Position numbers and translations under genes: made by a program. Below are positions 1 to 54,710 of a stretch of DNA of 54,710 nucleotides, in pieces. This DNA comes from Anaerolineaceae bacterium (GTDB lineage: Bacteria > Chloroflexota > Anaerolineae > Anaerolineales > Anaerolineaceae). The notes beneath the pieces were generated by a model that saw nothing but the letters and a program-made list of their open reading frames with translations, searched no databases and was not told the DNA's origin. The stretch covers positions 1-54,710 of the forward strand of contig JAHYJK010000006.1 of NCBI GenBank assembly GCA_019429225.1, written 5' to 3'. Every line of letters starts with the position of its first letter. Position 1 is the stretch's first letter.

Positions 1-391
1 TTTTATAAAAATCTAGAGAAATTTCTGCTAATCTGGTAAGTTCCTGGATGGTTTTAGTATCGATTGGGGGAGAAAAAGCAACAGTGGAACATGTAAATTC
101 ATTTAATAAGGCAGATATGGTTTGATGGGCCAAATTTAATAACCATTCTTTTTCCAGCTGGTCTAGCCACTTTCTATGCAGAACTTCTTTGCCTGAGCTC
201 CACTTAGCGACAATAGCACCATTCAATCCGCGGCGATATGATATCTTTTTCACCAAAGCAGTCCACAATCGACAGGATTTATCAAAACTGAACACTTGAG
301 TTTCATTTTTAGTTTCGATACTAATCGTCAGGCTATTTATTTTTTGACTGATCGTAACAGTCTTATCATTTGATCGTCCAATATGAACCAA
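1..391 (-). CDS. Partial open frame running off the left edge, unknown function, no ATG (possible TTG start at 391)
   Basis: Reverse-strand frame open from in-frame stop near 430 to base 1; reads ...LVHIGRSNDKTVTISQKINSLTISIETKNETQVFSFDKSCRLWTALVKKISYRRGLNGAIVAKWSSGKEVLHRKWLDQLEKEWLLNLAHQTISALLNEF...; no Met codon in the visible part. Confidence 0.4.
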   Translation of the reverse strand, partial: MVHIGRSNDKTVTISQKINSLTISIETKNETQVFSFDKSCRLWTALVKKISYRRGLNGAIVAKWSSGKEVLHRKWLDQLEKEWLLNLAHQTISALLNEFTCSTVAFSPPIDTKTIQELTRLAEISLDFYK

Positions 392-625
392 TTGATGCTC
401 CAGACTCTTTTTGATTTTAAAGGGTTAAGTGAATTCTATCAAAATTATATGATTTAAAGGACTGGAAATATGTTTTTCAATTATTAAAAAAAATTTCAGG
501 ACATTTATCCATGGCAAGAGTGACATCTAAGGTTCAATAGGTTGGAGAAGAATCACTATAATTTTTAATAGAATGTTGAATTAAAAATATCAATTTTGTT
601 TTCACCATAGTCTCAGGAGAAAAAA

Positions 626-2785
626 ATGAAAATTATCTCAACTCAAGAAATTAAAGCCTCCCATAAGATATTAGCTGATTATTCATATGACATAAATAAA
701 GTTGTTAATGGTTATTCAAATCGAACACTTTATATTGATCTGGGTAAGTTAAAAATTGAAAGTAAACCTCTATCTCAAAAAACGAAAGATATATTTACAG
801 GGGGAAAGGGTTTTTGTCTTTGGTTATTATGGAATGGAACAAGTCCTTCTACGAAATGGGATGATCCAGAAAATGAATTGGTTTTTTCGTTAGGACCAAT
901 TGGTGGTATCACCATGTATCCCGGCAGTGGAAAAGTTACTGTTACAACAATTTCACCCTTGACTCAATCTGTGGTTGACAGTAATGGTGGTGGTTATTTT
1001 GGTCCTTATCTTAAATTTGCTGGTTGGGATGCTCTGGAGATACAAGGCAAAGCAGATCAGGAAGTAGTCATTTTTATCGATGGTGATAGTGGCCAGGTTA
1101 GGATCGAAGCTGCTCCATTAGATCCTGTTGACACTCATCTTGTCAATACCTTATTAACAAACATGTTCGCGAAAGATGAAAAAGATAAAAGAAACATCTC
1201 GGTCATCTCGGCTGGTCAAGCAGCAGAATATATTCCGATTTGTGGATTGAATATTAGTTATTTTGACCCCAAAAGAAATGAAGTGCGTTATAAACAAGCA
1301 GCCCGTGGGGGAGCCGGAACAGTATTGAGAAATAAACATATCAAAGCAATCATAGTTCGTTACAGTGGATTATCAGCCAACAGTAACGGGGTTGCAAACA
1401 TGGAATTATTGCGTAAAGCAGGATCGAGAATAAACAAGGAAATTACAACTTTTGATGCATCTCAAAATGATATGCGCCATACTGGGACTCCTTACCTGGT
1501 AGATATTATGAATCGGTTTGATTTATTACCGACTCATAACTTTAAGTATGGGTCTCATGCTGATTCCTATAAAATTGCCGGGGATATTTGGAAAAAAAGA
1601 TTCGATCACAGTGGGCCAGATGGTTGCTGGTATGGTTGCACAATGTCGTGCGCACACGGAGTAGCTCATTATCATTTGAGGACAGGACCTTACAAAGGAA
1701 ATGCAGTTTTTGTTGATGGACCAGAATACGAGACTCTTGGTGGGTTAGGATCAAATATTGGTGTTTTTGCACCAGAAGATATATTAGAAATGAATTTTTA
1801 CGCTGATACATATGGAATCGATACAATTTCTCTAGGGAATTCGATTGCGTTTGCAATGGAATGTTATGAATTAGGAATCCTTGATAAAGAAAAGACTGGT
1901 GGATTAGAGTTAGTTTGGGGAAATTCTGATGCTGCGCTTGACCTGGTACACCAAATGGCTAAAGGAGAAGGATTCGGTCTGGTTGTGGGTCAGGGTGTAC
2001 GAGCTATGAAACAAATCTTCGTTGAGAAATTTGGAGCTGATCCGAAGATTTTACAGGATATTGGGATGGAAATAAAAGGCATGGAGATATCTGAATACAT
2101 ATCAAAAGAATCGATAGCACAGCAAGGTGGATTCGCTTTAGCATCAAAAGGGGCACAACATGATGAAGCCTGGTTAATTTTCATGGAAATGGTGCACAAA
2201 CAATTGCCAACTTTTGAGGACAAAGCAGAGGCGTTACATTATTTTCCCATGTGGAGAACATGGTTCAGTCTGCATGGTTTGTGTAAACTACCATGGAATG
2301 ACATCATCCCTGAAAGTAACAAAACTGCAACTGAACCTGCTAAAGTTCCAGAACATGTAGAGAATTACACCTGGTTATATGAAGGCGTCCTCGGAAAAAA
2401 GATCACTCCTGATGAGATTATTGAACAATCCGAAAAGGTTTACAACTTTCAAAGGTTATTTAACCTTCGACTGGGGTTTGGAACCAGAGAACATGATTAT
2501 CCTCCATATCGGGCTATGGGACCTGTAACAACCGATGAATATGAATCGAGGCTGGACCTGTACGATACTGAATTAGAAGGTATCGGCTTAAAAATCGATA
2601 ATCTAACCACGATTGAGAAAGTTGAAGCATTACGGCAATATCGGGAAAATCGTTATGAGAAATTGGTTGAGGCTGTTTACAAAAGGCGTGGATGGACAAA
2701 AAATGGTATTCCAACATTTGAGACTGTCAAAAGACTGGGGATTGATTATCCTGAAATATTAAATCTCATTGAAAAAAATATATAA
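626..2785 (+). CDS. Aldehyde:ferredoxin oxidoreductase (AOR) family tungsten enzyme
   Basis: AOR N-domain pattern (YSNRTLYIDLGKLKIESKPL...GGKGFCLWLLW, GPIGGITMYPGSGKVTVTTISPLTQ, GYFGPYLKFAGWDALEIQGKA); Cys cluster CWYGCTMSC plus later Cys; RBS AGGAG upstream. Confidence 0.9.
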   Translation: MKIISTQEIKASHKILADYSYDINKVVNGYSNRTLYIDLGKLKIESKPLSQKTKDIFTGGKGFCLWLLWNGTSPSTKWDDPENELVFSLGPIGGITMYPGSGKVTVTTISPLTQSVVDSNGGGYFGPYLKFAGWDALEIQGKADQEVVIFIDGDSGQVRIEAAPLDPVDTHLVNTLLTNMFAKDEKDKRNISVISAGQAAEYIPICGLNISYFDPKRNEVRYKQAARGGAGTVLRNKHIKAIIVRYSGLSANSNGVANMELLRKAGSRINKEITTFDASQNDMRHTGTPYLVDIMNRFDLLPTHNFKYGSHADSYKIAGDIWKKRFDHSGPDGCWYGCTMSCAHGVAHYHLRTGPYKGNAVFVDGPEYETLGGLGSNIGVFAPEDILEMNFYADTYGIDTISLGNSIAFAMECYELGILDKEKTGGLELVWGNSDAALDLVHQMAKGEGFGLVVGQGVRAMKQIFVEKFGADPKILQDIGMEIKGMEISEYISKESIAQQGGFALASKGAQHDEAWLIFMEMVHKQLPTFEDKAEALHYFPMWRTWFSLHGLCKLPWNDIIPESNKTATEPAKVPEHVENYTWLYEGVLGKKITPDEIIEQSEKVYNFQRLFNLRLGFGTREHDYPPYRAMGPVTTDEYESRLDLYDTELEGIGLKIDNLTTIEKVEALRQYRENRYEKLVEAVYKRRGWTKNGIPTFETVKRLGIDYPEILNLIEKNI

Positions 2786-2792
2786 AAACTCC

Positions 2793-2829
2793 AATCGAAG
2801 CCTGAAAATTTTTAAGTCTTCGATTTTTT
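2793..2829 (+). terminator. Rho-independent terminator after the AOR gene
   Basis: AATCGAAG / CTTCGATT 8-bp stem followed by a T run. Confidence 0.75.
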
Positions 2830-2868
2830 AATCAATAATTTTGTTTTGTTCAGAAACATCAATAATTC

Positions 2869-2913
2869 AAATACAATAAATACAAATACAATAGACACAA
2901 ATACAATAGATAC
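2869..2913. repeat. Three tandem copies of a 15-bp unit (aaatacaataRAYAC)
   Basis: aaatacaataaatac / aaatacaatagacac / aaatacaatagatac. Confidence 0.9.
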
Positions 2914-2960
2914 TGGACAGAAAGAACTAAATCGAATAAACTCAAAAAATGGAATAGGAA

Positions 2961-3098
2961 AGCGCATGACTTTGCACTCTGCAAAGTGACGAGGATGAAG
3001 GTTCCCCAATGCGAATTGGGGTTAACTGAACGAGAAATCTCTGGTTCAGGAAAATCGAAAGGTCAGCGGAAGCCTTCCTGGTGAAATCACCTGTGCCT
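2961..3098 (+). ncRNA. glmS ribozyme-riboswitch in the glmS 5' UTR, with additional inserted hairpins
   Basis: AGCGC at the expected cleavage end; P1-like stem ACTTTGCA-ctc-TGCAAAGT followed by GTGACGAGGATGAAGGTT; later ATCGAAAGGTCAGCGGAAGCCTTCC; matches remembered conserved core (GACGAGG...GGUU...AUCGA...CGG...GCC) of Bacillus/Thermoanaerobacter glmS ribozymes; sits directly upstream of glmS. Confidence 0.9.
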
Positions 3099-3149
3099 AT
3101 TCAGACAATAAAATTTGTAATTTTTTCCTGAAAAAGCGGAGGTTTTTTT

Positions 3150-4991
3150 ATGTGTGGAATTGTTGGATATATTGGTAGTCAGAATGCTACACCCATCATC
3201 TTAAATGGATTAAAAAAATTAGAGTATCGTGGATATGATTCTGCCGGAATTGCTGTATTACAGGGAGGAAAAATTGAGATTCGCAGAGATACTGGAAAAT
3301 TAAATAAATTAAATGCAATGGTTTCTTTACAACCATTAGAAGGTCACTTAGGTATTGGGCATACGCGCTGGGCAACGCATGGGATGCCAACGGCTGAAAA
3401 CGCTCATCCACATATCGGTAGCACCGGTGAGGTTGTTGTAGTCCATAACGGTATTGTGGAAAACTTCATGGAATTAAAAGAGGAGTTAACTGCGGAAGGT
3501 GTGAAATTTAAATCAGAGACGGATACAGAAACGATCGTTCATCTGATCGAAATGTATATGGGAACCGGTGATGATTTTGAGAAAGCAACGACCAGTGCTT
3601 TGAGGCGGTTAAAAGGGGCACATGGAATAGTAACCTTCACGACCAGAGAGCCTGATAAAATAATTGCCGCAAGAATTGGCAATGCCGGTGGTGTGGTTGT
3701 AGGTTTCGGTGATGAAGGAAATTTCGTTGCTTCAGACATACCCGCCATCCTCGAACATACCCGGAAAATGATTTTTCTGGATTCGGAGCAAATGGTGATC
3801 ATTAAAAAAGATTCGGTGCGTATTCAGGATTTTGATTGCAATCCAATTACACCCGAGATACACATGATCTCCTGGGATCCGGTTTCTGCTGAAAAAGGTG
3901 CGTATCGCCATTTTATGCAAAAAGAAATTCACGAGCAGGTGCGGTCATTAACCGATACACTGGCTGGTAGAGTAGATTTTGATAATGGACGTATTCAAAT
4001 TCCGCAATTGAATCTGGATAAAGAATTAGCGAATAGAATTGAGAAAATCGTCATTACTGCCTGTGGAACAGCAGCCTACGCTGGTATGGTGGGGAAAATC
4101 TTAATAGAATATATTGCAAAAATTCCAGTTGAAGTCGAAATTGCCTCTGAATTTCGCTATCGAGATCCTTTGATCAATTCAAACACAGTTGTGTTGGCCA
4201 TCAGCCAATCAGGTGAGACTGCTGATACATTAGCAGCGATGGAATTAGCCAGGCGTAAGGGGGCCATTCTCTGGTCGAATGTAAATGCAATTGGCTCTCA
4301 AGTAATGCGAATTTCCGATGGTTATATATCCATGCAAACTGGTCCGGAAATTGGAGTGGCTTCTACAAAGGCATTTACTGCTCCTTTGGCGGATTTATAT
4401 ATGCTTGCGGTCCTTCTGGCAGATTTAAGGGGAGTTATCAACCAGGATGAAAGAAAAAAGTTGGTTTCGGATTTGCGACTGGTACCTGCTTTGGTCGGAA
4501 AAGTGCTTGAGCAAGATGAAGTAATCCGGAATATTGCTAAAGAATTCAAATTCATAAAAAACTCACTATACTTAGGACGTGGTATCAATATGCCGATTGC
4601 TTATGAAGGCGCATTGAAACTCAAGGAAATTTCGTATATCCATGCAGAGGGCTATCCTGCTGGCGAAATGAAGCATGGTCCCATCGCTTTAGTAGATAGA
4701 GATATGCCTATTGTTGCAATCGCTCCGAAAGATCCCTGGTATGACAAGATGATAAGCCAGATTGAACAGGCAAAGGCTAGAGGGGGTAGTGTTATTGCGG
4801 TAGCAACCGAAGGTGATGAGAAAATAAAAGAACTGGCTGACCATGTATTCTGGATTCCTGAAACCCCATGGTTATTGAGCCCAATCATTACAGTTGTACC
4901 TCTACAATTATTTGCTTACCACATCGCCTCTCTTAGAGGTTTGGATGTAGATCAACCCAGGAATTTGGCAAAATCGGTAACTGTAGAGTAG
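3150..4991 (+). CDS. glmS: Glutamine--fructose-6-phosphate aminotransferase (isomerizing)
   Basis: MCGIVGYIG N-terminal Cys glutaminase, SIS domains, C-terminal LAKSVTVE. Confidence 0.98.
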   Translation: MCGIVGYIGSQNATPIILNGLKKLEYRGYDSAGIAVLQGGKIEIRRDTGKLNKLNAMVSLQPLEGHLGIGHTRWATHGMPTAENAHPHIGSTGEVVVVHNGIVENFMELKEELTAEGVKFKSETDTETIVHLIEMYMGTGDDFEKATTSALRRLKGAHGIVTFTTREPDKIIAARIGNAGGVVVGFGDEGNFVASDIPAILEHTRKMIFLDSEQMVIIKKDSVRIQDFDCNPITPEIHMISWDPVSAEKGAYRHFMQKEIHEQVRSLTDTLAGRVDFDNGRIQIPQLNLDKELANRIEKIVITACGTAAYAGMVGKILIEYIAKIPVEVEIASEFRYRDPLINSNTVVLAISQSGETADTLAAMELARRKGAILWSNVNAIGSQVMRISDGYISMQTGPEIGVASTKAFTAPLADLYMLAVLLADLRGVINQDERKKLVSDLRLVPALVGKVLEQDEVIRNIAKEFKFIKNSLYLGRGINMPIAYEGALKLKEISYIHAEGYPAGEMKHGPIALVDRDMPIVAIAPKDPWYDKMISQIEQAKARGGSVIAVATEGDEKIKELADHVFWIPETPWLLSPIITVVPLQLFAYHIASLRGLDVDQPRNLAKSVTVE

Positions 4992-5016
4992 GATATTGGA
5001 TAATATTTACGTTTGA

Positions 5017-5607
5017 TTATTCTCTTGATATCCAACGTTTTAACCCTTCAGGTTGTTGATATCGGGTAATTTTTTCTAGTAGATGTAAGGGCTCTGCATC
5101 ATTTATCAATAAAACTTTATGCTCAGCATAAATGAAATTTTCTTTTAAGGCGTGTTCAACCATCGACAACAGTGGCTCGAAGTAATGGTTAACATTTAAC
5201 AACCCAATAGGTTTCTGATGTATTCCAATTTGTGCCCAGGTTAGTGTTTCGAATAACTCATCAAACGTTCCAAAACCACCTGGTAATGCAATAAATGCAT
5301 CAGCCAATTCACTCATACGGGCTTTTCTTTGGTGAATATCTGGAAGTACAACAAGTTCTGTGAGATTCTCATGTATTAATTGAGGTTCGTTTAGAAGAAC
5401 AGGTACAACACCAATAACTTTTCCATTATTATCCAAAACCCCGTTCGCCACAGCGCCCATTAAGCCTGTTTTACCTGCACCATAAACCAGTGTAATATTC
5501 TGATTGGCTAATAATTGACCTAGATAGTAAGCTGCATCGTAGTACTCTTTTTTCAAGCCATCAGCAGAACCACAATACACACAAATTGATTTTACAGTTT
5601 TTGTCAT
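5017..5607 (-). CDS. LOG-family (TIGR00730-type) Rossmann-fold protein
   Basis: SICVYCGSADG..., PGGFGTFDELFETLTWAQIG motif; start chosen at MTKTVKSICVYCGS. Confidence 0.9.
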   Translation of the reverse strand: MTKTVKSICVYCGSADGLKKEYYDAAYYLGQLLANQNITLVYGAGKTGLMGAVANGVLDNNGKVIGVVPVLLNEPQLIHENLTELVVLPDIHQRKARMSELADAFIALPGGFGTFDELFETLTWAQIGIHQKPIGLLNVNHYFEPLLSMVEHALKENFIYAEHKVLLINDAEPLHLLEKITRYQQPEGLKRWISRE

Positions 5608-5689
5608 TATATCCTTAACGGTTGTTTGATTTCTCAATTAATTTGATACTTGATTTTATCTTAAAGTAACCAATTGGTTAAAAAAATTA

Positions 5690-6277
5690 TCAAATTAAAA
5701 CTTGAAATTTACAATTTTTAGTTCCATTTATAGCGAAGGTATTTGTAATCGTTACATTTTTGTCGAGAAAAACCTCAACTATTCGTCTGTCTAGTTCACA
5801 CAAGATGAGATGATTTTGTACTACTTGTCGATAAGGACAATTTGAAAAATAAATAACAGGACCTTTAAACTGGGTTTCCCAGCGGGCATTATAATTTTGT
5901 TTGTTCAAACCAATTATCAAGGTATTAAATTTTGTAATGAGTGATTGTGAATGTTCTAAAGGAATCAATGAGGAGTAATATTTTGCTATTTTCGAAATAT
6001 TATCATCATTAATGGTAATTATTGATAATAAAGCATTTATCAAAGTCACAAGATTATGGGAAAAAAAAGTATTTGCAATTCTATACCGAATTGCTGGTCT
6101 ACCTCTCACACCTGCTACTGGTGTAAGAATGTTAATATCCCCGGATGTCAATAACTTCTTGATATGATATCGAATATCCGCTTTTGTCAGGTTTAATGAA
6201 ATTGATAATTCCAATGTAGACATCGAATCATGGTGTGAAAGTGTCGCTAATATCTCTTCTTCAGTTGATTTGTTCAT
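5690..6277 (-). CDS. Winged-helix transcriptional regulator with SufR-like C-terminal Cys motif
   Basis: HTH region ILATLSHHDSMSTLELSISLNLTKADIRYHIKKLLTSGDI; wing GRPAIRYRI; C-X12-C-X28-C (NCPYRQVVQNHLILCEL...NGTKNCKF). Confidence 0.75.
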   Translation of the reverse strand: MNKSTEEEILATLSHHDSMSTLELSISLNLTKADIRYHIKKLLTSGDINILTPVAGVRGRPAIRYRIANTFFSHNLVTLINALLSIITINDDNISKIAKYYSSLIPLEHSQSLITKFNTLIIGLNKQNYNARWETQFKGPVIYFSNCPYRQVVQNHLILCELDRRIVEVFLDKNVTITNTFAINGTKNCKFQVLI

Positions 6278-6285
6278 TGTATTCC

Positions 6286-6315
6286 TAATTAAGAAAAAAA
6301 TTATTTTCTTAATTA
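6286..6315. promoter_or_regulatory. Perfect 12-bp inverted repeat, candidate operator in the regulator/nuoB divergent region
   Basis: TAATTAAGAAAA-aaatta-TTTTCTTAATTA. Confidence 0.55.
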
Positions 6316-6319
6316 TAAC

Positions 6320-6347
6320 TTGACCTTTTTATCTCATGGGTTAGAAT
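6320..6347 (+). promoter_or_regulatory. Sigma70-like promoter for the nuoB operon
   Basis: TTGACC-N16-TAGAAT. Confidence 0.5.
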
Positions 6348-6383
6348 TGAGTTGTATCAAAAAATTCTTTAACTAATGAGGGT

Positions 6384-7049
6384 ATGATGCAGTCTGAAAA
6401 AATTAACAAACCGGATATTAATATTCCTCCCGAATTACAAAGCCAGGTAGCAGTTACTACGCTGGATAGAATATATAATTGGAGCCGAGCTAGTTCTTTG
6501 TGGCCAATGATGTTCGGGTTGGCTTGCTGTGCTATTGAAATGATTATTACTGCAGCTAGCCGAGTTGATTTCTCTCGCTTTGGCATGGAAGTAATGCGGC
6601 CAAGTCCCAGACAGGCTGATGTAATGATTGTCTCTGGAACGGTAACAAAGAAAATGGTGCCACAGATTGTGCGCCTATTCAACCAGATGGGTGAACCGAA
6701 ATATGTAGTGGCTATGGGAGCATGTGCTTCTGGTGGTGGACCGTTCAAAGAAGGCTATAATGTCGTTTCAGGTATTGATAAATTTTTGCCTGTTGATGTT
6801 TATATTCCCGGTTGTCCACCGACACCACAGGCATTATTACATGGATTACTCGTTTTGCAAAAGAAAATCGAGAAAGAAAAATTGACAGACGCTGAATGGT
6901 ATAAAAAAGATTTCCATGAAGAGATACCGATCCCAATTTTAGGGCCAGATTTATTAGACCCAAGAAAATTCCATTTATTTAAGAAAGAATTAGAAACAAC
7001 TACAGAAGAATTCCTCATTGAATCAGATGCAAAAGGAGAAGAGGCTTAA
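6384..7049 (+). CDS. nuoB: NADH-quinone oxidoreductase subunit B
   Basis: [33 protein letters not shown]2-cluster ligands. Confidence 0.95.
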
Positions 7050-7050
7050 T

Positions 7051-8784
7051 ATGGAAGAAAAGGTTCTTGTCTCAGATTTACCTGCGTTAGATTCTCTTTA
7101 TCCTGAAAAGGTCATACTGGATACCAGATCGGGTTATGGCGGATTCATAGTCCAGAGAGAGTTCCTCTTGGAACTATTCAAAGACATCCATGATGTCTGG
7201 GGTTATGATATGTTGTCATCCATAACGGGAGTAGATTATTTTCCGGAAATGATGGAAGTTGTTTACCATTTTTATCGTTCTCTGGGAGGTGGTGCTCTGG
7301 TATTAAAAGTCCAGGTACCAAGAGATGATGCGGTGGTTCCATCTATATTTTCAATTTACAATGGGGCAGAATTCCAGGAACGCGAAGCTTGGGATTTATT
7401 GGGGATTAAGTTTGATGGACATCCAGATCTACGGCGCATTTTGATGTGGGAGGGATTTGCAGGACATCCTTTACGAAAAGACTGGAAAGAAGCTTATTAC
7501 GAAGAAGATACCAAACCATTTTCTTCACGCTGGCCAGAAGGGGTTGCTGAGCATGCAGAAAAGAAGAACCTATTTAAAGCCAATGTAAAATATCCAGATA
7601 ATTTCGACCCGGATAAATGGATTGCATCTGGTGAAGAAGCTTTATATTTAGGGTTACAAAAATCGAAAAATGACCAGGATATGGAGACAGAATCCATTGT
7701 CATTAATCTGGGTCCCCAACATCCTTCTACTCATGGTGTATTTCGAATGGCAGCATTGATAGAGGGCGAGGCAATTATTGATCTTAAACCTGCTTTTGGC
7801 TATTTACATCGAAATCATGAAAAGATTGGTGAAAGAAATACTTTCTTACAAAATATGCCATTTACGGATCGTCTGGATTATATAAGTTCCATGAGTAATA
7901 ATTTTGGATATGCCCTGGCTGTTGAAAAATTAATGGGCGTGAAACCTCCTGAAAGAGCAGAATATATCAGAGTGATTATGGCGGAATTAACACGAATCGT
8001 CAGCCATTTTATTTCAACCGGATTTTTGCTTAATGATCTTGGTGCTTTTTTTACTCCAGCATTGTATGCACTGAAGGAAAGAGAATTAATCCTGGATGTT
8101 TTTGAAGCTGTTTCAGGATCAAGAATGATGTGCAATTACTTCCGATTTGGCGGTGTCGTTCGTGACTTACCGGCTGGGATTCATGAAACAATTAAAAATT
8201 TAGCATTTGAACGTTTGCCTGGTAAGGTTGATGAACTGGATCAGTTGCTAACTGGAAATGAAATTGTGCGCTCAAGGTGTATAGGGATAGGTGTATTAAC
8301 CGCTGAGCAAGCTATTAACTTATCAGCAACTGGTCCAATATTACGTGCCAGTGGTGTTCCATATGATATTCGTCGAGCGGATCCTTACAGCATCTATGAC
8401 AGATTTGATTTTGACATTCCGGTTTTATATCATGGGGACATTTATGACCGGTATCTGATTAGAATTGAAGAAATGCGACAAAGCATACGCATTATTCAAC
8501 AAGCCATTACCCAAATCCCAGAAGGGCCAGTTTTTGAGGGTAAACCACAATATCAAGTAAAAGTACCTGCTGGTGAAGCATATGGTAGGGTTGAAGCACC
8601 TAAAGGAGAACTCGGTTTCTATGTTGTGTCAAATGGACAGGCGAACCCCTGGAGATATCATGTTAGAGCACCGTCATTTATTAATCTTACTTCATTACGA
8701 CAAATGTGCTTAAATTACAAAGTAGCTGATGTGGTAGCAATTCTTGGTTCCATTGATATTGTTTTGGGCGAAGTTGACCGGTAG
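7051..8784 (+). CDS. nuoCD: Fused NADH-quinone oxidoreductase subunits C and D
   Basis: NuoC motif [23 protein letters not shown] fused to Nuo[16 protein letters not shown] ... [14 protein letters not shown] at 7051 preceded by RBS. Confidence 0.93.
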
Positions 8785-8793
8785 GAGGAAAAA

Positions 8794-9408
8794 ATGGGAA
8801 TAAATGGAATTGTTAAAGGGTTAGGAATTACATTAAAACATTTTATAGAAACCTATTGGGTTGATATTAAATACAAAGGCAAAAGATATGGAACGGAATC
8901 TGGAATTGAAGATCGCAAGTCCTTTGATACGAAAGGAATTTTTACTGTTCAATATCCGGAAGAGAAAATTAAGGTTCCAGAAGCATTTCGATATATACCT
9001 TTTCTTGTCTATGATGAAGGTGAGTTAGGTGAAAAAGAAATTCGATGTACTTCATGTGGTATCTGTGCAAAAGTGTGCCCTCCACAGTGTATATGGATAA
9101 CCCGGTCAGTAAATCCTGAAACGGGAAAACCGGTTCCTAAACCGGCAAAATTCTTTATTGATGTGGATATTTGCATGAATTGCGGTTTATGTGCTGAATT
9201 CTGTCCTTTTGAAGCTATACGCATGGACCATGATTACGAAATTGCGAATATTGACCGATTTGCTCATCACATTTATGATTTAGATAAATTACTGAAACCT
9301 GCATCATATTATGCTGAGATCCGACCAACTCAATTCAAAGAAGAGGAAGATGCCAGGAAGGAAAAGGAAGCCAAAAAAGCGGCAGCAAGAGCTGCTAAAC
9401 AAACATAA
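8794..9408 (+). CDS. nuoI: NADH-quinone oxidoreductase subunit I (2x[4Fe-4S])
   Basis: CTSCGICAKVCPPQC and CMNCGLCAEFCPFEAI. Confidence 0.93.
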   Translation: MGINGIVKGLGITLKHFIETYWVDIKYKGKRYGTESGIEDRKSFDTKGIFTVQYPEEKIKVPEAFRYIPFLVYDEGELGEKEIRCTSCGICAKVCPPQCIWITRSVNPETGKPVPKPAKFFIDVDICMNCGLCAEFCPFEAIRMDHDYEIANIDRFAHHIYDLDKLLKPASYYAEIRPTQFKEEEDARKEKEAKKAAARAAKQT

Positions 9409-9434
9409 AATGATCATAAAGGTAATTGAATATT

Positions 9435-9758
9435 ATGTACAATTCTGACACAGAAGTACTTTTTCCTGTAAGGGCAATACCCGGATTGAAAGGATTAAGA
9501 GGCCCTCAATGGGATCAATTGATTGATTTTGTATTAAATGACGCAAAAGATCAGGAAAAATTGGCGTTTGTTCTAATGATAGTGCGGTTGGTAGGCTGCG
9601 GTGGTTGTAATGCAGATTCTTTTAGGGCTATGAGAGGATGCACAAAATGCGCCCAACAATCTATTCGTAGATTCAGGGGTGATGATGGTGACTTACTTAA
9701 ATTATATGAGAAATCAAAAATAGAAGTAGAAAACAACAATAAAGGTAATATTTCTTAA
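9435..9758 (+). CDS. Small uncharacterised four-Cys protein in the nuo operon
   Basis: MYNSDTEVLFPVRAIPGLKGLRGPQWDQLID...GCGGCNADSFRAMRGCTKCAQQSIRRF; ATG at 9435. Confidence 0.8.
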   Translation: MYNSDTEVLFPVRAIPGLKGLRGPQWDQLIDFVLNDAKDQEKLAFVLMIVRLVGCGGCNADSFRAMRGCTKCAQQSIRRFRGDDGDLLKLYEKSKIEVENNNKGNIS

Positions 9759-9776
9759 TTAATTGAAAGGTGACTA

Positions 9777-10859
9777 ATGACTGTAAACAACGTAACAAAT
9801 GAAGAAGTTCTTGCTGCGCTTTCAAAAGTACAAGAGCCAGAATTGCACAAAGATCTCGTATCACTAAATATGATCAAAGATTTATCCATTAATGGGTCAG
9901 AAGTAAAATTTACGATTGTTCTTACCACGCCTGCATGTCCTTTAAAAGGCAAAATTGAAAAAGAATCTAGAGACGCTGTCATGGCGATAGCTGGTGTTGA
10001 TAAAGTTGTTATTATGTTAGATTCAAATGTTCCATCAGATGGAAGAAATCGAGGAAATTTATCTGTGCAAGCTAAAAATGTTGTTGCAATTGCCTCAGGG
10101 AAAGGTGGGGTTGGTAAATCTACGGTAAGTGTCAATATTGCCGTTTCATTAGCAAAAGCCGGGGCACGTGTTGGACTATTAGATGCTGATATCTATGGCC
10201 CAAACATTCCAACAATGATGGGTGTTGATCACTTACCAGCTTTCAATGAAAATAAAATTATTCCCGCTGTTGCGTTTGGGGTCAAGTTAATGAGTATTGG
10301 TTTTCTGGTTAAACCTGGTCAACCACTGATCTGGCGTGGACCTATGTTACATTCTGCAATACGCCAATTCTTATCGGATGTTGCCTGGGGTGAAATGGAT
10401 TACCTCATCATTGATTTACCACCTGGAACGGGTGATGCCCAGTTAAGCCTCGCACAATCAATTCCGATTAGTGGTGGTGTGATTGTCACAACACCACAGG
10501 CTGTCTCTTTAGAAGATGCAAGTCGCGGATTATATATGTTTAAACAGCTTGACATTCCAATCCTTGGTGTGATTGAAAACATGAGTTTTCTTGAATTGCC
10601 TGACGGTCAGATCATGGAGATATTCGGTAGTGGAGGCGGAGAAGCATTAGCAAATGAAGCCCAAACAGAATTTTTTGGAAAAATCCCATTAGAAACTGAT
10701 GTGCGTGTAGGTGGAGATTCTGGTAAACCTATCGTGATTTCAGACCCAGATTCAAAAGCTGCTATAGCTCTGAAGAAAATGTCTGAACTAATAGCAGCAA
10801 AATTAAGTATGGCAGCTTTAAATACAAACCCAGTCATCCAATTAGAAATTGTTGAGTAA
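9777..10859 (+). CDS. mrp: Mrp/NBP35-family Fe-S carrier P-loop ATPase with N-terminal DUF59/MIP18-like domain
   Basis: VLAALSKVQEPELHKDLVSLNMIKDL N-term; IASGKGGVGKSTVSVNIAVSLA Walker A. Confidence 0.93.
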   Translation: MTVNNVTNEEVLAALSKVQEPELHKDLVSLNMIKDLSINGSEVKFTIVLTTPACPLKGKIEKESRDAVMAIAGVDKVVIMLDSNVPSDGRNRGNLSVQAKNVVAIASGKGGVGKSTVSVNIAVSLAKAGARVGLLDADIYGPNIPTMMGVDHLPAFNENKIIPAVAFGVKLMSIGFLVKPGQPLIWRGPMLHSAIRQFLSDVAWGEMDYLIIDLPPGTGDAQLSLAQSIPISGGVIVTTPQAVSLEDASRGLYMFKQLDIPILGVIENMSFLELPDGQIMEIFGSGGGEALANEAQTEFFGKIPLETDVRVGGDSGKPIVISDPDSKAAIALKKMSELIAAKLSMAALNTNPVIQLEIVE

Positions 10860-10862
10860 TAA

Positions 10863-11903
10863 ATGGAAAATAAACCCCTACATAATGTTGTTTCAGTCAG
10901 GTTTTCCAAGGTTGGAAAACTATATCATTTTGAAGCTGATGCAGAAATGAGCCTTTCTTTTGGCGACCATGTTGTTGTAGAAACTGCGCGTGGTTGGCAA
11001 TTAGGTGAAGTTGCTCAAATAATTGGCGATGTTTCTACTCCTGGCGAAGGTTCTTGGAAAAAAATTGATAGAAAAGCAACGGAAGAAGATTTCCAGCAAA
11101 GAAAAATCAATGAAGAGAAAGAAGCTGAATTATTAGATTTTTCAAGAAATGAAATCAAAGCGCAAAAACTTGATGGCGTCAAAATTGTTTCGGTTGAATT
11201 TAGTCTGGATGGATCAAGAACATCGGTTTTATACAGTTATGAGGGGGATAACAAAGTTGAATTAAAAAATCTGAAACAAGAAATTAATAAATTTGTTCAA
11301 CAATCACAAGTTGAATTGCGACAAATCGGTCCCAGGGATGTGGCCAAAATATTTGGCGGGATGGGTGCATGTGGTTTGCCAACAAGATGTTGTTCGAAAT
11401 TCCTGACAGATTTTAGTTCGATATCCATAAGGATGGCAAAAGAACAGGGCATTTCATTGACACCAACGGAAATTACCGGTATGTGTGGCCGATTAAGATG
11501 TTGTTTGATTTATGAATACGAAATGTATGCCGAGAATAGAAAACAGTTACCAAAAAGGAACAAACGGGTAATTACACCAGTCGGAGAAGGTAAGGTTTTT
11601 GATGTCCTACCGCTCAAAATGGCCGTGATTGTTGATATTCCAGAGATCGGTAGAAAAGAATTTTTCAACTCAGATATTCAATTGGTTGATGGTTCTTCTC
11701 ATCAACAAATCCAATCAAAAATTAAATTAGAAGAAAAAGATGTGGTCGTTGAAGTTGATGAGAGTGACTCTATCAATAAAAATTCCGATAGTGAGACCAA
11801 GGAAAGAAATCAGAGTAAAAATCAACAAGGTGGTAAAGGAAGAAGACCTCGCTGGAGAAAACGCCGGCCTTCAAATCAGAATAAAAGCAATGACAGAAAA
11901 TAA
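10863..11903 (+). CDS. PSP1-domain regulatory iron-sulfur protein (RicT/YaaT-like)
   Basis: GACGLPTRCCSKFL and MCGRLRCCLIYEY motifs typical of PSP1 family. Confidence 0.88.
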   Translation: MENKPLHNVVSVRFSKVGKLYHFEADAEMSLSFGDHVVVETARGWQLGEVAQIIGDVSTPGEGSWKKIDRKATEEDFQQRKINEEKEAELLDFSRNEIKAQKLDGVKIVSVEFSLDGSRTSVLYSYEGDNKVELKNLKQEINKFVQQSQVELRQIGPRDVAKIFGGMGACGLPTRCCSKFLTDFSSISIRMAKEQGISLTPTEITGMCGRLRCCLIYEYEMYAENRKQLPKRNKRVITPVGEGKVFDVLPLKMAVIVDIPEIGRKEFFNSDIQLVDGSSHQQIQSKIKLEEKDVVVEVDESDSINKNSDSETKERNQSKNQQGGKGRRPRWRKRRPSNQNKSNDRK

Positions 11904-13092
11904 TTTAGTCCAATTAGCCAAAGAAAATTTTAATTATTCGGTTAGTTTTAGAAGGGATTTTCACCAACATCCTGAGTTGGGCTTCCAGGAAATTAGAACC
12001 TCGGAAATAATCACCAAAGAATTAATGAATCTTGGTTTTGCAGTAAGAAAATACATTGGAAAAACTGGAGTGCTTGGTGTCCTTAAAGGCACTTCGGTTG
12101 GACCAACGCTACTATTGAGATTCGACATGGATGCATTACCTATCCGTGAAACCAACACAACCACTTATGTTTCAAAAAATGAGGGGATTATGCATGCCTG
12201 TGGTCATGATGGACATATGGCAATTGGGCTTACAATCGCAAAAATCCTTAGTTTATATAGAGACCAAATTACCGGAACTGTAAAAATTATTTTTCAACCT
12301 GCTGAAGAGGGACTTGGTGGTGCTCTTGCGACGATCGAAGATGGTGTTTTAGAAAATCCTCGGCCTGATTATTGTTTGGGGTTGCATATATGGAATGAAA
12401 AACCGCTAGGTTGGTTTGGAATTAATTCTGGCGCAATGATGGCTGGTGCTGATACTTTTGAAATCATCGTGAATGGTAAAGGTGGACATGGTGGCTTACC
12501 ACATAAAGCAATAGATCCGATCATTTGTGCAGCTCATATCATTACAACCATACAGACGATTGTGAGCAGGAATATTTCTCCTCTCGACAATGCTGTTGTC
12601 AGTTTTGGCAGCATAAAAGGTGGTTCAACATTTAATGTAATTCCTGATTCCGTATACCTTTCGGGAACAATTCGTACCTTTGATCCACAAATCAGGATGG
12701 AAGTAATTCAAAATCTGGAAAGAATTTCCAAATCGGTGGGTGAAGGTATGGGGTGTACAGTTGAATTTACTTTGGATGAGGTGACACCTGCTGTTGTAAA
12801 TAATTCAAAAATTGCAGCTGATTTACAAAAAGTGATTCGTAAAGTTTTTCCTGATTTTTCGATTGATATGGATCTTAAAACAATGGGCTCAGAAGATTTC
12901 TCTTTGTTCCTGAATGAGGTCCCTGGTTGTTTTTATTTTGTTGGATCGGCAAATCCAGATAAGAACCTGATTTACGGGCATCATCATCCAAAGTTTGATT
13001 TTGATGAAGGTGTTCTACCAATAGCAGTTGCAAGTTTGCTGGGTATGATTGAAGAATTAGGTTGCTTATCCATTCGATCATTGAATTCATAA
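11890..13092 (+). CDS. M20-family amidohydrolase/peptidase
   Basis: RRDFHQHPELGFQEIRTSE, MHACGHDGHMA, PAEEGLGGA; ATG at 11890 overlaps the previous stop. Confidence 0.9.
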   Translation: MTENNLVQLAKENFNYSVSFRRDFHQHPELGFQEIRTSEIITKELMNLGFAVRKYIGKTGVLGVLKGTSVGPTLLLRFDMDALPIRETNTTTYVSKNEGIMHACGHDGHMAIGLTIAKILSLYRDQITGTVKIIFQPAEEGLGGALATIEDGVLENPRPDYCLGLHIWNEKPLGWFGINSGAMMAGADTFEIIVNGKGGHGGLPHKAIDPIICAAHIITTIQTIVSRNISPLDNAVVSFGSIKGGSTFNVIPDSVYLSGTIRTFDPQIRMEVIQNLERISKSVGEGMGCTVEFTLDEVTPAVVNNSKIAADLQKVIRKVFPDFSIDMDLKTMGSEDFSLFLNEVPGCFYFVGSANPDKNLIYGHHHPKFDFDEGVLPIAVASLLGMIEELGCLSIRSLNS

Positions 13093-13142
13093 ATCACATA
13101 AAATCCGGATAAATTGTATAAGGATAGCATTACATAGTTCTC

Positions 13143-13172
13143 TTGACTGCCTGGTTGCCAAGATGCTATACT
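13143..13172 (+). promoter_or_regulatory. Sigma70-like promoter for the GntR/korAB unit
   Basis: TTGACT-N18-TATACT. Confidence 0.6.
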
Positions 13173-13183
13173 GACAATTAAGT

Positions 13184-13201
13184 ATTAATCATCCGATTAA
13201 T
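13184..13201. promoter_or_regulatory. Inverted repeat, candidate GntR operator just downstream of the promoter
   Basis: ATTAATC-atcc-GATTAAT. Confidence 0.5.
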
Positions 13202-13226
13202 CAGATTATTTGTTTTTCGGCTATTT

Positions 13227-13928
13227 ATGATGATATTTTCAAATTCAAACAACCATTTATCGGAATTTCTCAGGTACATAGCCGAAAAATCTTTATTGGG
13301 GGAAGTAAGGATCCCCGCATTGACTGTGCTCAGTAAAGAGTTGCAGGTTAGTGTTGCCAGTTTAAGAGAACAATTAGAGGTGGCTAGAGTTTTAGGTTTT
13401 GTTGAGGTGAAACCAAAAACAGGAATTCGCTGGCTGCCTTACAACTTTACTCCATCCCTTTTATTATCTGTGTCGTATGCATTATCCATTTCTCCTGATT
13501 TTTTTGAACAATTCAGGGATATGCGGAACCATTTAGAGGGAGCTTATTTTCTTGAATCAGTTGCTAAATTATCAAAAAATGATATCGATCAATTAAAAAA
13601 TATTGTTTTAAGAGCTGAAGAAAAAATAATTTCCAGCCCCCCTAAATTACCACATGCAGAGCATCGCGAATTTCATGCAAGAATCTTCTCAAGAATACAG
13701 AATAATTTCGTCAAATCAATTTTTTCGGTGTACTGGGATATTTACGAATATCAAGGCTATGCAATTATCAATGATCTGGATTACTTGAAAAGAGTCTGGC
13801 ATTTTCATCGACTCGTTTATGAGGGAATTCAATACGGGAATATTCATCAAGCATTGGAAGCATTTCTTGAACATAAAAACTTAATGATAAAAAATATTAA
13901 ATCTGTACCTTCGCAAACTTTCGAATAA
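13227..13928 (+). CDS. GntR-family (FCD-like) transcriptional regulator
   Basis: GEVRIPALTVLSKELQVSVASLREQLEVARVLGFVEVKPKTGI wHTH followed by all-alpha effector domain. Confidence 0.85.
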   Translation: MMIFSNSNNHLSEFLRYIAEKSLLGEVRIPALTVLSKELQVSVASLREQLEVARVLGFVEVKPKTGIRWLPYNFTPSLLLSVSYALSISPDFFEQFRDMRNHLEGAYFLESVAKLSKNDIDQLKNIVLRAEEKIISSPPKLPHAEHREFHARIFSRIQNNFVKSIFSVYWDIYEYQGYAIINDLDYLKRVWHFHRLVYEGIQYGNIHQALEAFLEHKNLMIKNIKSVPSQTFE

Positions 13929-13953
13929 ATAGATTCTTTAATAAGGAGAGGAA

Positions 13954-15795
13954 ATGGCTAAAAATAATCCTACTAAAGAGGTTGAAATCATAAAAAACAA
14001 TAAAATAATCAATGATTTTTGCATAACTTTCAGTACAGTCAATGGATCTGGAAGCGCAACCGCTAACACAACTTTAATGCGTACCTTTTTTAAAATGGGG
14101 ATTCCAGTATCTGGAAAGAACATTTTCCCTTCGAATATTCAAGGATTACCAACCTGGTATACACTGAGATTGAGTAAACATGGTTATTTGGCTCGAGTTC
14201 AGGAAGATGATATTGTAATTGCGATGAACCCCTCAACAATCAATAAAGAGATTGATTACATTGTTCCTGGAGGAGCGCTTTTCTATCCGGATGATATCAA
14301 AATAGCCAATACCAGAGGTGACATTGTTTACTATCCCATACCTATTCGAAAAATTATCAAAGAATCTGAAGTTACCCCCAGTCTAAAAGATTATATATCT
14401 AACATGGTATATGTAGGTATACTGGCTCAAATGCTTGGGATTCCACTTGTGATTATCCAGGAAGCATTAAGTTTCCATTTTAAGAACAAAGAAAAACCCG
14501 TAAATCTTAATATGGATGTTATTGGAAAATCTGCAGAGTGGGCTAAGGAAAATCTAACCAAATCAGATCCATATTTTGTTGAACCCATGCAAGGCAACGA
14601 TGATTGGATCATGTCTGATGGAAATACAGCTGGTGCGTTAGGCTCAATATTTGGCGGAGTTCAATTTACAGCGTGGTATCCAATCACACCTGCTTCCTCG
14701 TTAGCCGAATCATTGCATGAATACATTCCTGAATTGAGAACTGACCCTGTTACAGGGAAGGAAACATCGGTAATTGTTCAGGCGGAAGATGAGTTAGCAG
14801 CGATTGGTATGGCAATTGGGGCTGGGTGGGGTGGTTTACGGTCGATGACCTCCACGTCAGGTCCTGGGTTGAGTTTGATGACAGAATTTATTGGACTTGC
14901 ATATTATGCTGAGATACCTGTTGTTATCTGGAATGTCCAGAGAGTTGGACCCAGTACCGGATTGCCAACCAGGACGGCCCAAGGGGATATTACATTTGTA
15001 AAATTCATGGGTCATGGAGATACAGATAATATTATGCTTTTTCCAGGTTCTGTAAATGAATGCTTTGAATTTGGGTGGAAAGCTTTTGACATTGCTGAAA
15101 GATTACAAACACCTGTTGTCGTCATGTCGGATCTGGATTTGGGCATGAATGAATGGATGACACCAAAGTTTAATTATCCTGATCAACCGATTGACCGCGG
15201 AAAAATATTATGGGAAGAAGATTTACAAAAAATGCTGGATAAATACCAGAATGAATTTGGTCGCTATAAAGATCTGGACGGGGATGGTATCCCTTACCGA
15301 ACGCTGGTTGGCAATATGCATCCCAAAGCTGCATATTTTACACGTGGTACTGGACATGATGAATATGCAAGTTACACAGAAGATCCAGAAATTTGGGAAG
15401 AGAGCTTATCCCGGATAAAAAGAAAATTTGAAAATGGGAAACAATATCTTCCAAAACCAATGATTAAATCGAATGATTCTAAAAGTGGCATTATCTGTGT
15501 TGGATCGGCAGCATTTCCAGTTGAGGAAGCTATTGATATGCTTTCGAAAGACCATTTGTATTTTGATTACATGAGAATTAAAAGTATTCCTTTTCATCAA
15601 GAGGTCATCGATTTCCTTCACATACATGACAGAATTTACATTGTAGAGCTTAATCGTGATGGCCAATTAGCTCAATTATTAACCTTAGCGGCTCCGGTAG
15701 AATCTATAAAATTCAGAAATGTAACGAAAGTTGATGGACTACCTTTAACGGCCAAATGGATTGCAAATGAGATCCGCAAAGACGAGGAGAAATAA
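13954..15795 (+). CDS. korA: 2-oxoacid:acceptor oxidoreductase, gamma-alpha fused subunit
   Basis: Gamma-type N-terminal domain GSGSATANTTLMRTFFKMGIPVSGKNIFPSNIQGLPTWY; alpha domain FTAWYPITPASSLAE, TSGPGLSLM. Confidence 0.92.
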   Translation: MAKNNPTKEVEIIKNNKIINDFCITFSTVNGSGSATANTTLMRTFFKMGIPVSGKNIFPSNIQGLPTWYTLRLSKHGYLARVQEDDIVIAMNPSTINKEIDYIVPGGALFYPDDIKIANTRGDIVYYPIPIRKIIKESEVTPSLKDYISNMVYVGILAQMLGIPLVIIQEALSFHFKNKEKPVNLNMDVIGKSAEWAKENLTKSDPYFVEPMQGNDDWIMSDGNTAGALGSIFGGVQFTAWYPITPASSLAESLHEYIPELRTDPVTGKETSVIVQAEDELAAIGMAIGAGWGGLRSMTSTSGPGLSLMTEFIGLAYYAEIPVVIWNVQRVGPSTGLPTRTAQGDITFVKFMGHGDTDNIMLFPGSVNECFEFGWKAFDIAERLQTPVVVMSDLDLGMNEWMTPKFNYPDQPIDRGKILWEEDLQKMLDKYQNEFGRYKDLDGDGIPYRTLVGNMHPKAAYFTRGTGHDEYASYTEDPEIWEESLSRIKRKFENGKQYLPKPMIKSNDSKSGIICVGSAAFPVEEAIDMLSKDHLYFDYMRIKSIPFHQEVIDFLHIHDRIYIVELNRDGQLAQLLTLAAPVESIKFRNVTKVDGLPLTAKWIANEIRKDEEK

Positions 15796-16847
15796 TGATG
15801 GTTAACTCTGAAATTAAAACAGGTAACGAAAATTCAGCTGGTTTGACCCGTGCTGATTATCGTGGAAGACCAAGTACACTTTGTCAAGGCTGTGGTCACA
15901 ATTCAATTTCCAGTCAGATTGTGGCTGCTTGTTATGAGTTAGGTCTTGTTCCAGAAAAAATTGCCAAGTTCAGTGGGATAGGATGTTCCAGTAAAAGTCC
16001 TACATATTTTCTCAGCCGATCGTTCGGATTTAATGGGTTACATGGAAGAATGCCTTCTGTCGCATTAGGTGGCTTATTCGCTGATATCACAGTCAAAGGA
16101 TTAGGGGTAAGTGGTGATGGGGATACAGCGTCAATTGGCATGGGTCAATTCAAACATTTAGCACGCCGCAATATGCCTATGGTGTATATTGTTGAAAATA
16201 ATGGTGTTTATGGACTAACCAAAGGACAATTTTCTGCAACTGCTGAAGAAGGTCTGTTGTTGAAACGACAGGGAATAAATACATATTTGCCAGTTGATAT
16301 CTGTATGGAAGCATTGGTCACGAATGCATCATTTGTGGCCCGTGGTTTTGCTGGTGATCCCAAACAATTAAAAAATCTTTTGAAAGCGGCTCTTAGTCAT
16401 GATGGATTGGCGATCTTAGACATTATCAGTCCATGTGTTACTTTTCATAATAAAGAAAATTCTTATCACTCCTATTTATGGGGAAAAGAACATGAAATTC
16501 AACTTCATGACATAGAATTTGTGCAAGCCAGAGATGAAATTACGATAGAAGATTTCGAACCTGGTTCATCAAAAGAAGTTTCTTTACATGATGGCACTGT
16601 GGTTCTCATGAAGAAATTAGACAAGGATTATGACCCTACTAACCGCTATGAAGCACTGAGGATATTAGAGGAAGCTGAAAGAGAAAATACATTGATTACA
16701 GGGCTCTTATTTGTCGATCCTAACGCTAAAACATTGTTTGATCGATACTGTTTGCCTGATGAGCCTTTAAATCGTTTAGAACCCAGCAAATTACGTCCTT
16801 CAGCTGATGCCTTGAATAAACTTAATCAATCGTTATTTATGAAATAA
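15795..16847 (+). CDS. korB: 2-oxoacid:acceptor oxidoreductase, TPP-binding beta subunit
   Basis: LCQGCGHNSISSQI, GIGCSSKSPTYF, GDGDTASIGMGQF, VENNGVYGLTKGQ. Confidence 0.93.
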   Translation: MMVNSEIKTGNENSAGLTRADYRGRPSTLCQGCGHNSISSQIVAACYELGLVPEKIAKFSGIGCSSKSPTYFLSRSFGFNGLHGRMPSVALGGLFADITVKGLGVSGDGDTASIGMGQFKHLARRNMPMVYIVENNGVYGLTKGQFSATAEEGLLLKRQGINTYLPVDICMEALVTNASFVARGFAGDPKQLKNLLKAALSHDGLAILDIISPCVTFHNKENSYHSYLWGKEHEIQLHDIEFVQARDEITIEDFEPGSSKEVSLHDGTVVLMKKLDKDYDPTNRYEALRILEEAERENTLITGLLFVDPNAKTLFDRYCLPDEPLNRLEPSKLRPSADALNKLNQSLFMK

Positions 16848-16867
16848 CATTCTTGGAATAAATTTAC

Positions 16868-16928
16868 AATCATCCAATAACTGAAGATTTCAGGAGATGG
16901 AATCTGAAATAATTGGATGATTTTTATT
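16868..16928. terminator. Nested hairpin between convergent korB and rhodanese genes, probable bidirectional terminator
   Basis: Outer stem AATCATCCAAT/ATTGGATGATT, inner ATTTCAG/CTGAAAT, followed by TTTTATTT. Confidence 0.65.
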
Positions 16929-17747
16929 TCTAATCCATTCGCTCCATGAACCTAAATATAAATGGATTGGTTTTATGCCGATGTGTTGCATTACTGCAAA
17001 ATTCAAGCAGGATGTAACACCGGATCCACAATACACGACCTTAGATGTATCGTATTTTTCTTCAAGCAAGTCGTTATATTTTTCTTGCAATTCCTCTACT
17101 GGCAATAATATCCCATTTACATCCAAATTGTTCTGATGAAAGAAATTAATAGCATTGGGTATGCGACCAGCAACCTTATCTAAAGGCTCTTCCAATCCTA
17201 AATAGCGTTCTCTTGATCTTGCATCAATGATTGTGTAATCTGGCTGGTATATGATCGTTTCCATTTCCGATGTTGTTTTCATTAACTTAAGATCAGGAGA
17301 TCCGATAAATTTTGAGGGTTGATTATGAACCTGGCCAGATTCCTGTGAAAAACCAGAATCTAACCAGGCAGCGAACCCTCCGTTCAATATGGCTACATTT
17401 AAATGACCAAAATATTTCAACATCCACCATAAACGGCTGGCAAACGATCCAGAGGTTGTATCATAGACAACCACCTGTTTGTGCTCGTCAATTCCCCAAT
17501 TTGAACAGGTTTCGATAAATTTATCTGGCTCTGGTAAAGGATGTCTGCCGGTTTCTTCAGTAATCTTTCCGGATAAATCCTTATCTAAATCAGCATAAAT
17601 CGCGTTTGGGATGTGATTTTTCAGGTAATCCTGGTACCCCCAGGTCGGATTAATGAGGTCAAAACGACAATCAATGATAACCAAATTATTAAGATCCAAT
17701 AATTTAACCAAATCATCAGGATCGATAAAAGTAGTAAATGTTTCCAT
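16890..17747 (-). CDS. Thiosulfate/3-mercaptopyruvate sulfurtransferase (tandem rhodanese)
   Basis: Two rhodanese domains, active-site VVYCGSGVTSC; start at METFTTFIDPDD. Confidence 0.92.
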   Translation of the reverse strand: METFTTFIDPDDLVKLLDLNNLVIIDCRFDLINPTWGYQDYLKNHIPNAIYADLDKDLSGKITEETGRHPLPEPDKFIETCSNWGIDEHKQVVVYDTTSGSFASRLWWMLKYFGHLNVAILNGGFAAWLDSGFSQESGQVHNQPSKFIGSPDLKLMKTTSEMETIIYQPDYTIIDARSRERYLGLEEPLDKVAGRIPNAINFFHQNNLDVNGILLPVEELQEKYNDLLEEKYDTSKVVYCGSGVTSCLNFAVMQHIGIKPIHLYLGSWSEWIRNKNHPIISDSIS

Positions 17748-17751
17748 AAAG

Positions 17752-19209
17752 TTATTTTTTTCCAATGGTATGTAATAGCAGAAAGTTAGGCGGGCGCATA
17801 TCACCCATTGGAAGCCCTGACACAAAAATTATCTGTTGACCGTTTTGAATGGGGTTAGACGCAATGATCGCTTCTTCCACAAAAGCAACCATATCCTCAA
17901 TCGTAGTGGCGTGCGGAACCTGGTACGGTTTTACGCCCCAGAACAGTGATAGCATTCGAAAAGTTTCTAGCTCTGGAGTGAATGCGAGAATTGGAACCTT
18001 TGGCCGTACTTTTGACATCAATAAAGCTGTTTTACCCGATTGGGTTAAAACTGCAATATAAGCTACATCACGATCAAAAGCTAAGTCTCCTGCTGCTCGG
18101 GTTAAAGCGACAGCATCATCGTGTGTTTGGTCCAATGGATGACGTTTAATGTATCCCCAATGATGATAATTCGCTTCAGCCTCTTTTATGATCGAAACCA
18201 TCATCGAGATGACCTCGAGTGGATATTTTCCAATAGCTGTCTCACCAGAGAGCATGACAGCATCACTTCCATCCAGGATTGCATTTGCGACATCGGATGC
18301 TTCTGCACGTGTTGGACGAGGGCTATTGATCATTGAATCTAACATTTGGGTAGCGGTGATTACAAATTTTGCTTTTTTGTATGCTGAATCAATAATTTTC
18401 TTTTGAAAAATGGGAACACAAGCAGGTGAGGTTTCTACAGCCAGATCACCGCGAGCAACCATAACACCATCGGTCACATCCAGTATTTCTTCTAATCTTT
18501 CAATCGCCTGGGGACGTTCCATTTTTGCAATTACAGTTGGTGGGATTCGGTAGGGTGCTATTTCACGAATTGCTTCCTTGACTCTCACCACGTCTTCAGG
18601 ACCGGAAACAAAGGAAATTGCTACAGCATCAATACCATTTTTTAGACCAAATTCCAGATCTTCTTTATCCTTTTCCGTGAACCCAGGGATCTTAAGATCA
18701 GTTCCCGGCAGGTTAACACCTTTATTTGAAGTTAAAATCCCCCCCAAAATAACTTTTGCAAAAACAGTATCATTTACTACATTTATCACTTCCAGCTCCA
18801 GATTACCATCATCGAGGAGGATGCTATCTTTTGGATTAACACTTCTGGCAAGATTTGGTACATCTAAAGGAAGTGTTGCGGCTACAGAATCGGAATTAAA
18901 ATTTTGATTATCAACATCTACCGGGGTTAAAGCGACAGTTTGATCCTTTTCAAGTTGAATTCCTTCAGGAGGTAGTTTACCAACCCTTAATTTGGGACCT
19001 TGAAGATCCTGCAGGATGGTGATCGGTTTATGTAATTCTTTGGATAACTTTCTGATTAACTCAATATTTCGTAAATGGTTCTCATGGGTACCGTGTGAGA
19101 AGTTTAATCGAACGATATCAAGGCCTTCAAGGATCAATTTTCTTAAGATTTCCTCTTTATCACTACTTGGACCCAATGTGGCTATTATTTTTGCTCTTCT
19201 TTCCATCAT
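17752..19209 (-). CDS. pyk: Pyruvate kinase
   Basis: RRAKIIATLGPSS, RLNFSHG, VMVARGDLAVE, TATQMLDSMI. Confidence 0.97.
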   Translation of the reverse strand: MMERRAKIIATLGPSSDKEEILRKLILEGLDIVRLNFSHGTHENHLRNIELIRKLSKELHKPITILQDLQGPKLRVGKLPPEGIQLEKDQTVALTPVDVDNQNFNSDSVAATLPLDVPNLARSVNPKDSILLDDGNLELEVINVVNDTVFAKVILGGILTSNKGVNLPGTDLKIPGFTEKDKEDLEFGLKNGIDAVAISFVSGPEDVVRVKEAIREIAPYRIPPTVIAKMERPQAIERLEEILDVTDGVMVARGDLAVETSPACVPIFQKKIIDSAYKKAKFVITATQMLDSMINSPRPTRAEASDVANAILDGSDAVMLSGETAIGKYPLEVISMMVSIIKEAEANYHHWGYIKRHPLDQTHDDAVALTRAAGDLAFDRDVAYIAVLTQSGKTALLMSKVRPKVPILAFTPELETFRMLSLFWGVKPYQVPHATTIEDMVAFVEEAIIASNPIQNGQQIIFVSGLPMGDMRPPNFLLLHTIGKK

Positions 19210-19270
19210 TTCACCTGATTTCTATAATTTATTGTTAGGATAATTTTAGATCATTTTGTCTTAAGATGAT

Positions 19271-19297
19271 GAAAAACCGCCTTTTTCAAGGCGGTCG
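19271..19297 (-). terminator. Intrinsic terminator downstream of rocD
   Basis: On minus strand: ACCGCCTT-gaaa-AAGGCGGT-TTTTC. Confidence 0.85.
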
Positions 19298-19310
19298 ATA
19301 ATTTTGTTTT

Positions 19311-20513
19311 TTAATCCATCAAAAGTGTTTCTTCGATAATGGGTAGTGCCCAGTCTAAAATTTCTTTTGAAATGATCAATGGTGGAGCAAAGCGAATAAC
19401 ATTATCATGTGTTTCTTTTGCCAGGATTCCTTTTCTTTTTAACACTTCACAAAAACGTCTTGCGCCACCTGCTTCGGGTTTTAATTCGACTCCAATCAGA
19501 AGCCCTCTTCCGCGAACTTCTTTAACATGCTTGCTGGAAATTTTCTTTAATTCTTCAATAAAATAATTTCCCAGTTCTTCAGCACGTTCAATTAATTTTT
19601 CATCCCTAATCACATTTAAAGCCGCTCGCGCAACAGCTGCACCCAGAGGATTACCTCCGAATGTTGATCCGTGTTCTCCAGGTTGGAATAACCCCATTAT
19701 TTCGCGATCTGCTAAGACAGCAGAAACTGGGTAAAATCCACCAGATAAAGCTTTTCCAATGATCATCATATCTGGGCGAACGTTTTCATGCTGGCAGGCA
19801 AATAGTTTTCCAGTTCTTCCCAGTCCAGTTTGAATTTCGTCAGCAATGAAAAGTATATTATTCTGTTGACAAAGATTTACCACAGACTGTAAATATCCTT
19901 TGGGAGGAATGATTACACCCCCTTCGCCCTGGATGGGTTCTAACATGATTGCTGCTGTATTCGGGGTAATTGCACTTTCTAAAGACTTCAGGTCACCATA
20001 TTTAACGGTTATAAAACCTGGTGTGAATGGGCCAAATTCTTTTTTGTAATATTCTTCCGTTGAAAAAGAAATGATTGTGATGGTTCTTCCATGAAAATTG
20101 CCATCCGCAACAATGATTTCACTTTCATAATAGGGGATTTCTTTGGTTTTATAAGCCCATTTACGTGCTAATTTAATAGCAGTTTCTACAGCTTCTGCAC
20201 CACTATTCATGGGTAAAGACATCTCGTATCCAGTCATTTCGGATAATTCCTTGTAAAACAGAGGAAGCTGTTGATTACGAAATGCTCTTGAGGTCAGTGT
20301 TACTTTTTTTGCCTGTTCAATCATTGCATCTAAAATTTTTGGATGGACATGTCCTTGATTTAACGCTGAATATGCACTAAGACAATCTAAATATTTATTT
20401 CCTTCAACATCAAAAACCCAGACACCTTCACCACGTTCAATCACAACATCCAGCGGATGATAGTTGTGGGCACCATATTTTTCTTCAATTTCAATATATT
20501 CTTTTGATTCCAT
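19311..20513 (-). CDS. rocD: Ornithine aminotransferase
   Basis: YGAHNYHPLDVVIERGEGVWVFDVEGNKYLDCLSAYSALNQGH, FIADEIQTGLGRTGK. Confidence 0.93.
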   Translation of the reverse strand: MESKEYIEIEEKYGAHNYHPLDVVIERGEGVWVFDVEGNKYLDCLSAYSALNQGHVHPKILDAMIEQAKKVTLTSRAFRNQQLPLFYKELSEMTGYEMSLPMNSGAEAVETAIKLARKWAYKTKEIPYYESEIIVADGNFHGRTITIISFSTEEYYKKEFGPFTPGFITVKYGDLKSLESAITPNTAAIMLEPIQGEGGVIIPPKGYLQSVVNLCQQNNILFIADEIQTGLGRTGKLFACQHENVRPDMMIIGKALSGGFYPVSAVLADREIMGLFQPGEHGSTFGGNPLGAAVARAALNVIRDEKLIERAEELGNYFIEELKKISSKHVKEVRGRGLLIGVELKPEAGGARRFCEVLKRKGILAKETHDNVIRFAPPLIISKEILDWALPIIEETLLMD

Positions 20514-20517
20514 TTAG

Positions 20518-21444
20518 TTACATTCCTTTTAGTAGATTTACAATTATGGCTTTTTGAGCATGGAGGCGATTATGAGCCTGTGGGAATAATCTGGAATGAG
20601 ATCCGTCAGCAACTGCATCGGTAATTTCCTGACCTCGGTGGGCAGGTAAACAATGTAATACGATCGCATCCTTATCTGCTTCATTAACCAGCTTCTCATT
20701 TACCTGATATGGAGGAAAGACGGCTTCTCGTTTTTTAGCTTCTTCTTCCTGTCCCATTGAAGTCCAGGTATCTGTATAAATAACGTGTGCATTTTTCACG
20801 GCTTCATGTGGATCTCTGCTGAAATGAATTTTAGAACCGGATTCTAAGGCAATATTCTGTCCTAATTCAATCGCCTGGGGTAGCATATCATACCCTTCAG
20901 GTGCACTCAGCGTAAAGTTAGCTCCTAATTTGGTGCAGATATGTAATAATGAAACGGCCACATTATTGCCATCACCGATAAATGTTACGTTTAAGCCTTT
21001 CATCGAACCAAAATTTTCAATAATAGTCAGGGCATCCGCCATAGCCTGACAAGGATGGTTGTAATCACTTAAACCATTTATTACAGGAATATCAGCCCAT
21101 TTTGCCAATTCGACCACATGCTCATGATCAAACACACGCGCCATGATGATATCTACATAACCAGAAATGACCCTGGCGACATCAGCAATTGATTCGCGCT
21201 TTCCGAGACCAATTTCACTAGGAGAAAGGTAAAGTGCATCACCACCAAGATGTCGCATAGCCATATCAAAGCTTACTCTGGTACGTAAACTGGGTTTCTG
21301 GAAAATCATACTCATTACTTTGTTTTTTAGAATGGGTTGATTTCCTCCAGCACTCCACTCTTTTTTTAAATCCATTGCTAATTCCAGCATATCTTGGATA
21401 TCAGAAGAGGAATAATCTGTAATGGCAATAAAATCTTTCTTCAT
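20518..21444 (-). CDS. argF: Ornithine carbamoyltransferase
   Basis: KPSLRTRVSFDMAMRHLGG, HPCQAMADALT, HCLPAHRGQEI. Confidence 0.95.
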   Translation of the reverse strand: MKKDFIAITDYSSSDIQDMLELAMDLKKEWSAGGNQPILKNKVMSMIFQKPSLRTRVSFDMAMRHLGGDALYLSPSEIGLGKRESIADVARVISGYVDIIMARVFDHEHVVELAKWADIPVINGLSDYNHPCQAMADALTIIENFGSMKGLNVTFIGDGNNVAVSLLHICTKLGANFTLSAPEGYDMLPQAIELGQNIALESGSKIHFSRDPHEAVKNAHVIYTDTWTSMGQEEEAKKREAVFPPYQVNEKLVNEADKDAIVLHCLPAHRGQEITDAVADGSHSRLFPQAHNRLHAQKAIIVNLLKGM

Positions 21445-21579
21445 TTTTGTTCTCCTAAACTATTTTTATATATATATTACGCTCAAGCAGTATAACATAA
21501 GGTAAGATTAGCTAAAATGAATTTATTAATGATTCTTCTACAAATTTATCATTTTTTATGAAATTCTGGAGGGCATTAA

Positions 21580-22512
21580 ATGTCTTTAAGAAAATTTAGT
21601 CTTTTTGTACTTATTTACAATGTGCTTGTAATCTTAATCGGTGCCCTTGTAAGGGCCACGGGTTCAGGTGCAGGATGTGGGTCTCACTGGCCAACCTGCA
21701 ATGGACAGGTTATTCCAACTTCTCCTCAGTTGGAAACCATGATCGAATTTTCACATCGAATAACAAGCGGATTAACGATCATTTTTGTCCTTTTACTTTT
21801 TATTTGGGTTTTTCGGATGTATGAAAAGAAATCCAAAGTAAGGTTGGCTGCCTTATTTGTTTTGATTTTCATAATTTTTGAAGCACTCATTGGTGCAGGA
21901 TTGGTTTTGTTTGAACTTACTGGAGAAAATTCTTCATTAACGCGGGCTACTGTAATCGCTTTACATCTTGTAAATACGTTTTTATTGTTGGGAAGTAATG
22001 CTTTATTGTATGAATGGATCAGTGATGGTGAGCCAAAGAAATTATTAATTAATCGAAATGCCAGACAGCTTTTTATTTTGATTTTTATATTATTTTTACT
22101 TTTAGGGGCAAGTGGAGCAATAACTGCTTTAGGAGATACCTTGTTTCCTGCAGCATCATTATCGGAAGGCATCGAGCAAGATTTTTCAGGAGAAAATTTT
22201 CTATTACAGTTAAGGATATATCACCCAATTTTTGCAGTTTTCATAGGGTTAGGTCTATTTATTATTTACAATAATTTTCTGAAGAAATCTAAAAACCAAA
22301 GATTAAATATCTATTCCAGATATCTGGCTGGTTTGTTTCTGCTTCAATTATTTTTAGGCGTTTTCAACGTAATATTACTTGCGCCTATCTGGATGCAACT
22401 CATTCATTTATTACTGGCGGACATCGTCTGGATAATTTTTATATTATGGATTAATCAGATTGTTTTTTATGGGTTGTCTGCTTCATCGCCCGGGAAACCA
22501 TTAAGTCCATAA
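21580..22512 (+). CDS. ctaA: COX15/CtaA-family heme A synthase
   Basis: GALVRATGSGAGCGSHWPTCNGQVIP, EFSHRITSG, IYHPIFA, LIHLLLAD; multiple TM segments. Confidence 0.9.
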   Translation: MSLRKFSLFVLIYNVLVILIGALVRATGSGAGCGSHWPTCNGQVIPTSPQLETMIEFSHRITSGLTIIFVLLLFIWVFRMYEKKSKVRLAALFVLIFIIFEALIGAGLVLFELTGENSSLTRATVIALHLVNTFLLLGSNALLYEWISDGEPKKLLINRNARQLFILIFILFLLLGASGAITALGDTLFPAASLSEGIEQDFSGENFLLQLRIYHPIFAVFIGLGLFIIYNNFLKKSKNQRLNIYSRYLAGLFLLQLFLGVFNVILLAPIWMQLIHLLLADIVWIIFILWINQIVFYGLSASSPGKPLSP

Positions 22513-23281
22513 TCTTATAAGTTAATGGTCCAAGAAGATTGCTTAAGTGATATAAGAATTTACTTTCCACGCCTGGAATAATGACATAATTTCTATTTTT
22601 AATTCCAATTATTATTTCGTGTGATACTTTTTGAGCGCTTAAGACGCTCGTGGCTGAACCAGAAATAATTTTTGTAATTTCTGGTTTAAATTTGTTTTCG
22701 TAAGCTAATTGAGGTGTGTCTGTATCAGGGGGGAAAACGATTGATACATGGATACCTTTTGGTTTTAATTCACTTCGTAAAACATCTGTAAAACCGCGTA
22801 CAGCGAATTTACTGGCACCATACGCAGAATAACCATACAAACCGATTACACCCGCCATCGATGAAATATTAACGATAAAGGATCCTGAAGCCATCAAAGG
22901 TAAAAGTGCCATGATGCAATTAACGGTTCCAAAATAATTTATGTCCATCAACCATCGAATTTTATCCATTTGGATTGATTCAAATTCTTCTGGGTGGGTA
23001 ACACCTGCAGAATTGATCAGCCCATCTATCTTTATATTTTTTTGACTCAGTTCATCTGCAAAAATTTTTATCTCTGAAAAATTTTGAACATCTGCTAAAA
23101 AATAATTAATTTTTGGATTTTCATCCTTAATTTGATGAATAGCCGCTAAGATTTTTTCTTCGTCTCTTGCGATTATCCAGATGTTGGCTTCTAAATTGAC
23201 CAAATCTTTTACAAGTGCCAATCCGATACCACTTGACCCACCTGTAATGATAATATTTTTATTTTTAAAATTGAACTTCAT
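22451..23281 (-). CDS. SDR-family oxidoreductase, resembles 3-ketodihydrosphingosine reductase
   Basis: NIIITGGSSGIGLALVK, NSAGVTHPEEF, YSAYGASKFAVRGF, PPDTDTPQ. Confidence 0.85.
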   Translation of the reverse strand: MKFNFKNKNIIITGGSSGIGLALVKDLVNLEANIWIIARDEEKILAAIHQIKDENPKINYFLADVQNFSEIKIFADELSQKNIKIDGLINSAGVTHPEEFESIQMDKIRWLMDINYFGTVNCIMALLPLMASGSFIVNISSMAGVIGLYGYSAYGASKFAVRGFTDVLRSELKPKGIHVSIVFPPDTDTPQLAYENKFKPEITKIISGSATSVLSAQKVSHEIIIGIKNRNYVIIPGVESKFLYHLSNLLGPLTYKIMDLMVSRAMKQTTHKKQSD

Positions 23282-23290
23282 ATTTCTCCT

Positions 23291-23998
23291 TTAGTGATGG
23301 CAAGATGAGCAATTTTCACCTGAACAGGAACCACAACCATTTCCCGATGAAGCAAAATTATTTTTTTTCAATGAATAAACTGCAATACCAAAAGCAATCG
23401 CAACATTTAATGAATTCTTTAATCCAACCATAGGAATATGTAAGTGTGCATCACATAGTTTCAAAACATCAGGATCTACTCCCGTGATTTCGTTGCCGAC
23501 CACAAGGATTGTCGGTTGCGAGAATTCAGATATATCATAATTAAAAATTGATTGAGACGTTGATGTTTTTTCTAATGCCCAAATTATATAGCCGTTTTCT
23601 TTCAAGGATTTTATGAGGGATACTGTGTTGAGGTGAGTTTCATAATTTACTGTAAATTCAGACCCTAAGGAAGTTTTGTGAACTTTTGGATTGGTTGGTG
23701 AAGGAGTTATTCCACAAAGATGAATTTTTTTTATACCAACACCATCAGCTGATCTAAAAATGGCTCCCACATTGAAAGTAGAACGAATATTATCCAGAAC
23801 AATGTTTAACTTATTAGCTTGATGAAGCTCATTATTTGCATATAGCTCTTCATGATTGAGATTTATTTCATGAATAATCAAAGTTTCTGATTTGCATTTT
23901 GGACAATTTACTCCTATCCCAGAATTTTTAGGGGCCGGAAAACGAAAATTACAATTTTGATTTGGGCATTGCCTGATTAGATAAAATTCAGTGGACAT
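23291..23998 (-). CDS. SPOUT (TrmH/SpoU-family) RNA methyltransferase with N-terminal zinc ribbon and C-terminal Cys/His tail
   Basis: DNIRSTFNVGAIFRSADGVG, VVGNEITGVDPDVL, IPMVGLKNSLNVAIAFGIAVY; CPNQNCNF..CPKC; tail CGSCSGENCSSCHH. Confidence 0.9.
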   Translation of the reverse strand: MSTEFYLIRQCPNQNCNFRFPAPKNSGIGVNCPKCKSETLIIHEINLNHEELYANNELHQANKLNIVLDNIRSTFNVGAIFRSADGVGIKKIHLCGITPSPTNPKVHKTSLGSEFTVNYETHLNTVSLIKSLKENGYIIWALEKTSTSQSIFNYDISEFSQPTILVVGNEITGVDPDVLKLCDAHLHIPMVGLKNSLNVAIAFGIAVYSLKKNNFASSGNGCGSCSGENCSSCHH

Positions 23999-24003
23999 AA
24001 ATC

Positions 24004-24651
24004 TTATTTTTTCACAACCAATTCATTTGCCATGATTATCTTTTTACGAATAATTCTCGTGAACTCTACAGGAATATTTAGCTCACTCAGTACTTCTTCT
24101 GGTCTGCCCGTAGCGCCATCTTTGGATTTTAATAACATTTTGAGATAATACGAGTCTTCCATAATAATCTCAAGATCTAATATAAGTGGTCGCAGGTCGT
24201 AAGATTTCCCTCTTCGCACTCGTATAACCGTTTCTTTGCTTTTCAGGTCATAAATGCTTTCGATTATTTTGTTTGAATCAAACTCCTCCAGAAAAAAAAC
24301 GTGATATTCAGAAGCGATAGTCTGAGTCTGCAAAGCTGGTTCTGCCAGATTGATTTCGATGATGGAATTTACCGAAATTCCGTATGGAAGAGTGTTAGTT
24401 AGTGCAGTTTCAAGAGATAATAAATCCATTTCCTGCTCCAGGAAAAAATCGACAATTTCGCAGTCACTCAGGAAACCAAGAGGTAAAGGACTGGCTTGTT
24501 GAATTTTTGGTTGTGGATGGAAACCCTGACTGTAAACTAAAGGGAGTTTAGCCCTTCTGAATGTTCTTTCCCACATTTTATGAATATCCAGGTTGGAAGT
24601 GTATCGCATACCTTCTTTTTTTGAGTAATTAATTCGGTATCGATAATTCAT
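24004..24651 (-). CDS. TIGR03936/DUF2344-type radical-SAM-associated protein
   Basis: MNYRYRINYSKKEGMRYTSNLDIHKMWERTFRRAKLPLVYSQGFHPQPKIQQASPLPLGF. Confidence 0.88.
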   Translation of the reverse strand: MNYRYRINYSKKEGMRYTSNLDIHKMWERTFRRAKLPLVYSQGFHPQPKIQQASPLPLGFLSDCEIVDFFLEQEMDLLSLETALTNTLPYGISVNSIIEINLAEPALQTQTIASEYHVFFLEEFDSNKIIESIYDLKSKETVIRVRRGKSYDLRPLILDLEIIMEDSYYLKMLLKSKDGATGRPEEVLSELNIPVEFTRIIRKKIIMANELVVKK

Positions 24652-26539
24652 TTTTACTCCTTCTGGGTGACAAGTTGGGACACTTCCAAACAATTCCAGG
24701 ATCTTCTTTACGTAAATGGTTGAATGTCTGAGTGATACCGCAGGCATAACATTGTTCTCTACAATCACCACGCAATCGCAACGAAAGGCTGTTAAGGTAT
24801 TCTGTTTTTAGGTATGTTTTCTTTACACCAGGATGAATGTGATCCCAAGGAAAAATCTCATCAATACTTCGCTCACGGTGGACATAAAAATCGGGTTCCA
24901 GATTTGCTTCAGAAAAAGCTTGAATCCAGATATCATAATTCTTGAAATCCTGCCAGGCATCGAACTTCGCTCCATTTTTCCAGGCTGTTTCAATGACTTC
25001 AGCTAATCTTCGATCACCTCGCGACAGCCAGGCTTCCATCACTGTCTCTTTTGGATCTGTCCAATTAAATTTCAATCCAGGACCTTTGAGCTCCTCCCTA
25101 AGAAGGTTTTGTTTCTGGCGAATAGACTCTTGCTGATCGCATGCAACCCATTGAAAAGGTGTATGTGGTTTGGGAACAAAAGTAGAAACACCCGCATGAA
25201 CTTTCGCTCTTCTACCAATTGCTTTTACACCAACAGCAAGAACTTTCTTACATAAAGCGGCAATTTCAGCAACATCTTCCAACGTTTCTGATGGATGACC
25301 AATCATAAAATAAAGTTTCAATGTGTGCCAACCACGTTTGAAAATCTCGAAAGCAGTTGATAGTAACATTTCTTCTGAGATCGGCTTGTTGATTATTTTA
25401 CGCATTCTCTCTGATGCTGCTTCAGGAGCTAGCGTAAAGCCACCCTGACGAGAACCTTTAAGCTTCTCCATTAATTCCACTGAAAAAGAGTCAATCCTTA
25501 ATGAAGGCAAAGAAATGGTTAAATTTTTACCAGCGAATTTATTGCTTATCTCTTCCACCAACTCCAGAACATTCGTGTAGTCACTGGAGGACAAAGATAA
25601 AAGGGCAACTTCTTCAAATCCGGTATTTTCAAGACCCGTTTCGATCGTTTGGATGATTTCCTGAACAGTCCTCTCTCTGATGGGACGATTAATCATTCCA
25701 GCATGACAAAAGCGACATCCTCGTGTGCAACCGCGCATGATTTCAACGGCGATGCGATTATGAACCACACCAATTGAGGGAACGATAAAACGAGTGGGGG
25801 CATAAGGAAGTTTACCCATGATTCGCTTTGTCACCTTTTTGGGTACATTTTTGTTTTTGATTTTCATATTGAGGAAAGTGCCGTCCGAATTGTATTGAGG
25901 ATCATACAACGATGGGACATAAACGCCATCAATAGAAGAAATTTTCAACAATAATTCATTTTTGGAGAGGTCGTCTTTTTTCCATACCTGATATGCATTA
26001 ATGACTTCTAACAGGATTTCTTCACCTTCTCCAATCAGGAATGCATCAATAAAAGGTGCCATCGGTTCAGGATTATAGGTTGCGTGACCGCCGGCAACGA
26101 TGAGCGGAAAATATTTACCTCGATTCTCTGATCGTATTGGAATTTGGCTCAGATTCAATAGATTCAGCGTGTTTGTGTAAAGGGTTTCATATGGTAGCGT
26201 AAATCCAATAATATCAAAATCTTTTAAAGGAGATTTTGTCTCCAATGAATATAATGGAATTTCATTTTTTCTGAGTAATTCTTCCATATCCTGCCATGGT
26301 GAGTATGCTCGTTCTGCCAGGCAATCTTCCCGTTGATTAATATTTTCATACAAGATTTGCAATCCCAGATTGGATAATCCAATATCGTAAATGTCAGGAA
26401 AGACCAGGGCTATCTTTGTTGAAACTTCGCCCCAATTCTTAACAACAGAATTGTATTCACCGCCTACATACCTGCCTGGTTTTTCAACAAGGGGTAGAAT
26501 TCTTTCTAGTCGATTTAATAATGATTTTTCCTGGTTCAA
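24629..26539 (-). CDS. TIGR03960-type B12-binding-domain radical SAM protein
   Basis: MRGCTRGCRFCHAGMINRPIRER radical SAM CX3CX2C; N-terminal ALVFPDIYDIGLSNLGLQILY. Confidence 0.9.
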   Translation of the reverse strand: MNQEKSLLNRLERILPLVEKPGRYVGGEYNSVVKNWGEVSTKIALVFPDIYDIGLSNLGLQILYENINQREDCLAERAYSPWQDMEELLRKNEIPLYSLETKSPLKDFDIIGFTLPYETLYTNTLNLLNLSQIPIRSENRGKYFPLIVAGGHATYNPEPMAPFIDAFLIGEGEEILLEVINAYQVWKKDDLSKNELLLKISSIDGVYVPSLYDPQYNSDGTFLNMKIKNKNVPKKVTKRIMGKLPYAPTRFIVPSIGVVHNRIAVEIMRGCTRGCRFCHAGMINRPIRERTVQEIIQTIETGLENTGFEEVALLSLSSSDYTNVLELVEEISNKFAGKNLTISLPSLRIDSFSVELMEKLKGSRQGGFTLAPEAASERMRKIINKPISEEMLLSTAFEIFKRGWHTLKLYFMIGHPSETLEDVAEIAALCKKVLAVGVKAIGRRAKVHAGVSTFVPKPHTPFQWVACDQQESIRQKQNLLREELKGPGLKFNWTDPKETVMEAWLSRGDRRLAEVIETAWKNGAKFDAWQDFKNYDIWIQAFSEANLEPDFYVHRERSIDEIFPWDHIHPGVKKTYLKTEYLNSLSLRLRGDCREQCYACGITQTFNHLRKEDPGIVWKCPNLSPRRSKNELSIPN

Positions 26540-26601
26540 ATCTTCTCCTACAATGATTCATTGACAATGCAATTTCCCAATTGTACTTGAAAATGAAACC
26601 A

Positions 26602-27393
26602 TTACAGAATTCCTTTTACCATTCCTCCATCAACTGAAAGCATTGTACCTGTCAGATAAGATGCTCTTGGGGATACGAGAAAGGCTGCAACATTCGCGAA
26701 TTCTTCTGGTTCTGCCATCCTGCCTAATGGGCTTTCAGAAGATTGTTTCGCAATTTCTTCCTCTACCGAAGAATTATTTATTTGAGCACGGTTTTCCATT
26801 AATGTTTTTACTCTTTCAGTTTTTGTCCATCCTGGCAAGATCGAGTTAAATCGAATACCATCTTTTCCTAATTCCAAGGCTAAAGTTTTTGTGAGTCCAA
26901 TTGTTGCCGCCCGTATTGAATTGGATAATATCAGGTTTGGAATTGGTTGTTTTACAGAATATGATGTGACCGTCAGTACATTACCTTGTGCAGATAATCT
27001 CAGTAAAGGTAACATTGAACGAATCAGTCTCACATGACTGAGAAATGATAATTCAAAGGCGTTATGCCAGGATTCATCATTAATTGATTCAAACGCTCCA
27101 GGTGCTGGCCCCCCTGAATTGGTGATGAGCACATCTAATGTACCAAATTTTGATTTTATAAATTCAAATAATTTAGAAGAGAAATTAACATTCGTTACAT
27201 CACCTGCAAATGGAATAACTGAACCATTTGTATTTTGGATTAATTTCTCTGCTGCCTTACCAAGTTTATCCTGATTGCGCCCATTGATTATTACAACTGC
27301 TTTTTCATTTAACAAAGTTTCAGCGATTGCATAACCAAGTCCTTGACTGGATCCTGCAATAAAAATTATCTTACCTGCTAACAGTAAATCCAT
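26602..27393 (-). CDS. SDR-family oxidoreductase
   Basis: GKIIFIAGSSQGLGYAIAE, SYLTGTMLSVDGG; start at MDLLLAGK with RBS. Confidence 0.9.
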   Translation of the reverse strand: MDLLLAGKIIFIAGSSQGLGYAIAETLLNEKAVVIINGRNQDKLGKAAEKLIQNTNGSVIPFAGDVTNVNFSSKLFEFIKSKFGTLDVLITNSGGPAPGAFESINDESWHNAFELSFLSHVRLIRSMLPLLRLSAQGNVLTVTSYSVKQPIPNLILSNSIRAATIGLTKTLALELGKDGIRFNSILPGWTKTERVKTLMENRAQINNSSVEEEIAKQSSESPLGRMAEPEEFANVAAFLVSPRASYLTGTMLSVDGGMVKGIL

Positions 27394-27404
27394 GCTTTTT
27401 CTCC

Positions 27405-27689
27405 TCATAACTTTTCTTTGGATATTATTGTTACGCGAATTTCTGGATATGAAGATTCTACAAATTCGATGATATTTTCAATCATTGAATCGAAAATCCT
27501 ACCATTTTGAGCAACAATTGCCATCCCTAATTTTGCAGATTTCCATACATCATTGAAGTCAATTTCTGATATGGATACATTATATTTTTTAGATATCCTT
27601 GAAGTAATCGAAGTTAAAATTCTTCGTTTATCTTTAAGGTTTTGAGCAAAAGGTAGATCAACTTTAATTTCAATATAACAAAGAGCCAT
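27405..27689 (-). CDS. DUF503 (YlxP-like) protein
   Basis: IEIKVDLPFAQNLKDKRRILTSITSRISKKYNVSISEID. Confidence 0.9.
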   Translation of the reverse strand: MALCYIEIKVDLPFAQNLKDKRRILTSITSRISKKYNVSISEIDFNDVWKSAKLGMAIVAQNGRIFDSMIENIIEFVESSYPEIRVTIISKEKL

Positions 27690-27731
27690 GTCATTTCATT
27701 GGATGATCAATCAGGATTAATTAAATTGTAC

Positions 27732-27760
27732 TTGCATAATTAAATTGCGTTTAGTAGAAT
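27732..27760 (+). promoter_or_regulatory. Sigma70-like promoter for folC
   Basis: TTGCAT-N17-TAGAAT. Confidence 0.5.
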
Positions 27761-27790
27761 TCAACTCTACCTTTTATTGTGGGAGTATCA

Positions 27791-29176
27791 ATGGATATCG
27801 AAACGAAATATCAAGAAGCGCTAGATTATTTATACACATTTATTGATTACAGCATGACCAGGAACATGCGCTACACCGAAGATAAGTTTAATTTGGATAG
27901 AATGCATAAATTTATGGAATTATTTGATAATCCCCACAAAAAATATCCTGTGATTCATGTTGCCGGAACGAAAGGGAAAGGATCTACATCTGCACTCATT
28001 GCCCATGCGTTATATGAACAAGGTTATAAAGTTGGTTTTTACACATCTCCCCATTTGCATGACTTTTGTGAAAGAATTCAGGTCGATTTTATCCCTTTGA
28101 AGCATGAAGAAATGGTTGCAATCGTTGACGACATGCGATCAAAAATTCCATTGGTTGCTGAAATAACTACTTTTGAATTGATGACTGCCATGGCGTTTAT
28201 CTATTTTATGAATAAGCGTGTTGACTATGCCGTAATTGAAGTTGGTTTAGGTGGGAGACTGGATGCTACGAACGTAGTTTCTCCGTTAGTTTCTGTCATT
28301 ACATCCTTATCTTTAGATCATATCAATGTCCTGGGTGATACTCTGGCAAAAATTGCATACGAAAAAGGTGGAATTATAAAGAATAATACGCCAGTGGTAG
28401 TTGCTCCTCAAAAAGATGAAGCAATTCTGGTCCTCAATAAAATCGCGGAAGAACGAAATTCGCCATTGATCCAGGTTGGGAAAGATTACTTATATGCGCA
28501 AGCAGCTAAATCTCTCAGTGGACAAAATTTCTTTGTGTGGCCTAAGGAAGATCAAATCGCAGTGAATGCATTTATCGAAAGTGCTGGACGAGAGGATTGG
28601 GAACCAACCAAGTTTCATATACCTCTCCTGGGTTTTCATCAGGTTCAAAATGCAGCCACGGCCTTTACATCATTGACAGTTCTCAGGCAAAATGGTTTAA
28701 AGATTTCAGATGATAGCATTCGAAAGGGGTTTGCCAATGTAATTTGGCCTGGTAGATTTGAAGTAATAAATCGACGACCTTTAATCGTCATAGACTCTGC
28801 CCACAATCGAGAATCGGCTTTACGATTAAGAAATGCAGTTGATGATTATTTCCCAGGTATCCCAGTCGTTTTAGTTTTTGGTGCTTCAGAAGACAAAGAT
28901 ATTGATGGAATGTTGGTCGAGCTTCTACCAAGAGTTAAGATCGTGATTACCACCAAATCCATCCACCCGAGAGCAATATCTCCTGAGGATCTTATAATTA
29001 AAGTAAATCAGATGGGAGTTCGGGCAATTCCTACGCAATCTCTTGAAGAGGCATTTGACCAGGCGCTTAAACTGGCTGGAAAAGAAAATCTCATTTTGGT
29101 GGCTGGAAGTATTTTTGTCGCTGGTGGAATGAGAGATATTTGGTTTGATTTACAAAAAAATAGAGATGAAAGGTAA
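27791..29176 (+). CDS. folC: Folylpolyglutamate synthase / dihydrofolate synthase family
   Basis: HVAGTKGKGSTSALIAHAL, DYAVIEVGLGGRLDATNVV. Confidence 0.95.
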   Translation: MDIETKYQEALDYLYTFIDYSMTRNMRYTEDKFNLDRMHKFMELFDNPHKKYPVIHVAGTKGKGSTSALIAHALYEQGYKVGFYTSPHLHDFCERIQVDFIPLKHEEMVAIVDDMRSKIPLVAEITTFELMTAMAFIYFMNKRVDYAVIEVGLGGRLDATNVVSPLVSVITSLSLDHINVLGDTLAKIAYEKGGIIKNNTPVVVAPQKDEAILVLNKIAEERNSPLIQVGKDYLYAQAAKSLSGQNFFVWPKEDQIAVNAFIESAGREDWEPTKFHIPLLGFHQVQNAATAFTSLTVLRQNGLKISDDSIRKGFANVIWPGRFEVINRRPLIVIDSAHNRESALRLRNAVDDYFPGIPVVLVFGASEDKDIDGMLVELLPRVKIVITTKSIHPRAISPEDLIIKVNQMGVRAIPTQSLEEAFDQALKLAGKENLILVAGSIFVAGGMRDIWFDLQKNRDER

Positions 29177-29179
29177 CCA

Positions 29180-31645
29180 ATGACGAATGAGAATTGGTTT
29201 TTAGATAATCAAGACGATTTTGATATTCCTTATAAATATAGATCTGATGAGTTTTATCAATTTCCAAATTTTGAAGCGGACGAAAAAGGTGAATTTGAGT
29301 GTGCTGCGATAATTGTCCGAGATTTAATTGTCTTTCCACGCATGATGACGCCAATATTGATTGATGCTGGACTTAATTACAGTGCTATTCAATCTGCACT
29401 TAAGAAATTTGAAACGCTGGTTGCGATTTATGTTGTTGACCATGAGAATCAACCGGAAGAGAATTTTGATTTTTTACCTATAGGTACTGAAATATCGGTG
29501 GGAAAAATAATGTCACTTCCAGAAGGTGATTACTCTGCTTTGATTCAAGGGAGAAGGCGAGTGGAAATTCTGGCAGTTATACAGGAAGATCCACATATCA
29601 AAGTGCGAGTTCGTATCATAAATGAAAAAGTAACGAATGATCGTCATATAAAAGCTTTGATGCGTATCAGTAAAGATTTATTTATCAAATGTGTACATTT
29701 AGATAAAAGCTTATCGGATGAAGCACAATTACTTGCCACGAATATACAGGATCCTTCCTGGCTAACAGATATGATCTCTTCAGCAATCAATATCAGCCCA
29801 CTGGATCGACGAAAATTAATTATTGAAGTTAACCCGAGAGAAAGATTGAAATTGTTGAATGGAATTCTAGCGCAGGAATTGGATGTGTTGGAATTGGAAG
29901 ACGAAATTCAAGCAAAGATCCAAAACGAAGTTGACAAAACTCAAAGAGAATATTATTTGCGGGAGCAGTTGAAGGCAATTCAGGCTGAATTAGGTGAAAG
30001 TGATCTATTTATCAATGAGCTCTCTGAATTAAGGGAGAAAGTAAAAAACAAACAGTTACCTGATGATGCAAAATTCGTTGTGAACAAAGAAATTGATCGC
30101 CTTGTTCAAATGCCTCCAATGTCACCGGAAACGGGAATCATTCGCAGTTATATTGATTGGATTCTGGATTTACCATGGTATGAATCCACTGAAGATAATC
30201 TTGATGTGCAACATGCAAACCAGGTGTTAGAAAAAAATCATTACGGTCTGGGAAAAGTGAAAGATAGGATACTTGAATTCATCGCAGTTCAAAAATTGAA
30301 ACCACAGGACACCAAACAACCCATATTGTGTTTTGTTGGATCTCCTGGAACGGGAAAAACATCATTGGGTCGATCAATATCTGAGGCATTGGGAAAGAAA
30401 TTCGTCCGGGTTTCATTGGGTGGTGTGCGAGATGAAGCAGAAATCCGAGGGCATCGAAGAACTTATATTGGCGCTTTGCCCGGCCGGATCCTGCAGACTA
30501 TGAAAAAAGCTGGAACGATCAACCCTTTATTCATGCTGGATGAAATTGATAAATTAGGGTCTGATTTCAGAGGGGATCCTTCTGCAGCGTTATTAGAAGT
30601 ATTGGATCCAGAACAAAATAAAGAATATTCAGACCATTATCTCGAACTTGATTATGATTTATCCAAAGTTTTGTTTATAACAACAGCAAATACCACACTC
30701 TCAATTCCATCAGCATTGTTGGATAGAATGGAAGTGATTGAATTTTCAAGTTATATTGAAGATGAAAAAGTGATGATTTCCAAACAGTTCTTGATCCCCA
30801 GACAATTGCATGAAACAGGTATTGAGGACCTAAATTTGCAGTTTCCTGAAGGATCCATTCGTCAAATCATTAGAAATTATACGTACGAAGCTGGTGTGAG
30901 AAATCTTGAGCGCGAGATAGGTCGAATTTGCAGGAAAATTGCTCGATTAAAAACAGAAGGGAAAACCTTCCCAACAAAAATTGAATCTCACCACATTGAA
31001 AGATTTTTAGGACCACAACAAATATTCGATTTGGAAGCTGAGCATGAAGATGAAATAGGTGTTGCAACAGCGATGGCATGGACTGAAAGTGGCGGGGATA
31101 TTATGCCAGTGGAGGTATTAATTGTTGATGGCAAAGGCAATCTTCAAATCACAGGTCAAATAGGCGAGGTCATGCAGGAATCTGCTCAAGCTGCATTATC
31201 CTATATGAAATCCAAAGCTGATTTGTTAGGTGTGGAGGTGGATTTATTTGAAAATGTTGATGTTCATATCCATATTCCAGAAGGCGGAATTCCAAAGGAT
31301 GGACCGAGTGCAGGCATAACAATCGCGAGTGCACTCATTTCGGCTTTCACGAATCGAAAAGTTCGAAAAGATGTTGCATTAACTGGAGAAATTACGCTTC
31401 GGGGAAGGATTCTTCCAGTCGGTGGCATCAGAGAAAAAATTCTGGCTGCTCATCGTGCTGGTATTACAAAAATCTTTATTCCTGTGAAAAATGAAAAGGA
31501 TCTTGTTGATTTATCCAAAAAAGTTCGAAAACAATTAGATATCGTCCTTGTAAAACATATGGATGATGTTATTGAAGAAGTGCTTTTACCTGCAGATCCA
31601 AAAATTGTAAAGGAAAAACCTGCCAAGAAGCAAAAAGATAATTAA
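29180..31645 (+). CDS. lon: ATP-dependent Lon protease
   Basis: [41 protein letters not shown]. Confidence 0.97.
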
Positions 31646-31648
31646 TCT

Positions 31649-32110
31649 CTACACCGTTGGTGGTTTTGAGATATTTTGCAGGGCTTTGATGCCATTTTTG
31701 ACCTGGACTAGCAATACTTCTAATTCTTTCTCTAAATCAGAAAGTGAAGTAATGATGTATTGGTCAGCTTCAATTCTATTGATTTCACTTTCCTGTTTTG
31801 CCTGTTCAATAATTTGGTTCGCCCGAACTTGAGCACTTTGAATAATTGCATCTTTTTCTACCAACTGGCTGGCTTTTTCTCTGGCTAATTGCAGGGTACG
31901 ATTTGCCTCTTCCTGTCCTTGAGCAATAAGCCGGTCTCGTTGGGCTAACAATTGTTGCGCTTTTTTTATCTCTTCAGGAATAGAAACACGCATTTGATCA
32001 ATTATGCTTAACATTTTATCTTCATCAACAACAACCTTGCGCATCATAGGCAATGGACGGCTCTCGTTGAATAGTTCTTCCAGGCGGTCTACCAGATGTA
32101 AAATGTCCAT
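31649..32110 (-). CDS. Coiled-coil protein next to coaD (V-type ATPase subunit-like composition)
   Basis: MDILHLVDRLEELFNESRPLPMMRKVVVDEDKMLSIIDQMR plus long heptad-rich helix. Confidence 0.8.
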   Translation of the reverse strand: MDILHLVDRLEELFNESRPLPMMRKVVVDEDKMLSIIDQMRVSIPEEIKKAQQLLAQRDRLIAQGQEEANRTLQLAREKASQLVEKDAIIQSAQVRANQIIEQAKQESEINRIEADQYIITSLSDLEKELEVLLVQVKNGIKALQNISKPPTV

Positions 32111-32150
32111 AAATCCTCCAAGCAACATAAAATCTAATAATCAATAATAA

Positions 32151-32675
32151 TTAATCGCGCAAATCAGTTTGCTGAACGACGTTTTGGTCTTTTCCTAATT
32201 CGAGAAAACGTCTGTCCAATGCTTCTTTTACAATTTTTGGTACCATGCGAGAAAAATCTCCACCTAAAGAGGCAATTTCTCGCACGGTTGATGATGATAA
32301 AAAGGTGTATTTTTCGTTCGTTATGAGCGCAGCGACTTCAATGCCCGGGTCAAGGTGTTTATTGGCCAATGCCATCCGGAATTCATGTTCAAAGTCGGAT
32401 ATTACTCTTAAACCACGGACAATTACTTTAGCATCAATTTCTCTGGCATATGCAACCGTTAATCCACTGTAGCCAACTACTTTAATATTTTCAATATCAA
32501 TTAAAGATTGTTTCGTGAGAAAAATCCTTTCTTCTGGTGAAAAGAGCAGATTTTTCAATGGTCGATCATAAACAGCAACAACCAACTCGTCAAATATTTT
32601 TGATGCTCTTGTTGCGATGTCAATGTGTCCACAGTGTATAGGATCAAAAGTACCAGGAAATATAGCTCTTACCAT
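32151..32675 (-). CDS. coaD: Phosphopantetheine adenylyltransferase
   Basis: AIFPGTFDPIHCGHIDIATRA, FLSSSTVREIA. Confidence 0.96.
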   Translation of the reverse strand: MVRAIFPGTFDPIHCGHIDIATRASKIFDELVVAVYDRPLKNLLFSPEERIFLTKQSLIDIENIKVVGYSGLTVAYAREIDAKVIVRGLRVISDFEHEFRMALANKHLDPGIEVAALITNEKYTFLSSSTVREIASLGGDFSRMVPKIVKEALDRRFLELGKDQNVVQQTDLRD

Positions 32676-32677
32676 GT

Positions 32678-35128
32678 TCAGTTTTTTTCTCCAATCATTT
32701 TCTGCCAGTATTCTGACGTTATTATCTTATATAAGTGGCTATCTTCATTAATAAACTCAGGGTCTTTTTCTAAAACTTCTTTCGCTAATGATCTTGCTTT
32801 TTCTATTAGTTTAACATTCATTATATTTGAAAAACGTATTTCTTTATAGCCAGATTGTCGAATACCTATAAAATCTCCTGGACCTCTTTGAGACAAATCA
32901 ATTTCAGCCAGTTTAAACCCATCATTTGTTGCAGCCATCGCTTTAAGTCGTTCATTTTCGATTGCATCTTCCGTTTCAGGTATTAATAAACAGTAAGATT
33001 GTTGATTACCTCTACCAACCCTTCCACGTAATTGATGAAGTTGAGATAATCCAAATCGATTAGCTCCTTCAATCATCATTATTGCTGCGTTTGGCACATC
33101 TACTCCAACCTCAATCACAGTCGTTGTTACAAGAATCTTGTATGTACCTTTACGAAAGTTCAGCATAACTTTTTCTTTTTCATCTGATTTTAATTTTCCG
33201 TGTAATAATCCAATGGAAAGATCAGGAAAAACTTCTTTTTTCAAGCGCTTGTATTCATTTACCGCTGCATTCGGACTGGTTAATTCCTCGTCATCCGATT
33301 CGACCAGCGGGTAAACAATAAACGCCTGAGATCCTTCATTGACAAGTTTACGAATTAACGTAAATGCATCTGATCTTTTTTGTGGATTGACGATAAGGGT
33401 TTTAATGTCTTTCCTTCCTGGTGGAATTTCATCTATGATTGATAAATCCAGGTCACCAAAAATGGTTAATGCAAGCGTTCGTGGAATAGGCGTGGCTGTC
33501 ATCACAAGGAGATGTGATGATGAACCTTTGGATCTGATTTTTTTCCTTTGCATGACACCAAAGCGATGTTGTTCATCTATTACAATGAATTCCAAATTTT
33601 TAAATTCGACTGGCTCTTCAATCAGGGCATGAGTGCCTACAGCCACTTTAATTAATCCAGATTTTAGATTTCCCTTGATAATATTTTTTTCTTTTTCAGA
33701 AGTATCACCTGATAGATAACAAATTTCGTCCTGGGAAATAATGTTGTTGGCAAGAAGAAATGAGCGAATATTTGTGTATAGTTGTTCAGCAAGAATGCCT
33801 GTTGGTGCCATTACTGCTGATTGAAAACCATTTTTGATGGTTCCAGCAATAATAATGGCAGCAACAATTGTCTTTCCAGACCCCACATCTCCCTGAACAA
33901 GGCGGCTCATTGGAATACCTGATGCTAAATCTAACTGGATCTCAGATATACATTTTTTTTGTGCGTAGGTTAAGGAATATGGCAAATTATCGATCAGTTG
34001 AGACATTAATTTGTCATCAAAAATAATTTTTTTTGCATCAACATTTTGCCAGTTTTTCTTCTGTTGAAGCATAGCCAGGTGTAAAAAGAAGGTATCTTGA
34101 AAAGAAAAGCGTTCTTCTGACAATCTTTTTAGTTCAACATTCTCAGGGAAATGAATATTTTTTAATGCTGTTGGGAGATCTACTATATTTGCTCTGGACA
34201 AGAATTCGGAACTAAAAAAATCAGATAATTTTGGGACCCATAAACTAATTTGATTTGAGATTGTTTCTCTTAACCATTTTTGGGTGATATTTTTAGTCAA
34301 TGGATAATAAGGAAAAAGGCGGTTTAGAGATACACCGCCCCGTTCTAATTGGACCCATTCAGGATTAGTAAGCGCATATCTCCCCATGTACATGTCAACT
34401 TTACCGGAAACCATTATTCTGATGCCAGCTTTAATAGATTTTTCGAGAAAAGGCTGATTGAAAAAGGTAATCCGCAGACTTCCTGTATCATCTTCCACAA
34501 TAACTTCTGTAATTTTTTGTTTTCCACCCTTTATATTTCTGGTGTGAATACTTTTTACGTTAGCTGCTACTGATACTTTTTCAGAAAACTTTAGTTGGTT
34601 TATTGTTATGAGATTACTAAAATCTTCGTGTTTTCTAGGAAAAAAATAAATTAAATCCTTAATGGTTGAAATACCCAATTTGGAAAGCGCTTCCGCTCGA
34701 AATTTTCCGATACCAGGAATTTTAATGACAGAATTCGATAATGCTTTTTCTAAATCAAACAAATTTTGATTAGAGAATTCATTTTTTGTTCCTTTTACAT
34801 CATTATTATTTTTCTCAAGTAAATCATTTTTTGAATCGAAAAATTCGGCGTATTTTGTATTCGGACATAATATCAAGTTATCTGAAACCTCTAAGATTTC
34901 AAAGATCGTTTTTATTGCTTCTTTTCTACCTGTTTTTTCCAATAGAGCATAATTTGCCAAAATTTTACAAATCTCGTTGATTAGATCTGAAGGAACCCCT
35001 TGAATGAGTGCCTCTTTTTTCCACCCTGTACAAATCTTCTCAAATCCACCAAAAACCGAACGATTATCAAATTGACGATCGATTTCTAAAAGCAAGAATT
35101 TAGTTAATTTTTCAATAGATGCATACAT
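32678..35128 (-). CDS. recG: ATP-dependent DNA helicase RecG
   Basis: LVQGDVGSGKTIVAA, DEQHRFGVMQR, MTATPIPRTLALT, QLRGRVGRG. Confidence 0.96.
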   Translation of the reverse strand: MYASIEKLTKFLLLEIDRQFDNRSVFGGFEKICTGWKKEALIQGVPSDLINEICKILANYALLEKTGRKEAIKTIFEILEVSDNLILCPNTKYAEFFDSKNDLLEKNNNDVKGTKNEFSNQNLFDLEKALSNSVIKIPGIGKFRAEALSKLGISTIKDLIYFFPRKHEDFSNLITINQLKFSEKVSVAANVKSIHTRNIKGGKQKITEVIVEDDTGSLRITFFNQPFLEKSIKAGIRIMVSGKVDMYMGRYALTNPEWVQLERGGVSLNRLFPYYPLTKNITQKWLRETISNQISLWVPKLSDFFSSEFLSRANIVDLPTALKNIHFPENVELKRLSEERFSFQDTFFLHLAMLQQKKNWQNVDAKKIIFDDKLMSQLIDNLPYSLTYAQKKCISEIQLDLASGIPMSRLVQGDVGSGKTIVAAIIIAGTIKNGFQSAVMAPTGILAEQLYTNIRSFLLANNIISQDEICYLSGDTSEKEKNIIKGNLKSGLIKVAVGTHALIEEPVEFKNLEFIVIDEQHRFGVMQRKKIRSKGSSSHLLVMTATPIPRTLALTIFGDLDLSIIDEIPPGRKDIKTLIVNPQKRSDAFTLIRKLVNEGSQAFIVYPLVESDDEELTSPNAAVNEYKRLKKEVFPDLSIGLLHGKLKSDEKEKVMLNFRKGTYKILVTTTVIEVGVDVPNAAIMMIEGANRFGLSQLHQLRGRVGRGNQQSYCLLIPETEDAIENERLKAMAATNDGFKLAEIDLSQRGPGDFIGIRQSGYKEIRFSNIMNVKLIEKARSLAKEVLEKDPEFINEDSHLYKIITSEYWQKMIGEKN

Positions 35129-35140
35129 TTACACGAGTTG

Positions 35141-36004
35141 TCAACCAGAAAGAGAATAAGGTCTCTCAAAAATAATTAAACCTAATGTTTTTGGACCAAA
35201 AATTGCCCCTAAAAATGGATTTATCCTATGTTCGCTAAATGGAGTTTCGGGAAAGTTCTCCTGAACAAATAATTTCAGGATTCGATTATCAATTCCTTGT
35301 GTATTCAATCCCTTTAATAAGGATATGTGAATGAGGTCGTCATATTCTTCAATAAATTCCTGAAAATAATCCTGTGCATGCCTGAAGTTTCTGACCTTAC
35401 AAATAGCCTGAGGGTAACCTTCTTCTAAGGTAAAAATGGGATGCAGATTTAACATTTCTCCTATCACTGCCTGTGAATATTCAAGGATGTTGATGTTATT
35501 TAAATATTTCAAACATGGTGTGCAAAATAAAGTATAAACGTGTGGGATTAATTGCCTTACATGACGATCTGCTTCGGTTAACGATGCTCCATTACTAATA
35601 ACTTCTGTTGCAGCCTGAACAATCATTCCTAAGCCAGTAGCAATGGTTTGTGAATTTACAACTTGTATCGTTGTTTCTCCCTGAATTAATTTCACAGCTT
35701 CAATGGAATTTTGATAGAAAGATGATAAATTTGCTGAATTTGTGATTACCAATAATTCATTAAATTTCTTAAGTAACACAATAAATTGTTCAGCAATTTC
35801 TGCCGGTGATGGAATGAGTAATTTTGTATTATTTTCATCAGAAGGCGATAGTGGCAAGTCAGCAGTTTTTAACCCCGCTCCTTCTTTGATCAATGAACCA
35901 TTGATTTCGACATCAAGGGGAATAATCCTGACCAGGTCTTTCCCCTGGAAACTTGGATTTGGAAATTGGGCTGTGCTATCGGTGATGACGGCTATTTTAG
36001 ACAT
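35141..36004 (-). CDS. DegV-family (fatty-acid-binding) protein
   Basis: KIAVITDSTAQFPN, IPLDVEINGSLIKEG, overall DegV layout. Confidence 0.88.
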   Translation of the reverse strand: MSKIAVITDSTAQFPNPSFQGKDLVRIIPLDVEINGSLIKEGAGLKTADLPLSPSDENNTKLLIPSPAEIAEQFIVLLKKFNELLVITNSANLSSFYQNSIEAVKLIQGETTIQVVNSQTIATGLGMIVQAATEVISNGASLTEADRHVRQLIPHVYTLFCTPCLKYLNNINILEYSQAVIGEMLNLHPIFTLEEGYPQAICKVRNFRHAQDYFQEFIEEYDDLIHISLLKGLNTQGIDNRILKLFVQENFPETPFSEHRINPFLGAIFGPKTLGLIIFERPYSLSG

Positions 36005-36006
36005 GT

Positions 36007-37659
36007 TTACTCAATTGAGATGATGAATTGATAGTGAGGTTGTCCGCCTTCGTGAATTTCAATCTCGAATTGAGGAAATTTCTCTCTTATGTGGTCAATA
36101 ATCAGGTTGACATCTTGTTTTGAAATATCTGAACCGTAAAATAAAGTCAATCTTTCTCTTTCGTCTAGATCTACGCGTTTGAGAATTTCAAAGCAAGCAC
36201 TTTCAATGGAGGGTGAAGAGGCGATTAATTCAGAATTGAATAAAGCAATTGCCTCACCTTCTTGAACATTAACGCCATTGATCTCTACCGACCTGGTTGC
36301 TACTGTTATCTCACCAGTGTCAACTTCTATAATTGCTTCGTTCATTTCCTCGAATATTTCATCAATATCACCAAATGGATCCAAACGTAACATTGCAGAC
36401 AGCCCCTGGGGGATTGTTTTACATGGCAATACTTCAACCTGCTTTACAGTAGCCTCTTTGGCAGATTTTGCAGCAAGGAAAATATTTTTATTGTTGGGGA
36501 GAATAATAACTTTATCTGTTGGGAGATTTTCAAATGAATGTAGGATCTCTTCCGTACTGGGATTCATAGTTTGTCCACCCTGAACAATCGCAGCTGCACC
36601 TAAACTGGCAAAAATTTGTGAAAGACCAAACCCTGGAGAAACAGCCACAACTGCTACCTGATCTGGTTCCACTGGGATCAAATCCAATTGCTTTTGCTGG
36701 CTGGATTCTTTTTGTTCCATCTGGTCAATTAAATTTTCCATATAAACTTTTGTTATTGTGCCTAATTTCATTGTGTAGTCAATTGGAAGATATCGGTTTT
36801 CGGTCGGAACATGTATATGCATCCTGTACATGCCATCTCCTTCCCCGACCTGAATAGATGTACCCATTTCAGTCAAGTCTGAATAGAAAATATCCAGGTT
36901 AAGAGGGTCGGATGGACGAAAATCTACTATAACTTCAAAATCCTGACCGGGTTCAATTTCTTCCATATCACCGCCATTCATTAAAGCAATTGGTTGTACC
37001 AATTTTGCCGTGCTGGCTTCAAGAGATTCCCCACGAAGAAATTTAAGGAAACCCTCAAGAATGAAAAACAAGCCTTTTCCACCAGAATCAACAACCCCAG
37101 CTTGTTTGAGAATGGGTAATAGTTCAGGTGTATTTTGAACTGATTTATCTGCTTCTTTTACGATAAAATCTAGAAACTCTTCTAAATCATCTGTTTTCGA
37201 AATTATTTCTTCACTGGCAATAGAAATATCTTTTGCAACTGTTAATATCGTGCCTTCAACAGGACGAACAACGCCCTTATAAGCAGTATTTTTTGCTTCG
37301 ATAAGAGCTTTTGAAAAATCCGATAAATTCATTACATCATGATTGTCCAGTGCACGAGAAAAACCTCTCCAAATCTGGGAGAGTATAACTCCGGAATTCC
37401 CACGAGCGCCCATCAAAGCTCCCTGGGCGACTGAATGAGCAATTTTGGATATTTTATTCTCTCCGGAATTTTGGATTTCATTGTAAGCAGCTTGCATTGT
37501 TAATAGCATATTTGTTCCTGTATCGCCGTCAGGAACTGGAAAAACATTTAAAGAGTTGACCAGTTGTTGATTTGTCCTAAGCCAATTTAAGCCGGCCTCA
37601 ATTAGTAGTTTAAAAAGTTGACCGTCAACGGATTTAAAAGTCTTGAGTTCTTGATTCAT
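36007..37659 (-). CDS. fakA: DAK2-domain fatty acid kinase-like protein (FakA/YloV)
   Basis: NSLNVFPVPDGDTGTNMLLTM, GARGNSGVILSQIWRGF, VDSGGKGLFFILEGF. Confidence 0.93.
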   Translation of the reverse strand: MNQELKTFKSVDGQLFKLLIEAGLNWLRTNQQLVNSLNVFPVPDGDTGTNMLLTMQAAYNEIQNSGENKISKIAHSVAQGALMGARGNSGVILSQIWRGFSRALDNHDVMNLSDFSKALIEAKNTAYKGVVRPVEGTILTVAKDISIASEEIISKTDDLEEFLDFIVKEADKSVQNTPELLPILKQAGVVDSGGKGLFFILEGFLKFLRGESLEASTAKLVQPIALMNGGDMEEIEPGQDFEVIVDFRPSDPLNLDIFYSDLTEMGTSIQVGEGDGMYRMHIHVPTENRYLPIDYTMKLGTITKVYMENLIDQMEQKESSQQKQLDLIPVEPDQVAVVAVSPGFGLSQIFASLGAAAIVQGGQTMNPSTEEILHSFENLPTDKVIILPNNKNIFLAAKSAKEATVKQVEVLPCKTIPQGLSAMLRLDPFGDIDEIFEEMNEAIIEVDTGEITVATRSVEINGVNVQEGEAIALFNSELIASSPSIESACFEILKRVDLDERERLTLFYGSDISKQDVNLIIDHIREKFPQFEIEIHEGGQPHYQFIISIE

Positions 37660-37696
37660 AATTCTCCTAGTGAAAAAGGTATTCTAATATCAGAAG

Positions 37697-38053
37697 TTAA
37701 TCCGTATCACTAATTCGCAATGCGCGAATGTGAACGTTTACTTTCTCAACTGGAATACCAATTGTTTTTTCAACCCGATAACGGACATTATTGCTAACTG
37801 ATTCAGCTACCATCTTTATACGAGTGCCATATTCAACAACAATAAAAAGATCGATCTCAATACTATTACCATCATATCTGACATCTACTCCCATGCTTGG
37901 GTCCTTGACAATTGCCTGGGCAATTCCTTCTGCGAAATTCTTAGCAGCCAAACCCACCACACCATAGGATTCTATGGCGGATTGGTGAGCAATCGTCGAG
38001 ATGGCTCGGTGTGAAACATAAACATTACCCATTGGATTCTTTATCTCTTTCAT
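37697..38053 (-). CDS. Asp23/Gls24-family protein (YloU-like)
   Basis: GNVYVSHRAISTIAHQSAIESYGVVGLAAK, start chosen at MKEIKNPMGN. Confidence 0.88.
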   Translation of the reverse strand: MKEIKNPMGNVYVSHRAISTIAHQSAIESYGVVGLAAKNFAEGIAQAIVKDPSMGVDVRYDGNSIEIDLFIVVEYGTRIKMVAESVSNNVRYRVEKTIGIPVEKVNVHIRALRISDTD

Positions 38054-38182
38054 AAGTAATCTCCCTAACAAAAACACGAATCTTGAAAAAAGATACGGTG
38101 TGTGGTAATATATCAGATTGTTGTGTAAAGAACAATATAAATGATGAAAAATTAGCACTCAATGGTGAAAGGATCCTTTATT

Positions 38183-38368
38183 ATGGCAAAATGTGAGAAA
38201 TGTGGTAAGGCAACAACTTTTGGTCATAACCGCAGTTTTTCCATGCGTGCTACCAACCGGAAATTTAAACCGAATTTGCAAAAGGTTTCTGTTTTTGAAG
38301 GTGGCCGGAAAGTCCAGAAAGTACTTTGTACTCGATGCATCCGAACAATGGTTAAATCTGTAAAATAG
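38183..38368 (+). CDS. rpmB: 50S ribosomal protein L28
   Basis: MAKCEKCGKATTFGHNRSFSMRATNRKFKPNLQKV...CTRCIRTMVK. Confidence 0.96.
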   Translation: MAKCEKCGKATTFGHNRSFSMRATNRKFKPNLQKVSVFEGGRKVQKVLCTRCIRTMVKSVK

Positions 38369-38399
38369 TCCATTTATTGAATTGCCAACAAAACGAAAG

Positions 38400-38424
38400 T
38401 CGCGGTTAATCCCGTGATTTTTGT
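38400..38424 (+). terminator. Intrinsic terminator after rpmB
   Basis: TCGCGG-ttaatc-CCGTGA-TTTTTG. Confidence 0.65.
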
Positions 38425-38429
38425 TTAAG

Positions 38430-39077
38430 CTAGAAATTTCGTAATGCATCGACGCCAGCCTTAATTCCTTGGGGATATTTATAGATAGCAGTTGCTGCGA
38501 CAATAACATCCGCACCTGCTTCAATTACAGATTTGATTGTATCTTTATTAATTCCCCCATCAACCTGCAATAAAATTTTCTGCGTAGATTGATCTATCAA
38601 CTTTCGTATTGTATTAATCTTTGGCAACATTTCTGGAAGAAATTTTTGACCGGAAAATCCAGGATTGACAGTCATTACCAATATCATATCCACGAAAGGT
38701 AAAAGCTCAATTATTGATTCAACAGGGGTGGCGGGATTCAACACGATACCAGCTTTACAATCAAATTCTTTTATTTGTTGAATTGTGCGTAAAACATTCG
38801 GATTATTCTCAATATGAATGCTGATGTGATCAGCACTGGCTTTAGCAAAGGCTTCTATATGTCTTTCTGGATGATTAATCATCAAATGCACATCCAAAGG
38901 TAAATTGGTTGCTTTTTTACAAAAGGGTAAGAACATAGGACCAATGGTTATGTTTGGTACAAAAAGGCCATCCATTACATCTATGTGTAACCAATCAATT
39001 CCTGCTTGGACAGTTCGTTTCAACTCTTCTTCAAAAGACAGAAAATCTAAGGAAATAATGGATGAGGAAATAATCAT
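38430..39077 (-). CDS. rpe: Ribulose-phosphate 3-epimerase
   Basis: WLHIDVMDGLFVPNITIGP, VMTVNPGFSGQKF, VDGGINKDTI. Confidence 0.96.
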   Translation of the reverse strand: MIISSSIISLDFLSFEEELKRTVQAGIDWLHIDVMDGLFVPNITIGPMFLPFCKKATNLPLDVHLMINHPERHIEAFAKASADHISIHIENNPNVLRTIQQIKEFDCKAGIVLNPATPVESIIELLPFVDMILVMTVNPGFSGQKFLPEMLPKINTIRKLIDQSTQKILLQVDGGINKDTIKSVIEAGADVIVAATAIYKYPQGIKAGVDALRNF

Positions 39078-39084
39078 TCGTAAA

Positions 39085-40143
39085 TTACCTGCCAGAATTT
39101 AATGAAAACCAAATATAAAGCCAGAAGGGAATCAGTCCACCTGCTAGAAGAAATGCTAAAAGTGCTAACAATGCCGTTTTCCAATCAAAAGTTCCAGATT
39201 GTTTTTTATCAATGCTCGAAGAGTATGGTGTTATTTTCGATTTTTGCTCAGCTGATGATGATTCAAGTAAGGCAGAAGATTGGTTATTTTGGCTGTTGAT
39301 TTTGTAGGATTCTTTTAAGTTTTCCAATACTCTTCCAAATTGATCGGCTGTGCGATAACGACTTGTTTGTTCTTTGGAGAGAACCTTTAGTATTATTTGA
39401 TCAAGGGTGAGTGGAACCTCTGGATTAATATTTCGTGTAGAAATTGGTAATACTTCTTTGTGCATGCGCGTTAATTCAGTCGCATCTTTTGAGTAGAAGG
39501 GTAACTTACCAGTTACCATTTCATAAAGAACAATTCCCAATGAATACACATCAGAAGCCGGGGAAGGTGGAAGCCCTTCTGCTTGTTCAGGGGAGAGGTA
39601 TTGAGGTGAACCCCAAACATAGGCATTTTTCTCCTCAGGCTGGATGGTTGTCAATGCTCGTGCAATCCCGAAATCAGTGACTTTTAATCGACCATCCGGT
39701 GAAACAAGCATGTTGTGGGGTTTAATATCACAATGGACTAATCCGGCCCTATGAGCGTAACCGATACCTTGCGCAGCCTGAATAATTAAGTCGAGAGCTT
39801 TATCAGTTGGAATGACTTGCAGTTCACGAATCATGGATTTTAAATTTGTTCCAGGAACATATTCCATGATAATAAACAAGCGTTCACCGTCTAAACCAAA
39901 ATCATGAACTGTTACAATATTTGGATGTGAAAGATTTGCGGCTGCTTTTGCTTCCTGATGAAACCTTTTTCGAAACCCCTCATCTTTTGAAAAATCCGGT
40001 CGTAATATTTTTACCGCTACGTATCGTTCCAGGTTCAAATCTTTAGCACGATAAACAACTGCCATTCCTCCAGATCCTAATGTCTGGAGTAATTGATATC
40101 TATTCGCAAGGATTGGAATCGCTGGATTATGATTTTCAGTCAT
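39085..40143 (-). CDS. Serine/threonine protein kinase with C-terminal TM helix, no PASTA domains
   Basis: LGSGGMAVVYRAKD, VAVKIL, HCDIKPHNMLV, VTDFGIAR, SPEQAEG; C-terminal TALLALLAFLLAGGLIPFWLYIWF. Confidence 0.95.
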   Translation of the reverse strand: MTENHNPAIPILANRYQLLQTLGSGGMAVVYRAKDLNLERYVAVKILRPDFSKDEGFRKRFHQEAKAAANLSHPNIVTVHDFGLDGERLFIIMEYVPGTNLKSMIRELQVIPTDKALDLIIQAAQGIGYAHRAGLVHCDIKPHNMLVSPDGRLKVTDFGIARALTTIQPEEKNAYVWGSPQYLSPEQAEGLPPSPASDVYSLGIVLYEMVTGKLPFYSKDATELTRMHKEVLPISTRNINPEVPLTLDQIILKVLSKEQTSRYRTADQFGRVLENLKESYKINSQNNQSSALLESSSAEQKSKITPYSSSIDKKQSGTFDWKTALLALLAFLLAGGLIPFWLYIWFSLNSGR

Positions 40144-40266
40144 ATTATTTGTAGCGATTATATCATAGGGGTGAAATCCTTTTTAAAAATCGATTAAAAT
40201 GAATGCAGCTTCAATGACACATGTTTTATAAATTTACACAAAATTTGATTTTTTTAGGGAATTTTA

Positions 40267-40731
40267 ATGAAAAGAAGTTGGCTGCCACTGATAATAGGAT
40301 TTGTGATCACGATTCTTATCCTGTTTTCTGTTTTTATTTTTTTGATATTTCTTCCAAAAAAACAAACAGTGGAAGATAAGATTGCGTTAATTTCGGTTAT
40401 ACCAGCACTAACATCAACGCCAGTTGTTGGATTAACAATAGTCCCAACACCCACCATCGAAATAACTGAAACCATTGAAAATAATTACAAATTTAAAGTA
40501 GGTGAATTTGTTCAGATTACAGGAACATCCGGAGAAGGTCTGAGACTTCGATCCGAACCTGGTAGATCCTTCAGTGTGAATTTTATTGGGATGGATGCAG
40601 AAGTTTTTGAAGTAATCGATGGCCCAGTTGAATCTGACGGGTTTATCTGGTGGTATCTCGAAGCACCATACGATAAAACCAGAAATGGTTGGTCTGTGGA
40701 TGAATACTTACAGGAAGTAACAGTACCATAG
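40267..40731 (+). CDS. Membrane-anchored SH3b-domain protein
   Basis: N-terminal TM LPLIIGFVITILILFSVFIFLIF; GLRLRSEPGRSFSVNFIGMDAEVFEVIDGP...WWYLEAP...GWSVDEYL. Confidence 0.8.
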   Translation: MKRSWLPLIIGFVITILILFSVFIFLIFLPKKQTVEDKIALISVIPALTSTPVVGLTIVPTPTIEITETIENNYKFKVGEFVQITGTSGEGLRLRSEPGRSFSVNFIGMDAEVFEVIDGPVESDGFIWWYLEAPYDKTRNGWSVDEYLQEVTVP

Positions 40732-40741
40732 AGAGGACACA

Positions 40742-41095
40742 ATGCAGGATAATAAATTGTCACCATTAAAAATTAAATTAGATAAGAAGGAAAGATTTTT
40801 ATACATAGATTGGAACGACAATCACAAAACGTGTATAAGTTTTGGATTATTAAGGGCTGCTTGTCCTTGCGCAACCTGTAGAGGTGGTCATGAGAACATG
40901 AAATCTGAACCAGATTCCAATGTGTTTGAACGTGAACTCCCAATTTCAAAAATGACTGAGATTGAGAAGATTGATATGGTGGGAAGTTATGGCTTATCCA
41001 TTATGTGGGCAGATGGTCACCATTATGGTATCTACACATGGCAATATTTACGGGCATTGTGCGATTGTGAAGATTGTAGACTTAAAAGAAATTAG
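40742..41095 (+). CDS. DUF971-domain protein
   Basis: LYIDWNDNHKTCISFGLLRAACPCATCRGG ... YGLSIMWADGHHYGIYTWQYLRALCDCEDC. Confidence 0.88.
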   Translation: MQDNKLSPLKIKLDKKERFLYIDWNDNHKTCISFGLLRAACPCATCRGGHENMKSEPDSNVFERELPISKMTEIEKIDMVGSYGLSIMWADGHHYGIYTWQYLRALCDCEDCRLKRN

Positions 41096-41109
41096 ATGCC
41101 ATTAATATT

Positions 41110-42528
41110 CTAAAAATCGTAATAAGTTTCAATTTCATAAGGATGAGGTCGAATCTGCACTTCTTTGAATTCACTCATCTTTTTAGAAATCCATAAATCA
41201 ATCAGATTTTGAGAGAAAACATTATTCCTAACCAAAAACTCACGATCGTTATCCAACGAAATTAATGCTTCTTCCAGAGAAGAGGGTAATTTTTTAATTT
41301 TGTTCCTTTCTTCTTGGGTCCATGAAAAAATATCTTCATCAAATGGTCCAAATCCATTTTCTTTTGGACTTATTTTGTTAACAATTCCATCGATTCCTGC
41401 CATTAGCATGGCTGCCATTGCTAAATAAGGATTACAAGTTGCGTCTGGGGGACGAAATTCGAACCTGACTTCATCTGGATTGGTGACATATTTAGGAATC
41501 CGAATCGCTGCGCTTCTGTTTCCACGGGAAAAAAAAGCGTTTACAGGTGCTTCGTATCCAGGAACGAGTCTGCGATAACTATTTGTGCTTGGGTTCGTAA
41601 ATGCAAGTAATGCAGGTGCATGATAAAGCAAACCACCGATGTAATATAAAGCAGTTTCGCTCAGAAGATTCTCAGATTCTGAATCATAAAAAATATTGGT
41701 ATTACCTTTTCTGATTTGCTGGTGAAAGTGCATTCCATTTCCAGCTTCTCCAAAAAGTGGTTTAGGAAGAAATGTTATTGAGAGATTATCCTGAAAAGCA
41801 GTCATTTTAGTGATGTATTTAATCAACATAGAAGCATCGCCAGCTTTGAGAATTCCTAATAGAGGTGTTTCTATTTCTTGTTGACCAGGTCCACCGACTT
41901 CATGGTGATGATATTTAAACGGTACCCCCATTTTTTCGAGATTGTCAGCCATTTTTGCCCTAACCGAAAAATATCGATCTTTTGGAGGAATTGCGTGGTA
42001 CCCAACATGATAAGCGTTAACATAACCATTCCCAATATATTTTGAATTCCAAAGCCCTTCTTCAGAATTTAATAAATATCGAGATTCATTCATGTTATTT
42101 TGAAATGAAACTTCATTGAAAATATAAAATTCGAACTCTGGTCCCCAAATACTTTGATCGGCGATTTGGGTTTCCTGCAAATACATTTCTGCTTTTCTAG
42201 AAATTTCTCTTGGCTCATCGCGGAAAAGCACTTTTGAATCAGCTTCCACTGTGTTACAAATAAAACTGAGGGTTGGAATATCCCAAAAAATATCAATGAA
42301 TGCAGTTGATAAATCAGGAATTAGTGCCATGTCTCCAGAGTGAACATTCAAGAATCCAACACTGGAGCCATCAAACCCAATCCCATTTTCCATTAATTCG
42401 GCAGTAAATTCCTTAGCAGAGATGGTTACATGATGCCATTTTCCCCATAAATCACAAAACTTGAGATCAAGCATTCTAATTTGTTTTAATTTTATGAATT
42501 CTTCAGCATCTAAAAAATTGGCAAACAT
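41110..42528 (-). CDS. glnA: Glutamine synthetase type I
   Basis: IGFDGSSVGF, GPEFEFYIF, GNGMHFHQ, NRSAAIRIP, EFRPPDATCNPYLAMAAMLMAG. Confidence 0.95.
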   Translation of the reverse strand: MFANFLDAEEFIKLKQIRMLDLKFCDLWGKWHHVTISAKEFTAELMENGIGFDGSSVGFLNVHSGDMALIPDLSTAFIDIFWDIPTLSFICNTVEADSKVLFRDEPREISRKAEMYLQETQIADQSIWGPEFEFYIFNEVSFQNNMNESRYLLNSEEGLWNSKYIGNGYVNAYHVGYHAIPPKDRYFSVRAKMADNLEKMGVPFKYHHHEVGGPGQQEIETPLLGILKAGDASMLIKYITKMTAFQDNLSITFLPKPLFGEAGNGMHFHQQIRKGNTNIFYDSESENLLSETALYYIGGLLYHAPALLAFTNPSTNSYRRLVPGYEAPVNAFFSRGNRSAAIRIPKYVTNPDEVRFEFRPPDATCNPYLAMAAMLMAGIDGIVNKISPKENGFGPFDEDIFSWTQEERNKIKKLPSSLEEALISLDNDREFLVRNNVFSQNLIDLWISKKMSEFKEVQIRPHPYEIETYYDF

Positions 42529-42730
42529 TATGATCGTTCTCCCTGGATTAGCATTTTTCTCATTTTAGGATATTTCGATATCAAGTAAAAGTAACAGATA
42601 TCTTATTCTGAAAGCGTTTTGTCTACCCTCGAGTAATACAAATTTGTGTAATAATATTTAGGTTGCTTTTCCTACCGTTGATGTTTATAATCATTTTCAT
42701 ATTAAAATCAGGTTCTTTTAGGAGGGAAAA

Positions 42731-44608
42731 CTGGAGACACGACGAATTACTTCCAGTTTTAATTCATCAACTTCAAACGCAGTAAAGCAATTGGAATCAG
42801 GTATCGTGCTTTTCAATCGATACCAAATCCAGGATGTTATCGGTATTGGAGGTATGGGATCGGTTTATCGAGCACGCGATCTGCATTTTCCTAATGTGAT
42901 TAAATTAGTTGCTGTTAAGGAAATGATCAACAATGCACCTGATCCTTTAGTTCGACAAACCATAATTCAGAATTTTGAGCGTGAAGCGAATATTTTAGTA
43001 ACTCTCAACCATGTCGCGATTCCTCAAATTTTTGATTTTTTTTCAATAGACGAAAGATCTTATCTGGTATTGGAATACGTTCATGGAAGAGATCTGGAAG
43101 CAATTCTCCAGGAAAACAATGAGCCCTTACATGAAGATAATGTCATTGTATGGGCTATTGAATTATGTGACGTATTGGAATATTTGCATTCATATAAGCC
43201 AGAGCCCATCATTTTTAGAGACATGAAGCCCAGCAATGTGATGATAAATCAACAAGGAAGAATTGTGTTGGTAGATTTTGGCATCGCAAAAAACTTCAAA
43301 ACTGGACAGAAAGGGACAATGATTGGAACCGAAGGTTATTCACCTCCGGAACAATATCGTGGCGACGCGACACCAGTTGCGGATATTTATGCTCTTGGTG
43401 CCACTTTGCATCATTTATTAACAAATCATGATCCAAGAATGGAAGCACCTTTTTCCTTTTCTGAAAGAAAAATTCGTTCCATTAACTCAAGAGTTTCTCT
43501 TGAACTTGAAATCGTCATTGATACTGCCCTTCAATATAATCCTGAAGAGCGATTTCAGAGCGTTGCAGATATGAAAAATGCATTATTGTCCGTTGCAAAA
43601 AAAACTGGCGCTCTATCCAGGTTGCCGATGACAAAAAAGAGTCAATCTCAATCAATAAAACCCTTGTGGACATTTAAATGCGAGGATGAAATTCGAGGAT
43701 CAGTTACTTTTGATAATGGAAAAATATATTGCGGAAGTTATGATAATAATCTTTATGTTCTAGATGCTTCAGACGGATCTTTTTTATGGAAATTTCCGTC
43801 ATATGGTGGCATTGTTGGAAAACCAGCAATATTTGAAAATAATATTTATATTGGATCTGAAGATAAGAAAATGTATTGTATTTCTGCGTGGACTGGCAAA
43901 GAACTGTGGACTTTTTCAACGGATGGTCCGATTAGGAGCTCAGTAAAAATTGCAGAAGGACATGCGTTTTTTGGCTCTGATGATGGCTATTTATACGCAG
44001 TAAATTTAGTCTCTAATAAAATAACGTGGCGGATAGATTCCGGTTCTGCTGTGCGAACCACTCCGTTTATTACAAAAGACAATGTCTACTTTGGTAATGA
44101 ATATGGCGATTTTTTCTGTCTTGATTTTAGCGGTCATGTGCGGTGGAGATTTAAGACTAAAAAAGCAATAACTTCATCTCCAATTGTAGATGGAGGAATG
44201 GTGTTTTTTGCTTCTCTCGATTCAACATTTTACGCATTAGATGCAAAGTCTGGATGGGTTGTCTGGCGTTTTAGAATGGAAAAGGGTTCTATATCATCTC
44301 CCTACAAATCCGAAAACTATCTTGTATTTGGTTCAGCTGATAACCACATTTATTGTTTAGAATCTGGTAATGCCAGAGAGATTTGGAGATATAAAACTGA
44401 ACATCAAGTCAGTGGCTCCCCAATTGTTCATAATAATTCAGTTTATTGTGGATCTGCAGACGGCACACTTTACTCACTTGATTTAAAAAATGGACAGTTA
44501 AGGTGGAAATTTAAGACAGATGATCTAATCACCGGATCACCAGTCATAATTAATAATATTTTATACATAGGATCTAGTGATCATCTGATTTATGCACTTT
44601 ATGCATAG
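42731..44608 (+). CDS. Serine/threonine protein kinase with C-terminal eight-repeat PQQ-like beta-propeller (possible CTG start at 42731; ORF track starts at TTG 42791)
   Basis: GIGGMGSVYRARD, FRDMKPSNVMI, VDFGIAK, GTEGYSPPEQY; eight ~40-aa W-x-F...G-S-x-D-x-x-Y-x-L-D repeats; AGGAGG just before the CTG. Confidence 0.9.
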   Translation: METRRITSSFNSSTSNAVKQLESGIVLFNRYQIQDVIGIGGMGSVYRARDLHFPNVIKLVAVKEMINNAPDPLVRQTIIQNFEREANILVTLNHVAIPQIFDFFSIDERSYLVLEYVHGRDLEAILQENNEPLHEDNVIVWAIELCDVLEYLHSYKPEPIIFRDMKPSNVMINQQGRIVLVDFGIAKNFKTGQKGTMIGTEGYSPPEQYRGDATPVADIYALGATLHHLLTNHDPRMEAPFSFSERKIRSINSRVSLELEIVIDTALQYNPEERFQSVADMKNALLSVAKKTGALSRLPMTKKSQSQSIKPLWTFKCEDEIRGSVTFDNGKIYCGSYDNNLYVLDASDGSFLWKFPSYGGIVGKPAIFENNIYIGSEDKKMYCISAWTGKELWTFSTDGPIRSSVKIAEGHAFFGSDDGYLYAVNLVSNKITWRIDSGSAVRTTPFITKDNVYFGNEYGDFFCLDFSGHVRWRFKTKKAITSSPIVDGGMVFFASLDSTFYALDAKSGWVVWRFRMEKGSISSPYKSENYLVFGSADNHIYCLESGNAREIWRYKTEHQVSGSPIVHNNSVYCGSADGTLYSLDLKNGQLRWKFKTDDLITGSPVIINNILYIGSSDHLIYALYA

Positions 44609-44631
44609 CACAATTGATCTGGGAGGGTAAA

Positions 44632-45531
44632 ATGGTAGATTTTTTTAAAAAATTATTTGGTAGTAAAAAAAATGAAATCTCCAACATTAATGTAGAGACT
44701 GCGCCATTATCAGAGGAACAACTAAAGTTTGTTACCAGAGAAGATCCCATTGTTACTCCTTCTCAAATAATAGTCGGAATAGGTCAGTCAGTTGGGAGAC
44801 AAAGAGATCATAACGAGGATGCTTTATTTTATTTCAATTCTAATTTTGCGAATTGTTCAAAAGATATTTCTTTTGGTTTATTCATTGTTGCTGATGGCAT
44901 GGGGGGGCATGAATATGGAGAAGTAGCCAGTAGTGTTGCATCAAAAACGTTAGGAGATTATGTTGTCCAAAAACTTTATTCTCCATTATTCAATCCCAAT
45001 TCAACAACTCCACCAAATGAGAGTATTCAAGAAATCATTGAGAATGGTATAAAGCAAGCACAAAATGCTGTTATGCAAAAGGCCCCTGGTGGTGGTACAA
45101 CTATAACTGCCGGGCTGATACTCGGTGATCAAATTACCATTGGTCATGTGGGGGATAGTAGGTTGTATTTTATTTTTCCAGATGGAAGAATTGAAGCGAA
45201 AACAAATGATCATTCTTTAGTTAGAAGGTTAGTTGATCTTGGACAAATATCTGAAACTGAGGCTAAAAATCATCCAAATAAAAATGTATTATATAGAGCA
45301 TTAGGCCAATCAGAACCTTTCAGGCCGGACCTAGTGAATTTAACCATCCCAAAACCAGGGTATATTCTGATTTGTAGTGATGGATTATGGGGAACTATTG
45401 GAGATGAAGAATTATTCAGGTTAGCAACCAATTCAGAAAACCCCTCTATCTCGTGTTCAAAAATGGTTGATGCTTCTAATAGAGCAGGTGGACCAGATAA
45501 TATCAGTGTAATCTTAATTAAAATTATGTAA
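44632..45531 (+). CDS. PP2C-family serine/threonine phosphatase
   Basis: RQRDHNEDALF, VADGMGGHEYGE, GHVGDSRLYF, CSDGLWGTIGD, GGPDNISVILI. Confidence 0.95.
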   Translation: MVDFFKKLFGSKKNEISNINVETAPLSEEQLKFVTREDPIVTPSQIIVGIGQSVGRQRDHNEDALFYFNSNFANCSKDISFGLFIVADGMGGHEYGEVASSVASKTLGDYVVQKLYSPLFNPNSTTPPNESIQEIIENGIKQAQNAVMQKAPGGGTTITAGLILGDQITIGHVGDSRLYFIFPDGRIEAKTNDHSLVRRLVDLGQISETEAKNHPNKNVLYRALGQSEPFRPDLVNLTIPKPGYILICSDGLWGTIGDEELFRLATNSENPSISCSKMVDASNRAGGPDNISVILIKIM

Positions 45532-45535
45532 TCTT

Positions 45536-47002
45536 ATGAATTATTACAATTTATTAGGATTACCTTTTGATGCGACACAAGAAGAGATTAGGAAAGCTTA
45601 TTTTGATTCTGCAAAAAAGCATCATCCTGATCTCAATACATCTTTTGATTTGCGGGAACGATTTTTCCAAATTCAAAATGCATATGAAACTCTGAGAAAT
45701 GAAGAAAAAAGAAAAGAATACAATCAATATTTAGATTATCCACAAGTTGAAGATAAATCCATTCAAATAAATGCTTATTACAGCAGATCAATAATTCCAT
45801 TAATTTCTGAAGCACAAGCCTTTTATTTATTATTAGATATATTTTCTACAGAGAATGTTAAGAAAGAGGACCTACCGAATATAAATTTGTGTATTGTGCT
45901 TGATAAATCAACTTCCATGCAGGGGGAAATAATGGATAAGTTAAAAAAAGAAATTATTAACCTTGTCCATGAGTTGAAGGATGAAGACATTTTTTCAATT
46001 GTTACATTCAGTGATCGTGCAGAGACCGTAATACCCCCAATTAAGGTCAAAGATTTCGGCAATGAAGTGGCCAAAATATACTCAATTTTTGCATCTGGTT
46101 CAACTGAAATCTTAAAAGGATTAGAAGAAGGTTTTTCTATATTACGAAATTTAGAAAATAATTCTCCAAAGTTATTGTATCTAATAACTGATGGACATAC
46201 ATATGGAGATGAAGAAGAGTGCAACAAGATCGTTAAAGTAGCCAGTGATGAAGGAATAGTTTTTCAGGCAGTTGGTGTTGGGAAAGATTGGAATGATGAT
46301 TTTCTTGATAATTTATCAAAAATTTCAGGGGGGGAAACACAATTTGTAAGTTCATCCCAGGAACTGTATAATTTGTTAAAAGTAAAATTACACAATTTTA
46401 GTGTTATATTCTCTAAATCAATAAAAATTTATTTTAACTTGCACCCAAAGGTGAGGATTAATTATGCATTCCGTTTGAGTCCTGATCTATCTCCGGTAGA
46501 TACTGGACCAGAAATACATTTGGGAAGTTTGTATTCTGGACAGCATCTTAGAGTAATTTTTGAATTTTTTATTGATGAATTACCCATAAATATTAAAGAA
46601 TTAAGATTGTCTCATGGGAGTATAAAAGTAGAAATCCCTTCAAATATAATCTATATGAAACGATTTTTTTATGATTTCAAAAGACCAGTGTTACCCAAAG
46701 TTGAGAAAGAAAAAATTCCACCTGTAATTGTAAATGCCTTATCAAGTCTTTCACTTTATCGATTGCAAGAAAAAGCACGTGAGGATGTCAAAGAAGGGAA
46801 TTATAATAATGCAACCAGGCGATTACAAAATTTAGCAGCGCATCTAGTTAGTAGAGGAAATCGCGATTTAGCGAAAACAATTATGCAGGAAGTAGAAAAT
46901 TTACAAAATAACAATAATATTTCGGAATTAGGAAAGAAAAAAATCAAATACGGAACAAGATCCTTATTAATGTTACCTGAACCCTTAAGGGAGGAAAAAT
47001 GA
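45536..47002 (+). CDS. J-domain / von Willebrand factor A domain fusion protein
   Basis: N-term YYNLLGLPFDATQEEIRKAYFDSAKKHHPDLN (HPD); VWA MIDAS DKSTS...GSTEI...TDGHT. Confidence 0.9.
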   Translation: MNYYNLLGLPFDATQEEIRKAYFDSAKKHHPDLNTSFDLRERFFQIQNAYETLRNEEKRKEYNQYLDYPQVEDKSIQINAYYSRSIIPLISEAQAFYLLLDIFSTENVKKEDLPNINLCIVLDKSTSMQGEIMDKLKKEIINLVHELKDEDIFSIVTFSDRAETVIPPIKVKDFGNEVAKIYSIFASGSTEILKGLEEGFSILRNLENNSPKLLYLITDGHTYGDEEECNKIVKVASDEGIVFQAVGVGKDWNDDFLDNLSKISGGETQFVSSSQELYNLLKVKLHNFSVIFSKSIKIYFNLHPKVRINYAFRLSPDLSPVDTGPEIHLGSLYSGQHLRVIFEFFIDELPINIKELRLSHGSIKVEIPSNIIYMKRFFYDFKRPVLPKVEKEKIPPVIVNALSSLSLYRLQEKAREDVKEGNYNNATRRLQNLAAHLVSRGNRDLAKTIMQEVENLQNNNNISELGKKKIKYGTRSLLMLPEPLREEK

Positions 47003-47529
47003 TCGTTTGCCCAAATTGCCATCACAAAGAATTGCCTGGAGCACTATTTTGTAGTGAATGCGGAGCGAGGTTAATCTCTCTAGATTATTTGACGACGCAA
47101 TCAATTAAAAAAACAAATACAGACAATCTAGATGAGTCTATGGTTGAGGAATTAAAAGATAAAATTAGTTCAGCTGAGGATTCTTTCAGTAAACATGACA
47201 TATCTTCTGATTTGGCACTTTACCTGATTGAAGCAAAACAGACTTTGCAACTTGCAGGCAGATCTGAATATACTTTAGGTAGGATTGCTGAAGGGCAACC
47301 GATCCTGCCGGACGTGGATCTTTCGCCGTTTGATGCTTACGCCCAGGGAGTATCACGTTTGCATGCTGCTCTAAAAATAAACAAAAATCGAATTGCGATT
47401 ATGGATTTGGGTTCATCAAATGGCACGAGGGTGAATGGACAGAAAATTGTTCCTCATGTAGACTATCCCATCAGTCATAATGATCAAATTGCTCTTGGAA
47501 AATTAAGAATTCAAATATTAATAAAATAG
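46999..47529 (+). CDS. Zinc-ribbon plus FHA-domain protein
   Basis: CPNCHHKELPGALFCSECGARL; GRSEYTLGR...VSRLHAAL...DLGSSNGTRVNG. Confidence 0.92.
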   Translation: MIVCPNCHHKELPGALFCSECGARLISLDYLTTQSIKKTNTDNLDESMVEELKDKISSAEDSFSKHDISSDLALYLIEAKQTLQLAGRSEYTLGRIAEGQPILPDVDLSPFDAYAQGVSRLHAALKINKNRIAIMDLGSSNGTRVNGQKIVPHVDYPISHNDQIALGKLRIQILIK

Positions 47530-47537
47530 GTAAAAAC

Positions 47538-47777
47538 ATGTACACTGTAATCGTTCATATCAATAATGAAGATCCTGTATTGGGTGAAGTTGAAGATTTA
47601 CCTCAACCAGCTGACCAGATCATCATGCTTAAAAATCCCAGAAAAAAAGATGGAAAAGATGTCCATTATTTAGAACCTAATGTTAATCTGGTGATCTGGC
47701 CATTTCATCGAATTACTTTTATTGAGATAATCCAGGATGTTGAAGAAGATGAAATTATTTCATTCGTAAGAGAATAA
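47538..47777 (+). CDS. Small acidic protein of unknown function (79 aa)
   Basis: Tightly packed between FHA protein and response regulator, same strand; MYTVIVHINNEDPVLGEVEDLPQPADQIIMLKNPRKKDGKDVHYLEPNVNLVIWPFHRITFIEII. Confidence 0.8.
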   Translation: MYTVIVHINNEDPVLGEVEDLPQPADQIIMLKNPRKKDGKDVHYLEPNVNLVIWPFHRITFIEIIQDVEEDEIISFVRE

Positions 47778-47779
47778 TC

Positions 47780-48493
47780 ATGGATGATATTTTAAAAAAT
47801 AAAACGATTTTGGTAGTTGATGATGAAGAGCGTATGGCTCGTTTTATTCGTCTCAATTTAGAGCACGATGGTTTTCAAGTCGTGGAAGCTTACCGAGGGA
47901 TGCAAGCATTGCAACAATATCGAGATTCACTACCTGACCTGGTACTACTGGATGTTATGATGCCAGATATTGACGGTTTTGAAGTATTAAGTATGCTAAG
48001 AGAAATCAGCAATGTACCTGTGATTATGTTAACTGCCAAAGGTGAAGAAGATGATAGGGTGCGTGGTTTGGAGTTAGGTGCAGACGATTATGTTACTAAG
48101 CCTTTTAGCCCTCGTGAATTGGTAAGTCGTGTCCGCGCAGTTTTACGACGGACAGATTCTAGCTCAACCGATTCTCCGGATGTCATTGAAGTCGATGAAC
48201 ATCTGAAGCTAGATTTCTCAAAACGTGAGATTTGGTTGGATGGCGAGTTGGTTAAATTACGACCGACTGAATATAGATTGCTATATCATCTGGTTAAAAA
48301 CGCTGGGTGGGTGTTAACCTACGACCAAATTTTATCCCGAGTCTGGGGCTATGAATACAGAGATGAGCCTCATTATGTCAGGTTATATATAAATTATTTA
48401 CGTCAAAAAATAGAAAAAGATCCATCTAACCCAAAATTTATATTGACTGAAAGGGGAGTGGGCTATCGATTTGTCGATTATAAGAGATTATAA
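47780..48493 (+). CDS. OmpR/PhoB-family response regulator
   Basis: ILVVDDEE, LVLLDVMMPD, VIMLTAKG, DDYVTKPFSPREL; C-terminal wHTH. Confidence 0.96.
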   Translation: MDDILKNKTILVVDDEERMARFIRLNLEHDGFQVVEAYRGMQALQQYRDSLPDLVLLDVMMPDIDGFEVLSMLREISNVPVIMLTAKGEEDDRVRGLELGADDYVTKPFSPRELVSRVRAVLRRTDSSSTDSPDVIEVDEHLKLDFSKREIWLDGELVKLRPTEYRLLYHLVKNAGWVLTYDQILSRVWGYEYRDEPHYVRLYINYLRQKIEKDPSNPKFILTERGVGYRFVDYKRL

Positions 48494-48532
48494 GAAATTT
48501 ATAAAATTATTAATTGGATCAATTAATTATGG

Positions 48533-48551
48533 TATACTCTCCGGGAGTATA
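48533..48551. promoter_or_regulatory. Perfect inverted repeat upstream of trxA, overlapping a TATACT -10-like element
   Basis: TATACTC-tccgg-GAGTATA. Confidence 0.6.
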
Positions 48552-48579
48552 TAAAATAAAAAGGGTTTAAGGAGTAAAA

Positions 48580-48924
48580 ATGATTTCAGAGCCCGTACAT
48601 GTAACCGATGCATTATTTGAAAAAGTTGTTTTACAGTCAGAAATACCTGTAATCGTTGATTTTTGGGCACCGTGGTGTGGACCCTGTCGGATGGTTGCAC
48701 CTACGTTGGATAAGTTAGCCAAAGAATATGTTGGAAAGTTATTGGTGACAAAAGTAAACACTGATGAGAATCCTGATTGGGCAACAAAATTTGGTGTTCA
48801 AGGAATTCCAACTATGTTGTTTGTAAGTGGTGGAAAAATTGCACACCGGCAGGTTGGAGCGTTACCTGAAGGTATGTTGAGAGATGTTGTAGAGCAATTT
48901 TTGGAAGTAGTTTCTGAAAAATAA
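48580..48924 (+). CDS. trxA: Thioredoxin
   Basis: VIVDFWAPWCGPCRMVAPTLDKLAKEY, GIPTMLFVSGGK. Confidence 0.96.
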   Translation: MISEPVHVTDALFEKVVLQSEIPVIVDFWAPWCGPCRMVAPTLDKLAKEYVGKLLVTKVNTDENPDWATKFGVQGIPTMLFVSGGKIAHRQVGALPEGMLRDVVEQFLEVVSEK

Positions 48925-48945
48925 AATAGGGTTTCCATTAAAAAC

Positions 48946-48981
48946 AAAAATCCTCTTAATACTAACCAGAGGATTTTTTTG
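48946..48981. terminator. Bidirectional intrinsic terminator between trxA and murA
   Basis: AAATCCTCT-taatactaacc-AGAGGATTT-TTTT. Confidence 0.8.
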
Positions 48982-49014
48982 TTTCCACAAATTGCTATAA
49001 AACAATAAAAATGT

Positions 49015-50292
49015 TTAAGCTTCTCTTGAGATATGAGCTCCTAATTGAGATAGTTTCTTTTCAACTGATTCATATCCTCTATCAATTTGACGAATATTGC
49101 GCAACACTGAGGTACCTTTAGCCGATAACGCCGCTAGCACCAACGCCATTCCAGCTCTAATATCAGGGCTTTCAAGGTTTTCACAAAACAACTGGGTGGG
49201 ACCTTGAACAATGCACCGGTGTGGGTCGCATAAAACGATTTGCGCTCCCATCCCGACTAATTTATCCGTAAAATACATGCGGCTCGGATACATCCAATCA
49301 TGAAATAACATGGATCCTTTGGATTGAGTCGCTACAACAATCGCAATACTCATCAGATCAGTTGGAAACGAAGGCCATGGCATAACACTGATCTCAGGAA
49401 TTGCATTCCCTAGATCTGGTTCTATTAGTAATGGCTGATCCTTAGGTACGAATAAATCATCCCCATTCGTTTCCCATATTACTCCGATCCTTTGGAAAAC
49501 AAGACGTATCATATCTAAATATTGGTTACCAGCATTATGAATAGTTATTTCACCTTTCGTTACTGCTGCTGCTCCAATATAAGAGACAACTTCAAGATAA
49601 TCTGGTCCTACTGTAAATTCACATCCATGTAGATTATCTACTCCTTCAATATGCAATGTATTGGAACCGATATTTTCAATGTGAGCCCCCATTTTATTGA
49701 GGAAATGGCATAGTTCCTGAATATGGGGTTCTGAGGCTGCATTTCTGATGGTTGATTGACCTTTAGCTTTCACGCATGCCATGATTGCATTTTCGGTAGC
49801 AGTCACACTGGCTTCATCTAGAAGAATATCAGCTCCTGTAAGAGAATTAGCATGAAAATGGAAAGTGCGATCATATGTTACGTCTACGCCTAGTTTTTTT
49901 AGTGCCAAAATATGTGTATCTAACCTTCTTCTGCCGATCACATCACCTCCTGGGGGAGGGAGGATTAAATTTCCAGATCGGGCAACCATAGGTCCAGCTA
50001 ATAATATTGAAGCACGTATACGTCTACATAAATCAGGATCCAGATTCTTAAAAGAAATATCTTTTGCATGAATATGCCATGAATTTAAATTTCTAACTTC
50101 AATGGAAACCCCCAGACTTTCCAGTAGATTCTTCATAGCCAAAACATCCAGTATGTTAGGCATATTATTTAAAATAATTGGTTCGTCAGTTAATAACGTA
50201 GCTGCCAGTAAAGGTAATGCTGCATTTTTATTACCTGAGGGAGTAAAATCTCCTTTCAATGAATATCCACCCTCAACGATAAATTTATCCAT
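49015..50292 (-). CDS. murA: UDP-N-acetylglucosamine 1-carboxyvinyltransferase, Asp at the usual catalytic Cys position
   Basis: GNKNAALPLLAATLLT, RIRASILLAGPMVAR, PPGGDVIGRRRLDTH; start at MDKFIVEGG. Confidence 0.95.
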   Translation of the reverse strand: MDKFIVEGGYSLKGDFTPSGNKNAALPLLAATLLTDEPIILNNMPNILDVLAMKNLLESLGVSIEVRNLNSWHIHAKDISFKNLDPDLCRRIRASILLAGPMVARSGNLILPPPGGDVIGRRRLDTHILALKKLGVDVTYDRTFHFHANSLTGADILLDEASVTATENAIMACVKAKGQSTIRNAASEPHIQELCHFLNKMGAHIENIGSNTLHIEGVDNLHGCEFTVGPDYLEVVSYIGAAAVTKGEITIHNAGNQYLDMIRLVFQRIGVIWETNGDDLFVPKDQPLLIEPDLGNAIPEISVMPWPSFPTDLMSIAIVVATQSKGSMLFHDWMYPSRMYFTDKLVGMGAQIVLCDPHRCIVQGPTQLFCENLESPDIRAGMALVLAALSAKGTSVLRNIRQIDRGYESVEKKLSQLGAHISREA

Positions 50293-50577
50293 AACTACCT
50301 CCAATGTTTGATACATTTATTATAGCTATATTGTAATGGATTAGTTTTTTGGTAATTACGCGAAAATTAAAAATAAATATTCTTCTTTGGTGAATTTAAA
50401 ATATCACACAAATATCAGAAGGTAATCACCTTAAAAGATGATAAATTTCCAATGCAAGTCATTCAATAAAAGCAGAATAGCCGATGCAAATATAAAGGGT
50501 TTATTTTATTAGTCGTGCCAGCCAGATTGAATCTTCACTTTGTTGAAATCCGTCAACGTGTTGATATTGAATTATTA

Positions 50578-51873
50578 TTAAAGTTTGATTGGAGAACGTA
50601 TGGATGAATTTTTTATTAGTTTTATTATTTGTTCTAAACCAATCATTGCAAAAATGATCGTAAACGGAATTGCAGGTAAATAATACCTTTGGAAGGGTAT
50701 TGCCAGAGTTAACAAAATTTCTAAACTGAACAATATGAAACCACTTAAGAAAATTAATTTAAATTTGATTGGAAGGGATGATATAGATTTATACAAACCA
50801 AATAAAAATAATACGAGATAGATCGCTCCACCAAAAAGATTTCTGATTAAACCTCTATGAAGTGGATTCTTAAAATAATCAACAATCGATTTGTTTAGAT
50901 ATTCTTGATAATTACTGACTTCCTGAGGCGATGGTTGCAGTATGAATAATTGAGCAATAAAAGCAATTATCCTTTTTGGGGCTGAATTCGTCAGGAATTC
51001 AGGGGAAACTGATTCAATTGCTTCTGCTTGATTTTGAGATAATTCCATTCTTTGGTTGAACATATGTTTTGCTACTTGAACCGGTTGTTTCCATGCAATT
51101 GGATTTAGGATAAAAAGAATACCAACCAAAAGTACAAAAAATAAAGTTATTTGGACTACTAAATTTTTCAAATGCTTCTTAAAATAAAAAAATAATAAAA
51201 TTATTGCTAATAGGATTAGAAAAATCAGAATTTGTTTTGCATTTATCGCAAAAGCAATTGGAACTGAAGACAAAAAGAACCATTTTTTAGGGATTTTGCA
51301 TAAGGTTAAAAGACTGAGCAATAAAAAGAATATCATCGATGACTCTGCCATTGCCCGGCGGGTGTGAAGAAGTAAAAGGGAATTAAAAGCAAATAACATT
51401 AAAGACAAAAAGATTAATAAATTATCAGATTTAAAAACCTCTTTTAAGATAAGCGCAAACAAAACGATGGATAATGGGAAAAAAATGGCTGCGCTCAATC
51501 TTGAAATTAATAATAATTGGTTGCCTGGAATAGCAATCTGATTGTCAGTCCATGATTTTGACCAATCCCAATCAAATGGAATTGCTTCCAATTTAAAAAT
51601 AATGCGAAATAATCCGATAAAATATTTTGGTAACGGCGCATCCAGTAAACGATAATTTTGCTCAATTGAATTTTGGGTGTCCTTCTGAAAATATAAATCT
51701 GATGTATTATTGATTATGAGTTCCACGTCTTTGCTCATAAATATTTGAGTAGACTCATCGGGATGAAGAGGAACATTCAAAAGATCATTGAAATAAAAAA
51801 ACATCCACAGAATAGAAAAAATACCTGCAATTAAATATAAATATCTTTTATTTTTTACTAAACAGTTAACCAT
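50578..51873 (-). CDS. Membrane glycosyltransferase, GT-C/PMT-like
   Basis: N-terminal TM then PLHPDESTQIFMSKD acidic loop and many TM helices. Confidence 0.75.
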   Translation of the reverse strand: MVNCLVKNKRYLYLIAGIFSILWMFFYFNDLLNVPLHPDESTQIFMSKDVELIINNTSDLYFQKDTQNSIEQNYRLLDAPLPKYFIGLFRIIFKLEAIPFDWDWSKSWTDNQIAIPGNQLLLISRLSAAIFFPLSIVLFALILKEVFKSDNLLIFLSLMLFAFNSLLLLHTRRAMAESSMIFFLLLSLLTLCKIPKKWFFLSSVPIAFAINAKQILIFLILLAIILLFFYFKKHLKNLVVQITLFFVLLVGILFILNPIAWKQPVQVAKHMFNQRMELSQNQAEAIESVSPEFLTNSAPKRIIAFIAQLFILQPSPQEVSNYQEYLNKSIVDYFKNPLHRGLIRNLFGGAIYLVLFLFGLYKSISSLPIKFKLIFLSGFILFSLEILLTLAIPFQRYYLPAIPFTIIFAMIGLEQIIKLIKNSSIRSPIKL

Positions 51874-53482
51874 GATCCAAAAAATTCTTGAAAATAAAGT
51901 CATATCTATTGTAATTTTACTGATTTTTCACTTTCTTTTTCGATTTCTATTGTTATCAATTAATGCTTTCCCATTTAATTCCGATGAAGCTATTGTTGGG
52001 TTAATGGCAAAACACATACTGGATGGTGAAAATTTTTTATATTTTTATGGCCAATCATATATGGGCAGTTTGGATGCGTACCTGGTTGCCTTAGGATTTT
52101 TATTGTTCGGTGAACAAGTTTGGGTTATTCGTCTCATCCAGCTGATTTTATATGGTCTGGTTATTATTTTTTCGTATTTGTTTGTGAATATTTCATTTCA
52201 AAATAAAAAGATTGCTTTTGTAAGTTCATTATTTCTTGTTTTTCCTGCCGTAAATGTTGTCTTGTATACAACGGTCTCATTGGGGGGATATGGCGAAGCC
52301 ATGTTATTGGGCGTGGTCAGTTTCTATGTAGCAGCATTCATTGTAAAAGGTATTGAAATTTATAAAAAGATCAATCATGTTTACCTGGGAATATTGGGTT
52401 TCTTGCTGGGAATTGGATTATTCGTAAACCCTATTAGTTTAACCATGATAATCCCAGCCATTGTGTTCGTTGCCTGGAAAATTGTAAAATCAAATAAGTC
52501 AAAGAAGAAAATATTTGTTCAGTTTCTCTTTTTACTGATTTTTTTCTTGCTAGGGTCTGCATTATTTTGGTACTCACTAATATTGACAAATGGACTTTCA
52601 GTAATCCGCGAAATAGGTGGGAGTGCTGTTGCGGTAGAAAGTGAATCATATTTTCAGTTAATAAAATCGCATGCGATATCCCTGATATTATTTGGACCCA
52701 CCGTAATTCTTGGTCTACGACCACCTTGGGGTGTTAATTTAATTGGAATTGTTTTTATTCCATTTGTTATTCTTTATTGGATATTTACAATTTATTTACT
52801 CGGGAAGGAGAAATATAAATTTAAAGATGCTCCAATATTTGTTGCTTTGACCGGAGTAATAATTCTTGTAGCAGGGGGATTTATTTTTACCTCCTTTGGA
52901 ATTGATCCTTCTGGTCGATATTTTCTTCCGATTGTTTTTCCATTGAGTGTATTTTTTGGATACGCCTTCATTAAATTGAATAATAAGGTTATCTACGCTT
53001 TAGGCATAATAACATTAGTATTTCACTTATATGGCGCCTGGAAATCAGGAACTGAAGAACCATATATGACAACCCAATTTTATTCTCCTGCTCAAGTAGA
53101 TCATTCAAGAATCAATGAATTGCAAAAGTTCTTGATACATGAAGAAGAATATTATGGATTTTCAAATTACTGGATTTCTTACCCGTTAGCATTTGTCAGC
53201 GATGAAAAAATTATTTCTATACCAAAATTGCCTTACCATCAGGATCTTCGATTTACTGAACGTGACAATCGAATTTCAAAATATAATGAAATCTTAGAAA
53301 TGGGAAGTTCTTATTTTTACATCACTTCAAATAACCCGAAACTTGATGATTTACTTGTGCGTGCATTCCAGGAAAACTATATTGACTATCTACAAAAACA
53401 AATCGATGATTATCACGTTTTTTATAATCTTTCCAAAAAAATAACCCCTGAAGAATTGGGAATCACCAATGAATTCAATTGA
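51872..53482 (+). CDS. Membrane glycosyltransferase, GT-C/PMT-like
   Basis: FPFNSDEAIVGLMAKHILDGENFLYFYGQSYMGSLDAYL, many TM helices. Confidence 0.78.
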   Translation: MIQKILENKVISIVILLIFHFLFRFLLLSINAFPFNSDEAIVGLMAKHILDGENFLYFYGQSYMGSLDAYLVALGFLLFGEQVWVIRLIQLILYGLVIIFSYLFVNISFQNKKIAFVSSLFLVFPAVNVVLYTTVSLGGYGEAMLLGVVSFYVAAFIVKGIEIYKKINHVYLGILGFLLGIGLFVNPISLTMIIPAIVFVAWKIVKSNKSKKKIFVQFLFLLIFFLLGSALFWYSLILTNGLSVIREIGGSAVAVESESYFQLIKSHAISLILFGPTVILGLRPPWGVNLIGIVFIPFVILYWIFTIYLLGKEKYKFKDAPIFVALTGVIILVAGGFIFTSFGIDPSGRYFLPIVFPLSVFFGYAFIKLNNKVIYALGIITLVFHLYGAWKSGTEEPYMTTQFYSPAQVDHSRINELQKFLIHEEEYYGFSNYWISYPLAFVSDEKIISIPKLPYHQDLRFTERDNRISKYNEILEMGSSYFYITSNNPKLDDLLVRAFQENYIDYLQKQIDDYHVFYNLSKKITPEELGITNEFN

Positions 53483-54710
53483 GTCAGACCGTAATATACA
53501 AAAAAAACTATTTTTTAACATCGTTATTTTTTTATTAATTTTCTTTATGGCGATCAGGGTGCCCTTGGATTCGGATTTTTGGTGGCACTTGCGAGCTGGA
53601 CAATTGAGTTTGACGAACGGTTCTCCAATCCTGGAAGACCTGACAACATTTACAGTATTTAAATCTCCCTGGGTAAACCATAGTTGGCTTTCACAAATAT
53701 TCTATTTTTTTATTCAAAATTCACTTGGAAATATAGGCATAATGGTCAGTGTCGGCATTATTGCAACTCTCAGTATTTTCTTTGTTTACATTCGGCTCAA
53801 ATCGAATCCGATCATAAATGGATTCACAATCCTTTTGTGTGTAATGGCAACAGCGGTAGTTTGGTCTCCGAGACCTCAATTACTGACATTATTGTTTTTT
53901 TCAATTTTGACATATTTATTAACCGAAAAATCGATCTTTTCAGATAAAATCCCAACATTACTAATTCCCATTTTATTTTTAGTCTGGGGAAATCTACATG
54001 CGGGCTTCAGCATTGGTATTATATTGATCATCACGATTTTTATTGGTAAGGTTTTGGATTTTCTTTTATTTAAAGAGGAATCAAATCAAAATGAATACAA
54101 AAAACTCATTTATTGGTTACTTATGATTGTTGCTTGTTCATTGATTGTCATGATCAATCCTAACGGCGTGGGGATCTGGCAAGTTCAATTTAACACGATA
54201 AACCTCCCATCATTACAAAATCTTATTCCTGAATGGGCATCACCGAATTTCCATGAGTTATATCAACAGCCATTTTTATGGTTGTGGTTATTATTGGTAT
54301 TTTTCTTCATGGCAAATAGAACCAGCCATAAATTTTCTACGATCATTCCATTGCTCGTTTTGGGCGGACTTGGTTTTATTTCCAGACGAAATTATGTGTA
54401 TTTTGCAATATTTTCAATCCCTTTGTTGAGTATTGAATTACAACTTTTTTTTGAAACATATATCAAGGATTCCATCTCAGAACAAAAAATTCTGAAAAAG
54501 ATTAAGAATTTCAATAATAAGTCTGACAATCAATTTTCAAAATTTATTAATCTCTTTTTTATTGGATTTTTATGGTTTGTTACAACATGGAAAATTGTTT
54601 ACCTGGGTTCACCCATAATTTTTGATGTTTATGAGAAGATGAGTTTTCCAAAGGAAGCGATCACAAGCTTAGAAAATTATAATTTAACAGACTTCCGCTG
54701 TCTAAATTCT
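53469..54710 (+). CDS. Partial GT-C-like membrane protein, truncated by the window end (not in ORF track)
   Basis: ATG at 53469 overlaps previous stop; frame open to 54710: MNSIESDRNIQKKLFFNIVIFLLIFFMAIRVPLDSDFWWHLRAGQLSLTNGSPILEDLTTFT... Confidence 0.85.
   Translation, partial: MNSIESDRNIQKKLFFNIVIFLLIFFMAIRVPLDSDFWWHLRAGQLSLTNGSPILEDLTTFTVFKSPWVNHSWLSQIFYFFIQNSLGNIGIMVSVGIIATLSIFFVYIRLKSNPIINGFTILLCVMATAVVWSPRPQLLTLLFFSILTYLLTEKSIFSDKIPTLLIPILFLVWGNLHAGFSIGIILIITIFIGKVLDFLLFKEESNQNEYKKLIYWLLMIVACSLIVMINPNGVGIWQVQFNTINLPSLQNLIPEWASPNFHELYQQPFLWLWLLLVFFFMANRTSHKFSTIIPLLVLGGLGFISRRNYVYFAIFSIPLLSIELQLFFETYIKDSISEQKILKKIKNFNNKSDNQFSKFINLFFIGFLWFVTTWKIVYLGSPIIFDVYEKMSFPKEAITSLENYNLTDFRCLNS

Follow-up and report, generated by a model that had tools for sequence, protein, structure and literature searches.

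The stretch of Anaerolineaceae DNA analysed in this work (54,710 nucleotides; genome G000, contig C187; hereafter the window) raises the question of what kind of RNA is encoded 5' of its glmS gene. An initial annotation had described it as a glmS ribozyme expanded by two additional hairpins 5' of AUCGA, with a reduced 3' domain. Every element named there was found at the position given for it, with a glmS gene (TIGR01135) 3' of the ribozyme, and the comparative evidence agrees with the proposed architecture: judged by sequence and comparison, positions 2950-3120 are a glmS-type ribozyme 5' of glmS. The limits are best widened to about 2952-3102, so that a further helix, P0, falls inside. In the following list residues are numbered after PMC7125110 (the mapping onto the window was made in this analysis), and A3 denotes the alignment of 16 relatives, with the window left out, that constitutes our covariance model R1.

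2952-2958, plus strand: P0 5' strand GAATAGG, 7 bp with 3096-3102, directly 5' of the cleavage site
2961-2962, plus strand: predicted cleavage dinucleotide A(-1)/G1, from sequence; the cleaved bond is inferred from homology
2962-2968, plus strand: GCGCAUG, P2.2 5' strand; C2, G3 and C4 paired, A5 with A53, G7-C52
2969-2987, plus strand: P1 hairpin, arms ACTTTGCA/TGCAAAGT; both-sided changes in 5 of 6 pairs
2988-2994, plus strand: GACGAGG, comprising G26, A27 and the P2.1 5' strand (C28 G29 A30); invariant in A3
2997-3001, plus strand: P2 5' strand GAAGG, partner 3073-3077; compensatory changes
3004-3021, plus strand: inserted hairpin A, CCCCAAT-GCGA-ATTGGGG, 7 bp with GCGA loop; compensatory changes in 7 of 7 pairs
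3022-3025, plus strand: joint UUAA between hairpins A and B; conserved, YUAA or CCAA in relatives
3026-3049, plus strand: inserted hairpin B, CTGAAC...GTTCAG, length variable; compensatory changes in 3 of 3 basal pairs
3050-3058, plus strand: GAAA joint and AUCGA (P2.1 3' strand / cofactor pocket strand); AAAAUCGA invariant in A3
3054-3058, plus strand: ATCGA within the preceding part, from sequence
3063-3069, plus strand: UCAGCGG, P2.2 3' strand (C52-G56) and G57, from alignment and covariation table
3073-3077, plus strand: P2 3' strand CCUUC; compensatory changes
3080-3091, plus strand: reduced P3 hairpin GGUG-AAAU-CACC, from the fold; no P4 domain after it
3096-3102, plus strand: P0 3' strand CCUAUUC, from pairing test and genus covariation
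3138-3142, plus strand: glmS Shine-Dalgarno sequence (SD) GGAGG, from sequence
3150-4991, plus strand: glmS, glutamine--fructose-6-phosphate transaminase (isomerizing); TIGR01135, 788.7 bits against a cut-off of 418

The mapping yields G1 C2 G3 C4 A5 U6 G7, with GACGA at 26-30, AUCGA at 42-46 and CAGCGG at 52-57. P2.1 has been described as residues 28-30 paired with 43-45, the latter being part of the cofactor pocket, and P2.2 as C2-G56, G3-C55, C4-G54, C5-G53 and G7-C52 with residue 6 bulged (PMC7125110). The double pseudoknot formed by P2.1 (28-30/43-45) and P2.2 (C2-G56, G3-C55, C4-G54, G7-C52) is present in full in the window; in A3, P2.1 and the canonical P2.2 were 100% paired and invariant, and thus lack independent support from covariation. 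As expected of RF00234, the RNA lies in the glmS 5' UTR, with 188 nt between G1 and the glmS start. A(-1)G1 is followed by C2 and G3, likewise as expected: AGCG lies at 2961-2964 and showed no variation in the alignments, A3 included. The expected helices P1 and P2 are supported by compensatory changes, and when the segment 2950-3104 was folded as a single strand none of 200 shuffled sequences was as stable (z=-3.92). The criterion of a 3' P3/P3.1/P4 domain is not met: P3, which differs within the genus (e.g. GATGG/CCATC), has 4 bp in the window, and P4, which supports the canonical glmS ribozyme core, does not follow it. By a crude pattern, a P4-like loop motif was detected in 1 of 17 Anaerolineaceae glmS copies and in 12 of 18 in a sister family. 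We counted the P4 domain as peripheral rather than defining because an active 66-nt core without P4 has been assayed (PMC7125110).

A default Rfam scan of the whole window gave no match at all. The RF00234 scan that the initial annotation had named as a check gave a divided answer when run locally: the match extended over all 167 model positions (25.8 bits, E=2.4e-4), and it remained under the gathering score of 37. Such variants can therefore escape annotation, although relatives with the same architecture (e.g. G248, G255 and G200) are above that score. Model R1 matched the window with 100.9 bits (E=1e-23).

RF00234 matches were obtained in 136 of 400 genomes of the phylum, and R1 matches in 231 of 396 genomes of the class Anaerolineae and 113 of 147 genomes of the window's family. 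The cultured Anaerolineaceae species Bellilinea caldifistulae also has a copy (L217). Two loci from another family of the phylum, L028 and L032, have both hairpins (R1 98.9 and 92.9 bits), whereas other members of that family are without them (R1 31-51 bits). Within the window's family, none of the 14 listed genomes of genus g4 (e.g. G176, G431, G441) gave an R1 match, and a more sensitive search of three of them was likewise negative; the ribozyme was probably lost in this genus. One could suppose from the score below the Rfam threshold that the resemblance to the glmS ribozyme is fortuitous, but this is already contradicted by the adjoining glmS gene, the 100.9 bits with an independent model, the covariation and the occurrence in hundreds of genomes, and can practically be ruled out. 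As far as can be told from sequence, core, location and homology all identify the window RNA as a glmS ribozyme that has lost one peripheral feature (P4) and gained three. With RF00234 as known from B. subtilis and T. tengcongensis it shares A(-1)/G1, P1, P2, P2.1, P2.2, the AUCGA pocket strand and the place before glmS; it differs by two hairpins between the P2 5' strand and AUCGA, by P0 across the cleavage site and by the missing P4. We estimate the probability that it is an Anaerolineae-type glmS ribozyme with canonical double-pseudoknot core, taken together with the full explanation developed below, at roughly 85 per cent; GlcN6P binding, cleavage and repression are inferred.

To characterize the insertion, 41 class matches were collected, and 40 sequences, window included, were parsed. 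Their common order is leader - AGCG - P1 - GACGAGG - P2 5' strand - GUU - hairpin A - YUAA in the 5' half and hairpin B - GAAA - AUCGA - UCRGCGG - P2 3' strand - P3 - P0 3' strand in the 3' half. The insertion separates the P2 5' strand from AUCGA and, since AUCGA is the pocket strand by numbering, lies just 5' of the pocket strand. With fixed anchors, the arms of hairpin A were 90% paired with their own partner and 67% with swapped partners, those of hairpin B 95% and 55%, respectively (0/5000 permutations in both cases). In A3, 98.7% of the cells were paired (99.1% for hairpin A), compared with 77.2% after shuffling and 32-48% with partners slid; the covariation score was 0.673 compared with 0.216 for shuffled alignments (0/500) and at most 0.152 for slid partners. 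The permutation tests ignore the kinship of the sequences, for which the slid controls and the genus-level changes in P0 (see below) partly correct. The covariation of both inserted hairpins across relatives, which the initial annotation had left to be checked, was borne out by compensatory changes in 10 of 10 modelled pairs. Its mention of an apparent GNRA loop holds for the window (GCGA) and for many relatives, not for all: several have other loops, which rules out GNRA as a defining mark of hairpin A.

Across the class hairpin A retains roughly 7 bp and in most cases ends in a GNRA loop, with YUAA and GAAA preserved as joints. This conservation suggests that these elements have a fixed spatial role such as docking. 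Alternatively, both hairpins could be neutral decoration of a tolerant joint, without functional role, as might be thought from the length of hairpin B, which among relatives can be as short as 11 nt or as long as about 80 nt, from relatives in the phylum that have neither hairpin, and from a Clostridia glmS ribozyme with only one hairpin at the same joint. The class-wide uniformity of hairpin A and its joints does not fit such a view, which we consider rather doubtful without dismissing it. The Clostridia ribozyme (L179, minus strand, 4691-4776, from a goat rumen metagenome) carries the single GNRA hairpin GGGGC-GAAA-GCCCC, which may represent an intermediate or have been gained independently. 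The glmS ribozyme of L024 (1501-1709) has a long insertion elsewhere, between AUCGA and AUCAGCGG (P2.1 and P2.2 strands).

The window's genome contains a second, divergent copy of the ribozyme (RF00234 34.8 bits, R1 72.6 bits), which precedes a type-I glutamine synthetase gene, glnA (TIGR00653, 548.6 bits, cut-off 429). By a hand count of the listing, R1 matches two or three times in 77 of the family's 113 matching genomes, and twice in each of the eight listed genomes of the window's genus. Seven second copies noted at first in the family and 31 further ones were checked; among the latter glnA was downstream in 30, and the last one stops at a contig edge. All 37 second copies with enough downstream sequence (that of the window's genome and 36 other family loci) are thus located before glnA. 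Another type-I glutamine synthetase gene of the same genome lies in the window itself (41113-42528, minus strand; TIGR00653, 512 bits). It is not the ribozyme-linked glnA, which is on contig C181, and neither the Rfam scan nor R1 detected a ribozyme near it.

The glnA copies carry GCG[G/A]CUG. When P2.2 covariation was tabulated for 71 loci, C5 occurred with G53 (13/13), A5 with A53 (28/28) and, in the glnA copies, R4-C5-U6 with A53 (30/30); two copies, GCGCACG and GCGCAAG with A53, are exceptions to the U6 pattern. These data fit a predicted glnA-type P2.2 in which the bulge has moved to position 4, with C5-G54, U6-A53 and G7-C52. The same shift is known from mutants of the T. tengcongensis core, in which C4A was rescued about 24-fold by A6C and position 4 was read by the authors as bulged out (PMC7125110); in the natural glnA-type RNAs it is fixed as R4-C5-U6 with A53. 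P1 of the glnA copies starts one base later than in other copies, which explains their poor result in a fixed-register P1 test. A bulge-shifted P2.2 is to our knowledge otherwise known only from mutants, and the glnA-type RNAs would be natural, fixed examples of it.

The earlier reading was incomplete in that it missed P0, the class-wide distribution and the paralogous copies at glnA and other genes. P0 is formed by 2952-2958 (GAATAGG) and 3096-3102 (CCTATTC), that is, by the leader 5' of the cleavage site and the strand after P3, and is absent from the RF00234 consensus structure. Since the P0 3' strand came out misplaced in MAFFT alignments extending over the 3' part, the helix was tested by comparing own with swapped pairing. 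Over 72 loci the own strands gave -9.90 kcal/mol and the swapped ones -7.48 (sd 0.22) kcal/mol (0/5000), and P0 was 5-10 bp long in 68 of the 72. The same swap test gave no signal for P0 in 12 relatives without the insert (4842/5000). Two-sided changes were observed within the window's genus (AATAGG/CCTATT, GATAGG/CCTATC, TTTAGG/CCTAAA).

After cleavage the 5' product would be held by P0 only, which may assist folding, slow the release of the product or act on an expression platform. In sister family f2 the P0 3' strand continues as CTTTCCCTCCRR, the CCTCCRR part of which can pair with the glmS SD region (GGAGG and upstream bases) in 18 of 18 loci; the swap test for this pairing was weak, with 181/5000 in f2 and 287/5000 in the glnA copies. 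Removal of the leader lowered predicted SD access by at least 0.12 in ten loci. In the window, predicted SD access was 0.40 uncleaved and 0.27 cleaved, with no evident anti-SD strand. A simple model in which the P0 3' strand, released by cleavage, masks the SD at every locus was rejected: access fell in the ten loci, whereas most showed no drop and the window no clear one. For f2 alone, masking after cleavage is a suggestive hypothesis. Terminator-like hairpins were found by a crude pattern 3' of 15 of 30 glnA copies and of none of 42 glmS copies, and downstream steps may therefore differ between the two types. Pairing with the SD in f2, the ten leader-sensitive loci, these hairpins and the possibility that P0 keeps the 5' product attached would also suit a descendant of the glmS ribozyme that has lost cleavage and regulates like an ordinary riboswitch by means of P0 and the following strand, by SD pairing or a terminator. 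Such an RNA is quite improbable, however: A3 shows no variation at A(-1)G1, C2-G56 or P2.1, in keeping with catalysis, and the window lacks an evident anti-SD strand.

GlmS consumes glutamine. In the glmS class GlcN6P binds and joins in catalysis, the RNA is cleaved at A(-1)/G1 and loss of the mRNA follows (PMC9971707, PMC7125110); the same GlcN6P mechanism is inferred for a self-cleaving window RNA because its core is intact. GlcN6P, the product of GlmS, would serve as cofactor in cutting the bond 2961/2962 and thereby lower glmS expression. As a paralog from the same genome, with the P2.2 bulge at position 4, precedes glnA, the same signal is inferred to restrain glutamine synthesis as well, probably. 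With glnA under a related sensor, glutamine synthesis might be slowed when the amino sugar is plentiful. Most likely, these ribozymes respond to GlcN6P and have been adapted to match amino-sugar synthesis to the supply of glutamine, although both cleavage and ligand are inferred. The close copies before glnA in this and many related bacteria suggest that a sugar-sensing ribozyme has been reused to control nitrogen assimilation. We know of no earlier ribozyme family that links amino-sugar synthesis with nitrogen assimilation; the class-wide variant, with its core hairpins, leader-pairing helix and glnA paralogs, would be the first known to do so.

Genes of other kinds are also preceded by such copies. 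Among 80 named public loci, 48 copies lie before glmS, 12 before glnA and 8 before Ada-like genes; a glutamate-synthase-domain gene is downstream in 3, in L152 at a distance of 1.4 kb. L130, which with 42.8 bits is above the RF00234 gathering score, and L132 are located before glutamate-synthase-domain genes (PF01645). Second copies in f2 precede a gene for an AraC-O6-methylguanine-methyltransferase (Ada-like), often followed by an EamA transporter gene, and in L157 an Ada-type copy stands directly before the EamA transporter gene (read from its first codons). In the Ada-linked copies the G at position 26 is replaced by a pyrimidine and A46 by G. The corresponding core changes, [C/T]ACGAGG and ATCGG, are seen in L133-L145, L162, L169, L175, L185, L188, L193, L203 and L216, where they are followed by GGAAGGGC, a T-rich run and a GGCATGCC-type hairpin; this arrangement is possibly an attenuator, with a ligand that may be altered. 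A copy before a GlcD-like FAD-linked oxidase gene (L116, minus strand, 1501-1630) scored 47.6 bits with RF00234, over the gathering score, and glmS in the same genome has its own copy, L131.

The substitutions at 26 and 46, and the R4 with C5-U6 of all 30 glnA copies, could mean that the copies linked to glnA, Ada-like and glutamate-synthase genes sense another ligand (e.g. glutamine or another amino sugar) instead of GlcN6P. We hold this to be unlikely: AUCG, GCGG and GCG are retained, the shifted bulge is tolerated as a form of P2.2 in bench data (PMC7125110), and the non-glmS copies L130 and L116 have ordinary GCGC cores and exceed the RF00234 gathering score. Beyond the GlcN6P-responsive pair at glmS and glnA, we offer as a tentative proposal, to which we give somewhat less than even odds as a whole, that the glmS ribozyme has diversified within Anaerolineae into a family of regulatory RNAs acting on several genes. 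Its members, some with shifted-bulge P2.2 and the Ada-linked ones changed at 26/46, would control genes for glutamine synthetase, glutamate-synthase-domain proteins, Ada-like proteins and EamA exporters; P0 would couple cleavage or ligand binding to the expression platform, and ligand specificity may be altered in some.

Ribozymes of the glmS class are considered almost uniform and linked to a single gene. Variants from Deinococcus-Thermus with added core stems and changed supporting substructures were reportedly described by McCown, Roth and Breaker (RNA 2011, 17:728), and all but two of the 463 examples in that paper are said to have been in glmS mRNAs. Extra stems as such are therefore not new. 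Unlike the examples reported in that paper, the Anaerolineae set is not almost confined to glmS mRNAs, and it differs from the RF00234 class in that further copies are located 5' of glnA, glutamate-synthase-domain and Ada-like/EamA genes. A search of the literature, restricted to open-access papers and not covering subscription ones, found nothing relevant on glmS ribozymes in Chloroflexi/Anaerolinea or with glnA, and PMC9971707 presents the class solely as a control of GlmS production. Within the searchable open literature the Anaerolineae architecture, P0 and the glnA/glutamate-synthase/Ada gene set are new, as they are not described there. The set would provide a direct way to test the recruitment of an RNA enzyme to new genes.

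Near the glutamate-synthase-domain gene of L132 a T-box leader-like match was also observed (2329-2572, plus strand), with 81.5 bits against a gathering score of 93.
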